A stretch of 49,850 bases of DNA. Origin: Pseudobdellovibrionaceae bacterium. Its GTDB lineage: Bacteria > Bdellovibrionota > Bdellovibrionia > Bdellovibrionales > UBA1609. Location of the stretch: the NCBI GenBank assembly GCA_030591685.1, contig JAUVAX010000015.1, positions 1 through 49,850 of the forward strand, read 5' to 3'. The position numbers and the translations under genes were made by a program. Positions 1 through 49,850 of this stretch are shown in pieces (positions within the stretch are counted from its first letter, which is position 1; the number at the start of each line of letters is the position of its first letter). Below the pieces are notes generated by a model, which worked only from the letters and a program-made list of their open reading frames with translations, searched no databases and had not been told where the DNA came from.

Positions 1-1
1 T

Positions 2-544
2 ATAGCTGCTGGTCAGTCAAGTGGCCTCACGGGAAAGAGTGGTCCTTCGCCTTTGGGATCCTTACAAACGGCCAACAACAACTCTAACTCAGAGATAGAT
101 AAAAACATACTCACCGGCGAAAGAGGCCGCGGAGGCTTTGTGTCGCCTTCAAGAGGTGGCGGTTATGTTGGTGGCTTTAAAGGCTACCATAGGGGAGAAG
201 ACCCCCGCGGGTTAGCCAGTAACAAAGACCCTTTTGAGGTGTTTAATAAAAAACTCAAAGCTAAGTTTGACAGGCGTACAAAAGACAGAAGATCAGGTTT
301 TAATGGTTTAATTTATAATGCCGCAAAAAAAACAGGGGCTATTAAACTTGTTGCTAGTTTGAGAAAGAGCCTCGGGGTACAAAAAGTGAGGGCAAACCCC
401 TATGGTTATGATTTAGTACCTGTTGTTCATGAGTATGCAGAGAAAGAAACCTCAGAGCGGATCGCCATGTACAGCTTATATACTTTTGTTATGGTATTTT
501 TATTTGTAGCTTTTGTTTTTCTCAGAAGAAAGAAGCTCATTTAA
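2..544 (+). CDS. C-terminal part of a membrane-anchored protein, function unknown
   Basis: The reading frame is open to the left edge of the window, so the true start lies outside; the TTG at 53 is only an internal codon. The visible part begins with a Gly/Ser-rich low-complexity stretch (about residues 1-75, with RGRGG and RGGGYVGG) followed by a basic segment. A single hydrophobic helix (YSLYTFVMVFLFVAFVFL) sits at the extreme C-terminus, followed directly by RRKK. That layout suggests an exported or periplasmic domain held by a C-terminal membrane anchor with a positively charged cytoplasmic tail. I do not recognise a family. Inverted repeats follow the stop codon. Confidence 0.6.
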   Translation: MAAGQSSGLTGKSGPSPLGSLQTANNNSNSEIDKNILTGERGRGGFVSPSRGGGYVGGFKGYHRGEDPRGLASNKDPFEVFNKKLKAKFDRRTKDRRSGFNGLIYNAAKKTGAIKLVASLRKSLGVQKVRANPYGYDLVPVVHEYAEKETSERIAMYSLYTFVMVFLFVAFVFLRRKKLI

Positions 545-569
545 TGCCTAAGTGGCACTATAATCCGTA

Positions 570-613
570 TTAAAACGAGATTGTTTTAAAGTTTTAAACG
601 AGTGTTCGTTTTA
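570..613. other. Cluster of inverted repeats between two genes
   Basis: TTAAAAC (570-576) pairs perfectly with GTTTTAA (583-589). AAACGA (596-601) pairs with TCGTTT (606-611). The core TTAAAACGAG/TTTTAAACGAG also occurs twice in direct orientation. The region lies after the stop of the first gene and just before the lipoprotein at 642, so it could be an operator or a weak terminator. There is no clear terminal T-run. Confidence 0.3.
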
Positions 614-641
614 GATGTTAGAATAAAGTATTGGGGGCTCT

Positions 642-1004
642 ATGCTTAAAAAAGCTATGCTCATAGTATCACTTTTAGTTCTGGTTGTCAGTTTTCAGAA
701 TTGCTCTGATTCGAGTGAATCGCTAAGTTTTGACCTCTCTAGTGAAGTCGCACAAAAAGCAAATTATCAATGGATTTTTGAAAATGTATTTCAAAAAAAA
801 TGTATGGATTGCCATAGCGGGGGGACAACCTTTGCAGGGCTAGATTTAATGTCTTACAACAGTCTTGCCGCATTTATAGTGTCCGGAGAGCCTGACCAGA
901 GCGCACTTTACTTGCGTTCATTTAGTACTAAGTTTTTTGTATTAACAGATCTAGAGCGCTCGGTTATCAGAGCCTGGATTGAGGACGGTGGCAAGAAAAA
1001 CTAA
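642..1004 (+). CDS. Small c-type cytochrome-like lipoprotein
   Basis: The 120-residue product has a signal peptide with a lipobox ending SFQNC, giving a lipidated Cys21, and one haem c attachment motif CMDCH (Cys54, Cys57, His58). The following GEPDQSALYLRS and IRAWIEDGG segments resemble the mono-haem domains found in Planctomycete-type and related cytochromes, where a late residue provides the distal ligand. It is probably a membrane-tethered periplasmic haem protein; its redox partner is unknown. A GGGGG Shine-Dalgarno stretch precedes the ATG. Its stop codon overlaps the end of the convergent gene by 4 nt. The haem motif is seen directly; electron transfer is inferred. Confidence 0.75.
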   Translation: MLKKAMLIVSLLVLVVSFQNCSDSSESLSFDLSSEVAQKANYQWIFENVFQKKCMDCHSGGTTFAGLDLMSYNSLAAFIVSGEPDQSALYLRSFSTKFFVLTDLERSVIRAWIEDGGKKN

Positions 1005-1648
1005 GAAACCTTCTCTTGAGGGGTTCTTAAAGCTGAGCTGTTTAATTCTAAAACATTTTTGGGGTCCGGTAGGTTGAGTTGCTCAGATTTTTCGTCGATC
1101 ATGTTTAATAATATTTTTTGTGAATCAGGGTGTGAGGGGTTTTGACTAATTATCAGTAACCGATCTAAATCGTGCTGTGTGCTTTGCTTAAAACTACTAA
1201 AAAAATAATTATAAGTGCTGACGAGCTCTTTAAATTCATCGTCGTCTCGAATAGTAAGGGGTCTAATGTGCCAGCGACCACGAGTGACCTCGTTCAAATG
1301 GTTACGTAGTAATTTAATGGGTGCTATAATTTTACCGGTAATTCTTATACCAAAAAAAGTAAAAAACAGTAGAACACCAGCTAGGCTAGCTACGAGGAGG
1401 GCATTTAAGTAAATAAATTCTCGTTGCAAGTGTTCGACTAAAGTTGGGGTATTCTCATAAGCGATTTCAATAAAAATATTATAATTTTGCTGTAAAAAAT
1501 AATAAAGTGGGCTTATGCAGATAATAAGCGCCAGAAAACACGGGACCACTATCATTCCAAGGTATTTTAACTGAAACTGGCGGTTAATAAATCGACTCTT
1601 ATGAGTTTTATAAGTTGCCGGTTGAATATATGGATTTGAGAACATCAT
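1001..1648 (-). CDS. HAMP-domain membrane protein, function unknown
   Basis: This 215-residue protein has two membrane helices (about 29-53 and 79-103) separated by only about 25 residues. A HAMP-type linker follows (about 102-155), with the usual proline (Pro110), Gly and DDDEF signature. The remaining 60 residues are hydrophilic and contain no kinase, methyl-accepting or cyclase domain. HAMP modules normally pass a signal from a membrane sensor to an output domain, so this may be a stand-alone adaptor that works with a separate partner. The ATG has little Shine-Dalgarno support. It is divergent from the lipoprotein gene at 1661, with only 12 bp between the two starts. Confidence 0.65.
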   Translation of the reverse strand: MMFSNPYIQPATYKTHKSRFINRQFQLKYLGMIVVPCFLALIICISPLYYFLQQNYNIFIEIAYENTPTLVEHLQREFIYLNALLVASLAGVLLFFTFFGIRITGKIIAPIKLLRNHLNEVTRGRWHIRPLTIRDDDEFKELVSTYNYFFSSFKQSTQHDLDRLLIISQNPSHPDSQKILLNMIDEKSEQLNLPDPKNVLELNSSALRTPQEKVS

Positions 1649-1660
1649 ATAAATAGAATA

Positions 1661-2554
1661 ATGTTGATTGTGTTTTACTCAAAGCTCTTCTACTATTTAT
1701 CTATGAACTCTCATCGTAAGTCAGACGGCAAAAAACTCCAGGTGTTAGCCTTTAATAGGGTTGGGCGAGCTTTATTAAGCTTTTTACTCGCCTTTAGTTT
1801 TATGGGTTGCTCGGCACTCAGTAAAAGGTCAACGGAGGCTTCCGAAGTGGACCCTCAGGAGATTTCATATAAGGACGATCAAAAATCTATTCAAGAACTA
1901 AGAAAAAACATCCCTCTTGAGACGCGTGAGCAAAACGATGAACTCGCCGTTATGTTAAAAATGATTGGCGAGCACATTACCACTGAACCCAATAAAGTTA
2001 GAGGTAAATTTGATAAGCTAGTAAGAAAAAAGCGAGAAAGGTTTAGAAAGACCCTGAAAAAGGATCGCCTTAAATTTACAAAAACAGAGCGTAAAACAAG
2101 AGATCAATTTTTAAAGAAGCTTAAAAAGGAGAGAAAGTCCTATTTAAGCACCAAAAGGGAGCGCGAAGAAAGGCGTGAGTTTTTTGACGATCAACGCCAA
2201 TCCCGAAAAGAGTATTTCGCTAACGAGCGTGATAATAGAAAAGAGTTTGAGTCCATGATGAGACAAAAATCAAATGATTTTAATGGCGAAACAAGAGAGC
2301 AAATCAAACAATTTTACCAAGAATGGGGTCTATACTCTCGCCGGTATAGAGAAAGAAAAAAACAAGAAAAACAAGAAAAGCGCGATAGGCAACGCGGGTC
2401 AAGACAGGGCCGATTTATGCATCAAAATAACTCTTACGGAGCCCCTAAAAACATTCAAACTCTCAGGCCCGGAAAAGGGCACTCCTCTGCACTTGATGAG
2501 TTTGATGAAATGCGTAATATTCCGTCACAAGATTTATCAACCGATGGTAAGTAA
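1661..2554 (+). CDS. Putative lipoprotein with a highly charged repeat helix
   Basis: The product (297 residues from the ATG at 1661, 283 from the ATG at 1703) has a hydrophobic segment ending in a lipobox-like FSFMGC (Cys50 in the longer form). About 60 residues later comes a long, extremely Lys/Arg/Glu-rich helical region (about 115-245). There an aromatic residue recurs about every 11 residues in segments such as RLKF, TRDQF, ERKSY, ERREF, SRKEYF and NRKEFE. The pattern suggests a long single helix or coiled coil anchored in the envelope. The C-terminal 50 residues are low complexity. I know of no named family. It ends 2 nt before the oxidoreductase gene, so the two are probably one transcript. 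Neither start has a strong Shine-Dalgarno site. Confidence 0.6.
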   Translation: MLIVFYSKLFYYLSMNSHRKSDGKKLQVLAFNRVGRALLSFLLAFSFMGCSALSKRSTEASEVDPQEISYKDDQKSIQELRKNIPLETREQNDELAVMLKMIGEHITTEPNKVRGKFDKLVRKKRERFRKTLKKDRLKFTKTERKTRDQFLKKLKKERKSYLSTKREREERREFFDDQRQSRKEYFANERDNRKEFESMMRQKSNDFNGETREQIKQFYQEWGLYSRRYRERKKQEKQEKRDRQRGSRQGRFMHQNNSYGAPKNIQTLRPGKGHSSALDEFDEMRNIPSQDLSTDGK

Positions 2555-2556
2555 TT

Positions 2557-3744
2557 ATGAGTGTTTCTTTTTGGCAAGATTTAAGTAAGTATAAAAATCA
2601 AAAAATTATTAGTAAGGATGTCATAATAGTTGGTGGTGGCATAGCGGGTCTTTCAACCGCTTTTTGGTTAAAGCACGAGGACCCTAGTTTAAGTATTGCT
2701 GTGCTTGAAAAGGGGGCTGTGGGCAGTGGAGCCACCGGTCGCAATGCGGGCTTTATAACCTGTGGGTCTGTTGAGCATTATAACCGCATGGTTGAAAAAC
2801 ACGGCGAATCCCAGGCCAAAGAAATTTGGAAGTTCTCTGAAGAAAATTTAAAACTATTAAACGAGTATCTTTTAAAGGGTCATGAAGGTGAGGTTTCTTT
2901 TCAAACTCAGGGGAGCTTTTCTTTGGCTTCGACAAACGAGGAGTTTAAAGAGTTAAAGCGAGCAAAAGCTCTTATGAGTTCGCATGGTGTAAGTGTTGAA
3001 ACATTAGAGGTTGTTGACATCAAAAAAAGACTTCATGTTGAGGGCTTTGTTGGGGGCATCAAGTACTGTGACGACGCCTCAATTGACCCGATCGCTCTTT
3101 TAAGTTTAATGCGTAAAAAGCTTGAGGCGGGCCCCAGTCCTGTTGAGTTTTATGAGCATAATGAAGTTTTTGAACTCTCCTCTAAGTCTGACACTCAGGT
3201 CGTAGTGACCCAAGCTCATACCTTTGAGGGTCAAGCCGTTGTACTAGCTACAAACGCCTACTCTAGCCTTATAGATAGTTATTTTGAAAATAAAATTTAC
3301 CCAACGCGTGGTCAAATACTCATCACTGAAAAGGTCCCTTTATTTATGGAAGGGCCTTGTTATGCTAACTTTGTTTTAGACTACTTTCGCCAACTCCCCA
3401 CAGGCGAGGTTATTATAGGGGGTTTTAGACAATTACAAAAAGATGCAGAGGTGGGTTTTAGTGACCAAACAACCTTTGTTATACAAAAAGCCCTAGAGGA
3501 TTTTTTGCATCTCCATATACCACATTTAAGAGGTAAAAAAGTGACCCATCGATGGTCTGGAGTCATGGGATTTAGCGCTGATGGTCAGCCCTTGGTGGGC
3601 TCTTTGCCCACGAACCCACAGGTTTATTTTTTAGGGGGGTTTACGGCACATGGCTTAGGCTTGGCTTTTCACTGCGCAAAAACCTTATCTCAACTTATTT
3701 TTGGTCAGTCTCCGCCACAGTGGCTTTCAGCACGAAGATTTTAA
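2557..3744 (+). CDS. FAD-dependent oxidoreductase of the DAO family
   Basis: The 395-residue protein carries the N-terminal dinucleotide-binding motif VGGGIAGLSTAFWL (about residues 25-38) and the ATGRNAGFITCG segment that contacts FAD in the D-amino-acid oxidase / gamma-glutamylputrescine oxidase (PuuB/OrdL) group. The C-terminal HRWSGVMGFSADGQPLVG and GGFTAHGLGLAF segments complete the FAD fold. Known relatives oxidise amines or amino acids and release hydrogen peroxide. The substrate cannot be read from the sequence. No signal peptide is seen, so it should be cytoplasmic. It follows the charged-helix lipoprotein gene by 2 nt and is closed by a bidirectional terminator. Confidence 0.85.
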   Translation: MSVSFWQDLSKYKNQKIISKDVIIVGGGIAGLSTAFWLKHEDPSLSIAVLEKGAVGSGATGRNAGFITCGSVEHYNRMVEKHGESQAKEIWKFSEENLKLLNEYLLKGHEGEVSFQTQGSFSLASTNEEFKELKRAKALMSSHGVSVETLEVVDIKKRLHVEGFVGGIKYCDDASIDPIALLSLMRKKLEAGPSPVEFYEHNEVFELSSKSDTQVVVTQAHTFEGQAVVLATNAYSSLIDSYFENKIYPTRGQILITEKVPLFMEGPCYANFVLDYFRQLPTGEVIIGGFRQLQKDAEVGFSDQTTFVIQKALEDFLHLHIPHLRGKKVTHRWSGVMGFSADGQPLVGSLPTNPQVYFLGGFTAHGLGLAFHCAKTLSQLIFGQSPPQWLSARRF

Positions 3745-3765
3745 TTATAATCAGAGTACAAATAT

Positions 3766-3798
3766 AAAAAAAGGCAAACACGAGGTTTACCTTTTTTT
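3766..3798. terminator. Bidirectional intrinsic terminator
   Basis: An A7GGCAAAC arm (3766-3779) pairs with GTTTACC followed by T7 (3785-3798), with one mismatch. It lies between the convergent oxidoreductase and nuclease-like genes and has A/T runs on both sides, so it can stop transcription from either direction. Confidence 0.8.
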
Positions 3799-3821
3799 AA
3801 TTAAGTTTTGTTTTAAGAAAC

Positions 3822-5021
3822 CTAGTTCATTTTAAATTTAACGACAACGGGGTAGTGATCTGAGTAGCCGAGCTTGTTTATATCTGTAGTGTTGAAGTTG
3901 CCTTTAAAAGGGACCAACTGATCAATGGGGTAGTAGTCAGGAGAGCGGCCCCTATATTGGTGATGTTTAGAGTTTACCGGGGTCCCAACGATGCGATAAC
4001 TATGAGGTAAAACCGTAACCCCTTCAGGAGACCATAAGTTTTGACTAATAAAAAGTCGATCAAAATGGTTATACACGCCCTCCCTTTGATACCAATAGGT
4101 AGCTGGCGGCATTTGATACCTCATTGGGTTTCTAGATTTTTCTGAAATAGATTGAGTGTCGTATAAAAACAAATCCCATGTTGTGGGGCTTGTTAGCATA
4201 TCATGAAAGGGATGAGGAGAGTCGTTAGTCGTAGTATTAAAGTCTCCCGTAGCAATCACATGATAGTTCTTAATACCAATTTTATTTGTTTGCTTGACGA
4301 TTTCTTCAGCTAAAACTTGTGAGGCCGTAAAGCGAGTAACAGAGCCCTTACCTTGCGACGGCCAATGATTAACATAAACGGCGATTACTTTTTTAGATCT
4401 ATTATGGCCTCTTTTTGGGCGAAAATGAGCCCTTAGTATATTACGAGTTTTAAAGTTTACACGGCTAGAAACATCAATCTCCTGATGCTCTATATATTCA
4501 AGCTTGTTTTGGTTAAAAAGCAGGGCTACGTCAATGCCTCGTCTGTCGGGGCTATTTGTAACTAAATAGTTAGAGTAGCCTAAAACCTGGCCAAGCATTT
4601 TTACAACATTTTCGTTTTCAACTTCTTGCACAGCTAATAAATCAGGGAGAGACCCTTGAAGTGCTATTGATTTTTTAAGCTGGTGGAGCTTGAGTAAAAG
4701 TTTTTCTTTGGTCCAATCCAACCTTAAACACTGCTCTCGGTAGTAGTCTTTGCTGAGCCTTTGGCAGTTAATGGCCTTTCCGCGAGAGTTTATCGGTAAA
4801 AATGTGTGATCAAGCTTGCCCTTATCGTGTTTCGTATCAAAGAGGTTTAATACATTATAAGACATCACTTTAAACTCAGTGGCCCCGGTTTTTGTAGCCA
4901 TTCTGGCTTGAGATGAAAAGGGGTAAAATTCTTGTGAATTATAATTGGATTGCTGTTGAGAAAGGGCCTGAATTTGAAATAATATGACCATCCATGCTGT
5001 AAAAACCTTAAGTGCGTTCAT
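3822..5021 (-). CDS. Exported endonuclease/exonuclease/phosphatase family protein
   Basis: The 399-residue product begins with a signal peptide (hydrophobic FTAWMVILFQIQALS, then Gln-rich). The EEP fold motifs follow in order: VMSYNVLNLFDT, LLAVQEVEN (metal-binding Glu), VNHWPSQG, ATGDFNTTTND (the Asp-x-Asn pair) and the final YSDHYPVVVKF (catalytic His). Together these are the metal and phosphate site of the DNase I-like superfamily. Family members cut DNA or RNA or hydrolyse phosphoesters. With a signal peptide, this one probably acts outside the cytoplasm, for example on nucleic acid or phospholipid head groups. Substrate choice is not determined. Confidence 0.82.
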   Translation of the reverse strand: MNALKVFTAWMVILFQIQALSQQQSNYNSQEFYPFSSQARMATKTGATEFKVMSYNVLNLFDTKHDKGKLDHTFLPINSRGKAINCQRLSKDYYREQCLRLDWTKEKLLLKLHQLKKSIALQGSLPDLLAVQEVENENVVKMLGQVLGYSNYLVTNSPDRRGIDVALLFNQNKLEYIEHQEIDVSSRVNFKTRNILRAHFRPKRGHNRSKKVIAVYVNHWPSQGKGSVTRFTASQVLAEEIVKQTNKIGIKNYHVIATGDFNTTTNDSPHPFHDMLTSPTTWDLFLYDTQSISEKSRNPMRYQMPPATYWYQREGVYNHFDRLFISQNLWSPEGVTVLPHSYRIVGTPVNSKHHQYRGRSPDYYPIDQLVPFKGNFNTTDINKLGYSDHYPVVVKFKMN

Positions 5022-5158
5022 CCGTGCCCCCTAGATATGGTGTTTTTTAATTCCCAACATACATATCATGGGGTATTTGGGGCTCGCAATGGTCTTTTTG
5101 AAAAAAATTCAAATAACACATCAAGGCACTTTGAGTGCTCAATAGGTGTGCTGATACC

Positions 5159-5989
5159 TTACTTTTTGATTGTTTTTTTGGCACCTGTTTTTGAACTCAC
5201 TTTGGCCTTTTTAGAGCCTCTCACATTTTTTGTGGTCTCTGTTTTTTCGACTCTTCTTTTGAAAACCCTAAGTAGGTCTTGAGTTTTTAGCTCTTTGTAG
5301 TCACCGGGCCTCAGTGACGAAAGCCGGTATTCACCAATAGCGATGCGGGTGAGTTTTTTTACATCAAACCCGATTTTTTCAAACATTTTTCGGATTTGTC
5401 TGTTTTTGCCCTCATTAATGACGACTCTCACCCAGTCATATTTTTTTGATTTACCGTAGGGGACAACATCGGCCTGTAAAGCCGCGACCTTACCCCCAAT
5501 GATGGTGACTCCATTTTTTAACTTCTGAAGTTGGGCCGGGGATATTTTGCCATCGATTTTAGCCACATATGTTTTATTTATTTTTGACTTTGGGTTAGAG
5601 ACCTCATTTGAAAAGTCCCCGTCATTGGTGATAAATATTAACCCCTCGGTGGCCCAGTCTAAGCGGCCCACAGGGAAGAGGCGGTGTTTTTTAAATTTTT
5701 TAAAGTACTCCATAACCATGGGTCTATCGAGAGGGTCAGAGGTGGTTGTGACAACATTTTTAGGCTTATGAAAGGCAAAGTAAACTTTATCTTTAGCGAG
5801 CTCTATTACTCGGCCGTTGACTTTAATAGAGTCTTCTTTGGAGTCGACTTGTGTGCCGAGCTCTTTAATGGTTTTGCCGTTCACTTGAACGTCGCCGGAT
5901 GTGATGAGCTCATCGGCCTTTCGTCGGCTGCAAACTCCGGCCTCGGCCAGAAATTTATTTAATCGGGTGAGCTTATTTTTTTGTATCAT
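5159..5989 (-). CDS. rluB: RsuA/RluB-family pseudouridine synthase
   Basis: The 276-residue enzyme starts with an S4 RNA-binding domain (RLNKFLAEAGVCSRRKADELI, about residues 9-50) and continues with the catalytic domain. This contains GRLDWATEGL with catalytic Asp111, plus INEGKNRQIRKMFEKIGF. This arrangement is that of RsuA, RluB, RluE and RluF, which isomerise single uridines in 16S or 23S rRNA; RluB is the best guess. The last 35 residues are a Lys-rich tail. The start codon overlaps the stop of the upstream 320-residue gene by one base (TAATG), indicating translational coupling. Confidence 0.9.
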   Translation of the reverse strand: MIQKNKLTRLNKFLAEAGVCSRRKADELITSGDVQVNGKTIKELGTQVDSKEDSIKVNGRVIELAKDKVYFAFHKPKNVVTTTSDPLDRPMVMEYFKKFKKHRLFPVGRLDWATEGLIFITNDGDFSNEVSNPKSKINKTYVAKIDGKISPAQLQKLKNGVTIIGGKVAALQADVVPYGKSKKYDWVRVVINEGKNRQIRKMFEKIGFDVKKLTRIAIGEYRLSSLRPGDYKELKTQDLLRVFKRRVEKTETTKNVRGSKKAKVSSKTGAKKTIKK

Positions 5990-6951
5990 TAGATCCTGCT
6001 ATCGGCTGAATTTTTACGAGTGTGTTTAACAATCGCTAGTTCCAGTTGAGATAGCAGAAGCTTAAGGTATTTGTCATTTGGAAAAATGTTTTCTACTGCA
6101 AATTGAGCCTTTTGGTAGGTAGATCGGGCTAATTTCTCATGCCCGGGGTCATTATTGATGAGCATTTGTGTAGACTTTTCAAGTAAACAGGTGAGTTCGA
6201 TATACTCAGGGTCTGATTTTGCATGGATATAATGGTACTCGAGTTGTTTTAAGTGCCTATAAACATCCGGGACTTGGTTTAAATGGTTAAACTCAATGCG
6301 CGAATGCCTTTGTAGAGAGTAGCCCCTAATTAAGTGCCCATACCCATTACTAGCCCCTGCAATGTATAAATGTGCAAAGGTGTGGTCGTTTATTGAAAGA
6401 GTATGTAAGTGATGAGGTGTAAGTTGCAGGGCATGGTTATAAGTTAAATGAGTAATGGGGCTTAAGGGCTCTAAAACTCCATTATTAATTTTTTGAGTAC
6501 TATGAAACACTTGGACTTGTAAGTCTTGCTTTGTGGAGAAATCTAAAACTAAACATTGGCCCTTGGGGAGCTCTATAATTTTTATTTTTTTTGTGTTGTC
6601 TGAAGGAGCGTTAAATTTTTGCGCTAGGCTGTCTTTAAGGTCCGATGGCTTTTTAATATTTATAAGCTGCCAGTTATACCGTTGACTGATTTGCTGAGCC
6701 GGGTAGTTGAAATGAAAATTACGACAAAACCGGCCGCATAGGTCGGTGATTTGCTCAAGAAGCTCCTCTTGGTTTTGCTGCCAGTGTTCGTAGATATAAA
6801 TGCGATTGAAAAAATCACTTAAAATACCATCACCAAAAACTTCGTTGTCATTTGTATAGTGAGTTAAATAGTTATAAAAACAAAAACGAAAAGCATTTTT
6901 TTGAGGATCTAGGCTTTTTATGAATTCTTTTAATTGCTTTGCTTTGGCCAT
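5989..6951 (-). CDS. Conserved-looking protein of unknown function upstream of rluB
   Basis: The 320-residue protein has no signal peptide, membrane helix or motif I recognise. It is rich in aromatic residues, His and Gln (for example HFNYPAQQISQRYNW and LTPHHLHTLS). The central part looks like alternating strands and the last 90 residues look helical. It is translationally coupled to the pseudouridine synthase gene (TAATG), which hints at a role in RNA or ribosome biology, but that is only context. A 151-bp gap separates it from the divergent gene at 7103. Confidence 0.6.
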   Translation of the reverse strand: MAKAKQLKEFIKSLDPQKNAFRFCFYNYLTHYTNDNEVFGDGILSDFFNRIYIYEHWQQNQEELLEQITDLCGRFCRNFHFNYPAQQISQRYNWQLINIKKPSDLKDSLAQKFNAPSDNTKKIKIIELPKGQCLVLDFSTKQDLQVQVFHSTQKINNGVLEPLSPITHLTYNHALQLTPHHLHTLSINDHTFAHLYIAGASNGYGHLIRGYSLQRHSRIEFNHLNQVPDVYRHLKQLEYHYIHAKSDPEYIELTCLLEKSTQMLINNDPGHEKLARSTYQKAQFAVENIFPNDKYLKLLLSQLELAIVKHTRKNSADSRI

Positions 6952-7102
6952 GCTTAACGATAAAACGAAGTGTCCAATCCACCAAGTTCGTATTTTTTAG
7001 CCACGGCATGTTAAAAGTGCTTTAAAGAAGGCATTTTTTGTTAGGGTTTACTTCAGGAGTGCGTTAAGCTTATTTACGAGTCAGCATATTTATAGTTAGG
7101 GG

Positions 7103-7669
7103 ATGGGGTTGAGAAGAGAGTTAAATCCAAGTATTTTTGGCACAAATCCCCCCTCTTCAGCTGACCGTGAAGGGCCTGAGTCAGGCTCTTCGCCCGCAGT
7201 ACAGCCCCAATATAACTATATGCCGGTCTCAAATTCACAACAGGTGGGTTTAGGTTCGGCAGATGCTCAAATTATTTCGGTCCAAATTGAAGGCTTAAAA
7301 GAAAAGATCAAGCAGCTCGTACATCGTACGCAAACCCAAGACGCCATCATTGAAGAGCTCGTAGGTAGCAGCCAAATTAAATTTGAACGGTTCAAGCAAG
7401 CCTTTCACCGTGTTGAAGAGTTTGTTAAAAACAACATTAACGAACTTAATGGTCGATTCGGAAAATTAAATAGCCGTATTGTTTCACAAAACTATAATGA
7501 TTCAAAACTTGAACAAATGATGCAAAAGCACAATGAAATCATCCTCGCCTTTGAGGCCAAGCTCTCAAAGGTCCAAAAAGTCATGTCAGACCAAGAAATT
7601 CAACTTATGAACTACAAAGGGGCCCTTGAAGAGGCTCGGCACGAAATCGCCCGCTTAAAAAGACTTTAA
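7103..7669 (+). CDS. Coiled-coil protein of unknown function
   Basis: The 188-residue product has a Pro/Ser-rich disordered N-terminus (about 1-60) and then a continuous predicted coiled coil to the end (about 65-188), with regular hydrophobic spacing in segments such as IEGLKEKIKQLVHRTQTQ and MKDQ-like heptads. There is no signal peptide. The ATG follows an AGGGG Shine-Dalgarno site closely. It could be a cytoskeletal or scaffold element; no specific family is recognised. It converges on dsbD. Confidence 0.6.
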   Translation: MGLRRELNPSIFGTNPPSSADREGPESGSSPAVQPQYNYMPVSNSQQVGLGSADAQIISVQIEGLKEKIKQLVHRTQTQDAIIEELVGSSQIKFERFKQAFHRVEEFVKNNINELNGRFGKLNSRIVSQNYNDSKLEQMMQKHNEIILAFEAKLSKVQKVMSDQEIQLMNYKGALEEARHEIARLKRL

Positions 7670-7724
7670 AGCTAATCCTAGAGAAGACCTATATTTACAT
7701 CAAACTCAGTTTCAAAATGAATAA

Positions 7725-9311
7725 TTATTTAGTGAGTTTTATAATGCGATTATAAAACTCTTCGCCCTTTTCAAAGCCAGTAAGCGTTAGCTCTTGTCTG
7801 TAGACCCCTGAGCGATCATAAAAAACTAAATTAGGTAGCCCCACTATATTATATTTCTCTTTAAGGCGTTCAAACTCTTTTGAATTTTCAGTGGCGTTAA
7901 ACTTGAGTAACACAAAATCTTGAGCAAGGTTGTAAACCTTGGGGTGTGTAAATGTGTGTTTTTCGAGCTCAAAGCAAGCCGCACACCAGTCGGCCCAAAA
8001 ATCAATGATAACGGGGATGTTGTTTTTTAATCCCCATTGCAATTTTTCTTCAGTGTACTCTTGAAAGTGAAGCTTTTTTTGGTTTTCATTTTGCACTAAG
8101 TTTGGGGCCATTAAATGGCGCTTAATAAGTGGGTATGCAAAATAAACAGAAACACCAACCATCAGCACCCCAAATACATATTTTACTCGGTTCATCCATT
8201 CGCCCGATTTGGGGAGCTTACTCAGTAATGAACTTGAGGTCCCTAAAACTATGAAGATCATCCCCAGCCCAAGAGCAAATACAAAGAGCAGAAAAAAGCC
8301 TAAAACTAGATCTTGAGTTTTAGCAACATAGGTCAGTATTCCGACAAGTACTGGTCCCACACACGGACTGGCTACGATGCCCGCAATAATACCGGCCCCC
8401 CAGGCGCCGACATACCCAGACCCCGTATTGAGTTGAGTTAAATTTTTAGTAATAAAATTGGGTAACTGCAATTCAAAAACCCCGAACATGCTCAATGCCA
8501 TGAGAAAAAACAAAAGAGAAATTAATGACACAACAACAGGGTGCCCCATATAGGCCCCAAACAGGGCCCCGGTAGAAGCCGCAAAAACCCCAAGGCTTGA
8601 GTAAGTAATAGCAATCCCAAAAACATAGCTAAGGCTTGCAAAAAAGTTTTGGCTTTTAGTGCGTGCATGGGCCCGACTCCCAATAACAGCCATTGTTATG
8701 GGGATCATGGGGAATACACAGGGCGTAAAGCTTGTTAATACCCCCGCAATAAATACAAATAAAAATACAGCAAACCAGCCTTGCTTGATAGCTTGCTCAA
8801 AGAGATCTAATTTTTTAGGCTCAATAAGTATGGGTTCGGTAGGGTCTCGGCCTGTGCTAGAGAGAACGGTGTACTCAAGGGGGACATCTAGTTTTTTAGG
8901 TAGTAAGCAGTAATTGAGCGAACAAGCCTGATAGGTGAGTTGTAAGTTTGTTTTTATGGCTCCGGGCCGGGTATTTAAGGGGATTTCAATAACTGTACGA
9001 AGTGTCGCACTGCCTTTAACGCCGGTTTTTATTTTTTTAAAAAATTTATCTTTCCATGTGAGTAGGGGTGAAATTTTAAAGGTCCCAATAAGAAGAGACC
9101 CTTTGGGGGTCACCTGAAGTTTAAATTGATCTTGGTAGGCCCAGTGATCTGGCGCGAGGTTAAGGTCAACCACAAGTTGAGTATTGGCCCCGGGCTGCAA
9201 ATGAGAAGTTGTGAGATGTGCTGTGGCTTTAAGAGGACTTTTATTGATAACAGGGGACGCAAAAGCAGAGGGAGCTAACAGGGTTAAGAGCAGTAAGGTT
9301 CGGGTTATCAT
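7725..9311 (-). CDS. dsbD: Thiol:disulfide interchange protein DsbD
   Basis: All three DsbD modules are present. After a signal peptide comes the periplasmic alpha domain with its cysteine pair (YQACSLNYC). A CcdA-like membrane domain of about eight helices follows, with TPCVFPMIP and ASPCVGPVL carrying the two redox cysteines. The C-terminal thioredoxin-like gamma domain has the WCAAC active site. DsbD carries electrons from cytoplasmic thioredoxin across the membrane to periplasmic reductases and cytochrome c maturation. The ATG at 9311 is preferred because the signal peptide (MITRTLLLLTLLAPSAFA) begins there behind an AGGG site; an upstream in-frame start at 9335 would add 8 residues. Confidence 0.93.
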   Translation of the reverse strand: MITRTLLLLTLLAPSAFASPVINKSPLKATAHLTTSHLQPGANTQLVVDLNLAPDHWAYQDQFKLQVTPKGSLLIGTFKISPLLTWKDKFFKKIKTGVKGSATLRTVIEIPLNTRPGAIKTNLQLTYQACSLNYCLLPKKLDVPLEYTVLSSTGRDPTEPILIEPKKLDLFEQAIKQGWFAVFLFVFIAGVLTSFTPCVFPMIPITMAVIGSRAHARTKSQNFFASLSYVFGIAITYSSLGVFAASTGALFGAYMGHPVVVSLISLLFFLMALSMFGVFELQLPNFITKNLTQLNTGSGYVGAWGAGIIAGIVASPCVGPVLVGILTYVAKTQDLVLGFFLLFVFALGLGMIFIVLGTSSSLLSKLPKSGEWMNRVKYVFGVLMVGVSVYFAYPLIKRHLMAPNLVQNENQKKLHFQEYTEEKLQWGLKNNIPVIIDFWADWCAACFELEKHTFTHPKVYNLAQDFVLLKFNATENSKEFERLKEKYNIVGLPNLVFYDRSGVYRQELTLTGFEKGEEFYNRIIKLTK

Positions 9312-9398
9312 ATTGGCCCTTTTTGTCAAGTGCACATGGTTTTTAACGTTTCAAAAGGTACTATAAAATAACTTCTTCGTAAATTTAAAAATAAAGGG

Positions 9399-10757
9399 TT
9401 ACGCAGCTTGTTTCGTTGCGACAGCTCTTAAATTAATGGCACTTTTTAATAAAATCACAAAACAAGTATTTCCCTCATTGGGTTCGTAAAAAAGTTCACC
9501 ATCAAGGCTTTCAATAACCCCCTTGCTGACACTTAAACTAAGTCCCGTAGACCCAACGCCCTTAGTGGTAAAAAAGGGTTGCATAACTTTACTGACGACG
9601 TCCTGTTCAATGCCAAAGCCTGAATCTATGACTTTTATTCTAATATCCTCCCCCTTAATTTGGGTTGAAACTTCAATCCAAGGGTGTTTTTGGTCACTAA
9701 TAGAGTCAATAGAGTTATTTATAAGGCTTAAAATAACCTGCTCTAACTTTACCCTATGGGTAAATACCTTAATTGTTGGGTGGATGTTTAGGTGAATTTC
9801 TATATTTTTAGACTTGAGCTTCTCTCCGACAAAATTGAGGACATCATCAACTATTCTCTGAGCCGTGTGAAGGTGCTTTTCTGAGTATTTATCTTCGTTT
9901 GAAAAGATTAAAAGAGATTCAGTTATTTTAGCTATCCTCTGAGTGGTTTCTAAAACCCGATTGAGTGCGTGGTTCACCTTAATATAATCAGGGTGTTCTT
10001 TTTGGAGTTGGAGTTTCACATTCTCAGTAAAACCCTGGATAATGGCGAGCGGGTTATTTATCTCGTGAGCAACGCCCCCGGCGAGTTCGCCAATGGTCCC
10101 CATTTTTTGCTGTTGAATCATTTTTGATTGAGATTTGTTAAGCTCTCTATAAGCTCTTTCTTGTGAATCTTTAAAAAAAGCAGCCATAACAAATAAAAAA
10201 GCACCTGTGAGTAAAAGGGCCGTGAAGTGAAAATAAAAATAACCATGGGTCTCAAATGCAGGTGCTGAAAACCACTTAAAGTAACTAGAGGCGAAGAGGA
10301 CGCACATGCTAGCGAGAGTCAGAGTGGCCCAAAGTTTTGCCTGTTGAGTTGTCCCAAAGTAAAGAGCATTAAGAGGGACTATAAACAGGTAGATAGTAAT
10401 GTATGAGGCCAGTCCCCCTGTTCGAGCCGCAAAATGTAAAATAGTAATAAGTTGAGTAAACAGTGAAAGATGGTATGAAAAGCGAAAGTACTTTTTTAAA
10501 AAACGTTCGCTACAAAGAGGTATAAATAGTAAACTAAGCAGTGAGCCCACGAGTGCAATATCAGATCTTTGAAAGTAAAATACAGAGACAAGCGAGTAAA
10601 TTGAACCCGTACAGATATATGTAATGTGAAGGCTTTTTAAAAATAAAAACCTGCTTTGAGTCTTTAGTTTTGAGTTCAAGGCATTTACTAAAATCATAAC
10701 CACATATCGGGTATTACAGAGCAGTAAGTGAGAGGGTTCTAAATTTGGGACACCCAT
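9399..10757 (-). CDS. Membrane sensor histidine kinase
   Basis: The 452-residue protein has about six membrane helices (residues 37-195) in place of a classical periplasmic sensor domain. Next comes a HisKA domain with phosphorylatable His231 in GGVAHEINNPLAII. The ATPase domain contains an N box (LINNSIDSI), IDSGFGI, PFFTTKGVGSTGLSLS and a final strand. The sensory membrane region suggests detection of a lipid-soluble or membrane signal. No cognate response-regulator gene is adjacent; rpoH lies 96 bp upstream in the same direction. The first ATG has no clear Shine-Dalgarno site, so the start may be up to 20 residues further in. Confidence 0.88.
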   Translation of the reverse strand: MGVPNLEPSHLLLCNTRYVVMILVNALNSKLKTQSRFLFLKSLHITYICTGSIYSLVSVFYFQRSDIALVGSLLSLLFIPLCSERFLKKYFRFSYHLSLFTQLITILHFAARTGGLASYITIYLFIVPLNALYFGTTQQAKLWATLTLASMCVLFASSYFKWFSAPAFETHGYFYFHFTALLLTGAFLFVMAAFFKDSQERAYRELNKSQSKMIQQQKMGTIGELAGGVAHEINNPLAIIQGFTENVKLQLQKEHPDYIKVNHALNRVLETTQRIAKITESLLIFSNEDKYSEKHLHTAQRIVDDVLNFVGEKLKSKNIEIHLNIHPTIKVFTHRVKLEQVILSLINNSIDSISDQKHPWIEVSTQIKGEDIRIKVIDSGFGIEQDVVSKVMQPFFTTKGVGSTGLSLSVSKGVIESLDGELFYEPNEGNTCFVILLKSAINLRAVATKQAA

Positions 10758-10853
10758 AGATTATGTTTTAAATTAAGCTCCGTAAACTTAATAAACAAAC
10801 TCACCCACCTAGTGAGTCGCCTAGACTTAAGCCATGGTGATAACGTTATTTTT

Positions 10854-11849
10854 TTACTTATGGGTATTTGAGTCAGAGGTTTGGGTAAATTTTTGTTTTA
10901 TTTTACGAATCAATCGAGCCTCCATTTGCCGGACAGCTTCGCGGCTCACACCATTTTTTTGGCCAATTTCTTGTAAAGTCATTGGTTCGTCAGAGAGCAG
11001 TCGGGCCTCTAGGAGTTCAAGCTCTCTTTCATTAAGGTCGGCTTTGAGTTCATCAATAACCTCATGTAGATTTTGTATTTCTTCTAAATGTCCAAGGGCT
11101 AAATCTAGTGAACCCTCTTCACTTTTAGACTGAAAGTCCATTAAGGTTGTTTTGCCCTCGGGGTCTAAGGGAGTGTCTAAGCTGATATCACGCCCTCGCA
11201 TTCGCTGCTCCATGATTTCGATTTCAGACTCGGGGATGTCAAGCTTTCCGCTCAATTGCTTGATGACGGTTTGGGCCCCTAATCGATCCATTTTTTCCCG
11301 TTCTTTTTGTAAGCGATAAAATAGCTTTCTTTGGTTTTGTGTGGTTCCAATTTTTACCATAGAATACTGCTTCATTAGGTACTCTTGAATATGTCCTCTT
11401 ATCCACCACACAGCATAGGTAATAAGTTTAACGCCCTTGTAGGGGTTAAAATCTTTAACCGCTTGCATAAGGCCAACATTTCCCTCCTGAACAAGGTCAA
11501 TGAGGCGGGTTCCGAACTTAGAGTACTCAGACGCCACTTTAACAACAAATCGCAAATTACTAGTTACAAGTACTTCAGCGGCCTTTGGGTCTTTAGATTC
11601 ATAGTATTTTACGGCCCACTCACGCTCTTCTTCGCGGGTTAAAAGGGGGTATTTGCTGATTTCCTGCATATACCTGGTGATGGGGTCTGTTGGTGCAATG
11701 GCCTTTTCATCAGCCTTGGGGGCTGTGAGTTCTTTTTCAATGCTATCTGCAAGGGCATCTTCAGGGAGTATGACTTCAGTTGTTACGGCCTCAGGGGCAG
11801 AAGCCTTACGCCGGGGCTTTATTTTTTTTTTACTTTTAAACAAGGCCAT
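10854..11849 (-). CDS. rpoH: RNA polymerase heat-shock sigma factor (sigma-32 type)
   Basis: The 331-residue sigma-70 family protein contains region 2 (NLRFVVKVASEY, LIDLVQEGNVGLMQAV, ITYAVWWIRGHI) and region 4 with an HTH (TLQEIGQKNGVSREAVRQ). The QNQRKLFYRLQKE segment (about 171-183) matches the RpoH box between regions 2 and 3, which separates RpoH from RpoD and RpoS. About 55 extra N-terminal residues, Lys-rich then acidic, precede the usual start of the family. A GAGGT site lies upstream of the ATG. It follows a small PHA-granule-type gene by 15 bp, so the two may be co-transcribed. Confidence 0.9.
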   Translation of the reverse strand: MALFKSKKKIKPRRKASAPEAVTTEVILPEDALADSIEKELTAPKADEKAIAPTDPITRYMQEISKYPLLTREEEREWAVKYYESKDPKAAEVLVTSNLRFVVKVASEYSKFGTRLIDLVQEGNVGLMQAVKDFNPYKGVKLITYAVWWIRGHIQEYLMKQYSMVKIGTTQNQRKLFYRLQKEREKMDRLGAQTVIKQLSGKLDIPESEIEIMEQRMRGRDISLDTPLDPEGKTTLMDFQSKSEEGSLDLALGHLEEIQNLHEVIDELKADLNERELELLEARLLSDEPMTLQEIGQKNGVSREAVRQMEARLIRKIKQKFTQTSDSNTHK

Positions 11850-11864
11850 ACATTACCTCGGGGG

Positions 11865-12170
11865 TCACCCTAGGGCTTGAGAGAGTTTTTTTTCTAAAGT
11901 ATTTTTTATGAGCCCCTTCATAAGGGCAAACTTCATGGGCAAGTCAAGGGTTAAGCTCACCTCACTGCCCGGTGAATTTTCAGTCACGGCAATAATGGCC
12001 GAAAACACATGACCCTTAGCTATGCCTGTTTTTTGAGATTCATTAAAATTAATTTGCAAGTTAGGGTCAATTTTTTTTAAGTCATCACTCATTGTTAAAA
12101 AGTTTTTAACTTTTATAAATGTTTCATTTGCACTAGTTGCTGTCGTAGATTTTATATTTATCTTTGGCAT
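11865..12170 (-). CDS. Small protein resembling PHA-system granule proteins
   Basis: The product is about 101 residues from the ATG at 12170; a TTG at 12188 could add six. Its layout is a start MPKINIK, a middle strand-rich part and an ending LPMKFALMKGLIKNTLEKKLSQAL. This resembles the small polyhydroxyalkanoic-acid-system proteins (PHA_gran_rgn family), which are under 110 residues and end in a helix of this kind. The resemblance is by pattern only. It sits 15 bp upstream of rpoH, so a stress-related role is possible. Neither start has a good Shine-Dalgarno site. Confidence 0.55.
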   Translation of the reverse strand: MPKINIKSTTATSANETFIKVKNFLTMSDDLKKIDPNLQINFNESQKTGIAKGHVFSAIIAVTENSPGSEVSLTLDLPMKFALMKGLIKNTLEKKLSQALG

Positions 12171-12188
12171 GCTAAATACATTAATCAA

Positions 12189-12510
12189 TAGGGGGGGGCT
12201 TGTCCAGCCCTGGGGGTCTGACTGGACGTATTGGGCCTAAAATTCACCTTAGGATAGAAATTATTTCAGACAAGAGCTCCTATAGTTAGGGTATTTTAAT
12301 TAAAATGAGTCATTGAGGGCGTAGAGGACGGTTTTTTTAGTTTTTAAGCACAGTTGGAGGAGGGGGGGTAATGTAAGCCCACTCGGGAGATGACTTGATT
12401 TAGATGGGGGGATATGAGAGGGTCCCGGGCTGTGCTTAAGGGTCAATTGCTGAGGTCTTTAATGCTTTATAAATAATAATTTAAGTGAGTCATATTAAGG
12501 GGTTTTTGTT
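12189..12510 (+). promoter_or_regulatory. Divergent intergenic region and probable aspS leader with long-range inverted repeat
   Basis: This 322-bp stretch holds no credible gene. A perfect 10-bp inverted repeat, TTAAGCACAG (12344-12353) and CTGTGCTTAA (12430-12439), encloses a very G-rich 76-nt segment with several runs of six or more G. A second pair, GTCCAG (about 12203) and CTGGAC (about 12223), lies nearer the rpoH side. TATAAA at about 12469 could be a -10 box for aspS. No known riboswitch or T-box is recognised. Confidence 0.4.
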
Positions 12511-14334
12511 TTGAAGTTTCTAAGCGAGCTAAAGCGAACGCATTACTGTACAGAACTAGGTTTATCAGATACTGACAAAAAAGTGGTCGTAATGGGCTGG
12601 GTTGATACCCGCAGGGATCACGGTGGTTTAGTTTTTGTAGACCTTCGTGACCGAACAGGGCTGTTGCAAATAGTACTAAACCCCAAAGACCCCGCTTTGT
12701 TAGAGAGTAAAAACTTTCGAGGTGAATACGTCATTGCTATACAGGGGGTAGTAAGAGCACGCCCTCAAGATATGGTGAATAAAAAATTACCAACAGGTGA
12801 AATTGAAATAGAGGCCACGCTTTGTGAAATTTTATCAAAGGCTGAAACTCCACCCTTTAAAATAAATGACCCAAAGGTTCATGAAAACCTGCGCTTAAAG
12901 TACCGTTATTTAGATTTACGCTCTTCAAGGTTACAAAAAAACTTAATGTTGCGACATAAAGTGTATCAGGTCTTACGTGAATTTTTAAACAAAGAAAAAT
13001 TCATAGAGGTTGAGACCCCCATTTTATATAAATCCACCCCTGAGGGGGCGAGGGATTATTTGGTCCCTTCGAGAGTCAACTTAGGGCAGTTCTACGCCCT
13101 CCCACAAAGCCCACAAACGTTAAAGCAGTTATTAATGATAGGCGGTATTGACCGATATTTTCAAGTGGCCAAGTGTTTTCGTGATGAGGACCTCCGGGCA
13201 GACCGTCAACCTGAATTTAGCCAAATTGATATTGAAATGAGTTTTGTTGACCAAGGCGATGTCATGGAGCTCAACGAAGCCCTTATGCGGTTTATTTGGA
13301 AGCAGGTTAAGGGTGTTGACGTGGGCCCGATCCCTCAAATGACTTATTTAGAGGCCATGAACCGTTTTGGTTGTGATAAGCCTGACTTGCGCATACCACT
13401 GGAGTTAACAGATATAACTGAGCTTGCTACAGGGTGTGGGTTTAAGGTTTTTGACGACGTTTCGTCTCGTGGTGGAGCCATCAAGGCGCTGGCCGTGCCA
13501 GGGGCGGGTGGTTTTTCTAGGGGGCAAATGGATAAGTTAACAAACTTAGCCAAAAGTTATGGCGCCAAGGGCCTTGTTTGGATTAAATCAAATGAGCTCG
13601 GTGAGTTAACTTCGCCTATAAAAAAATTCTTTGAGGATAATAAATTTAGTGAAATTTTCTCTGCAGCTGGTGGCAAAAATGGGTCTGCTGTATTTATGGT
13701 GGCCGATGATTTTGATATAACCTGTGCGGCATTGTCAGCGATACGTCTACACCTTGCTAAAGAGCTAAACTTAATAGACACCTCCAAAGACTCATTTTTA
13801 TGGGTTATTGACTTTCCGTTACTAGAGTTCAGCGCTGAAGAAAGGCGCTTTGCGGCTCGCCATCATCCTTTTACCATGCCGAGTGACGATGCTGTTGAAG
13901 GCCTGCTTTCAGGGGATGAAAATCGTTATAAAGATCTTCTCGCAAAGGCTTATGACCTTGTTTGTAATGGGCATGAAATTGGCGGTGGTAGTATTAGGAT
14001 TCATAAGGGCGAAATACAGGCCGCCATGTTTAAGTGTTTAGGTATGAGTGCTGAGGAGACAGAGCAAAGGTTTGGGTTTTTCTTAGAGGCTTTAACATAC
14101 GGAGTCCCTCCTCATGGTGGTTTTGCCTGGGGTCTTGATCGAATAGTTATGATTTTGTCAGGCACTGATGCCATACGTGACGTGATTGCCTTTCCGAAAA
14201 CAGCGAAGGCGACAGATTTAATGGCCCAAGCGCCTAGTATTGTTGACCGAGACCAATTGCAGGAGGTCGGAGTTCGTTTAAACACTCAGGCTGAAAAGGT
14301 GTTAGAAAAACTAGACAAAAATCAAGTTAAGTAA
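12511..14334 (+). CDS. aspS: Aspartyl-tRNA synthetase
   Basis: The 607-residue enzyme starts at a TTG. It has the OB-fold anticodon domain (VMGWVDTRRDHGGLVFVDLR), the class II catalytic domain (motif 2 FRDEDLRADRQPEFSQID, then GGGSIRIH, and motif 3 GLDRIVMI), and the bacterial GAD insertion (about 290-420), as expected for bacterial AspRS of about 590 residues. It charges tRNA-Asp. His37 lies in the RRDHGG segment, where discriminating enzymes usually have Leu. As I recall from Pseudomonas-type enzymes, this His goes with non-discriminating AspRS that also charge tRNA-Asn for GatCAB. Dual specificity is an inference from one residue. Confidence 0.97.
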   Translation: MKFLSELKRTHYCTELGLSDTDKKVVVMGWVDTRRDHGGLVFVDLRDRTGLLQIVLNPKDPALLESKNFRGEYVIAIQGVVRARPQDMVNKKLPTGEIEIEATLCEILSKAETPPFKINDPKVHENLRLKYRYLDLRSSRLQKNLMLRHKVYQVLREFLNKEKFIEVETPILYKSTPEGARDYLVPSRVNLGQFYALPQSPQTLKQLLMIGGIDRYFQVAKCFRDEDLRADRQPEFSQIDIEMSFVDQGDVMELNEALMRFIWKQVKGVDVGPIPQMTYLEAMNRFGCDKPDLRIPLELTDITELATGCGFKVFDDVSSRGGAIKALAVPGAGGFSRGQMDKLTNLAKSYGAKGLVWIKSNELGELTSPIKKFFEDNKFSEIFSAAGGKNGSAVFMVADDFDITCAALSAIRLHLAKELNLIDTSKDSFLWVIDFPLLEFSAEERRFAARHHPFTMPSDDAVEGLLSGDENRYKDLLAKAYDLVCNGHEIGGGSIRIHKGEIQAAMFKCLGMSAEETEQRFGFFLEALTYGVPPHGGFAWGLDRIVMILSGTDAIRDVIAFPKTAKATDLMAQAPSIVDRDQLQEVGVRLNTQAEKVLEKLDKNQVK

Positions 14335-14408
14335 TCTCAACTTGAGACCGAAAGGGTTTTTAAGAGCAAGAGGCTCAGTAAATAAAAAAGTCCACAGGAG
14401 GTGGGTTT

Positions 14409-14849
14409 ATGGAAAAGATCAGTGGGATCATCCCCAGTAATAGCAGAGTAAAAACCGTTGATATGTCTGAGGCTCACCCGGTTCGCCCAGGTACGCCGGC
14501 TTTTGGTCGACCCATAGGGGTTTCGCATTTAAGTAGAAATGTCACAAGAAGTAGCATAGACACACAGTTACTCAACGAGAGCCTTTCTACAAGACAGCGA
14601 TCAGAGCTTGAGCGCGCTCGAATTGTTGAGGATGTATCGTCAGGGTTTTTTATGCACAAAAAACCAGAGGTCAGCGTGTCAGAACCAGCAGTCACATTTG
14701 CTGTTTCTGAGCCAGCAATAGAGCAAAACCAAAGGTACAATGAGTACGAGGTCGAGCCTAATGGCAACGAATTTGACACTCAAAGTGCTGAGCCTGAGGG
14801 TGGCAACGAGTATTTAGCCCCAGGCAGTTACATAGACGTAGCTGTATAA
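14409..14849 (+). CDS. Hypothetical protein downstream of aspS
   Basis: The 146-residue product begins at an ATG behind a strong AGGAGG site. The first 45 residues look conserved-like (SGIIPSNSRVKTVDM, then PVRPGTPAFGRPIG). The middle is helical and charged, and the C-terminal 50 residues are acidic and low complexity. There is no signal peptide or membrane helix. I cannot assign a family or function. It lies 75 bp after aspS, may be read from the same transcript, and converges on cpaF with a 21-bp gap. Confidence 0.6.
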   Translation: MEKISGIIPSNSRVKTVDMSEAHPVRPGTPAFGRPIGVSHLSRNVTRSSIDTQLLNESLSTRQRSELERARIVEDVSSGFFMHKKPEVSVSEPAVTFAVSEPAIEQNQRYNEYEVEPNGNEFDTQSAEPEGGNEYLAPGSYIDVAV

Positions 14850-14870
14850 TTTATTTTTAAAAGACGAGCC

Positions 14871-15989
14871 TCATTTATCAAGCTGGTAAATGGGGTCAAT
14901 TAAAAAACCAAACTTCTCAAGCGACGTGATTTTGTAAATACCCCTGAGCTGTCGCTTGGATTCAATTAATTCTGTTTGCACAATATAATCAAGACCAAGT
15001 TTGATAAGCCCTCTTATGGCATCAATGCTCCATTGAGGGGCGCCTATTTGTACGAGGACTTCAAGTCTCCATAGGGCCTGTTGTGGGTCGCCGGCGTGCA
15101 ATGTTGAAAGGCTTCCTTTGTGCCCCGTGGAGAGGGCTAATATGTAGTCCTTGGCCTCACCACCTCTGAGTTCACCCATGATAATCCTCTCAGGCCTCAT
15201 GCGTAGAGATTCAATAATTAGATCTGTTTGATTAAATTTTTTTAAAAGATTATTTGGGTCACTGCGAGTCAGCAGTTTTGTACTGGCGTGATTGGGTAGG
15301 GTTAGCTCGCTCGTGTCCTCGATGGTGACGACCCTTTCGTTAATAGGCAGGTGCTGCAAAAAGGCATTTAATACAGAGGTTTTACCAGAGCCTGTTGGCC
15401 CGATAATGAGTATGTTTTGTTTTTTAGTGATTAATGATTTTAAGGTGTTTATGGCTATCTCTGGGGCCCAGCCAGTTTTTAATAGTTGCGATAAACACCA
15501 GGGGTTTTTAGGGTGACGCCTTAAACACAGCTGCGTGTACTCCGGAACAAGTGGTGGGTTTATGAGGTGAAGTCTAAAATTTTGCCAAGATCCATTAGCG
15601 CAAGGGGCTTCAAGGTTTAGGGTTACGTTTGCCTTTTGGCAAATACGATGAATAAAGTTGGCATAAGAGAGGTCTGAGAAAAAATGATCCTCGTGCTTTC
15701 TCAGTTCACCATGGCGTTCATACCAAATCTCACGGGGGCTGTTAATAATAATTTCAGTGATGCTCTCGTCAGTAATAATTTTTTGCAATGGCCCAAAGTA
15801 TAAAAACTCACTCGTTAACCGGTCAGCATCGTAGGGGGATAGGTCTTTTGAGTACTTACTTAAAAGTTGAGGCAGTAGTGATTGCTCTTGTTCTTGCAAA
15901 TAAGATGGATCTGTAATGAGGTGTATCTCTGACCCATTTTGTAATTCATCAGAGATTTGAAGGAAAGCTTTTTTAAGACTCTCCATCAC
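14871..15989 (-). CDS. cpaF: CpaF/TadA-type pilus assembly ATPase
   Basis: The 372-residue protein is a VirB11/CpaF family secretion ATPase. It has an N-terminal domain with ITEIIINSPREIWYERHGEL, a Walker A GPTGSGKT (197-204), an Asp box with VVTIEDTSEL, and MGELRGGEAKDYILALSTGHKG with the His box (STLHAGDPQQALWRLE). The hexamer hydrolyses ATP in the cytoplasm to extend or retract Flp-type pili. It overlaps the cpaC stop by 4 nt (ATGA), so the two genes are coupled. The inner-membrane TadB/TadC platform genes that normally follow are not in this window. Confidence 0.9.
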   Translation of the reverse strand: MMESLKKAFLQISDELQNGSEIHLITDPSYLQEQEQSLLPQLLSKYSKDLSPYDADRLTSEFLYFGPLQKIITDESITEIIINSPREIWYERHGELRKHEDHFFSDLSYANFIHRICQKANVTLNLEAPCANGSWQNFRLHLINPPLVPEYTQLCLRRHPKNPWCLSQLLKTGWAPEIAINTLKSLITKKQNILIIGPTGSGKTSVLNAFLQHLPINERVVTIEDTSELTLPNHASTKLLTRSDPNNLLKKFNQTDLIIESLRMRPERIIMGELRGGEAKDYILALSTGHKGSLSTLHAGDPQQALWRLEVLVQIGAPQWSIDAIRGLIKLGLDYIVQTELIESKRQLRGIYKITSLEKFGFLIDPIYQLDK

Positions 15990-17323
15990 ATCGACTCAAT
16001 ATTTAGTTTATCATCCCAACCTTGGGGTCTGTTTTTCAGAGGGTTTATGTGCTTTTCGCCCTCTTCAACAATAGAGGGGGTGATGAACACCACGAGTTCT
16101 GATTTTTTATTCAAGTAGTTTTCGCTTTTAAAAAGAGGCCCTAAAATAGGTAGGCGTTGTAAAAATAATAGCCCTGACGAATCAGTATGGCTCTCCTGTT
16201 TAAGAAGTCCTGAAAGTATAATAGTTTGCGAGCTTTTTAGATCAATGTGTGACGAAATGCGATGTTTCTTTATGCTCGGTATCTGTGAATCGCTGTGTGC
16301 CTTATCAAGGCTAGAAATTTCAGTGTTCACTTTTATGCTCATTTGCCCAGTAAGGTCAGCTTTTGGTTTCACTTTTAAAATAATCCCATAGGGTTTCCAT
16401 GTGACTTGAGTGCTTTTAAATCCGAAGGACTTAATAGGGATCTCGCCGCCAGCAAAAAACTCAGCCTCGCTACCACTTCGTGTGAGTATTGTTGGTGAGG
16501 CGAGGGTTTTGCTTAGCCCCTTTGCCTCTAGGCTTTGCAGGGTCACCTCAACTGGTGAGAGAGTGTGACTTGATAGGTTCGCCTTGTAGGAGTCCGGCCA
16601 TGAAATGCCAAAGTGATTTGAGGATTCTTTTAACAACTCAACAACTAGAATTTTAATTTTAATCATTGGTTTGAGGCCGATTGTGTTTTCAACAAATTTT
16701 GGCTTTAACCCAAAGGGTTTTAAAAAATATGTAAGGTCTTGTTTGTAGAGGTTTTGTTTTTTAGAAAAGTGAATCGCTACATAGGGGGTAAATATAAGTT
16801 GTCCTACGGGCAGGTGGTTTTTTTTAAAAATCATCTGCAAGTGGGCCTCAAATAACTGAGTAAGTTCTGGCTCTAGTTGGGCATTGAATACATAAGATAC
16901 ATTTGTGTTTTGCAAGTGCTGGGCGATATAGAGCCAATCAGAAAGTCTATATAAATGCCCTGTAAGAACGATATCACCCCGATGATAAGTAAGCTTTAGG
17001 CCTAAAAAATTTTTTATAATACCCTTTAATTGGGTGTAGTTTTCGTAATTTTCGTGAGTCAGTATAAGTATTTGAAAGTTCTTATGGCCCACTCGCAATT
17101 GGCTCTGGCCTTGCTTTTTACCAGTAATTAAAAGGGTGAGCCCTAAGTCACGCACTTTTATGATCGCCCCGTTTTGAATATGGACAGAGTCACCGGGTGA
17201 AACTTTTAGTCTTGTCGACCCCCCTGATTTAAGTACAATATCTACACGTTCTGCATTGGCTATACACAGGCTTGGTCCTATAAATATTGTGATCGCAAGA
17301 GTAAGATAAATAAAAAATTTCAT
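15986..17323 (-). CDS. cpaC: CpaC/RcpA-type outer-membrane secretin
   Basis: The 445-residue protein has a signal peptide and a short N-terminal domain typical of CpaC (VLKSGGSTRLKVSPGDSV, then LRVGHKNFQILIL). Intermediate domains follow, then a secretin core with VEVTLQSLEAKGLSKTLASP, the characteristic SGSEAEFFAGGEIPI and the C-terminal ILSGLLKQ and PILGPLF motifs. Secretins form the multimeric outer-membrane pore through which the Tad pilus leaves. It is slightly shorter than many CpaC proteins but complete. It overlaps cpaF. The 282-bp upstream region has no gene and ends in a run of seven-base repeats. Confidence 0.9.
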   Translation of the reverse strand: MKFFIYLTLAITIFIGPSLCIANAERVDIVLKSGGSTRLKVSPGDSVHIQNGAIIKVRDLGLTLLITGKKQGQSQLRVGHKNFQILILTHENYENYTQLKGIIKNFLGLKLTYHRGDIVLTGHLYRLSDWLYIAQHLQNTNVSYVFNAQLEPELTQLFEAHLQMIFKKNHLPVGQLIFTPYVAIHFSKKQNLYKQDLTYFLKPFGLKPKFVENTIGLKPMIKIKILVVELLKESSNHFGISWPDSYKANLSSHTLSPVEVTLQSLEAKGLSKTLASPTILTRSGSEAEFFAGGEIPIKSFGFKSTQVTWKPYGIILKVKPKADLTGQMSIKVNTEISSLDKAHSDSQIPSIKKHRISSHIDLKSSQTIILSGLLKQESHTDSSGLLFLQRLPILGPLFKSENYLNKKSELVVFITPSIVEEGEKHINPLKNRPQGWDDKLNIESM

Positions 17324-17565
17324 CCCCAGTGACTCCCTTTTACGTCCACACTAGACAATGAATACAAAAACAGTACCAGGCTTTATATGCAATAGGCTTA
17401 TATTTGGCAAAACAAGTCTTCGGTTTTAAGTGAGATACCCTCGAATATCGGACAGATTTTTAAGTAGATAGCCCTCAAATATTTAAGCCTACATGATAAG
17501 GTCTCTAGCCTGAAAGAGGCGCGCTTTTTAGTCTTGAGGTTATGAAGTTTTACTATTCGTTTTTT

Positions 17566-17607
17566 AAAAATTAAAAATTAAAAATTAAAAATTAAAAATT
17601 AAAAATT
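17566..17607 (+). repeat. Six tandem copies of a 7-bp unit (AAAAATT)
   Basis: Six perfect copies of AAAAATT run from 17566 to 17607 with no interruption. The last copy overlaps the stop codon (TAA on the minus strand) of the REC-histidine kinase gene. The array therefore lies directly after the stop codon of that gene and upstream of cpaC. Simple arrays like this can change in length by slippage. Because it is outside the coding frame, it would affect the mRNA end or cpaC expression rather than the protein. Confidence 0.85.
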
Positions 17608-18712
17608 ACAAACTAAATGACACCGTAGTGGTTGCGCCATTGGGGTTTATGTTGAGGTTTGAGTTAAGTAGCCCTAAAAGGGCCTGACATATAGAGAGCC
17701 CCAGCCCCGTACCGGTGGTGTGGTTTAAGGCCTTTTCATCCAGAGTAAAGGGCTTAAGTAGAAGCTTAGTTTTTTTAGGGTCAATGGCTTTACCAGTACT
17801 TTCTATTTTAAACTCAATTTGGTTTTTAATTTTCAGGGCACTTATGTTGATTTTAGAGTTTTTGTCGCTAAATTTAACTGCATTGTCGATAAGGTGAGAG
17901 GTGACCTTGAGTAAAATCTCCTTATCAGTACTCAGCGGCTGAGCCCCTAGGTTTAGGTTTAACTGTAAACCCTTTTTTTCAATAAGCTCTTTATAGGGTA
18001 AGAGGGCCTCGTTAAAAATAGTGATAGGGTTGATTTTTTTTATGTGAACGGGTGTTTGCCCTGTTTCGGCATTAATAAGCTCAAGGCTGTCGTTAATAAG
18101 TCGGTTAAGTCTATGAGTGGCCTCATCAATGCGAGAGAGGGATTTTTGTTGTACTTTATCAAGCGTGGACTCTTGTAAAAGTTGTGAGTAGCTAGAAATA
18201 ACAGTCAGTGGTGTTTTTAACTCATGGTTAATAAGTAGCATAAAATTATTTTTAGACTCATCAAGAGCTTTGAGCTCATCAAGGGCTATTTGCAATTGCT
18301 CGTTTTTATTTTTTAGCTCGGCCCGCAAGTTGTACTTTTCTGCAGACTTATCAACGGTGTTGAGCAGGTCAATGGGGTCCCAGGGTTTTGTGACATATCT
18401 ATATATTTGACCCGCATTTATGGCCTCTATTATTGATTCAACGTCAGTAAATCCAGTTAAAAGTATTCGAATTGAGTGAGGTTGAATAGGGATAGATTTT
18501 TTTAAAAACTCAACCCCCGTCATGCCAGGCATTCGTTGGTCACTAATAATGATGGTCATTTGATTTTTTTTCAAAATCTCTAAACCCTCAAGGCCAGAGG
18601 TGGCTTTAAACACAGTATAGGATTTTCTAAAAAGTCGCTCGAGGGCCTCTATATTATCAATCTCATCATCTATTAAAAGAATATTTTGTTTCATTATGAA
18701 ATGATAATGCAT
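17606..18712 (-). CDS. Hybrid response regulator / histidine kinase (REC first)
   Basis: The 368-residue cytoplasmic protein starts with a receiver domain (LLIDDEIDN, then ISDQRMPGMTGVEFL with phospho-acceptor Asp58, and TGFTD). A short coiled coil (about 127-153) leads to a HisKA domain with His163 in INHELKTPLTVISSYS and an ATPase domain (DNAVKFSD, TGTGLGLSICQALLG). It has no membrane helix. REC-first kinases relay or integrate signals from another kinase. It lies between the two Tad blocks and next to the Gly/Met-rich gene, so it may control pilus genes; that is context only. The ATG at 18694 is an alternative start. Confidence 0.88.
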   Translation of the reverse strand: MHYHFIMKQNILLIDDEIDNIEALERLFRKSYTVFKATSGLEGLEILKKNQMTIIISDQRMPGMTGVEFLKKSIPIQPHSIRILLTGFTDVESIIEAINAGQIYRYVTKPWDPIDLLNTVDKSAEKYNLRAELKNKNEQLQIALDELKALDESKNNFMLLINHELKTPLTVISSYSQLLQESTLDKVQQKSLSRIDEATHRLNRLINDSLELINAETGQTPVHIKKINPITIFNEALLPYKELIEKKGLQLNLNLGAQPLSTDKEILLKVTSHLIDNAVKFSDKNSKINISALKIKNQIEFKIESTGKAIDPKKTKLLLKPFTLDEKALNHTTGTGLGLSICQALLGLLNSNLNINPNGATTTVSFSL

Positions 18713-18735
18713 CTTGGGAGATATTTTGAGTAAAA

Positions 18736-18766
18736 AAGTGTCTAGATATAGGTCTAGAAGTGTCTA
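18736..18766. promoter_or_regulatory. Repeated operator-like motif in a divergent intergenic region
   Basis: AAGTGTCTA occurs at 18736-18744 and again at 18758-18766, a 22-bp period or about two helical turns. Between them TCTAGA (18741-18746) and TCTAGA (18753-18758) form an inverted pair. The site lies between the REC-histidine kinase gene (minus) and the Gly/Met-rich gene (plus), where a shared regulator could bind. Confidence 0.4.
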
Positions 18767-18860
18767 TTTTTTAAAGACTTGAGTTTCAGATGTCGATCAA
18801 ACCTTAGACAAAAAGCTCCTAAAGGGCTTTAAGTATTGAAATTGTGAGGGGATTGTTCCT

Positions 18861-20864
18861 ATGAATATCAATTTAATATTAACCAGTTTACTTGTGGTCG
18901 CCTTTTCGCAATCCAGTTTAGCGCAGTTTCCGATGCAATACGGTATAGGCGCGAGCATGGGGATGCAAGCCTGCCCTTACGGGAGTTCGGCTGGGGTTTT
19001 TGCAAATAATGATGATTGGGTCGAAGCCAATGAAGAGCTGAGAGCTTTAAAACCAGCAAGTAAACGAGTTAAAAAAATTAGAAAGTCTTTAGGTAAAGTT
19101 TTAGTTGGTAGTCTTGGGTCAGCCCTTGTTGATCACATGATCGTGGGGCGAAATAAAAGTGCTTATAGGTCTTGTAGTGATACCTTTCCGGGTAAGTGCG
19201 TTGCTGTTGCTGCGACTGAGACTGAGACTGAGGCTGAGACGGCGGAGCCTGTCCTTGAACGAGGTCCAGGTGGGGTCGTTTCTGCTCAGGATACAGAAAG
19301 CCCTAATTACAACTCTATTGAAAACACCCTTCGTATGCCCGCAGCTATACAAGGTGGCAGTACCAGTGGTGCGCCCCAAACGGGCGGTTCACAAATAGGT
19401 AATGCCTCTATCAATGGAGCTTTTTGTAGAAAATTTGAATTTCCAATGCCAGCGGACCTTTCGGATGGTCTTTGCTCAAACTTAGCTCGTCGCCATCTTC
19501 TTGATAGTGGTGAGGTAGATATAAACTCAATTTGTGAGAGATCCGTTGTCGATAAGCCAACTGGAGAAAGTGCTTATACTTACCTTAAAAAGAAAAAGAA
19601 AGGTCGGCGAAAGTGTAAAGACCTACTTAAAGAGCTAGAGGATTTAATAGAGGACCTCGAAGATGATGGTTATGGTTTAGTGGGTGCTGAGGATCGAATT
19701 GATGACCTCGAAGATGAAATAGAGGACACCGAAGAAGACATCCAAGACGAGATTGCCGATGGTACTTACTGTGCCACTTGTAGAAACGGAGAGCGACACA
19801 TTAGCGATACCATAGGTAATATTGCCGGCATGATGATCGGTGCTTACACCGGATATAAAAGTTACGATAATATTTCTAAAAGAAATGCGCGCATGGGTTG
19901 GCCTTCGAACTCTTCACAGGCTGCGATGGCTGGGTATCCGTTTTTTGCGGCCGGTTTATATGGTGCTGTTAATGGCGGAATGGGCCAAGGCGGCTACGGT
20001 TGCTCTGGGACAGTTGGCGGCGGAGCCTACGGCCCCGGCGGCATGCTAGGTATGAACGGTATGGGCGGCGCCTTTGGTTACCCACAAGGGATGATGGGCG
20101 CTGGCATTGGTGGTGGTTTATATGCAGGAGGCCTAGGGCCTTGGGGCATGGCCGGACCCAACGGACCTTATGGTATGGGTGGCAACATGGGCATGGGTAT
20201 GGGCCTTGGAATGGGCCTTGGAATGGGCGGTAACCCCTATGGTATGGGTGGCAACATGGGCATGGGTATGGGCCTTGGAATGGGCCTTGGAATGGGCCTT
20301 GGAATGGGCGGTAACCCCTATGGTATGGGTGGCAACATGGGCATGGGCGGTAACCCTTACGGTATTATGGGTGGTAATCCCTATGGTATGGGTGGCAACA
20401 TGGGTTTAGGCTTAGGTCTTGGCATGGGTGGCAACATGGGCATGGGCGGAAATCCTTACGGTATGATGGGCGGTAATCCCTACGGTATGGGTGGCAACAT
20501 GGGTATGGGCGGCAATGGATTAGCTGGAATGAACCCCCAGATGATGCAACAACAAATGCGTATGCTTGAAGAGCAACAGTATCAAATGCGCATAGCTATG
20601 GAGAACGCTCAAAGGCAACAACAAATGCGTATGCAAGCCTCGCAGCAGGCTATGTCCATTAATCAGCAAATTAGTGAATTGCAAATGCAACTACAGCGTT
20701 TAGGAAGTGGGGTCAACGGTGGCCTTAGTGGAGGCATCAACGGTGGTTTTAATGGCAGCATCAATGGTGGATTTAACACTAACATCAATGGTGGGTTTAA
20801 CACCAATATAAATGGTGGTTTTAATGGCAACACCGGCGGAACAAGGCCCACATTTAGTCGGTAA
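18861..20864 (+). CDS. Secreted Gly/Met-rich repeat protein
   Basis: The 667-residue product has a clear signal peptide (MNINLILTSLLVVAFSQSSLAQ). The N-terminal half contains at least eight scattered cysteines, among them CATCRNG. An acidic helical segment (about 255-295, with LEDLIEDLEDDG and DDLEDEIEDTEEDI) and a hydrophobic Gly-rich helix (IGNIAGMMIGAYTGYKSY) follow. From about residue 370 it becomes almost pure Gly/Met with NPYGMGGNMGMG-type repeats. It then has a Gln/Met-rich helix (about 555-610) and four INGGFNxx repeats near the end. I know of no named family. Gly/Met-rich repeats suggest a flexible or self-assembling structural role outside the cell. It has a good terminator and lies between the two Tad blocks. 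Confidence 0.7.
   Translation: MNINLILTSLLVVAFSQSSLAQFPMQYGIGASMGMQACPYGSSAGVFANNDDWVEANEELRALKPASKRVKKIRKSLGKVLVGSLGSALVDHMIVGRNKSAYRSCSDTFPGKCVAVAATETETEAETAEPVLERGPGGVVSAQDTESPNYNSIENTLRMPAAIQGGSTSGAPQTGGSQIGNASINGAFCRKFEFPMPADLSDGLCSNLARRHLLDSGEVDINSICERSVVDKPTGESAYTYLKKKKKGRRKCKDLLKELEDLIEDLEDDGYGLVGAEDRIDDLEDEIEDTEEDIQDEIADGTYCATCRNGERHISDTIGNIAGMMIGAYTGYKSYDNISKRNARMGWPSNSSQAAMAGYPFFAAGLYGAVNGGMGQGGYGCSGTVGGGAYGPGGMLGMNGMGGAFGYPQGMMGAGIGGGLYAGGLGPWGMAGPNGPYGMGGNMGMGMGLGMGLGMGGNPYGMGGNMGMGMGLGMGLGMGLGMGGNPYGMGGNMGMGGNPYGIMGGNPYGMGGNMGLGLGLGMGGNMGMGGNPYGMMGGNPYGMGGNMGMGGNGLAGMNPQMMQQQMRMLEEQQYQMRIAMENAQRQQQMRMQASQQAMSINQQISELQMQLQRLGSGVNGGLSGGINGGFNGSINGGFNTNINGGFNTNINGGFNGNTGGTRPTFSR
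20169..20516 (+). repeat. In-frame tandem repeats in the Gly/Met-rich gene
   Basis: A unit starting TATGGTATGGGTGGCAACAT repeats, with copies at 20169-20237 (69 bp) and 20238-20318 (81 bp). They differ by one extra 12-bp CTTGGAATGGGC block. Shorter, diverged copies continue to about 20516. All units are multiples of three, so copy-number change keeps the frame. Confidence 0.85.
20736..20831 (+). repeat. Four in-frame 24-bp repeats encoding INGGFNxx
   Basis: Four adjacent 24-bp units (20736, 20760, 20784 and 20808) encode INGGFNGS, INGGFNTN, INGGFNTN and INGGFNGN near the end of the Gly/Met-rich protein. Similar, less regular units (GVNGGLSG) lie just before them. Confidence 0.85.
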
Positions 20865-20898
20865 AAGTTCTAAATTATTATTTTTAATTTCTGATAAG

Positions 20899-20930
20899 AA
20901 AAGAGCACTGCTACAAGCCGTGCTTTTTTT
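20899..20930. terminator. Intrinsic terminator after the Gly/Met-rich gene
   Basis: An AAAAGAGCAC arm pairs with GTGCTTTTTT (one mismatch) around an 11-nt loop, followed by T7. It lies about 35 bp after the stop at 20864 and touches the last codons of the convergent gene. Confidence 0.75.
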
Positions 20931-21927
20931 ATTTAAGGCTCGGGTGCGGAGGTTCATAGATAACCCTTTGCTTGAGGTCCTTATTGTTTTTTGATTTTAA
21001 ATAAAAATACCCTGCCGTCACAGCTGCTCCCCATAGCCACTTGTTTTTATACCAAACTTTACTTGATGGCATAGGTTGAGTAATAAATGGTATATCTTGA
21101 GGCTCTATAGATTTCGGTAAAACCCCGGCAAGGGTTACAGGGGCTTTAAATTTAGCAATACAGTTTTTATTAAAAAATAAAACAAAAGGGGGCCTCGTAA
21201 AGCGTGAGTCTATAGCCGCGATGTGGTCGCAATGACTTGTTAGTAAGGGTTTTTGGGTTATTTTTTTTTGCTTTAAATCGTGTAGGCTTACTTTAAATTC
21301 AATGGGTTTTAGTCGGCTAGACAGGGCCATAATGCTGACTACCCCCTCGGGCCAAGTGATGTTTTTAGTTTTTCTAAGGTCAAAAAGGGTATTAAAAATC
21401 ACTAAATACTCAAAGTCCTTAAAGTCTTGAGTAAGGGTTAGTTTGACCCTTGGGGATGTGGTTTTAATGTGCCTCCACTTATTCATAATGTCCGTGCTAA
21501 AAAGGTCCTTTATGGGGGTGTGCTCGGGGTTATATAAAAACCCCTTTTTAAGCCAATACATTTGCCTATGGTGCTGGCTCTCTAGTGCTGCACGCCTTAA
21601 GTAACTCATTGAAATTACATCGGTAAATTTTTCGGGCAATAAGTGGAGTTCCCCAGTGGCAATTATTTTTTCAAAACTGAGTTTTGATTTTTCATATTCG
21701 CCAGAAAAAAACTGTAACTGAGCATTTTCAAAGTCATCAAGTAACTGGTCAGTATTAACCTGTGATCGAAGTGTAATCACTTGATGTTGAGCATACGAGA
21801 TCACCCCTTCGTTTTTATGAACATAGGTCTGAAAGTTTAATTTTTGATTTTCTGCACCCAATAGGGCCACATCTGAAAAAGCAACACAGGGTATTGCAAA
21901 AAATATTATAAAAAACTTAAACATCAC
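20929..21927 (-). CDS. Exported protein of the Tad-like locus, function unknown
   Basis: The 332-residue product begins with a signal peptide (MMFKFFIIFFAIPCVAFS). Residues 65-135 look like TPR-type helices (ENAQLQFFSGEYEKSKLSFEKI), then a strand-rich middle part, and a hydrophobic segment near the C-terminus (WLWGAAVTAGYFYL) followed by basic residues. Its ATG overlaps the stop of the CpaB-like gene by 4 nt, so it is coupled to the prepilin cluster. A periplasmic assembly factor, comparable in layout to TadD-type TPR proteins, is plausible but not shown. Confidence 0.55.
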   Translation of the reverse strand: MMFKFFIIFFAIPCVAFSDVALLGAENQKLNFQTYVHKNEGVISYAQHQVITLRSQVNTDQLLDDFENAQLQFFSGEYEKSKLSFEKIIATGELHLLPEKFTDVISMSYLRRAALESQHHRQMYWLKKGFLYNPEHTPIKDLFSTDIMNKWRHIKTTSPRVKLTLTQDFKDFEYLVIFNTLFDLRKTKNITWPEGVVSIMALSSRLKPIEFKVSLHDLKQKKITQKPLLTSHCDHIAAIDSRFTRPPFVLFFNKNCIAKFKAPVTLAGVLPKSIEPQDIPFITQPMPSSKVWYKNKWLWGAAVTAGYFYLKSKNNKDLKQRVIYEPPHPSLK

Positions 21928-22397
21928 TCGACTCCTATGGTTATTACACGTTTGGTTTTTTTGGGGCTCATTGGCATTTTTATAGCAGGGCTCTTACGGT
22001 TTTTAATAACTGCAAACATTTTTTGATCTAGACTGATAAACTTATGTGTTTGATCATCAAAAACAAGTGCGTACAGTAGGTTTTCGTTTTTTCGGGACTT
22101 AAAAATTTTTAAGTTTTCAGCAATGAGTATTTTTTTATTATTAGGTATAAATCTATATAAATCAATAACCCCAAAGTCACCAATCATACTTAAAATAGAC
22201 TCTTGATTAGTTAACTCTAGCGGAAACAACGAGTGCCCGGCGGGTATTATAGTGTCGATCTCTAGTAGGTTAACACGCTCAAGCTCAATAGGCTCAGTTT
22301 TAGTAGAGTTAAAAATAAGCTGCAAGGCTAATACTGTCAGTATGCATGCGATTAATATTTGCTTATCATATTTTTTTAAATATTCTTTAATACTCAT
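21924..22397 (-). CDS. Short CpaB/RcpC-like pilus assembly protein
   Basis: The 157-residue protein has one N-terminal membrane helix (IACILTVLALQLIF). Next comes a segment resembling a SAF domain (IIPAGHSLFPLEL, then MIGDFGVIDLYRF) and a later strand pair (ILIAENLKIF, LLYALVFDDQTHKF) as in CpaB/RcpC. CpaB proteins are usually about 250-300 residues, so this would be a reduced form. CpaB normally works with the CpaC secretin. Its position between the third prepilin and the exported TPR-like protein, with 4-nt overlaps on both sides, supports a pilus role. The family call is by pattern and remains tentative. Confidence 0.45.
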   Translation of the reverse strand: MSIKEYLKKYDKQILIACILTVLALQLIFNSTKTEPIELERVNLLEIDTIIPAGHSLFPLELTNQESILSMIGDFGVIDLYRFIPNNKKILIAENLKIFKSRKNENLLYALVFDDQTHKFISLDQKMFAVIKNRKSPAIKMPMSPKKTKRVITIGVE

Positions 22398-22615
22398 GGG
22401 GGCAACCGACTTTCATTAATTAAAAATATATTTTTTAGTTTAAATAGTGATTTTAAGCTATCCTCGTCTGTAAAAAAATATACAAAACTCATAAGGGCGA
22501 TGAGTGACAATACGAGCTCTATAATAATTTGGCCGCTAGGCGCCTTTTTAGCACCCTTATCGCTGGAGTTAGACATACAGATAAGTTTTAAAACGAATAA
22601 ATTTGCGCTTTCCAC
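22394..22615 (-). CDS. Small prepilin-like protein (third prepilin of the locus)
   Basis: The 73-residue product contains a class IV prepilin motif, SGQIIIELVLSLIALMSFVYFF. Cleavage after Gly would leave Glu at +5, followed by a hydrophobic helix. The GTG at 22615 has an AAGGGG site five bases upstream, giving a long leader of about 27 residues; an ATG at 22576 would give a 14-residue leader but lacks a Shine-Dalgarno site. The start overlaps the TadG-like gene by 28 nt and the end overlaps the CpaB-like gene by 4 nt. It is probably a minor pseudopilin processed by a prepilin peptidase encoded elsewhere. Confidence 0.6.
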   Translation of the reverse strand: MESANLFVLKLICMSNSSDKGAKKAPSGQIIIELVLSLIALMSFVYFFTDEDSLKSLFKLKNIFLINESRLPP

Positions 22616-23379
22616 AATAGCCCCTTGTTTTCAGTGAGTGTTACTTGGCAAAATTGTGGCACTTTATACTCATTATTTGAGCTGATAAAGGGTGAAAGTA
22701 TTCGAGCAAAATACTCACCAAGTATGCGCGAGTTAAAAAGTGCTGATGAGGCATTAAATTGCCAGCTCACTTGAGCCGCTTGGTTTTTAGGGAGCTCTAA
22801 AACAAGCTGATACTCACTAAAGGGTGACCATGGTGACGTTTTCTCTACAGGCATGGGTATTTTTGATACTTTCGAGTGCCTGGCACTCAACATTCTACCA
22901 AAATACATTTTAACTTTTAATTGCTCAGCCCTTCTGTACATGTTTATGCCCTCAATCAAAATTGTTTGTTGGGCTTTTGCGGCCATTAGGTGAGCCAACT
23001 GTGTAGCCACATAAGCCGCGGCCGCCGCAATGGCATAGGGGTTGCCTACTTTAGTTACTTGTAAAAGGCGTTTTTTAGCATTTAAGTAGGCCTTTAATTT
23101 TTTTCTAATGGTCTTATTAAAGTTAAGCAAATTGTTTACAAGGGGTATTAGATTTTGTTGGGCCTGATAAAGTTGAGTGAGGCAGGCTTTAAAGGGTCTG
23201 TTTGATTCGTTCACTAGGTAAACACAAGTGGCTGTGCCTAAAACTAAAGTGAGTAACAAGGGTAGGGTGATCATGGTGATCATTAATATATAGCCCTTGT
23301 TATTTTGAAAAGGTCTTTTGAGTGCAGTTTGTACCTTCTTTTGATGGTGGCTTTTTGATTGAAATACATAAGTGCCCAA
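22588..23379 (-). CDS. TadG-like pilus protein
   Basis: The 263-residue protein has a basic N-terminus and one hydrophobic helix after NNKGYILMITMITLPLLL (about residues 27-55). This matches the TadE/TadG entry motif but has no Glu at +5, as often seen in TadG-type proteins. The rest is an extracytoplasmic helical and strand region. The TTG start at 23379 is supported by a GGGGAGGT site a few bases upstream, and it overlaps the TadE-like gene by 97 nt. Its role is probably as a minor pilin or assembly factor. Confidence 0.6.
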   Translation of the reverse strand: MGTYVFQSKSHHQKKVQTALKRPFQNNKGYILMITMITLPLLLTLVLGTATCVYLVNESNRPFKACLTQLYQAQQNLIPLVNNLLNFNKTIRKKLKAYLNAKKRLLQVTKVGNPYAIAAAAAYVATQLAHLMAAKAQQTILIEGINMYRRAEQLKVKMYFGRMLSARHSKVSKIPMPVEKTSPWSPFSEYQLVLELPKNQAAQVSWQFNASSALFNSRILGEYFARILSPFISSNNEYKVPQFCQVTLTENKGLLWKAQIYSF

Positions 23380-23666
23380 TAGACCTCCCCTTCAAAGTAA
23401 AAATCATTTTTTTTCAAACCTAATGTGAGTTGTTGTCCCTTGGCTTTTAAAAGAAGCCCAGAGTTCATAAGATGTTTTATTTTTAGCTCACAACTTGTTT
23501 TAGAGCTCTCCCATTGAGCCATGCACACAAGCCCCCTGTGCATACTGTGTTTGATCCAAAATAAATCCCACTGTATTGAGATGATAAAAAATACCCCCGT
23601 AAAAAGAGTCATTATTACAAGTATAGAACTCGTGGCCTCAATCACACTTTGCCCACTGTGGTTCAT
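23283..23666 (-). CDS. TadE-like minor pseudopilin
   Basis: The 127-residue protein begins MNHSGQSVIEATSSILVIMT. This is a very short leader with a class IV prepilin cleavage site after Gly5 and Glu at +5, followed by a hydrophobic helix. That is the TadE signature. The C-terminal 80 residues form a small soluble domain with two cysteines (Cys48 and Cys59). The start overlaps the Flp pilin gene by 4 nt. TadE proteins are processed by the Tad prepilin peptidase and assist Flp pilus assembly. Confidence 0.7.
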   Translation of the reverse strand: MNHSGQSVIEATSSILVIMTLFTGVFFIISIQWDLFWIKHSMHRGLVCMAQWESSKTSCELKIKHLMNSGLLLKAKGQQLTLGLKKNDFYFEGEVYWALMYFNQKATIKRRYKLHSKDLFKITRAIY

Positions 23667-23929
23667 CTTTTGTCACTTTTTTTTGGGTTGGCGGCACTTC
23701 TCATAAAATTAGATAAGTCCTTTTTTTTATAGTGATTGCTTCGTACTTTATTTATTTGACTGAGCTCGTTTGAACCTTCAGACCCCTGAAGAGCATTTAT
23801 AATTTGTGCAAATTTATAATTAGTAGTGTGCTGTAAAAGTTTTATTACACTAATGGCAGCCACCCCCATTAAGGCGACTATAATTAAGTACTCAATGACC
23901 CCTTGCCCCTTACTATTTTTTATAGCCAC
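23663..23929 (-). CDS. flp: Flp-type major pilin
   Basis: With the GTG start at 23929 the product has 88 residues and begins MAIKNSKGQGVIEYLIIVAL. Cleavage after Gly8 leaves Glu at +5 and Tyr at +6, the hallmark of Flp pilins, followed by one hydrophobic helix. An AGGAG site lies six bases before this GTG. The longer frame reading back to 24007 adds a Cys-rich stretch with no Shine-Dalgarno site and is rejected. The soluble tail is longer than in many Flp pilins (about 55-65 residues in total). It is first in the block and is probably the main pilus subunit. Confidence 0.75.
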   Translation of the reverse strand: MAIKNSKGQGVIEYLIIVALMGVAAISVIKLLQHTTNYKFAQIINALQGSEGSNELSQINKVRSNHYKKKDLSNFMRSAANPKKSDKR

Positions 23930-24383
23930 AGCAAACTCCTTACAGTTGTAACAAGAGTATCCCGTGCAACAACTGTGACAGGTGTCTATTAAAAAAGAGC
24001 AGGACATAGAGGATAGCGCATCCGGGATTTTTTAAAATTGTCCGAATGTCGAATGCTATTTAAAACTTTGGTGTAAAAGCTGTGGTGTAAAAACTATGGT
24101 GTTAAATATTAGGAGCTAAAATAATGTCGCTAAATGTAATCATAGAGGACTCAGTAATAATGTGATTTTTTTAATTCAAAAGTATTAAGTCTCTGTTAGG
24201 TCGAGGCTAACAAAAGGGCCTTTGGCACAGCCGTTCGCTTAAAAAGAGGTAGAGTTATAAACGCCTGGGGCGCCTTTGTTGATTCAATTAACGGTAAGGC
24301 AGTTAATCACAATACGTGAGTTTATCACAATGTGATGAATAATAGATAAATTAACTAATTAAGTAGTGGTACAGGCGGTGGGG
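23930..24383. other. Intergenic region upstream of the pilin block
   Basis: This stretch of about 450 bp has no convincing gene. It contains three imperfect 14-bp tandem repeats at 24066-24107 and a 13-codon frame (24124-24165) behind an AGGAG-like site, which is too short to support alone. It should include the promoter of flp. I see no clear terminator for the gene at 24384. Confidence 0.4.
24066..24107 (+). repeat. Three tandem 14-bp repeats upstream of flp
   Basis: CTTTGGTGTAAAAG, CTGTGGTGTAAAAA and CTATGGTGTTAAAT lie end to end (24066, 24080, 24094). The shared core is CTNTGGTGTAAAA. They lie about 140-180 bp upstream of the pilin start and could bind a regulator. Confidence 0.55.
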
Positions 24384-24611
24384 TTATTTTTTTCGAGCGG
24401 CTTTTTTTGCAGCGGCCTTTTTTTCAGCGCGTATCCGGTAGTTGCGGTCGATGATTTCGAAGGTTTCTTTTCGTAGGTCGTGCTCGTATATAAACCGGTA
24501 AAAGGCATTGACCTCAGCACTTTTTCTAAATTTTTTAGTAGTTGCAGGGAGGGCATCACTGGCGTCGTAGCTGATACTACCATCTTGTGCGACTTGAACT
24601 TTTGTGGCCAT
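24384..24611 (-). CDS. Small basic protein, function unknown
   Basis: The 75-residue product starts at an ATG behind a strong AAGGAG site. A helical core (RKSAEVNAFYRFIYEHDLRKE) is followed by a Lys/Ala-rich tail (EKKAAAKKAARKK) like those of small nucleic-acid-binding proteins. There is no signal peptide or membrane helix. DNA or RNA binding is possible from the tail but not demonstrated. Confidence 0.65.
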   Translation of the reverse strand: MATKVQVAQDGSISYDASDALPATTKKFRKSAEVNAFYRFIYEHDLRKETFEIIDRNYRIRAEKKAAAKKAARKK

Positions 24612-24793
24612 TGAATCTCCTTTTAAAGCTTCAAATACAAGTTTTAGACAAAAAAAGCCCTTTGGTCAACGGGTAATCTATAGCTCAAAGATAGATCCTT
24701 AAAAATATCAATAAGTTAAAAAAATGTGGCCAACCTGGGGCGTGTTGATTAAAGTGAGGGATGTAAAAAAACTACATACTCTAAGAGGGCTTG

Positions 24794-25657
24794 ATGCAAA
24801 TATTAGACGGCAAAGAAGTTTCGAAAAAATGTAAAAAGCAAATTTTCAAGCAAGTTCAGGCGCTTAAGGCCGAATCAGGCCGTGCCCCTTGTTTGGCCGT
24901 GGTCCTTGTTGGCGATGACCCGGCAAGCCAAGTGTATGTGCGAAATAAAATAAAATCTTGTGAAGAGGCGGGTATTTTATCCAAAGAGGTGCGCTTACCC
25001 TCTGATGTCACTCAAGCCCAGCTTGAAGAGCACATCAAAAAACTTAATAACGATGACAGCGTACATGCTTATTTAGTGCAGTTGCCTTTGCCAGAGACCC
25101 TCGATAAAACTAGGGTTTTAGACCTTATTGACCCCCTTAAAGACGCCGATGGCCTCACAACAAGTAACTTAGGGCTTTTATTTGCCTCAAGGCCAAGGGT
25201 GGTCCCTTGCACCCCTAAGGGTGTTATGAAAATTTTAGAGCACTATAACATTGAACTTGCAGGCAAGAGAGCCGTTGTTATTGGCCGAAGCCAAATCGTG
25301 GGTCTCCCCATGGCGCACCTTTTATTAGGGGCTAATGCTACAGTGACCGTATGCCACTCCAAAACAGCCCAATTAAGTGAGGTCACACGCCTGGCCGACA
25401 TTGTGATTGCAGCGGCCGGAAAGCCAGAATTTTTAACAACCGAGTATTTTAAAAAAAATGCCGTAGTTATAGATGTAGGCATACACAGAAAGGCTCTTGA
25501 GGGCGACAAATCAAAACTTTGTGGTGACGTCAATTTTGACGATGTCAAAGATCACCTTTTAGCCCTCACCCCTGTGCCTGGGGGGGTCGGCCCCATGACC
25601 ATAGCTATGCTTTTGCAAAATACTTTAGAGCTATTTAAACTAAGGCTTCAGGTTTAA
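24794..25657 (+). CDS. folD: Bifunctional methylenetetrahydrofolate dehydrogenase/cyclohydrolase
   Basis: The 287-residue protein carries the FolD signatures PCLAVVLVGDDPASQVYVRNK (with the catalytic Lys in the following segment), VQLPLPE, KDADGLT, VIGRSQIVGLPMAHLL and TPVPGGVGPMTIAMLLQNT. It interconverts methylene-, methenyl- and formyl-tetrahydrofolate in the cytoplasm. The one-carbon units it handles are supplied in part by the glycine cleavage system encoded nearby (gcvT, gcvH). The ATG at 24794 is preferred over the adjoining TTG at 24791. Confidence 0.96.
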   Translation: MQILDGKEVSKKCKKQIFKQVQALKAESGRAPCLAVVLVGDDPASQVYVRNKIKSCEEAGILSKEVRLPSDVTQAQLEEHIKKLNNDDSVHAYLVQLPLPETLDKTRVLDLIDPLKDADGLTTSNLGLLFASRPRVVPCTPKGVMKILEHYNIELAGKRAVVIGRSQIVGLPMAHLLLGANATVTVCHSKTAQLSEVTRLADIVIAAAGKPEFLTTEYFKKNAVVIDVGIHRKALEGDKSKLCGDVNFDDVKDHLLALTPVPGGVGPMTIAMLLQNTLELFKLRLQV

Positions 25658-25690
25658 AGAACTGGGTTTAATAAGTAGTTATAATCAAGC

Positions 25691-27826
25691 TTATCTATAG
25701 GGGTTATAGAGCTTCATGGCCTTTTCATCAATGGCAGTAGGGTTCACGGTAAAACCATATTTTTCAGGGTTCATTGTGACAAGTGAAATGGCTAAAAACT
25801 TATAAGTCTCTGAAATACGCATACAGTGTACCATTTTATGTTTTCGGATCATCTTAAGGCTATTATCAAACATCTTTGTATCATCAAACACCTGGTATCT
25901 AGCCGGCAGTTTGTTAAAGCAAGCTCGCCTCTTAGAAAAATCGTCAATACCTGCGCATTGAAGGGCTCTCATGACGGAGCCTTTATTTTTTTGTAAACTT
26001 TTTTTACATTGCTCTGGGTTTTCTGCTTGGGCGCAGGCGACGTTGACAGCAGCGTTGGGTTCACCTAAATGATAGCCCAAATATAATAGCTCGGGGTTGT
26101 TACCGATCATTTTAAATATGTCACTGTGAAAAATAGCCCCCAGGTAGGCTGAGGGCACAAGGTAGGCACGGTCATCTGATAGGTTATGAGTTATTTTATT
26201 AACGGTACGGCCATCGACATTGGTTTGTCCGGGGCCCACAAGGCTAAAAATATGTGGTTCGGCATTAATGTTTAAGTCTTTATAAATTTCTTTTGTATAA
26301 ACCTTCGCCTCAACGGGTTTAAACTGAAAGGGCCCTACAACTTTTGAGCTCGAAACGTTCGCGATGGGAAAGCTATTGTTCTGACCATACGTATACGCTG
26401 ACTCTACATACATAACATTTGAAGCAATGGGAGTTACGTCATAAAAATCATAGGCCTGTCTTAAGTAAGGGCTGAGCGCGGCCATGTTGTTAATGTGCTG
26501 TTGTGCCATTTGGCTTTGGTCCTGTGAGCGGTAGTTTTTTTTACAAGAGCCATCAGGGCACTCTAAATTTTGTTTAGCAATATTGAAGTATTGGCAGTAA
26601 TTGAGGTCTTTTTTACCGGGGGAGATAATATTAAGGTGGTATTGTAGGTACTTATCGACGTCTAAATTTAAAAACTTTTCTGTTTGCTTGTGTGCATTGT
26701 TAAGAGCTTTGTTGTTAAGGTCGATTTTAAAAACTTTAGGGCTGACCTTTTTGTCGACGGACTGACGCTTTTCATGGGGCACAATCGTAGTGGGTACAAA
26801 ATCGGGGTCTGTTGTGACAATTTGTAGGCTCTCTTCGGGTAAGTCAATGCGGGTCACCTGATCATGTGAGCCGTAGTTGTCACTTTTTGAGTCCGCGTTG
26901 ATATAATCAACACCAGTAATGTCACTGCTGGCATCGGTAACAGGGGTGATGGTCCCATCAGCGTTATGTATGCTCACTGTGCCTGTAATCGGCAGGGTGC
27001 TTTCGTCGCTCAGGTCGTTTTCATCAGTGGGTCTTACAATATTTTTAAGGGTTAATTCTTTTCCAGAGTCAGAAATACTAATACTTACCGTTGAGGTTGT
27101 GGGCCCTTTAGCAATAGATATTTTCTCTTGAGTTGAAACAGTGGACTCGTCGAGGTTAACAAGGTCGTCAACAAGTGGGCTCATTTCAACAGGGTGCCTC
27201 GTTGCTCTTTTGACTTTAATTTGAACTTGTTTTTTTGAGTAAATAAATCCAACGCGACCTGTTTTAATACTGGCCTTATCTTTAACTTGATGTTCAGTCA
27301 CATAAGCAGCAACAACTTTGCAAGCAGGGGCTTTTACCGAAACACAGGTGGCGGTCATAACATAGCTTGTCCCTGGGATGCCGCTTTCAAGAGTGGAGCT
27401 GTAGCTTTTATCCAGGGAGAGGGGCTGAGCCTCTGTGTTAATAAAAAACTCTAAAGGCTGTTCAAGGTGTTTAAATTCAAATTTAAATTTTATAAAAGCA
27501 ACTTCTTTTGAGGGGGCGGTTTTTAATAAATACTTTTGCTCGCTATTGTACTGCGAGACTTCAAGAGCTTTTAATTGGCTCAGTAGGTTTTCAGTAGTGA
27601 GCTCATTAGTTTGACGCAGTAACTTTTTATACTGTTTGTCGTACTGTCGCTCTCGTTGAATGTAACTTGGGGGCGTGGGTCTGGTGGCAGTGAGTTCAGT
27701 TAAATCAGCTGGCGTTATGGTGGTAATGTGTGTGGTCTGTCCACCTTTTGGCCACTGAGCTTGCTCAGCGCAGGCAAGAGCCACAGTACTTAGAAAAATA
27801 ATAAGAACGCTTTTTTTTATCACCAC
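25691..27826 (-). CDS. Large exported protein with a lytic-transglycosylase-like domain
   Basis: The 711-residue product begins with a signal peptide (MVIKKSVLIIFLSTVALACA); Cys19 may be lipidated, although the box is imperfect. The N-terminal half is strand-rich and has Thr/Ser-rich segments. From about residue 465 the segment VMYVESAYTYG, then KVVGPFQFKPVEAK, matches the SLT-type pattern in which the Glu of an ES motif is catalytic and GxxQF follows. The C-terminal part contains paired Cys-containing segments. Such enzymes cut peptidoglycan glycan strands; activity here is inferred. It converges on folD. Confidence 0.6.
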   Translation of the reverse strand: MVIKKSVLIIFLSTVALACAEQAQWPKGGQTTHITTITPADLTELTATRPTPPSYIQRERQYDKQYKKLLRQTNELTTENLLSQLKALEVSQYNSEQKYLLKTAPSKEVAFIKFKFEFKHLEQPLEFFINTEAQPLSLDKSYSSTLESGIPGTSYVMTATCVSVKAPACKVVAAYVTEHQVKDKASIKTGRVGFIYSKKQVQIKVKRATRHPVEMSPLVDDLVNLDESTVSTQEKISIAKGPTTSTVSISISDSGKELTLKNIVRPTDENDLSDESTLPITGTVSIHNADGTITPVTDASSDITGVDYINADSKSDNYGSHDQVTRIDLPEESLQIVTTDPDFVPTTIVPHEKRQSVDKKVSPKVFKIDLNNKALNNAHKQTEKFLNLDVDKYLQYHLNIISPGKKDLNYCQYFNIAKQNLECPDGSCKKNYRSQDQSQMAQQHINNMAALSPYLRQAYDFYDVTPIASNVMYVESAYTYGQNNSFPIANVSSSKVVGPFQFKPVEAKVYTKEIYKDLNINAEPHIFSLVGPGQTNVDGRTVNKITHNLSDDRAYLVPSAYLGAIFHSDIFKMIGNNPELLYLGYHLGEPNAAVNVACAQAENPEQCKKSLQKNKGSVMRALQCAGIDDFSKRRACFNKLPARYQVFDDTKMFDNSLKMIRKHKMVHCMRISETYKFLAISLVTMNPEKYGFTVNPTAIDEKAMKLYNPYR

Positions 27827-28063
27827 AGAGTACTCCTTAGCTTATTGTTATAGCAATTTGAGTGCCATGAGCATTAAGCCCGAAAGCCCCCTAACTCTCT
27901 GTAATCATTGCCCCTCTATGATACTTAGGGGCCCTCATTTGTAGAATAGTAAGCCGGGCCCGCCTTTTTGGTCCGGTGCGAGGCCCCTCACATGCGCTGT
28001 GACTAGTCATTTAGTAAAAAAAACATTAAAAACTTACTAATTTCATTAAAAGGAGCCGTCCAT

Positions 28064-29155
28064 TTGAGCACACAAAAAACCCCACTATCAAGTGAGCATG
28101 AGCGCCTCGGCGGCAAGATGGTTGATTTTGACGGCTGGTGGATGCCGGTGCAGTTTAAAGGTCTTAAGCTTGAGCACGCCTGTGTGCGAGAAGGGGTGGG
28201 GTTATTTGATGTTTCTCATATGGGAGAGCTTCGAGTGAGCGGTGAACACTCTTTAAAGTCTCTGCAGTGGCTTACGAGTAATGATGTTTCAAAGTTAAAA
28301 AAAGGTCAGGCTCAGTACTCACTTTTAACAAATTTTGAGGGCGGCATTGTTGATGATTTAATTGTGTACTGCTTAGAGCCGGGCGCTGATTACCTTTTAT
28401 GCGTGAATGCCTCCAATAAAGATAAAGACCTAGCCTGGGTGACAAAAAATAATAAGGGCGCTGACATTACAGATGAGAGTTCTTTTTGGGCCCAGGTTGC
28501 TATTCAGGGGCCAAAGGCTATGGAGTTAATGAAAGAGGTTCTCGGAGCTTCTGTTGAAAGTATAAATAGTTTTAGTTTTTTACCCTTAAGTTTCAAGGGC
28601 ACTGAGTGCCTAGTGGCTCGAACAGGGTATACGGGCGAAGACGGGGTAGAGGTGTTTATCCCCTCAGAGGTGGCTGTTGATTTTTGGTCAACCCTGCTCA
28701 AAAAAGGTGAGCCCTTTGATGTTCAGCCCATTGGCTTAGGCGCTCGGGACACCCTGAGGACCGAAATGAAGTACTCACTTTATGGCCACGAAATTGACGA
28801 CTCCACAAGCCCCATAGAGGCTGGTTTAGGCTGGGTTGTTAAGTTAGAGGCAAAAGAGTTTATCGGCAGCGAAAAGATACAGAGTGTTAAAGATAAGGGC
28901 CCTCAACAAAAGCTTGTAGGGTTTAAAATGCTAGAGCGTGGGATTGCAAGACAGGGCTATAGGCTGTTTTCCTTTGACAATAATGAAGTGGGCAGGGTAA
29001 CAAGTGGTACACCGTCACCAAGTTTGAGCGAAAATATAGGCATTGCTTATTTGCCTGTTGAGTATTGTAAAATTGGGTCTGAATTTTTAGTTGAAATCAG
29101 AAACAAAAAAATTAAGGCAGTGACCGTAAAAACACCATTTGTGCAAAAAGGGTAA
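28064..29155 (+). CDS. gcvT: Glycine cleavage system aminomethyltransferase (T protein)
   Basis: The 363-residue protein begins at a TTG with an AAGGAG site nine bases upstream. It shows the GcvT folate-binding fold: GLFDVSHMGELRVSG, YSLLTNFEGGIVDDLIVY, ARTGYTGEDGVEVF and GLGARDTLRTEMKYSLYGHEI. It transfers the aminomethyl carbon from H protein to tetrahydrofolate, making methylene-THF and ammonia. It is followed by gcvH after 8 bp. The 237-bp upstream region has GC-rich palindromes but no recognisable glycine riboswitch. Confidence 0.96.
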   Translation: MSTQKTPLSSEHERLGGKMVDFDGWWMPVQFKGLKLEHACVREGVGLFDVSHMGELRVSGEHSLKSLQWLTSNDVSKLKKGQAQYSLLTNFEGGIVDDLIVYCLEPGADYLLCVNASNKDKDLAWVTKNNKGADITDESSFWAQVAIQGPKAMELMKEVLGASVESINSFSFLPLSFKGTECLVARTGYTGEDGVEVFIPSEVAVDFWSTLLKKGEPFDVQPIGLGARDTLRTEMKYSLYGHEIDDSTSPIEAGLGWVVKLEAKEFIGSEKIQSVKDKGPQQKLVGFKMLERGIARQGYRLFSFDNNEVGRVTSGTPSPSLSENIGIAYLPVEYCKIGSEFLVEIRNKKIKAVTVKTPFVQKG

Positions 29156-29163
29156 AATAAATT

Positions 29164-29562
29164 ATGACTACATATAAAATTCCAGAAGAAAATTATTACA
29201 CAAAAGAGCATGAGTGGGCTTATGTTGATGAAAATCTAGTCACAGTCGGCATCACTGAATTTGCTCAAGACGCTTTGGGCGAAGTTGTTTACTGCGAACT
29301 CCCCGAAGAGGGCCAAAAAGTAAATCAAGGCGAGCCCTTTGGTGTTGTTGAGTCTGTAAAGGCTGTGAGTGATTTATTAGCACCTGTTTCGGGCACAGTT
29401 ATTGAGGTGAATGCCCCTTTACAAGATGACCCGGGCGCAATTAACGATGACCCTCAAAACGAGGGCTGGCTTGTACGCATCGAAATGGACACTGAAAAAG
29501 AACTAGCAAACCTAATGCGCGCTCCTGAATACAAAAAAACAATAACCGAGTCGCAAAGTTAA
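29164..29562 (+). CDS. gcvH: Glycine cleavage system H protein
   Basis: The 132-residue protein has the H-protein core with the lipoyl-lysine motif VVESVKAVSDL (Lys66), preceded by GITEFAQDALGEVVYCELP and followed by EVNAPLQDDPGAINDDP. The lipoylated arm carries the aminomethyl group between P, T and L proteins. It lies 8 bp after gcvT. The gcvP gene that often follows is absent; the next features are a tRNA and a two-gene cassette. Confidence 0.96.
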   Translation: MTTYKIPEENYYTKEHEWAYVDENLVTVGITEFAQDALGEVVYCELPEEGQKVNQGEPFGVVESVKAVSDLLAPVSGTVIEVNAPLQDDPGAINDDPQNEGWLVRIEMDTEKELANLMRAPEYKKTITESQS

Positions 29563-29623
29563 TATTTTAGCTAGACAATTTGAGGGGTATCTTTTAACTT
29601 ATCCACTTAAAATCACATAACAG

Positions 29624-29708
29624 GCCCATGTGGTGAAATTGGCAGACACGCTAGACTTAGGATCTAGTGCTTCGCGGCGTGGGGGTTCGACTCCCTCCAT
29701 GGGCACCA
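29624..29708 (+). tRNA. tRNA-Leu (anticodon UAG)
   Basis: The acceptor arms GCCCATG (29624-29630) and CATGGGC (29698-29704) pair perfectly and are followed by an encoded ACCA. The anticodon stem CTAGA/TCTAG encloses CTTAGGA with anticodon TAG (29658-29660). The D arm, a long class II variable arm and the T arm (GGGTTCGACTCCC) are all present, as expected for tRNA-Leu. Confidence 0.97.
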
Positions 29709-29736
29709 ACTTTTTTAAATTTTTTTCGGTGATTAT

Positions 29737-29934
29737 ATGCCAGAGTTTTTAAAAAAATCTGATAAAAAGGCCTCCAGAAGGCCTACAAATTTAGAAATGG
29801 CCGATCAAATGTTCAAAGATGCTTTTTTGGTTAAAAAAACACGTTTTTCTCACCTGCACCCAGAACTATCCGATAAAGAGCTGACCAAGATGACGGCTAA
29901 TTACTTTAAAGAACTCAACGAAAGAGAATCTTAA
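29737..29934 (+). CDS. Small protein paired with a nucleotidyltransferase
   Basis: The 65-residue product is Lys/Arg-rich and helical, with NLEMADQMFKDAFLVKKTRF and a HLHPELSDKELTKM segment. This resembles short partner proteins that I recall being encoded just before nucleotidyltransferase genes in other bacteria (pattern HPxxSxxEL). It starts 28 bp after the tRNA-Leu and its stop overlaps the start of the nucleotidyltransferase by one base (TAATG). It may be the antitoxin-like or regulatory half of a two-gene module; this is inference. Confidence 0.55.
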   Translation: MPEFLKKSDKKASRRPTNLEMADQMFKDAFLVKKTRFSHLHPELSDKELTKMTANYFKELNERES

Positions 29935-30488
29935 TGACAGGCATGCTTGATGTGCTTAAAGATGTTGTTAGCCGTTTTGATAGCCAGGGCATTGAGTACT
30001 TTCTTGTGGGCTCAATGGCCACCATGTACTACAGCCGCCCTCGATTTACTCAAGATTTAGATTTAGTGGTAAGGATTAAATCCAGTCAGGTTTCAGGGTT
30101 TGAAAATTTATTTCCCGTTGAGGATTACTACAGCCCACCCAAAGAGGTTCTGCGTGATGAGGTGATCCGTAAGGGGAGTTTTAATCTGATTCATCAAGAC
30201 TCAGGCATTAAAGTAGATATCATGCTGGACAAGGGGACTGACTTTTATATTTCTGAATTTTCCAGAAGAAAAAATCTAGAGATGGCTCCTGGTCTTGAGG
30301 TTTACATTGCCTCCCCTGAAGATCTTATTTTAAAAAAACTAGATTTTTACCGCGAAGGGGAGTCTGAAAAACACCTGACAGATATTCGAGAGGTTATTAT
30401 GAGTGTTAATGTAGACAATAGTTACATTGAAGAGTGGGTCACTCGCTTAGGTCTTACCAAAGAGTGGACAAAAGCCTCTAATAGTTAA
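29934..30488 (+). CDS. Nucleotidyltransferase-fold protein (AbiEii/MNT-like)
   Basis: The 184-residue protein has a minimal nucleotidyltransferase core: FLVGSMATMYYSRP, then TQDLDLVV with the metal-binding Asp41 and Asp43, and a third acidic residue in VDIML (Asp95). The SPEDLILKKLDFYREG segment is typical of AbiEii/DUF6036-type relatives. Some of these are toxins of toxin-antitoxin or abortive infection modules that add nucleotides to tRNAs or partner proteins. It is coupled to the small upstream gene. There is no HEPN partner. Whether it is a toxin cannot be read from the sequence. Confidence 0.75.
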   Translation: MTGMLDVLKDVVSRFDSQGIEYFLVGSMATMYYSRPRFTQDLDLVVRIKSSQVSGFENLFPVEDYYSPPKEVLRDEVIRKGSFNLIHQDSGIKVDIMLDKGTDFYISEFSRRKNLEMAPGLEVYIASPEDLILKKLDFYREGESEKHLTDIREVIMSVNVDNSYIEEWVTRLGLTKEWTKASNS

Positions 30489-30522
30489 GCTACAATATTT
30501 TTTAAATCAAAAAATGACAGAC

Positions 30523-30545
30523 CATTTATATTGTTAGTATAAATG
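30523..30545. other. Inverted repeat after the nucleotidyltransferase gene
   Basis: CATTTATA (30523-30530) and TATAAATG (30538-30545) form a perfect 8-bp inverted repeat with a 7-nt loop, 35 bp after the stop at 30488. There is no T-run, so it could be a binding site or a weak terminator. Confidence 0.35.
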
Positions 30546-30651
30546 AAGAAATGCTACAGGCGTTTATAAAATTAAATTTCTACACATAAGTTCTCCTCTC
30601 TGTAAGTGCCTTGAAAAACCTGATTCTAAGCACTGTTACCTGAAAGAAAGA

Positions 30652-33600
30652 TTAATTTTTAGTGCCCGAAATATTTATTAAGTCTGAGCTTGTGCCATCA
30701 GTGACGTCGAGTGTGGACGTGTCAACTCCGTTAGGGGTTTTCCATTTATACTGTACATCAACGGAACAAGTGGCCCCGTTGATCAGTGTGGTTGTGTCGC
30801 AGGAATCAGATAAAATAACAAATTTAGATCCTGTCGCTGTCAGAGTGGTAGTAAGTACACCTGTTGTAGAGCCCGTGTTGTTAGTTAGCGTAAAAGCGTG
30901 AGGTGTATCGCCGCCCGGGGAGCCGTAGTCGTAAGTGTCGATGTCCCACTCGAGCAGGCCAAAAACAATATTTACTGTAACCCCTGAGGTGTCGGGTGGT
31001 GTAAAGGTCAGGGCGGCATTGTTACCGGCTGCATCTTTTAGCGTGCCGCCGTTTAACCCTAACGGTGAGGTGGAGCTAATACCGTCTAAATCAGAGTCTC
31101 CGCCGGCAACGATGTGTCTAAAAATTAAATTCGCACTACCTGAGCCTGAGAGGTACGTGGCGTACACGGTGCCAGAGGTTAAGTTTAATTGTATTTGAGG
31201 TGTGTTTGCAACCGTGACGCTTTCGTTATAGTTCACTGTAAAATCTAGATTATTACCGGTAGTGTAATTACCATCAGCGGGTGGGGTAACGCTACTTAAA
31301 GTAGGTGCTGTACCGTCATACTGAAAGGCCGTACCCGTACTGACGGTAGAAACATTACCGGCCTGGTCGTGCGCCCTTACGGAGATATAGTAATTTGTTA
31401 ATGCCGAAAGGCTAAGCCCTGAAAAAGTTTTACTAAGTACAAGGGCATTTGTAGCCCAATTTACGACTTCACCCCCACCTGAGCTGGTACCAAGAGCTAC
31501 CTCATAACGGGTTACACCATTGGTGTCAGTAGAGGCCGTCCATGTAGAGGCCGGTGATGAGGCTGAGTTTGTGGTAAAGGCCGCGTAGGCAAGGCCCCCA
31601 GGTGTAGTCGGTGAGGTGTTGTCGATAAGGGCCGAAACACTTAGCACACTACTTTCGTTGCCAAACCCATCTTTAGCTTGAACATGTATGTAGTAAGTGT
31701 TGCTCCCAGACCCTTGGGTGTCACTTGTTGTAGCTCCGTAGGGCTCAACAGTAAAGGTGTGTGTTGCATTTGTGTTGATAACATATCTATAAGTACAAGA
31801 GGCGGCATCGCAACCCCAAGTCCATGATTTAGATTTTGTAGGCGTCGGGTCACTTGTAAGCCCTGTTACATTTACTGTGGCCACATTGACGGTGATCCCT
31901 GAGGTATCAGGTGGTGTAAAAGTCAGGGTGGCATTATTACTGGCGGCATCTTTGAGTGTTCCGCCGTTTAACCCTAATGGTGAGACAAGAGTGATTCCGT
32001 TTAAATCAGAATCGCTGCCAGTTATGGCGTATCTAAAAATTAAATTCGCACTACCTGTACCTGAGAGGTATGTGGCGAACACCGAGCCAGAGGTTAAATT
32101 TATTTGCAACTGAGGCACATTTGTAACAGTGATGTTTTCGTTGTAGTTCACTGTAAAATCTAAATTATTAGTGGTGGCGTAGTTGCCATCAGCGGGCGTG
32201 GTAATGCTACTCACAGTGGGTGCTGTGCCGTCATACTGAAAGGCGCTGCCCGTACTGACAGTCGAAACATTACCGGCCTGGTCGTGCGCCCTGACAGAAA
32301 TATAGTAATTTGTTAATGCTAAAAGACCAAGCCCTGAAAAAGTTTTACTAAGTACAAGGGCATTTGTAACCCAATTAACGACTTCGCCCCCACCAGAGGT
32401 GGTGCCCAGAGCCACCTCATAATGGTCCACTCCGTTAGCATCAGTGGAGGCGGTCCATGACGAGACCGGTGATGAGGCTGAGTTTGTAGTAAAGGCCGCG
32501 TATGTGAGGCCCCCAGGTGTTGTGGGTAAGGTGTTATCAAGTATTGCCGAAACACTCATGACACTACTGACTTGGCTCAGCCCGTCTTTGGCCTGTACGT
32601 GAATATAGTAAGTATTATTTCCGGACCCTTGGGTGTCACTTGTTGTCGCTCCGTAGGGTTCAACAGTAAATGTGTGTGTTGCGTTTGTGTTTATAATATG
32701 TCTGTAAGTGCATGGGGCGGCATCGCAACTCCAAGACCACGATTTAGATTTTGTAGGCGTGGGGTCATTAGATAAGCCTGTCACTGCAACGGGGTTAGCA
32801 ATTTGCCAAGCCCCACTTGAAACCCCCGGGGATGTGTTTGTCGAAGCGTCCACCGAGCGAACAGACAGGTAATAATTAGTAAACACAGCGAGGGTGAGCC
32901 CTGTTCTTTGTGACGAGGTCACGTTTCCGACGTTGCTCCACCCCTCTATCTCGGTCCCGCCAGCAGTTGTCCCGACAGCGACTTCATAGTGAGACATAGC
33001 ACAGTTGTCTACACTGGCATTCCAAGAGAGTGTTTGAGTGGTCGTGGGCGTCCCGGCCCCGCTCAAGTTTAATCCGGTAGGTGTACTTGGCAGAGTGGCA
33101 TCAGGGGAACAGCCATCATTAGCCACCCAAGTGTCAGTGATAACTGTAGACTCATTACCAGCATTATCTAAAGCCTTAACATTCACGGTGTATGTGTCAC
33201 CACCTGTTAAACTAAGCCCGGTAACGGCGGCACCACTCGTATGCGCACTGTAGGCCTTAATCACTGACAGGGCTGAGTTTTGTATTTCTACATGGTGGGC
33301 TAAAAGGCCAGACCCTCCATCAGAGCCCGAACTGTACGTAAACGTAGGAGTTGTTGTTGTGCTTATGGGCACGCCACTTAATACGAGTACTGAGGGGGGC
33401 AGTGGGTTTACACCATCATGTAAAATAAAAGCATTCGCGCAGTTGGTTTCTACAAGCCCGGAGTTTCTAAATATGACATAAAAAGTGTTTAAGGCATTGG
33501 GGTTTGAGAGTGTCACGGTCTTAACTGAAGTAAAGGGCTCCCAAGTCCCCCCGGAGGAGCAACCAGAGGTTTCTGTAATGTACATCTCTGCGACGAGATC

Positions 33601-33795
33601 ACAGTTATACTGCATATTTGTGGTTAAGCTATTAGTAAACCCTACATTTACAAAAGAGGCAAAACAGGTGCCAACGGTATCCCGACGGTCGTGAAAGTAA
33701 CGGTCTGTATCGCCGCCTAAAACCCCTTCCTCACAAGACACCAATGGGAGTAGCGAAAACAAAATAAGTATTAAGTATAAAAATTTATTTTTCAA
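30652..33795 (-). CDS. Large surface lipoprotein with fibronectin-type repeats
   Basis: The 1047-residue product has a lipoprotein signal peptide ending PLVSC. The rest is a chain of beta-sandwich modules. Fibronectin-like units recur (HYEVALGTTSGGGEVVNW, TNYYISVRAHDQAGN), as do bacterial Ig-like units (LQINLTSGSVFATYLSG, GLNGGTLKDAASNNA). The end resembles a choice-of-anchor/ASPM-type domain (FTLTNNTGSTTGVL, then CSVDVQYKW). Two consecutive 305-residue segments are near-copies. It probably extends from the cell surface and may bind polymers or other cells. It overlaps the upstream beta-barrel-like gene by 4 nt, so the two are probably made together. Confidence 0.75.
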   Translation of the reverse strand: MKNKFLYLILILFSLLPLVSCEEGVLGGDTDRYFHDRRDTVGTCFASFVNVGFTNSLTTNMQYNCDLVAEMYITETSGCSSGGTWEPFTSVKTVTLSNPNALNTFYVIFRNSGLVETNCANAFILHDGVNPLPPSVLVLSGVPISTTTTPTFTYSSGSDGGSGLLAHHVEIQNSALSVIKAYSAHTSGAAVTGLSLTGGDTYTVNVKALDNAGNESTVITDTWVANDGCSPDATLPSTPTGLNLSGAGTPTTTQTLSWNASVDNCAMSHYEVAVGTTAGGTEIEGWSNVGNVTSSQRTGLTLAVFTNYYLSVRSVDASTNTSPGVSSGAWQIANPVAVTGLSNDPTPTKSKSWSWSCDAAPCTYRHIINTNATHTFTVEPYGATTSDTQGSGNNTYYIHVQAKDGLSQVSSVMSVSAILDNTLPTTPGGLTYAAFTTNSASSPVSSWTASTDANGVDHYEVALGTTSGGGEVVNWVTNALVLSKTFSGLGLLALTNYYISVRAHDQAGNVSTVSTGSAFQYDGTAPTVSSITTPADGNYATTNNLDFTVNYNENITVTNVPQLQINLTSGSVFATYLSGTGSANLIFRYAITGSDSDLNGITLVSPLGLNGGTLKDAASNNATLTFTPPDTSGITVNVATVNVTGLTSDPTPTKSKSWTWGCDAASCTYRYVINTNATHTFTVEPYGATTSDTQGSGSNTYYIHVQAKDGFGNESSVLSVSALIDNTSPTTPGGLAYAAFTTNSASSPASTWTASTDTNGVTRYEVALGTSSGGGEVVNWATNALVLSKTFSGLSLSALTNYYISVRAHDQAGNVSTVSTGTAFQYDGTAPTLSSVTPPADGNYTTGNNLDFTVNYNESVTVANTPQIQLNLTSGTVYATYLSGSGSANLIFRHIVAGGDSDLDGISSTSPLGLNGGTLKDAAGNNAALTFTPPDTSGVTVNIVFGLLEWDIDTYDYGSPGGDTPHAFTLTNNTGSTTGVLTTTLTATGSKFVILSDSCDTTTLINGATCSVDVQYKWKTPNGVDTSTLDVTDGTSSDLINISGTKN
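30955..32784 (-). repeat. Tandem 915-bp in-frame duplication
   Basis: Two adjacent copies, 31870-32784 and 30955-31869, each encode about 305 residues beginning VTGL and SDPTPTKSKSW and ending near PPDTSG. The offset is exactly 915 bp at the shared edges checked. The copies differ by scattered substitutions, so the duplication is not recent but is well preserved. Confidence 0.85.
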
Positions 33796-34466
33796 AACAA
33801 GTACCTTTTAAAAATAAGTACTTTAAAACTTCGACTGGACTGAGGCCTGCTCGTAAAAATAGTTTCACCCTTATAAACATTATTGAGGCCCCACTCTGTG
33901 CGCTTGCCCTTCCAGGTAAAAATTAAACTCACTTGAAAGTTATCCATTTTTACAGAGCCCTCTGAGCCAGCAACGAGACTCCCAGTAAAGCTTTTTCTAA
34001 AGCCTAACTGCATTTTTGAACCCATAAAACGCCCTGAAAAATATATGCCTAAATCCCCCAAACTAGCAGTGCTCTTTCCGATAAAAATGGTATCTGCTGT
34101 TGAAGAAAAAATAAGTGTCTCGTCAGAGTAATAAGAGGCGTCTAAAAATATCCATTGAAACCTTAAAAAAAGCCCCACACGGGTTTTAAGTAAAAATTCA
34201 TTAGATTTTGATAAACCCACCTCTGAGTTACTCGGTACAGAGAAAAAGGTCCCCCCAAGGTTTAACAAATAACCTACGCGCCTTGAGATGTGTTGTTGAA
34301 AGGATGTTTGTATAATGGGGTTGAAATTACTTTTTACTAAAATGCTGCTTTCTATATCTTCAAAATCAAATCGAGACTCTTCTGTGCCCACAGAAAACCC
34401 AAAATTGGTCCTCGCCGACGCAAAGCTTGCGATCATCATAAATAATATAAAAATGAAATACTTCAA
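33792..34466 (-). CDS. Outer-membrane beta-barrel-like protein
   Basis: The 224-residue product has a signal peptide (MKYFIFILFMMIASFASA) and then short alternating segments with aromatic residues, as in small beta-barrels (YLLNLGGTFFSV, GLFLRFQWIFLDASYY). It ends with a terminal Phe (KRYLF), a common outer-membrane targeting signal. Its stop overlaps the start of the fibronectin-type lipoprotein by 4 nt. A role as membrane partner or secretion aid for that lipoprotein is plausible. Confidence 0.55.
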   Translation of the reverse strand: MKYFIFILFMMIASFASARTNFGFSVGTEESRFDFEDIESSILVKSNFNPIIQTSFQQHISRRVGYLLNLGGTFFSVPSNSEVGLSKSNEFLLKTRVGLFLRFQWIFLDASYYSDETLIFSSTADTIFIGKSTASLGDLGIYFSGRFMGSKMQLGFRKSFTGSLVAGSEGSVKMDNFQVSLIFTWKGKRTEWGLNNVYKGETIFTSRPQSSRSFKVLIFKRYLF

Positions 34467-34853
34467 TTAAAGCACCCCTTTGGCCTTCCTAGCCTCGTGT
34501 TGATTATACCATTTATGCGGTGTGTTTTTGAGCTGAAAGTAGTGACCTAATCATTAAACTCAAATAACTAAGACTTAGGGGTTGCTAAGCTTAAGCCCTA
34601 AGTCGTGAGCCCATTAAATTATAAGGGTTTAAAAGAAGGTCCATTAAACCTTTGTCTATATAGGCTCAAGCATTGAGAGATCCGGTAAATAAATTTTATT
34701 TATGCCGAAACGCTTCAAGGAATGAGGCTTTTATAAAAAAACAAAGTTACCGTTTTAACCCTAAGCAGGTTTTAATCATTAAGGGTCACAACGAAATATC
34801 ATTGTAAATAACAAGTGGGTCAGAGTAATTTAACTTTTATTTGAAGACTTGTA
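34467..34853. other. Intergenic region with two inverted repeats
   Basis: No credible gene is seen in these 387 bp. GACTTAGGG (34572-34580) pairs perfectly with CCCTAAGTC (34596-34604). A second, near-perfect hairpin (about 34683-34707) centres on AAATAAA-T-TTTATTT with flanking CGG/CCG. Neither ends in a T-run, so they are more likely binding sites or RNA structures than terminators. The region probably holds the promoter of the beta-barrel gene. Confidence 0.4.
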
Positions 34854-37097
34854 CTAAACTCTCTCTAGGCGGGCAAATTTAACAACAAATTTTTTAACAG
34901 AATTATTCTTAAACACAACGCTGACTTTTTGGTTATCACCCTTGCCCTCGACTTGGTGAATACTGCCCACACCAAAAGTAGGGTGCTTCACTCGCATACC
35001 CTTAGCAAAACCACTGTCTTCGTCAAAATAGGTGTCGTCAAAATCGTCAAAGCTGTCTTGGTAAAACTCGTTGTATTGGTTTTTTGTAGACCCTGAAGGG
35101 TGTTTTTTTGAATACTTATTTAAAAATTTTGGTTTAAAGGGTTGCTGCTCGTCAAGGTATTGAGCGGGTATTTCTTTTATAAATCGGCTCGGTGAGTGGC
35201 TTTGTTCCTGCCCCCATACTCGGCGATTAAGGGCATAGCAGAGGTAAAGTTTTTTCATCGCACGGGTCATGCCGACGTAACAAAGCCTTCGCTCCTCTTC
35301 AATAGCGTCACCATTTGAATCTTCAAAGCTTCTCGCCGAGGGGAACAAGCCCTCCTCTAAGCCCACTACAAATACCACAGGGTACTCAAGCCCCTTTGAT
35401 ATATGTAGGGTCATTAAGGTCACGGCGTCTGTTGACTCATCAAGGCCGTCAATGTCTGAAACTAGGGCCATCTCTTCTAAAAAGGTTTGTAAACTAGCTT
35501 CGTCACCACGCTCTTGCTCAAACTCAGTGGTGGCGTTGTTGAACTCTTCTAAGTTGTCTATTCGGGCTAAAGACTCAGAGGTGTTTTCGTCTTTGAGCCT
35601 TAAGGCGTAGCCTGTTTCATCTAAAATATTTAAGTACGTATCACTTAAGCCCGCTGATTCGGCAAACTTAAATATACGCCCCATTAAGGTGTAAAAATTT
35701 TGTAGTTTTTTACAAGCTCCCGCGTGCACAATTTTTTGTTCAATGGCTTTGGGGATGACACTTAAAAGGCCCTCTCCGGTGAGTGCTGCTAAAGCCTCAA
35801 GCTTATCAATGGTAGTTTTACCAATCCCCCTTGTGGGCACGTTAATAATTCTCTTTACAGCTACGTCATCAGTGGGGTTTAAAATGAGCTTCATGTAGGC
35901 TAAAATATCTTTGATTTCTTTTCGTTCAAAAAACTTAACTCCGCCTACGATTCGGTAGGCAACGCCCAAAGAGCGCAAGTTTTCTTCGATCACGCGAGAC
36001 TGTGCGTTTGTTCGGTAAAAAATAGCAACGTCATTAAGTATGGTGTCTCCCGCTTCAAATATTTTTTTAATCTCACCACTCACAAAACGCGACTCATCGT
36101 ATTCAGTTTGCCCGGCGTGTACGGTTATTTTTTCGCCCTCTTCTTTTTCGGTAAATAAAGTTTTGTCTTTTCTTTGGGTATTATTTTTTATCACAAACCC
36201 GGCGGCCTCTACTATGTTTTTAGTAGACCTATAGTTTTGCTCCAGTTTTACTACCGTCCCTTCGGGAAAGTCTTTTTCAAAGTTTAAAATATTTGTAATA
36301 TCAGCCCCGCGCCAAGAGTAAATAGACTGGTCCTCATCGCCCACCACACAGAGGTTTCTGTACTTTTTAGCAAGAAGCTTTAGTAATTTGTACTGTATGT
36401 GGTTTGTGTCTTGGTACTCGTCGACCATAATAAATTTAAACTGATCTTGGTATTGCTCTAATAGGGCCGGGTAGTACTCAAAGAGTTCGTGGGTTTTTAA
36501 CAACAGGTCCGAAAAATCAAGAGAGTTAGACTTTTTCATTTCTTTTTCGTAAATGCGGTAAACCTCTAAAGACTCATCGTCCATAACAAAGTGACTTTTT
36601 TTAGAGACCCCATCGGGGGTGAGCCCCTCGGTTTTGGCATTGTTAATGCGCGACTGAAAACCCTTGGCGGGGTTTAATTTTTCGTTAATGTTAAGTTTGT
36701 TTAAAACTCGTTTTATCATGCTCAGTTGGTCTGAGCTGTCGTAGATGCCAAAAAAAGGTTGGTACTCAAGTAAGTGTATGTGCTCTCTTAAAATGCGCAC
36801 ACAAGTAGAGTGAAAGGTGCTCACCCACAGTTGTGAGGGGACCGGTATTTTTAAACTAAAAAGAAGCTTGTAAATGCGGTCATTCATTTCGCGGGCGGCT
36901 TTATTGGTAAAAGTCACACATAGTATTTCATTGGGCTGAGCCTCACCCTGGGCAATAAGGTTTGCAAAGCGGTAAGTGAGCACACGGGTTTTTCCCGACC
37001 CAGCGCCAGCTAGTATAAGCAGGGGCCCTAAGAGTTTATAGGCGGCCTCAAACTGCGTTGGGTTAAGCTCTGATTGAAATAAAGGGGCCTTGCTCAT
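34854..37097 (-). CDS. pcrA: UvrD/PcrA-type DNA helicase
   Basis: The 747-residue SF1A helicase has the Walker A motif AGAGSGKTRVLTYR, motif Ia (LCVTFTNKAAREMNDRI), the Walker B box MVDEYQDTN, motif III (VVGDEDQSIYSWRGAD), and motifs V and VI (VTLMTLHISKGLEYPVVFV, ERRLCYVGMTRAMKKLYL). The C-terminal segment (GMRVKHPTFGVGSIHQVEG, then VVFKNNSVKKFV) is the Tudor-like PcrA tail, known in PcrA/UvrD for binding RNA polymerase. It unwinds DNA 3' to 5' in repair and replication-transcription conflicts. PcrA is preferred over Rep because of the tail. Confidence 0.93.
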   Translation of the reverse strand: MSKAPLFQSELNPTQFEAAYKLLGPLLILAGAGSGKTRVLTYRFANLIAQGEAQPNEILCVTFTNKAAREMNDRIYKLLFSLKIPVPSQLWVSTFHSTCVRILREHIHLLEYQPFFGIYDSSDQLSMIKRVLNKLNINEKLNPAKGFQSRINNAKTEGLTPDGVSKKSHFVMDDESLEVYRIYEKEMKKSNSLDFSDLLLKTHELFEYYPALLEQYQDQFKFIMVDEYQDTNHIQYKLLKLLAKKYRNLCVVGDEDQSIYSWRGADITNILNFEKDFPEGTVVKLEQNYRSTKNIVEAAGFVIKNNTQRKDKTLFTEKEEGEKITVHAGQTEYDESRFVSGEIKKIFEAGDTILNDVAIFYRTNAQSRVIEENLRSLGVAYRIVGGVKFFERKEIKDILAYMKLILNPTDDVAVKRIINVPTRGIGKTTIDKLEALAALTGEGLLSVIPKAIEQKIVHAGACKKLQNFYTLMGRIFKFAESAGLSDTYLNILDETGYALRLKDENTSESLARIDNLEEFNNATTEFEQERGDEASLQTFLEEMALVSDIDGLDESTDAVTLMTLHISKGLEYPVVFVVGLEEGLFPSARSFEDSNGDAIEEERRLCYVGMTRAMKKLYLCYALNRRVWGQEQSHSPSRFIKEIPAQYLDEQQPFKPKFLNKYSKKHPSGSTKNQYNEFYQDSFDDFDDTYFDEDSGFAKGMRVKHPTFGVGSIHQVEGKGDNQKVSVVFKNNSVKKFVVKFARLERV

Positions 37098-37241
37098 AAA
37101 ACTCTTTTTAGTTGTTTAGCGAGTGAGGGCCTACGCTTAAAACCATTGTTTACAACAGCGAAATACCAAAGCCCTCAAACCGTATGTTTAAGGGGTTTTA
37201 TAAGGTCTATCGCAGTAATTGTAAAGGTGTTAAGGGCCTAG

Positions 37242-38066
37242 TTACCTGATTATCTTTTGAACAATGGCAGAGCTAATGCTGGCTTGCTTCAAGAGTTCTT
37301 TTCTAAAGTGATTTGCACTTTTTCGGCCCTCAAAAAGACCAATACTTACTCGGTACCAGATTTTACCCTTAATGTTAGCCGGCACGTAAAAGGCAAAGTA
37401 CTCAGGCTTTAGCTTTTCAGCATGTATTTTAGCCTCTTTTTCAGTGGCATAAGACGCAATTTGTACTGTGTATTTACCTATAGATGTTGGGTTAAGGATC
37501 GGCAGCACACTGGCTGGCTTTCTTGTAGGCTTAACGTTCGGGGTAGGGGTTTTTCCCTTCGCTAAGCGGTTCATGGCCGTAGGCACAGGTTCTGGTTTAA
37601 AGGGCTTGGCCTCAAGTGGTTTTTTAATTTCAGGTGATTTTTTTACGAGAGTTGTCTTTTCAGGCGTAGTTGATTTAGTCGTAGCTTTTGAAGCATGTGT
37701 TCTGGCAATAGGTGTGTAGCCGTCTTCAGTTTTAGTCGTCTTTGTAGGGGTGGGTTCACTCTTTTTCGCCACAACCTTGGGCTCTTGTACTGGTTTAGTG
37801 TTGGCCTGTTGCTTTTCGGCCTCAACAAAAGATTTAGACAGCTCATTGACCTCGGCTTCTGTGATAACACCTTCAGAAGAGTCATGCTTTGTACTGGCCG
37901 TGTTTCGAACATGGTCATACTCAGCCTCTAATGCAACACGACGACGGTCACTATCGCTCACTTGCTTACCGACATATGTACCAACTGAAAATGAAAAAAG
38001 TGAAATAAAAAATATCAGAGCTAATTTAACGACAGTCTCTGCTTTTGTCCCCCCGTGATTATCCAT
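37242..38066 (-). CDS. SPOR-domain membrane protein
   Basis: The 274-residue protein has a single N-terminal membrane helix (VKLALIFFISLFSFSVGTYVG), a long Lys/Pro/Thr-rich linker (about 70-195) and a C-terminal SPOR domain. This last part contains YTVQIASYATEKEAKIHAEKL and VSIGLFEGRKSANHFRKEL. SPOR domains bind denuded glycan strands at division sites, so this is probably a septal or envelope factor such as FtsN or DamX. The linker length would span the periplasm. Confidence 0.8.
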   Translation of the reverse strand: MDNHGGTKAETVVKLALIFFISLFSFSVGTYVGKQVSDSDRRRVALEAEYDHVRNTASTKHDSSEGVITEAEVNELSKSFVEAEKQQANTKPVQEPKVVAKKSEPTPTKTTKTEDGYTPIARTHASKATTKSTTPEKTTLVKKSPEIKKPLEAKPFKPEPVPTAMNRLAKGKTPTPNVKPTRKPASVLPILNPTSIGKYTVQIASYATEKEAKIHAEKLKPEYFAFYVPANIKGKIWYRVSIGLFEGRKSANHFRKELLKQASISSAIVQKIIR

Positions 38067-38243
38067 ACTCTCTCCCCCTCTTTAAAATTATCAGTTTGCT
38101 TTTACTACGTTTAGTTTTTGTAGAGTTAATTTACTTGTCGGCAAACTAAAACGTGTTCTTAGGTATATGTTAAACTTTTCGCCCCAAAGGGTCAATCCGT
38201 CAAAGTCTTGACAATAGGGGACTTGGCAGGTTTATAGGGGCTT

Positions 38244-39059
38244 ATGTCGCAAAGCTTAACGCCCGTAATAAAAAATCAATTACTCTCAAGCGCTTGCCAG
38301 GCGGCAAAGCTTGGTAGACAGGTATTGTTGGATTATTTCGGGCACTTATCTAAGGTGAGTGAAAAGCACTTGGCCGGTCTAGTGAGCGAGGCCGACGTGG
38401 CCAGCGAAAAGGTAATTAAGGACTATTTAGCACAAAGGCATCCCAAAATTGGCTTTTTGGGCGAAGAAGAGGCCTTTGAAAACCCCAACCTTAGCCTATC
38501 ATCACATGAGTCACTTTGGGTGGTTGACCCCTTAGATGGCACGACTAATTATGTGCACAGGTTCCCTATTTTTTGCATAAGTATTGGGCTTATTATTAAC
38601 GGTAAAATCGAAGTGGGCGTTATAGATGTGCCTATGCTCAATAAAACCTATATGGCCACCGCCGGGGGCGGGGCCTTTGCCAACGAGGTCCCTTTAAAGG
38701 CCAGTCAACGAAGCCAAGTTTCTCAAAGCTTATTGGCCACAGGTTTTTTTGCTCAAAATAAGCCCGCCTTAAAACAGCAGTTAAAAATATTTTCTGAATT
38801 TATAGGCCAAGCCAGGGGTGTTCGGCGAGCCGGCGCTGCGGCTTATGATTTATGCATGGTTGCTGAGGGTGTTTTTGATGGTTTTTGGGAGCGTAATTTA
38901 AGCCCATGGGACACCTGTGCCGGCACCTTGCTTGTTCGCGAAGCCGGGGGCATTGTAACTAACTACGAGGGCGGCGAGTACCACCCCGATCAAAACTCTA
39001 TCCTAGCCTCTAATAAGCCTCTTCATGGGCAACTTTTAAAGGTGACTTCATTATATTAA
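38244..39059 (+). CDS. suhB: Inositol monophosphatase family protein
   Basis: The 271-residue enzyme shows the family metal sites: GEEEAF (Glu74 region), DPLDGTTNYVHRFP (Asp95 and Asp98) and WDTCAGTLLVREAGG. Family members hydrolyse inositol monophosphate, and SuhB also acts with the ribosomal RNA antitermination complex. The exact substrate is not fixed by the sequence. No signal peptide is seen. Its end converges on the Aat-like gene with a terminator between them. Confidence 0.88.
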   Translation: MSQSLTPVIKNQLLSSACQAAKLGRQVLLDYFGHLSKVSEKHLAGLVSEADVASEKVIKDYLAQRHPKIGFLGEEEAFENPNLSLSSHESLWVVDPLDGTTNYVHRFPIFCISIGLIINGKIEVGVIDVPMLNKTYMATAGGGAFANEVPLKASQRSQVSQSLLATGFFAQNKPALKQQLKIFSEFIGQARGVRRAGAAAYDLCMVAEGVFDGFWERNLSPWDTCAGTLLVREAGGIVTNYEGGEYHPDQNSILASNKPLHGQLLKVTSLY

Positions 39060-39080
39060 TTTCTTTAAGTCTTATACTTA

Positions 39081-39109
39081 GCGCCCCTCCCTTTGGGGTT
39101 TTAAGTGCT
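39081..39109. terminator. Probable terminator between convergent genes
   Basis: A GCGCCCC arm and GGGG (39084-39098) form a short GC-rich stem followed by TTTTAAG, with outer AGCG/AGTGCT bases partly pairing. It lies between the suhB stop and the end of the Aat-like gene. Confidence 0.5.
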
Positions 39110-39110
39110 A

Positions 39111-39866
39111 TTATTGATAGGTTAAATTTTCTAACTGTGCTTTTTTAATCCGTCGTATAAACTCCCTGCGGCTAATCATCTTACTGTTATGGCTTTGGAT
39201 TAAGGGCGACATCTCCTGAGTATCGATCCACTTTAGGCCCCGTGTTTTTAAATGCTCAATAAGAGCAACAAATGCAATTTTTGAAGTGTTGTCTTTAAAA
39301 TGAAACATGCTTTCCCCAAAGTACACGCCCTTAATAAATGTGCCATAGAGGCCGCCGACAAGTTTTGACCCCTCCCAGACCTCAACACTGTGCGCGTAGC
39401 CGAGTTTATGTAGCTCTATATAGGCATTAATAAAATTTTTAGAAATCCATGTTGGTCCTTGGTTGCCCCTCGAGGCATCTGCCGAGGCGTTAATGACCCC
39501 AATAAAATTTTCATCAAAAGACACCCTGTAGGGTGAGTTTTTAATAATTTTTTGAGTTGTTTTGTTAATGCGAAAATCAGAAAACTCTAAAATTGCACGA
39601 TGTGGGGGGGAGTACCACTGTATGTGGTCGCCATTATCTACCCACGGAAAGATCCCGTTCCTGTACGCCTCAATTAAACTGGGGACAGTTAGGGGAGCGT
39701 CCACAAAAACTTCACCAGTAAGGGGGCTCGTAACTAAGGGTTTTTTAAAAAACACAGGTCGCGGCTTAAATGTTTTATAGCAAACATTCTGCCCCCATAG
39801 GGGCCCGCTCATAGAAGAGCCTAAAAAAAATATTAATATTATAAGTGCCTGATACATTTTGATCAT
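39111..39866 (-). CDS. Leucyl/phenylalanyl-tRNA-protein transferase-like protein with a signal peptide
   Basis: The 251-residue protein has the Aat core: NGIFPW (Trp75), QWYSPPHRAILEF, GPTWISKNFINAYIELHKLG, AHSVEVWEG, VGGLYG, GVYFGESMF (Glu185) and IDTQ (Gln217), the residues needed to transfer Leu or Phe from tRNA to an N-degron protein. Unusually, residues 5-22 form a hydrophobic signal-type helix (ALIILIFFLGSSMS) directly after the start. An AGGGG site lies four bases before the ATG, which supports translation of the signal. The normal GGDL N-terminal motif is absent. Export or membrane anchoring is inferred; a GTG start inside (about residue 38) is the cytoplasmic alternative. Confidence 0.7.
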   Translation of the reverse strand: MIKMYQALIILIFFLGSSMSGPLWGQNVCYKTFKPRPVFFKKPLVTSPLTGEVFVDAPLTVPSLIEAYRNGIFPWVDNGDHIQWYSPPHRAILEFSDFRINKTTQKIIKNSPYRVSFDENFIGVINASADASRGNQGPTWISKNFINAYIELHKLGYAHSVEVWEGSKLVGGLYGTFIKGVYFGESMFHFKDNTSKIAFVALIEHLKTRGLKWIDTQEMSPLIQSHNSKMISRREFIRRIKKAQLENLTYQ

Positions 39867-39997
39867 AAACCCCTGCGGACTTAAAATTAACGAAGCAAGT
39901 GGGGTTTTATCTTACAAAAAGTGAAATTTAAAGTTTAAGTCTTAAAATTTATATAAACTTAACTATTTTTTGAAATATGTACTTATTTTTTGATTAT

Positions 39998-40031
39998 AAA
40001 AAAAAGGGGCTTACTAGTAAGGCCCCTTTTT
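39998..40031. terminator. Bidirectional intrinsic terminator
   Basis: GGGGCTTAC pairs with GTAAGGCCCC (one bulged G) around TA. It is preceded by A8 and followed by T5, so it can work in both directions. It lies after the stop of the lipoprotein gene at 40059 (minus strand). Confidence 0.8.
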
Positions 40032-40058
40032 ACATTAAGTTGTAGCGCGCTCTTGGCT

Positions 40059-40655
40059 TTACATGCAGTACCCAACAAATTCATAAACTTTACGCTGCCA
40101 GTTACGGGCTGATGTAAAGTGGGCTAATTTGTGGCTGTCACTTTTTTGAAAATCAATATTCGTTTGCTCGGTGTAAAATATAATGCGGTATTCAACATCT
40201 CTAACGCCGCTATTTCGCTCATAGTAGCAAATTTTTTCGTGGCCATTCCAAAAGCAAACATACCTCTGGGGGCCTTCGCAGAATTCGGTACCTCTTATTA
40301 AGCGTCCTGTTTCATGCTCTGTTGTGCGAGAGCCTGTGATATCAAAATCTTGCTTAATCTTTTTGCGATCAATAAAAATATTTTTCATATTCTCATCAAA
40401 GGCATCCTTAGGCAGCATAAAGCTAAACTTTTTTGTGAGTTCTTCGTTTTTAACTTCGGCCTTTAGAGTAAGGTGATCGCCACTTTTTTTGACCTTTACC
40501 TTTGCCTCATAAGTACCGGTGGGTATTGTGGTAGAATCCTTTTCATCGCTAAAGGTAATATCCTCATTAACGGTAAACTGACCAATTAATGTATCGCTAC
40601 AGGCTGTGAGCATTAAAGACGCGCACACAAACAGACTTGTTAATATTTTATTCAT
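40059..40655 (-). CDS. Lipoprotein of unknown function
   Basis: From the ATG at 40655, which has a GAGGGGG site six bases upstream, the product has 198 residues. Its lipobox LTAC gives a lipidated Cys at residue 19. The remainder looks like a beta-rich domain (VNEDITFSDEK, TGTYEAKVKVKKSGDHLTLKAEV) followed by a Cys-containing part (EFCEGPQRYVCFWNGHEKICYY) that may hold disulfides. No family is recognised. The longer frame from 40694 lacks a suitable start site. Confidence 0.65.
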   Translation of the reverse strand: MNKILTSLFVCASLMLTACSDTLIGQFTVNEDITFSDEKDSTTIPTGTYEAKVKVKKSGDHLTLKAEVKNEELTKKFSFMLPKDAFDENMKNIFIDRKKIKQDFDITGSRTTEHETGRLIRGTEFCEGPQRYVCFWNGHEKICYYERNSGVRDVEYRIIFYTEQTNIDFQKSDSHKLAHFTSARNWQRKVYEFVGYCM

Positions 40656-40831
40656 AGTATCCCCCTCATTGGACTTTAGTAGAGTATAGGACACATAAAA
40701 TTAAGAGCAACAGAGGTTTATGCGCTTATCACGCCGCTTCCTAAATTTATTAGCTCTTTGTCTGTAAGCCGTCGAATAGTCCTGTCAAAAATGTCACTTA
40801 AAACCCTTTAGGGGGGTCAAAAAATTATCAA

Positions 40832-40858
40832 TGAGTAGTGGCAAAAATTACCTACTCA
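40832..40858. promoter_or_regulatory. Dyad upstream of the flagellar promoter, possible activator site
   Basis: TGAGTAG (40832-40838) and CTACTCA (40852-40858) form a perfect 7-bp inverted repeat with a 13-bp spacer. The centre is about 83 bp before the expected transcription start, in the normal range for an activator of sigma-54 promoters. Confidence 0.5.
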
Positions 40859-40901
40859 ATGTGACGGGGGTTTGAATGAGCAACTTAGGCGAAGGTCTAT
40901 A

Positions 40902-40917
40902 TGGCATCTGGTTTGCT
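40902..40917 (+). promoter_or_regulatory. Candidate sigma-54 (-24/-12) promoter of the flagellar operon
   Basis: TGGCAT-N5-TTGCT matches the sigma-54 consensus TGGCAC-N5-TTGCW in spacing and in all but one base. It lies about 40 bp upstream of the fliL start codon, so the 5' leader would be about 30 nt. Sigma-54 drives middle flagellar genes in several bacteria. Confidence 0.65.
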
Positions 40918-40956
40918 AAGTAGAGGTATGTAGAATTGTCAATTAAGGAGGACTTA

Positions 40957-41490
40957 GTGGCTGAAGAAGCAAAACAAGACCAGGGACAGGCCGCTCCCAG
41001 TAAATCAACACCCGGACAAAAGCCGATGCTATTTATTATACTCGCTGTATTTAATATGCTGGTTGTCGTGGGTGTGGGTGCAATGATTTATATGGGTCAA
41101 AAAAAATTAGAACATGAACCAAAAATTGATGACGTCATAAAGGGTGAAAAAATAGCGCAAGACCTTGAAAAAGACAGTCAAAATGCCATTGGTAAATTAG
41201 TACCTCTTGAGACTTTTTTAGTAAACTTGTCAGGCAGTCGAGGGCGAAAACTCGCTAAAATAAATATGGAGCTCGAGGTCAGCAATGATGACGTCCAAGA
41301 AGAAATAGATCAACTCAAGCCTAAAATTAGAGACATTATAATTATGATCTTATCCAGCAAATCTTATGCGCAAGTATCGACCAAAGACGGTAAAGATAGC
41401 TTAAGAAAGGAAATAAGGGACCAAGTTAATTTATTTTTAACTAAAGGTAAAATTAAACGAGTTTATTTTACAGAGTTTATTTATAGCTAA
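40957..41490 (+). CDS. fliL: Flagellar basal body protein FliL
   Basis: The GTG at 40957 is chosen because AAGGAGG lies five bases upstream; the longer frame from 40936 runs through this ribosome site. The 177-residue protein has one membrane helix (MLFIILAVFNMLVVVGVGAMIYM, about residues 26-48) and the FliL domain (VPLETFLVNLSGSRGRKLAKINMELEVS, then IRDIIIMILSSKSYAQV and FTEFIYS). FliL surrounds the motor stator and supports torque. It is the first gene of the export/switch operon and sits just after the sigma-54 promoter candidate. Confidence 0.9.
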   Translation: MAEEAKQDQGQAAPSKSTPGQKPMLFIILAVFNMLVVVGVGAMIYMGQKKLEHEPKIDDVIKGEKIAQDLEKDSQNAIGKLVPLETFLVNLSGSRGRKLAKINMELEVSNDDVQEEIDQLKPKIRDIIIMILSSKSYAQVSTKDGKDSLRKEIRDQVNLFLTKGKIKRVYFTEFIYS

Positions 41491-41499
41491 GGGTGATGT

Positions 41500-42510
41500 A
41501 TGAACCAAGTACTTTCACAAGGTGAAGTGGATGCGCTGCTAGCAGCAGTATCAGATGGTGATGTTGATTCAGGTGAATCCGAAAGCAGTGCTTTATCTGC
41601 GGGCGGAGGAGATGATGATGAGGTCATAGCGATTACCTATGACCTGACGAGCCAGGATAGGATAGTTAGAGGGCGACTCCCTCAACTTGACGTTATTTAT
41701 GAAAAATTCATGCGCTCCTTCAGGGTTTCCCTCTCCAGTGCTTTAAGAAAAATCGCCACACTTAACCATGCGAGTACAGATTTTTTAAAGTTTGGTGAGT
41801 TTATTAATACGTTGCCAATGCCTACATGTATGAGTGTTTTAAGGTTTAACTCTCTTAGGGGCTCAGCTCTTTTTGTGATCGAAAGTAAGCTCGCTTATGC
41901 CCTTGTAGATAATTTTTTTGGTGGGGCCGACCAGCCCTATACAAAAATTGAGGGCAAAGACTTTACCCCCATTGAGTTACAAATTATAAGAAAGGTCGTA
42001 GATTTAGCAATACATGACCTCGATCAAGCCTGGGCTTCAGTAGAAAAGATAGATTGTACTTTTGTTCGTACCGAAATAAACCCGCAGTTTGTTGGTATTG
42101 TGCCCCCAACAGATATAGTCATTGCCTCAACCTTTGACGTTGAACTAGAAAACGCAAACGGCACCATAACACTCGTTGTCCCCTACTCGACTATTGAGCC
42201 CATAAGGCAAAAACTACAAACAGGATTTCAGGTAGAGAGTGATCAAACAGATAAAAAACTTTGGACCGCCATAATTACAGAGCAATTACTTGATACCGAG
42301 GTCGATTTAAAAGTCAACTTAGGTAACACCGTAATTAAGGCTGAGGACTTAATGAAATTAAAAATTGGAGATGTACTGCCTTTAGATCAAGATGCCACAG
42401 GTGAGTTTGATTTACAGGTCGAAGGGGTTAAGAAATTTAAATCATATTATGGGATACATCACGGTACCGTTGCGGTGCAAGTTACAAAACAGGTTAAAAG
42501 ACCAAAATAA
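41500..42510 (+). CDS. fliM: Flagellar motor switch protein FliM
   Basis: The 336-residue protein begins with a CheY-binding type motif (LSQGEVDALLAAV). The middle domain (FGEFINTLPMPTCMSVLRF, FFGGADQPYTKIEGKDFTPIE) and the SpoA-type C-terminal domain follow. FliM binds phospho-CheY and switches rotation direction in the C-ring. It lies 9 bp after fliL. About 30 acidic residues separate the CheY-binding segment from the middle domain, as usual. Confidence 0.96.
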   Translation: MNQVLSQGEVDALLAAVSDGDVDSGESESSALSAGGGDDDEVIAITYDLTSQDRIVRGRLPQLDVIYEKFMRSFRVSLSSALRKIATLNHASTDFLKFGEFINTLPMPTCMSVLRFNSLRGSALFVIESKLAYALVDNFFGGADQPYTKIEGKDFTPIELQIIRKVVDLAIHDLDQAWASVEKIDCTFVRTEINPQFVGIVPPTDIVIASTFDVELENANGTITLVVPYSTIEPIRQKLQTGFQVESDQTDKKLWTAIITEQLLDTEVDLKVNLGNTVIKAEDLMKLKIGDVLPLDQDATGEFDLQVEGVKKFKSYYGIHHGTVAVQVTKQVKRPK

Positions 42511-42535
42511 AAAATATAAGCAAGAGGTAAAGAAT

Positions 42536-42934
42536 ATGGCAGATGAAGCACAAAACATAGAAGACGACTTAGGGCAAGAACTCGCTGACGCAGGTATCAC
42601 TGATGAGGCACTACAAGAGGTCACAGGCGAAGCACCTGCACCCGTCGAGACACTGAGTGACGACGAAAACGGAGCGCGAAACTTAGACCTTATTTTAGAC
42701 ATCCCCCTGCGGGTAACTGTAGAGTTAGGGCGAACTAAAATGGTTGTGAGTGAGCTACTTAACTTAGGTCAGGGCAGTGTTGTAGAGCTCAGTAAATTAG
42801 CTGGGGAGCCTATGGAAGTCCTAGTCAACGACAAGCTCGTTGCAAGGGGTGAGGCCGTCGTAGTTAACGAAAAGTTTGGTGTACGGTTGACAGACATTAT
42901 TTCTCCCACGGAGAGAGTAGAACAACTCAAGTAA
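42536..42934 (+). CDS. fliN: Flagellar motor switch protein FliN
   Basis: The ATG at 42536 gives a 132-residue protein; upstream codons in this frame run through fliM and are rejected. The C-terminal SpoA domain (LDIPLRVTVELGRTKMVVSELLNLGQGSVVELSKLAGEPMEVLVN and onward to RLTDIISP) is typical of FliN in the C-ring. The first 50 residues are acidic and Ala-rich, a common extension. It begins 25 bp after fliM. Confidence 0.95.
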   Translation: MADEAQNIEDDLGQELADAGITDEALQEVTGEAPAPVETLSDDENGARNLDLILDIPLRVTVELGRTKMVVSELLNLGQGSVVELSKLAGEPMEVLVNDKLVARGEAVVVNEKFGVRLTDIISPTERVEQLK

Positions 42935-42978
42935 AGCAAAGCTTTATGGGTTAAATATTGACTGTCAGGAGGACAGCT

Positions 42979-44133
42979 GTGAAAAGCAGGATGCTTATAT
43001 TATTATCACTCATCATTATGACAGCGCCGTTTGTTTGGGCTGAAAACATGGTCACCGCGGTGAATGCCTACAGGGTAGGAGATGAGTTTATAACTGAAAT
43101 CAACTTTGAGCACCCGGTCAAAGAGGGCGACCTCACTGTGGATTACATCAACCAAACAGTACAAGTTGAAATTGAAGGCGCAAAACTCATTGAGGAGCAA
43201 TTTCTTCGAAAAGTTAAAGATGATAAATTTAAAAGTGTGTATAGCTATATGCCTAAAGATGGTTACGTGCGGGTCAGGATTATTCAACATAAACCCCATT
43301 TAGCAAAAGAATTAAAAGACCAAATCAAAATTGAATACAAAGGTCATCTTGCTTTTGTAAAAATTAAAAAGACCCCAAGGGCATTACCGGCTAAAACCTC
43401 CGTAGAGGTTAATGAGGGGTTAGTTATACCCCCTATAGGTTTTGCTTTAAATAAAAACCCTAGCAAAAAAAATAAATTGTCTTTCTCGGTCGACGAAATA
43501 CTTACAAATGAGATAGGCGCGACTCCAAAGCCTATAATTAAGAGTGAAGTAAAGGCTGAAAAACCAAAGTCTCAAAAATCAGAACAAAAATTATCAATAG
43601 CTCAAAGCAGTACTCAAGGTAAAAAGAATAGACTAGAGTCAGAAATCCCAATTTTTACAGCCAAAACTAAGACTAGTACAAAGGCCTCAAACCCTTACTT
43701 TAAAATGATCATAAGCTTATTGATTGTTGGATTGCTCGGTGGCGGGATTACGCTGTTTACTAAGTGGTGGTCAAAAAAGCAGACAAAGTCTTTAGATAAT
43801 AATAAAATACGTGTGCTCACTCAGCACCACCTTGGACCTAAAAAAAGTTTAGCTATTATACAGGTCGCAGGCGAGAGTATTTTAATCGGTGTGACTGATC
43901 AAAACATTAACATGATCAAAACTCTAGCTCTTTTAGACGAAGAGGTTCCTGAAATCTCTAACAATATAAATTTTAAAAGTACTCTTGAAGCCAGTGTGGC
44001 CACCGATAATGTTTTAGACCAGGTGGGTGTGCCCGCTCTTTCTAAAGAGGGCGGCTCTCCAGTAGAGGACTACTCTTTAGTTAAAATTAAAGACATTGTA
44101 TCTAATCGACTTAAGGACATGAGGACGCTTTAA
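42979..44133 (+). CDS. fliO: FliO-type flagellar export component with a long periplasmic domain
   Basis: The GTG at 42979 has an AGGAGG site six bases upstream and directly starts a signal peptide (MKSRMLILLSLIIMTAPFVWA). A periplasmic region of about 220 residues follows: AMIN-like strands first, then a Lys/Ser-rich linker. Then come one membrane helix (about 241-262) and the FliO cytoplasmic domain (KIRVLTQHHLGPKKSLAIIQV, ILIGVTDQNINMIKTL). FliO helps assemble the FliP ring of the export gate. Classical FliO is 100-150 residues, so the N-terminal domain is an addition. It overlaps fliP (TAATG). Confidence 0.85.
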   Translation: MKSRMLILLSLIIMTAPFVWAENMVTAVNAYRVGDEFITEINFEHPVKEGDLTVDYINQTVQVEIEGAKLIEEQFLRKVKDDKFKSVYSYMPKDGYVRVRIIQHKPHLAKELKDQIKIEYKGHLAFVKIKKTPRALPAKTSVEVNEGLVIPPIGFALNKNPSKKNKLSFSVDEILTNEIGATPKPIIKSEVKAEKPKSQKSEQKLSIAQSSTQGKKNRLESEIPIFTAKTKTSTKASNPYFKMIISLLIVGLLGGGITLFTKWWSKKQTKSLDNNKIRVLTQHHLGPKKSLAIIQVAGESILIGVTDQNINMIKTLALLDEEVPEISNNINFKSTLEASVATDNVLDQVGVPALSKEGGSPVEDYSLVKIKDIVSNRLKDMRTL

Positions 44134-44891
44134 TGTTTACTAGCAAAAAAATTACAGCCTTATTTTCTTTAATAGCGGTAGCGTTACTTTTGCCTCAAGA
44201 TTGCTGGGCTCAACTCAGTATACCGTCGGTCAATTTAGGTTTAAAATCAACCGACAACCCTCAAGAGGTTGTGAGTACTATTAAAATTTTAATGGCACTC
44301 ACTATACTTACTCTAGCTCCGGCTATTTTAATAATGATGACCAGTTTTACTCGAATCATCATTGTTTTAAGTTTTGTCAGGCAAGCGCTAGGTACCCAGC
44401 AAATGCCACCCAATCAACTGCTTGTGGGGTTGGCGCTATTTTTATCACTTTTTATAATGACGCCATTTTTAAAACAAATAAATACAGAGGCGGTACAGCC
44501 CTATTTGGCAGGGGCCATTAACCATGAGGTGGCGTTAGAGAAAACCCTCTCCCCTCTGAGAAAGTTTATGTTTAACCAAACAAGAGATGCCGACCTGTCT
44601 TTATTTTTAAACCTGACCGGAGCAAAGGCACCGAAAACAAGGGCTGATGTATCTACGACAGCACTGATCCCAGCTTTTATTATTTCTGAACTAAAAACGG
44701 CCTTTCAAATTGGTTTTATTATTTATCTGCCGTTTTTAGTTATAGATATGGTGGCAGCCAGTGTGCTGATGGCCATGGGTATGATGATGCTTCCACCAGT
44801 AATTATCTCACTGCCATTTAAAATTATGATTTTTGTTTTTGTTGATGGATGGGCACTACTTGTGGGCTCCCTTGTAAAGAGCTTTGGTTAA
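44133..44891 (+). CDS. fliP: Flagellar export gate protein FliP
   Basis: The 252-residue protein has a signal peptide followed by four membrane helices and the FliP signatures FTRIIIVLSFVRQALGTQQMPPNQ and the MAMGMMMLPPVIISLPFK segment near the end. Five copies of FliP form the core of the export gate with FliQ and FliR. Its start overlaps the fliO stop by one base, and fliQ begins 9 bp later. Confidence 0.96.
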   Translation: MFTSKKITALFSLIAVALLLPQDCWAQLSIPSVNLGLKSTDNPQEVVSTIKILMALTILTLAPAILIMMTSFTRIIIVLSFVRQALGTQQMPPNQLLVGLALFLSLFIMTPFLKQINTEAVQPYLAGAINHEVALEKTLSPLRKFMFNQTRDADLSLFLNLTGAKAPKTRADVSTTALIPAFIISELKTAFQIGFIIYLPFLVIDMVAASVLMAMGMMMLPPVIISLPFKIMIFVFVDGWALLVGSLVKSFG

Positions 44892-44899
44892 GGATATTT

Positions 44900-45175
44900 A
44901 TGACTGAACAAATGATAGTAGAAATTGGTACACAAGCTTTAGAGACAGCAGCAATGGTGGCCTCACCAATGCTTATTGGGGCTTTAGTTATTGGTCTGTG
45001 CATAAGTGTTTTGCAAGCCATTACGCAAATCAACGAAGCCACATTAACGTTTATACCAAAAATTGCAGTTGTTGGGCTTATTATGGTTATTGCGGCCCCC
45101 TGGATGCTCGACGTTGTAAGTAAGTTTACAATTAATTTATATCAAAACATACCTGACTATGTGGGGAACTGGTGA
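44900..45175 (+). CDS. fliQ: Flagellar export gate protein FliQ
   Basis: The ATG at 44900 starts a 91-residue protein of two membrane helices, with an AAGGA site upstream; the longer frame from 44849 is rejected. Sequence such as MLIGALVIGLCISVLQAITQINE and FIPKIAVVGLIMVIAAPWML is characteristic of FliQ. Its stop overlaps the GTG of fliR by 4 nt. Confidence 0.95.
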   Translation: MTEQMIVEIGTQALETAAMVASPMLIGALVIGLCISVLQAITQINEATLTFIPKIAVVGLIMVIAAPWMLDVVSKFTINLYQNIPDYVGNW

Positions 45176-45951
45176 CAGCACTTTATAGTTTTAACGAAGC
45201 ACAAATAATGGCCTTTATACTTGTGGTCATTCGTATGTCAGCCTTTACGGTGAGTTGGCCCATATTTGGGACGCAAACGGTGCCAGCCCCTGTTAAAATT
45301 TTATTTGCTTTAAGCTTATCTTTAGTGCTGTTCCCTGTGGTGAACATCACCGGGCTTTCAGCGGATATGTCGACGTCTTCACTTATTTTTATGACCATTA
45401 AAGAGGCCTTTATAGGTGTGTCCATAGGGTATTTAGCTCGAATGTTTTTATATGCCATTAGTATTTCAGGGCAAATTATTAGCGTAACAATGGGTTTAAG
45501 TGGGGTGCAGCTATTTAACCCCAGTATTGGTGAAACTTCGACCCCTATTGATCAGTTTCAGGTGTTTTTAGTTTCACTGCTTTTTTTGGCCATCAATGGT
45601 CATCATATTTTTTTATCGGCACTCACAAAGAGTTTTCAAATGGTGCCTTTGTCGGCAGACTTATTGTCTTTGCAAGTTTTTAGTAACGTAGGTGTTATGG
45701 TACAGCAAATTATGGTGATTGGTGTAAAACTGGCGGCCCCTGTACTGGTGGCGATCACTATAACGAATATCATGATGGGTATTATTGGCCGTGCAGTGCC
45801 GCAGATTAATGTTTTAATCACCTCGCTACCGGTAAATATTTTAGTTGGATTTATAGTTTTAATTTTTTCTCTACCTGTTTTTATGGGCCAGGTAGAGGGG
45901 TTGCTTGCAGTGACTGCGGACAACCTATTTAAAGTACTCAAGGCATATTAG
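45172..45951 (+). CDS. fliR: Flagellar export gate protein FliR
   Basis: The 259-residue protein starts at GTG, overlapping fliQ (GTGA). It has about six membrane helices and the typical FliR blocks MSAFTVSWPIFGTQTVP, FLAINGHHIFLSALTKSF and LVAITITNIMMGIIGRAVPQINV. With FliP and FliQ it forms the export gate, and it contacts FlhB. The gene ends 13 bp before flhB. Confidence 0.95.
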   Translation: MTALYSFNEAQIMAFILVVIRMSAFTVSWPIFGTQTVPAPVKILFALSLSLVLFPVVNITGLSADMSTSSLIFMTIKEAFIGVSIGYLARMFLYAISISGQIISVTMGLSGVQLFNPSIGETSTPIDQFQVFLVSLLFLAINGHHIFLSALTKSFQMVPLSADLLSLQVFSNVGVMVQQIMVIGVKLAAPVLVAITITNIMMGIIGRAVPQINVLITSLPVNILVGFIVLIFSLPVFMGQVEGLLAVTADNLFKVLKAY

Positions 45952-45964
45952 GAGAGCGTAAAAA

Positions 45965-47032
45965 TTGGCAGAGTCAGACAGTGGTGAAAAAACAGAAGAC
46001 GCAACCCCGCAAAAGCGAGAGGACTTTCGTAAGCGCGGGCAAGTCGTACAAACTAAAGAGCTAGGTACGGTCTTTACTTTGTTTGCTGCTATTTTGGCGA
46101 TGTGGTTACTGGGCCGATTTTTAATGCAAAACCTAGTAGATATTTTTAGTTTATCTTTTTCAGATTATATTTTAATTGCAGTGAAGCAGGGGGATTACCT
46201 CCCTATTGTTCATAAAGTATTTAAACTTACTTTATATATATTAGCCCCAATACTCGGCTTGTTTTGGTTGATTAGTTTTTCAGCGTCTGTTTCTCAGGTG
46301 GGTATATTAATTAATGAAGAGGCCTTGCAGTTTAAATTAGAAAAGCTAAACCCCACAGAGGGCATAAAAAGACTCTTTAGCATGCGCTCTGTTGTTGAAG
46401 GGTTAAAGGCCGTATTTAAAGTGACCTGTGTGGTGGCAGTGGTGTTTTTAATTATAAAAAGTGAAATTTTATCACTCCCAAATTTAGTTCACTTATCAAT
46501 AGCTCAGATTATGACTTATATAGGAGATATGTCTGTTAAGCTTTTTGCCGGTGTTGGGTTTTTTATGATTATTATTGCCGCCGCGGATTACTTTTTTCAG
46601 CGCTTTGATATGGAAAACAAAATGAAAATGACCAAACAAGAGGTCAAAGAAGAGATGAAGTCCAGAGAAGGGGACCCTTTAATTAAAGCCCGTATCCGTC
46701 GTACACAGCGAGAAATGTCTCAACGTCGTATGATGGAGGACGTGCCCAAGGCCGACGTTATCATTACAAACCCCACCCACCTTGCCATAGCCATTAAATA
46801 TGATGCAACAATGGTGGCCCCCACAATAATTGCAAAGGGTGCCGATTTAATTGCAGACAATATACGCGCCTTAGCTAAAGAGCACAATATACCTATTGTA
46901 GAAAACAAACCCCTTGCGCGGGTAATATATAAGACCATAAAAATTGGGCAAGGGATCCCTAAAGAACTCTACACTGCCGTGGCTGAAGTATTAAGCTATG
47001 TTTTTCGGCTTAAAAATAAAGTGAGGGCTTAA
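45965..47032 (+). CDS. flhB: Flagellar export protein FlhB
   Basis: The 355-residue protein starts at TTG behind an AGGAG site. It has the N-terminal signature EKTEDATPQKREDFRKRGQV, four membrane helices (about 35-55, 85-107, 150-170, 190-210) and the cytoplasmic domain with the self-cleavage site NPTH (Asn269, Pro270). Cleavage between Asn and Pro switches export from rod/hook to filament substrates. It overlaps flhA by one base (TAATG). Confidence 0.96.
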   Translation: MAESDSGEKTEDATPQKREDFRKRGQVVQTKELGTVFTLFAAILAMWLLGRFLMQNLVDIFSLSFSDYILIAVKQGDYLPIVHKVFKLTLYILAPILGLFWLISFSASVSQVGILINEEALQFKLEKLNPTEGIKRLFSMRSVVEGLKAVFKVTCVVAVVFLIIKSEILSLPNLVHLSIAQIMTYIGDMSVKLFAGVGFFMIIIAAADYFFQRFDMENKMKMTKQEVKEEMKSREGDPLIKARIRRTQREMSQRRMMEDVPKADVIITNPTHLAIAIKYDATMVAPTIIAKGADLIADNIRALAKEHNIPIVENKPLARVIYKTIKIGQGIPKELYTAVAEVLSYVFRLKNKVRA

Positions 47033-49128
47033 TGGATCAAGTTTTTGAGACACTTAAAAAGTTAGAGAAGTACACTAAAAATGTAGACCTGCTCGTGGCA
47101 ATAGGGCTTATCGGTACGCTATTAATGATGGTAGTGCCATTGCCTCCAATTATGATGGACATAGCTTTAACTATTTCGATCTCCTCAGGGTTATTGATTT
47201 TGTTTGTAGCGATATACACAGACAAAGCTTTAGAGTTTAGTGTTTTCCCTAGTCTTTTATTAGTCACTACATTATTTAGGTTGTCTTTAAACGTAGCTTC
47301 GACTCGTTTGATTTTATCTGAGGGTCATACGGGGTCTGCCGCTGCAGGTGAGGTGATCAATGCATTTGCCAATGTTGTGGTTGGCAATAATTACGCAATT
47401 GGTTTGATTGTTTTTATTATACTTGTCGTGATTAACTTTGTTGTGATCACCAAAGGTGCTGGCCGCGTGGCTGAAGTGGCCGCTCGGTTTACTTTAGATG
47501 CTATGCCGGGTAAGCAAATGTCCATTGATGCTGATTTAAACGCAGGGCTTATCTCAGAGGACGCCGCCAGAACGCGCCGAAAAGAAATCGAGCAAGAGGC
47601 TGATTTTTATGGGTCCATGGATGGTGCTAGTAAATTTGTTCGTGGTGACGCCATTGCGGGCATAGTAATCACCGTGGTGAACATTGTAGGGGGACTGCTT
47701 GTTGGTGTGCTACAAAAGGATTTAACCTTAGCCACCGCTGCACAAAACTACACCCTATTAACAATAGGTGATGGGTTGGTGAGTCAGATCCCAGCACTTA
47801 TTATCTCTACAGCTGCTGGTATAGTGGTCACTAGAAGTTCTACCAGTGGTAACATGGGTAAAGAAATGGCGACCCAGCTTTTATTAAAACCAAAAGCACT
47901 TTATTTAGTGGCCGCAATATTAGGTTTATTTGCGATTATACCAGGGTTACCAGGGCTACCATTTTTTATGATATCAGCATTGCTTGGCGGACTAGCATGG
48001 GCCATTGATCAGTTTCAAAAAGGCAAGTCCTCTGAAAAGCAACGTCATGATGAGGAAGAGGCGAGAAAACCTCAAAAAGAAAATGTCGAAGCCTTACTGC
48101 CACTGGACCTTATAGAGTTAGAGGTGGGGTATGGTTTAATTAACATTGTAGAGTCTGATGAGGCGGGTGACCTGTTAGAGCGCATTGTCAGTATTAGAAA
48201 GCAATTTGCAATGGACATGGGTATTGTTGTACCCAGTATTCATATCCGAGATAATTTACAACTAGAGCCGGGCGAGTACCGTTTAATGATTAAGGGCAAC
48301 CGTGTCGCCGGTGGCGACCTACGACCTGATTGTTTTATGGCCATGGACCCCGGTAATGTTTCGAACCCTGTTGATGGCATGCCGACCTCTGAGCCAGCTT
48401 TTGGCTTAGACGCTCTGTGGATTTCAAAATCTGCCAAAGAAGATGCCGAGATTGCTGGCTATACTGTTGTAGATTTACCAACGGTAATGGCCACCCATAT
48501 AACAGAAGTCATAAGAACCCATGCCTTTGAAATTTTTGGTCGTCAAGAGGCCGACACACTGATTCAAAACTTTAAAAAGTCATATCCAAAAGTTGTGGAT
48601 GAGTTAATCCCTGAAATATTGCCTTTGGGGACTGTTGTTAAAGTATTACAGAACCTTTTAAAAGAGCAGGTTTCAATCCGTGATTTACTGACTATCTTTG
48701 AGACTCTTGCCGACGAGGGCTACCGCTCTAAAGATGCGGAGCCGTTAACAGAGTCAGTGAGGCGCTCACTTTCAAGGTCAATCACCTCTAAGTACGTTAA
48801 TGAAGAGGGGGAGGTGTCTGTAATGAGCCTATCACCTCAAATCGAAGAGCTCATTTCAAACTCATTAATACAAACTGAACAAGGTGTGCAACTGATTATG
48901 GACCCATTAATAGCTCAACAACTTATAAATGATATTTCTAATAATGTGGGCCAGCACCCCGATATCGCGGCACAGCCAATTTTACTAACAAGCCCCACAA
49001 CAAGAAGGCATTTATATAAGTTAACAAATCGTTTTATCCCACAGTTAATTGTTTTATCCCATAATGAACTGGCAAGCAGTGCGCATGTTCAGTCTGTAGG
49101 AGTCGTGGAGTTGCAAGATGCAGGTTAA
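47032..49128 (+). CDS. flhA: Flagellar export protein FlhA
   Basis: The 698-residue protein has eight membrane helices in its first 330 residues, with the conserved loop GRVAEVAARFTLDAMPGKQM and SIDADLNAGLISEDAARTRR. The large cytoplasmic domain docks export chaperones. FlhA forms the nonameric ring that couples proton flow to export. Length and motifs are typical. Its 3' end overlaps flhF by 11 nt. Confidence 0.97.
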   Translation: MDQVFETLKKLEKYTKNVDLLVAIGLIGTLLMMVVPLPPIMMDIALTISISSGLLILFVAIYTDKALEFSVFPSLLLVTTLFRLSLNVASTRLILSEGHTGSAAAGEVINAFANVVVGNNYAIGLIVFIILVVINFVVITKGAGRVAEVAARFTLDAMPGKQMSIDADLNAGLISEDAARTRRKEIEQEADFYGSMDGASKFVRGDAIAGIVITVVNIVGGLLVGVLQKDLTLATAAQNYTLLTIGDGLVSQIPALIISTAAGIVVTRSSTSGNMGKEMATQLLLKPKALYLVAAILGLFAIIPGLPGLPFFMISALLGGLAWAIDQFQKGKSSEKQRHDEEEARKPQKENVEALLPLDLIELEVGYGLINIVESDEAGDLLERIVSIRKQFAMDMGIVVPSIHIRDNLQLEPGEYRLMIKGNRVAGGDLRPDCFMAMDPGNVSNPVDGMPTSEPAFGLDALWISKSAKEDAEIAGYTVVDLPTVMATHITEVIRTHAFEIFGRQEADTLIQNFKKSYPKVVDELIPEILPLGTVVKVLQNLLKEQVSIRDLLTIFETLADEGYRSKDAEPLTESVRRSLSRSITSKYVNEEGEVSVMSLSPQIEELISNSLIQTEQGVQLIMDPLIAQQLINDISNNVGQHPDIAAQPILLTSPTTRRHLYKLTNRFIPQLIVLSHNELASSAHVQSVGVVELQDAG

Positions 49129-49850
49129 AAAATTCGAAGCCCATAGTATGAAAGAAGCCCTAGAGATGGTGAAAACGAATCTAGGCCCAGAGGCTATTAT
49201 TTTACAAGCTAAAGACAACACAGGGGGGTTTGGCCTAGGGGGCCGTTCGAGTGTTGAAATTACAGCTGCTGTGAGCGAGAACATGCTCACGCAAAAAAAA
49301 TTAGCCGAATCTAAAATGACAGTTAAAGCCAAAGAGAAGTTTCAAAACATACCGGCAGCAAGGCAAAAAAAATATATTAATAAATTTATTGAAAACAGAA
49401 GTGTTGAGGCTCAGGCTTTAACAAAAAGGCGATACGTAGATATTATAGATGAGTCTGACTCGACTGGTGATCATGATTTTACCCCCGAGGGCATGACAGG
49501 TATTAGTGTGGACCGAGCGATGAACCTAGATGCAAAAGCATTGCCTTCACAGGTGAGTTCGACTGATCGCATTCGTCAAGCTGCACAGTCGGCCTGGGCG
49601 GCAGTACAAGATACCGTTGAGCCTAAAAAAAGGCCTACTACGGAGCCCCTACTTGCACCTACAGGGCACGAGGTGTTAGCGCTTAAAAAAGAAATTAGAG
49701 ACCTTAAAACTATTATTTCAGGCTTTCAAAAAATGCCACAAACGCTACTAAGTACTCACCCGGGGGCTAATGAGGGTATTTCATACGAACTCAGTGGTAT
49801 GTTTGACAAGCTCACGCGAGCTGGCTTGAGTGCTGAAAATTCAACATTAA
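49118..49850 (+). CDS. flhF: Flagellar GTPase FlhF, N-terminal part (runs off the window)
   Basis: From the ATG at 49118 the frame stays open to the window end (244 residues visible). It begins MQVKKFEAHSMKEALEMVK and NLGPEAIILQAKD, the classical FlhF N-terminus, then a long charged linker (about 80-200) with a predicted helix LKKEIRDLKTIISGF. The SRP-like GTPase domain should lie beyond the edge. FlhF sets flagellum position and number at the pole. The gene overlaps flhA by 11 nt. Confidence 0.92.
   Translation, partial: MQVKKFEAHSMKEALEMVKTNLGPEAIILQAKDNTGGFGLGGRSSVEITAAVSENMLTQKKLAESKMTVKAKEKFQNIPAARQKKYINKFIENRSVEAQALTKRRYVDIIDESDSTGDHDFTPEGMTGISVDRAMNLDAKALPSQVSSTDRIRQAAQSAWAAVQDTVEPKKRPTTEPLLAPTGHEVLALKKEIRDLKTIISGFQKMPQTLLSTHPGANEGISYELSGMFDKLTRAGLSAENSTL

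Follow-up and report, generated by a model that had tools for sequence, protein, structure and literature searches.

The gene at 39111-39866 of the window (the whole 49,850-nucleotide stretch analysed, from a Pseudobdellovibrionaceae bacterium) very probably encodes an exported paralogue of Aat, judging from its sequence. Export is well supported because the product has a leader, its paralogues conserve this leader, and the genome holds a second, leaderless Aat. Aat, the leucyl/phenylalanyl-tRNA-protein transferase, transfers Leu or Phe from tRNA to N-terminal Arg or Lys and feeds ClpS/ClpAP. It marks intracellular proteins for degradation and is treated as a cytoplasmic enzyme. We propose, with a probability of roughly 0.6, that the predicted protein is a Sec-exported Aat paralogue that keeps the catalytic residues, belongs to a clade-restricted family and would act outside the producing cell. 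The family is a real and apparently unreported variant of a known enzyme family. A literature search found no description of an exported Aat, and the one matching mention cites an Aat structure merely as a GNAT reference.

The gene, its surroundings and its 5′ features are as follows.

39111-39866, minus strand: exported Aat-like gene, 251 amino acids plus stop (ATG at 39866, stop at 39111)
38244-39059: inositol-monophosphatase-family gene, convergent with the exported Aat-like gene
39870-39874, minus strand: AGGGG, possible Shine-Dalgarno site, read directly and weak by consensus
39792-39866, minus strand: predicted Sec-type leader, residues 1-25, MIKMYQALIILIFFLGSSMSGPLWG, basic then hydrophobic
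39768-39782, minus strand: C29-x3-F33 (CYKTF), the tag after the leader

The gene is apparently monocistronic, and a promoter scan of it was uninformative. A co-oriented gene upstream (40059-40694, minus strand) encodes a small lipoprotein-like product in which LTAC resembles a lipobox and which matches no Pfam family; a terminator-like inverted repeat, seen by eye, lies near 40000-40035 between the two genes. Across the exported Aat genes, no shared operon partner was found except within one genus (g25), the only one in which synteny is retained. The AGGGG site that the first-pass annotation had assigned to the start codon is present 3 nt from ATG1, and it lies 12 nt from an in-frame ATG at M4 (39857). 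Both starts retain the leader.

The same annotation had described a hydrophobic signal-type segment before the Aat core, and the measurements bear this out. The maximal 11-residue Kyte-Doolittle mean of the leader is 2.83, compared with a maximum of 2.26 (95th percentile 1.81) in 121 leaderless Aats for which every possible start was allowed. When the upstream DNA and leader were shuffled with dinucleotides preserved, an equally good open, in-frame, basic-then-hydrophobic extension arose in 0.06% of 5000 shuffles. The exported homologues have leaders as well, scoring 2.14-3.35 in eight of the nine copies; that of G024 (MLLQWLLPFAAFASSFA) scores only 1.67 but looks typical on visual inspection.

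These data bear directly on whether the leader is spurious and the protein a normal cytoplasmic Aat, whose true start would be GTG38 or later. The Aat fold requires nothing before residue 35, and the AT-richness of the DNA upstream makes hydrophobic codons more likely. Nevertheless, the shuffle control (0.0006), the paralogues that carry both leaders and the C-x3-[LF] motif, and the separate ordinary Aat in the genome make such a start very improbable. The internal GTG at residue 38, proposed earlier as a start that would reduce the protein to an ordinary Aat, is not preceded by a Shine-Dalgarno site, and its use would remove the conserved C-x3-[LF] motif.

An uncleaved anchor at the inner membrane face, which had also been suggested, is hardly credible either. 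Two points favour it: a hydrophobic segment is present, and this member lacks a textbook AxA at its cleavage site. However, membrane anchors are usually longer than this hydrophobic core of about nine residues, K3 precedes the core, so that the positive-inside rule would place the enzyme outside, and several other members have AxA-type sites (AEA/H, SHA/G and VAG/A, cut at the slash). Because of the short core and these sites, the leader is probably a signal peptide that is cleaved. The protein does not match the lipobox [LVI][ASTVI][GAS]C and has QNVC there instead.

Behind the leader, the model contains a complete Aat fold with the following features.

39114-39764, minus strand: complete Aat fold, residues 35-251, from the AlphaFold model aligned to 2dps_A
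39690-39701, minus strand: DAPL in place of canonical GGDL, residues 56-59, from the alignment
39642-39650, minus strand: FPW, residues 73-75, with W75 aligned to E. coli W49
39447-39449, minus strand: W140, aligned to E. coli W111
39303-39317, minus strand: GESMF, residues 184-188, with E185 aligned to E. coli E156
39216-39227, minus strand: IDTQ, residues 214-217, with D215 and Q217 aligned to E. coli D186 and Q188

The FPW, GESMF and IDTQ motifs noted in the first-pass annotation are thus all in place, and the protein matches PF03588 (Leu_Phe_trans, E=1.5e-59) and TIGR00667 aat (169.7 bits; equivalog cut-off 143.55). Since it exceeds this cut-off, automatic annotation would name it Aat. The AlphaFold model has a mean pLDDT of 88.7, and its best PDB matches (Foldseek 8e-23) are all E. 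coli Aat, whose structures include 2cxa, 2dps and 2z3k. The GGDL-containing N-terminus had been reported missing; the model aligns from residue 35, so the region is there and the motif alone has changed to DAPL.

Within the exported set, E156, D186 and Q188 (E. coli numbering), the catalytic residues of E. coli Aat, are kept in 9/9, as are W111, W58 and Y42. W49 is found in 7/9 and replaced by Y in the other two. The set is relaxed at the GG of GGDL, S166 and N191, which are near-invariant in cytoplasmic Aats, and the G56 column of the GGDL motif is lost in 9/9 copies. The donor or acceptor may therefore have changed. The charge and pI of the set follow no trend. Trp residues of Aat stack on A76 of the tRNA (PMC4052509). 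The retention of both the catalytic residues and those that stack on A76 makes it fairly likely that the exported protein is still an aminoacyl transferase.

The genome also encodes ClpS and, on the downstream side of a recQ-like gene, an ordinary Aat that has no leader. Among ten named genomes, its best UvrD matches were to a 'Deltaproteobacteria' MAG (51%) and an Oligoflexia MAG (46%), which makes a place in Bdellovibrionota likely. In our sample of the phylum, PF03588 occurs in 296 of 369 genomes and is nearly always single-copy. Nine exported genes were recognized, namely 39111-39866 and leader-bearing paralogues in eight other genomes (G015, G024, G034, G036, G044, G050, G120 and G132), all confined to one order. 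The exported-copy profile, built from seven leader-bearing copies with their leaders included, which aids separation, gave E values of 1e-82 to 1e-112 for exported proteins and 1e-69 or weaker for the remaining Aats. The threshold of E 1e-67 leans on this leader-including model, so more divergent exported copies may be missed. When contigs were searched with three of the exported sequences, ordinary Aats overwhelmed the results. No exported copy was found in 297 genomes sampled around another named genome, a sample without a positive control.

In a tree of 81 rows, including eleven gammaproteobacterial ones wrongly labelled as canonical copies of the order, an error that leaves the exported group unaffected, the nine exported copies form one side of a branch with moderate support (76/74; 78% of bootstraps), and the ordinary Aat of the genome groups with those of its family (98/93). 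A tree forced to unite the exported protein with this ordinary copy and the closest relatives is worse by 29.9 log units (p-AU 0.0775); a recent duplication of the genome's own cytoplasmic Aat is therefore disfavoured as the source, not rejected. Pairwise identity among exported copies is about 34-46%. They diverge faster than the ordinary copies of the same genomes: between G024 and G034, the exported proteins are 46% identical and the ordinary ones 65%.

The exported profile also aligns with eleven longer Aat-like proteins from this order that bear leaders (hhalign 1e-33).

L068-L075, L113, L114 and L116: long leader-bearing Aat-like proteins, 390-705 amino acids, most with a degenerate active site

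Those of L068-L075, L113 and L116 (390-633 residues) have in common with the 39111-39866 product the leader, the C-x3-[LF] tag and the Aat fold, which lies in the C-terminal half of the one long relative modelled. Unlike the short family, they carry an inserted region and have mostly lost IDxQ. G034 and G050 have several such proteins per genome. At L070 and L116 (G019:C71), genes for three of the long exported proteins are adjacent on one strand, and the genome bearing them gave no ordinary Aat match.

As most long relatives have lost IDxQ, the lineage can evidently do without catalysis. The 39111-39866 product might by the same token be an exported binding protein or pseudoenzyme, its fold reused for binding peptide or RNA without catalysis. 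We consider this quite improbable, as E156, D186 and Q188 are present in 9/9 members of the short family to which it belongs.

The C-x3-[LF] tag directly follows the leader in 20/20 exported Aat-like proteins aligned (9/9 short and 11/11 long), against any Cys in the corresponding segment of just 16/121 leaderless Aats. Leader-bearing proteins unrelated to Aat carry it too.

L113:734-1399, L247:2560-3258, L204:6156-6830 and L205:8088-8768: unrelated leader-bearing C-x3-[LF] proteins
L221:135-1247, L225:8242-9111, L200:3353-4999 and L072:262-1845: the rest of this set

Among them are one GNAT acetyltransferase (Acetyltransf_3, 1.4e-20), one DUF4258 protein and three with HE(L/F)xH-like peptidase motifs recognized by eye. 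The DUF4258 match was to a gene neighbouring an exported Aat. Of the 114 non-lipoprotein leader-bearing genes in 400 kb of G034, about five to seven were tagged, and none convincingly among 102 in 400 kb of G048, a genome without an exported Aat; both are small counts from samples passed through simple filters. The tag offers a handle for finding further members of a secreted set.

For the exported Aat-like family, we propose an architecture of leader, C-x3-[LF] tag and Aat fold. The leader would be cleaved and the protein would leave the cytoplasm, where the genome's leaderless Aat and its ClpS would keep the normal N-end-rule role. The exported enzyme may transfer an aminoacyl group to an amine outside the producing cell. 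One argument against such activity is that Aat depends on aminoacyl-tRNA, a substrate one would expect to meet only in a cytoplasm. With a donor that belongs to the cytoplasm, the enzyme could act in another cell or in a lysate; the likeliest setting would be one in which another cell's charged tRNA is accessible, i.e., a lysed or invaded cell. In Bdellovibrio, the bdelloplast does receive exported enzymes (PMC4876506). That the protein acts on another cell's material is only a tentative suggestion. The earlier idea of reuse outside the cytoplasm thus stands as regards export, which the leader and the paralogues support well; the reuse itself is no more than plausible.

GNAT acetyltransferases likewise depend on a donor from the cytosol. 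Because the donors, charged tRNA and acetyl-CoA, are only cytoplasmic, the order might hold a secreted set of C-x3-[LF] enzymes delivered into the cytoplasm of another cell, whose proteins the exported Aat would then aminoacylate. We regard this extension as distinctly unlikely; if true, the target cell's own N-end-rule proteolysis could be turned against it.

The protein could instead serve the envelope of its own cell, as a periplasmic enzyme whose donor is not a tRNA and which passes an aminoacyl group, or some other acyl group, to an amine of a peptide, lipid or wall component. This is unlikely in our view, although Aat, FemX and the MprF/A-PGS aminoacyl-lipid synthases have a common fold, and the exported set departs from cytoplasmic Aats at GGDL, S166 and N191. 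The A76-stacking Trp residues are kept, as if the aminoacyl-adenosine end were still bound; FemX and MprF work with cytosolic tRNA; and an envelope-gene neighbourhood was not found around the exported genes.

Compared with E. coli Aat, the exported protein has the same fold (2dps_A: 212 residues aligned, VIA Z 28.7, 35% identity), the catalytic E/D/Q and the stacking Trp residues, but differs in its predicted Sec-type leader, its C-x3-[LF] tag, its DAPL for GGDL and the presence of an ordinary Aat alongside. The aminoacyl-tRNA-dependent transferases FemX/FemA and MprF/A-PGS are related by a GNAT-type fold (Z ~11-13), whereas they are only ~6-15% identical, use cytosolic tRNA and other acceptors, and are not leader-bearing exported enzymes. 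An exported family with intact catalytic residues would imply either that transfer of the aminoacyl-tRNA type takes place outside the producing cell or that this fold has acquired a new donor.
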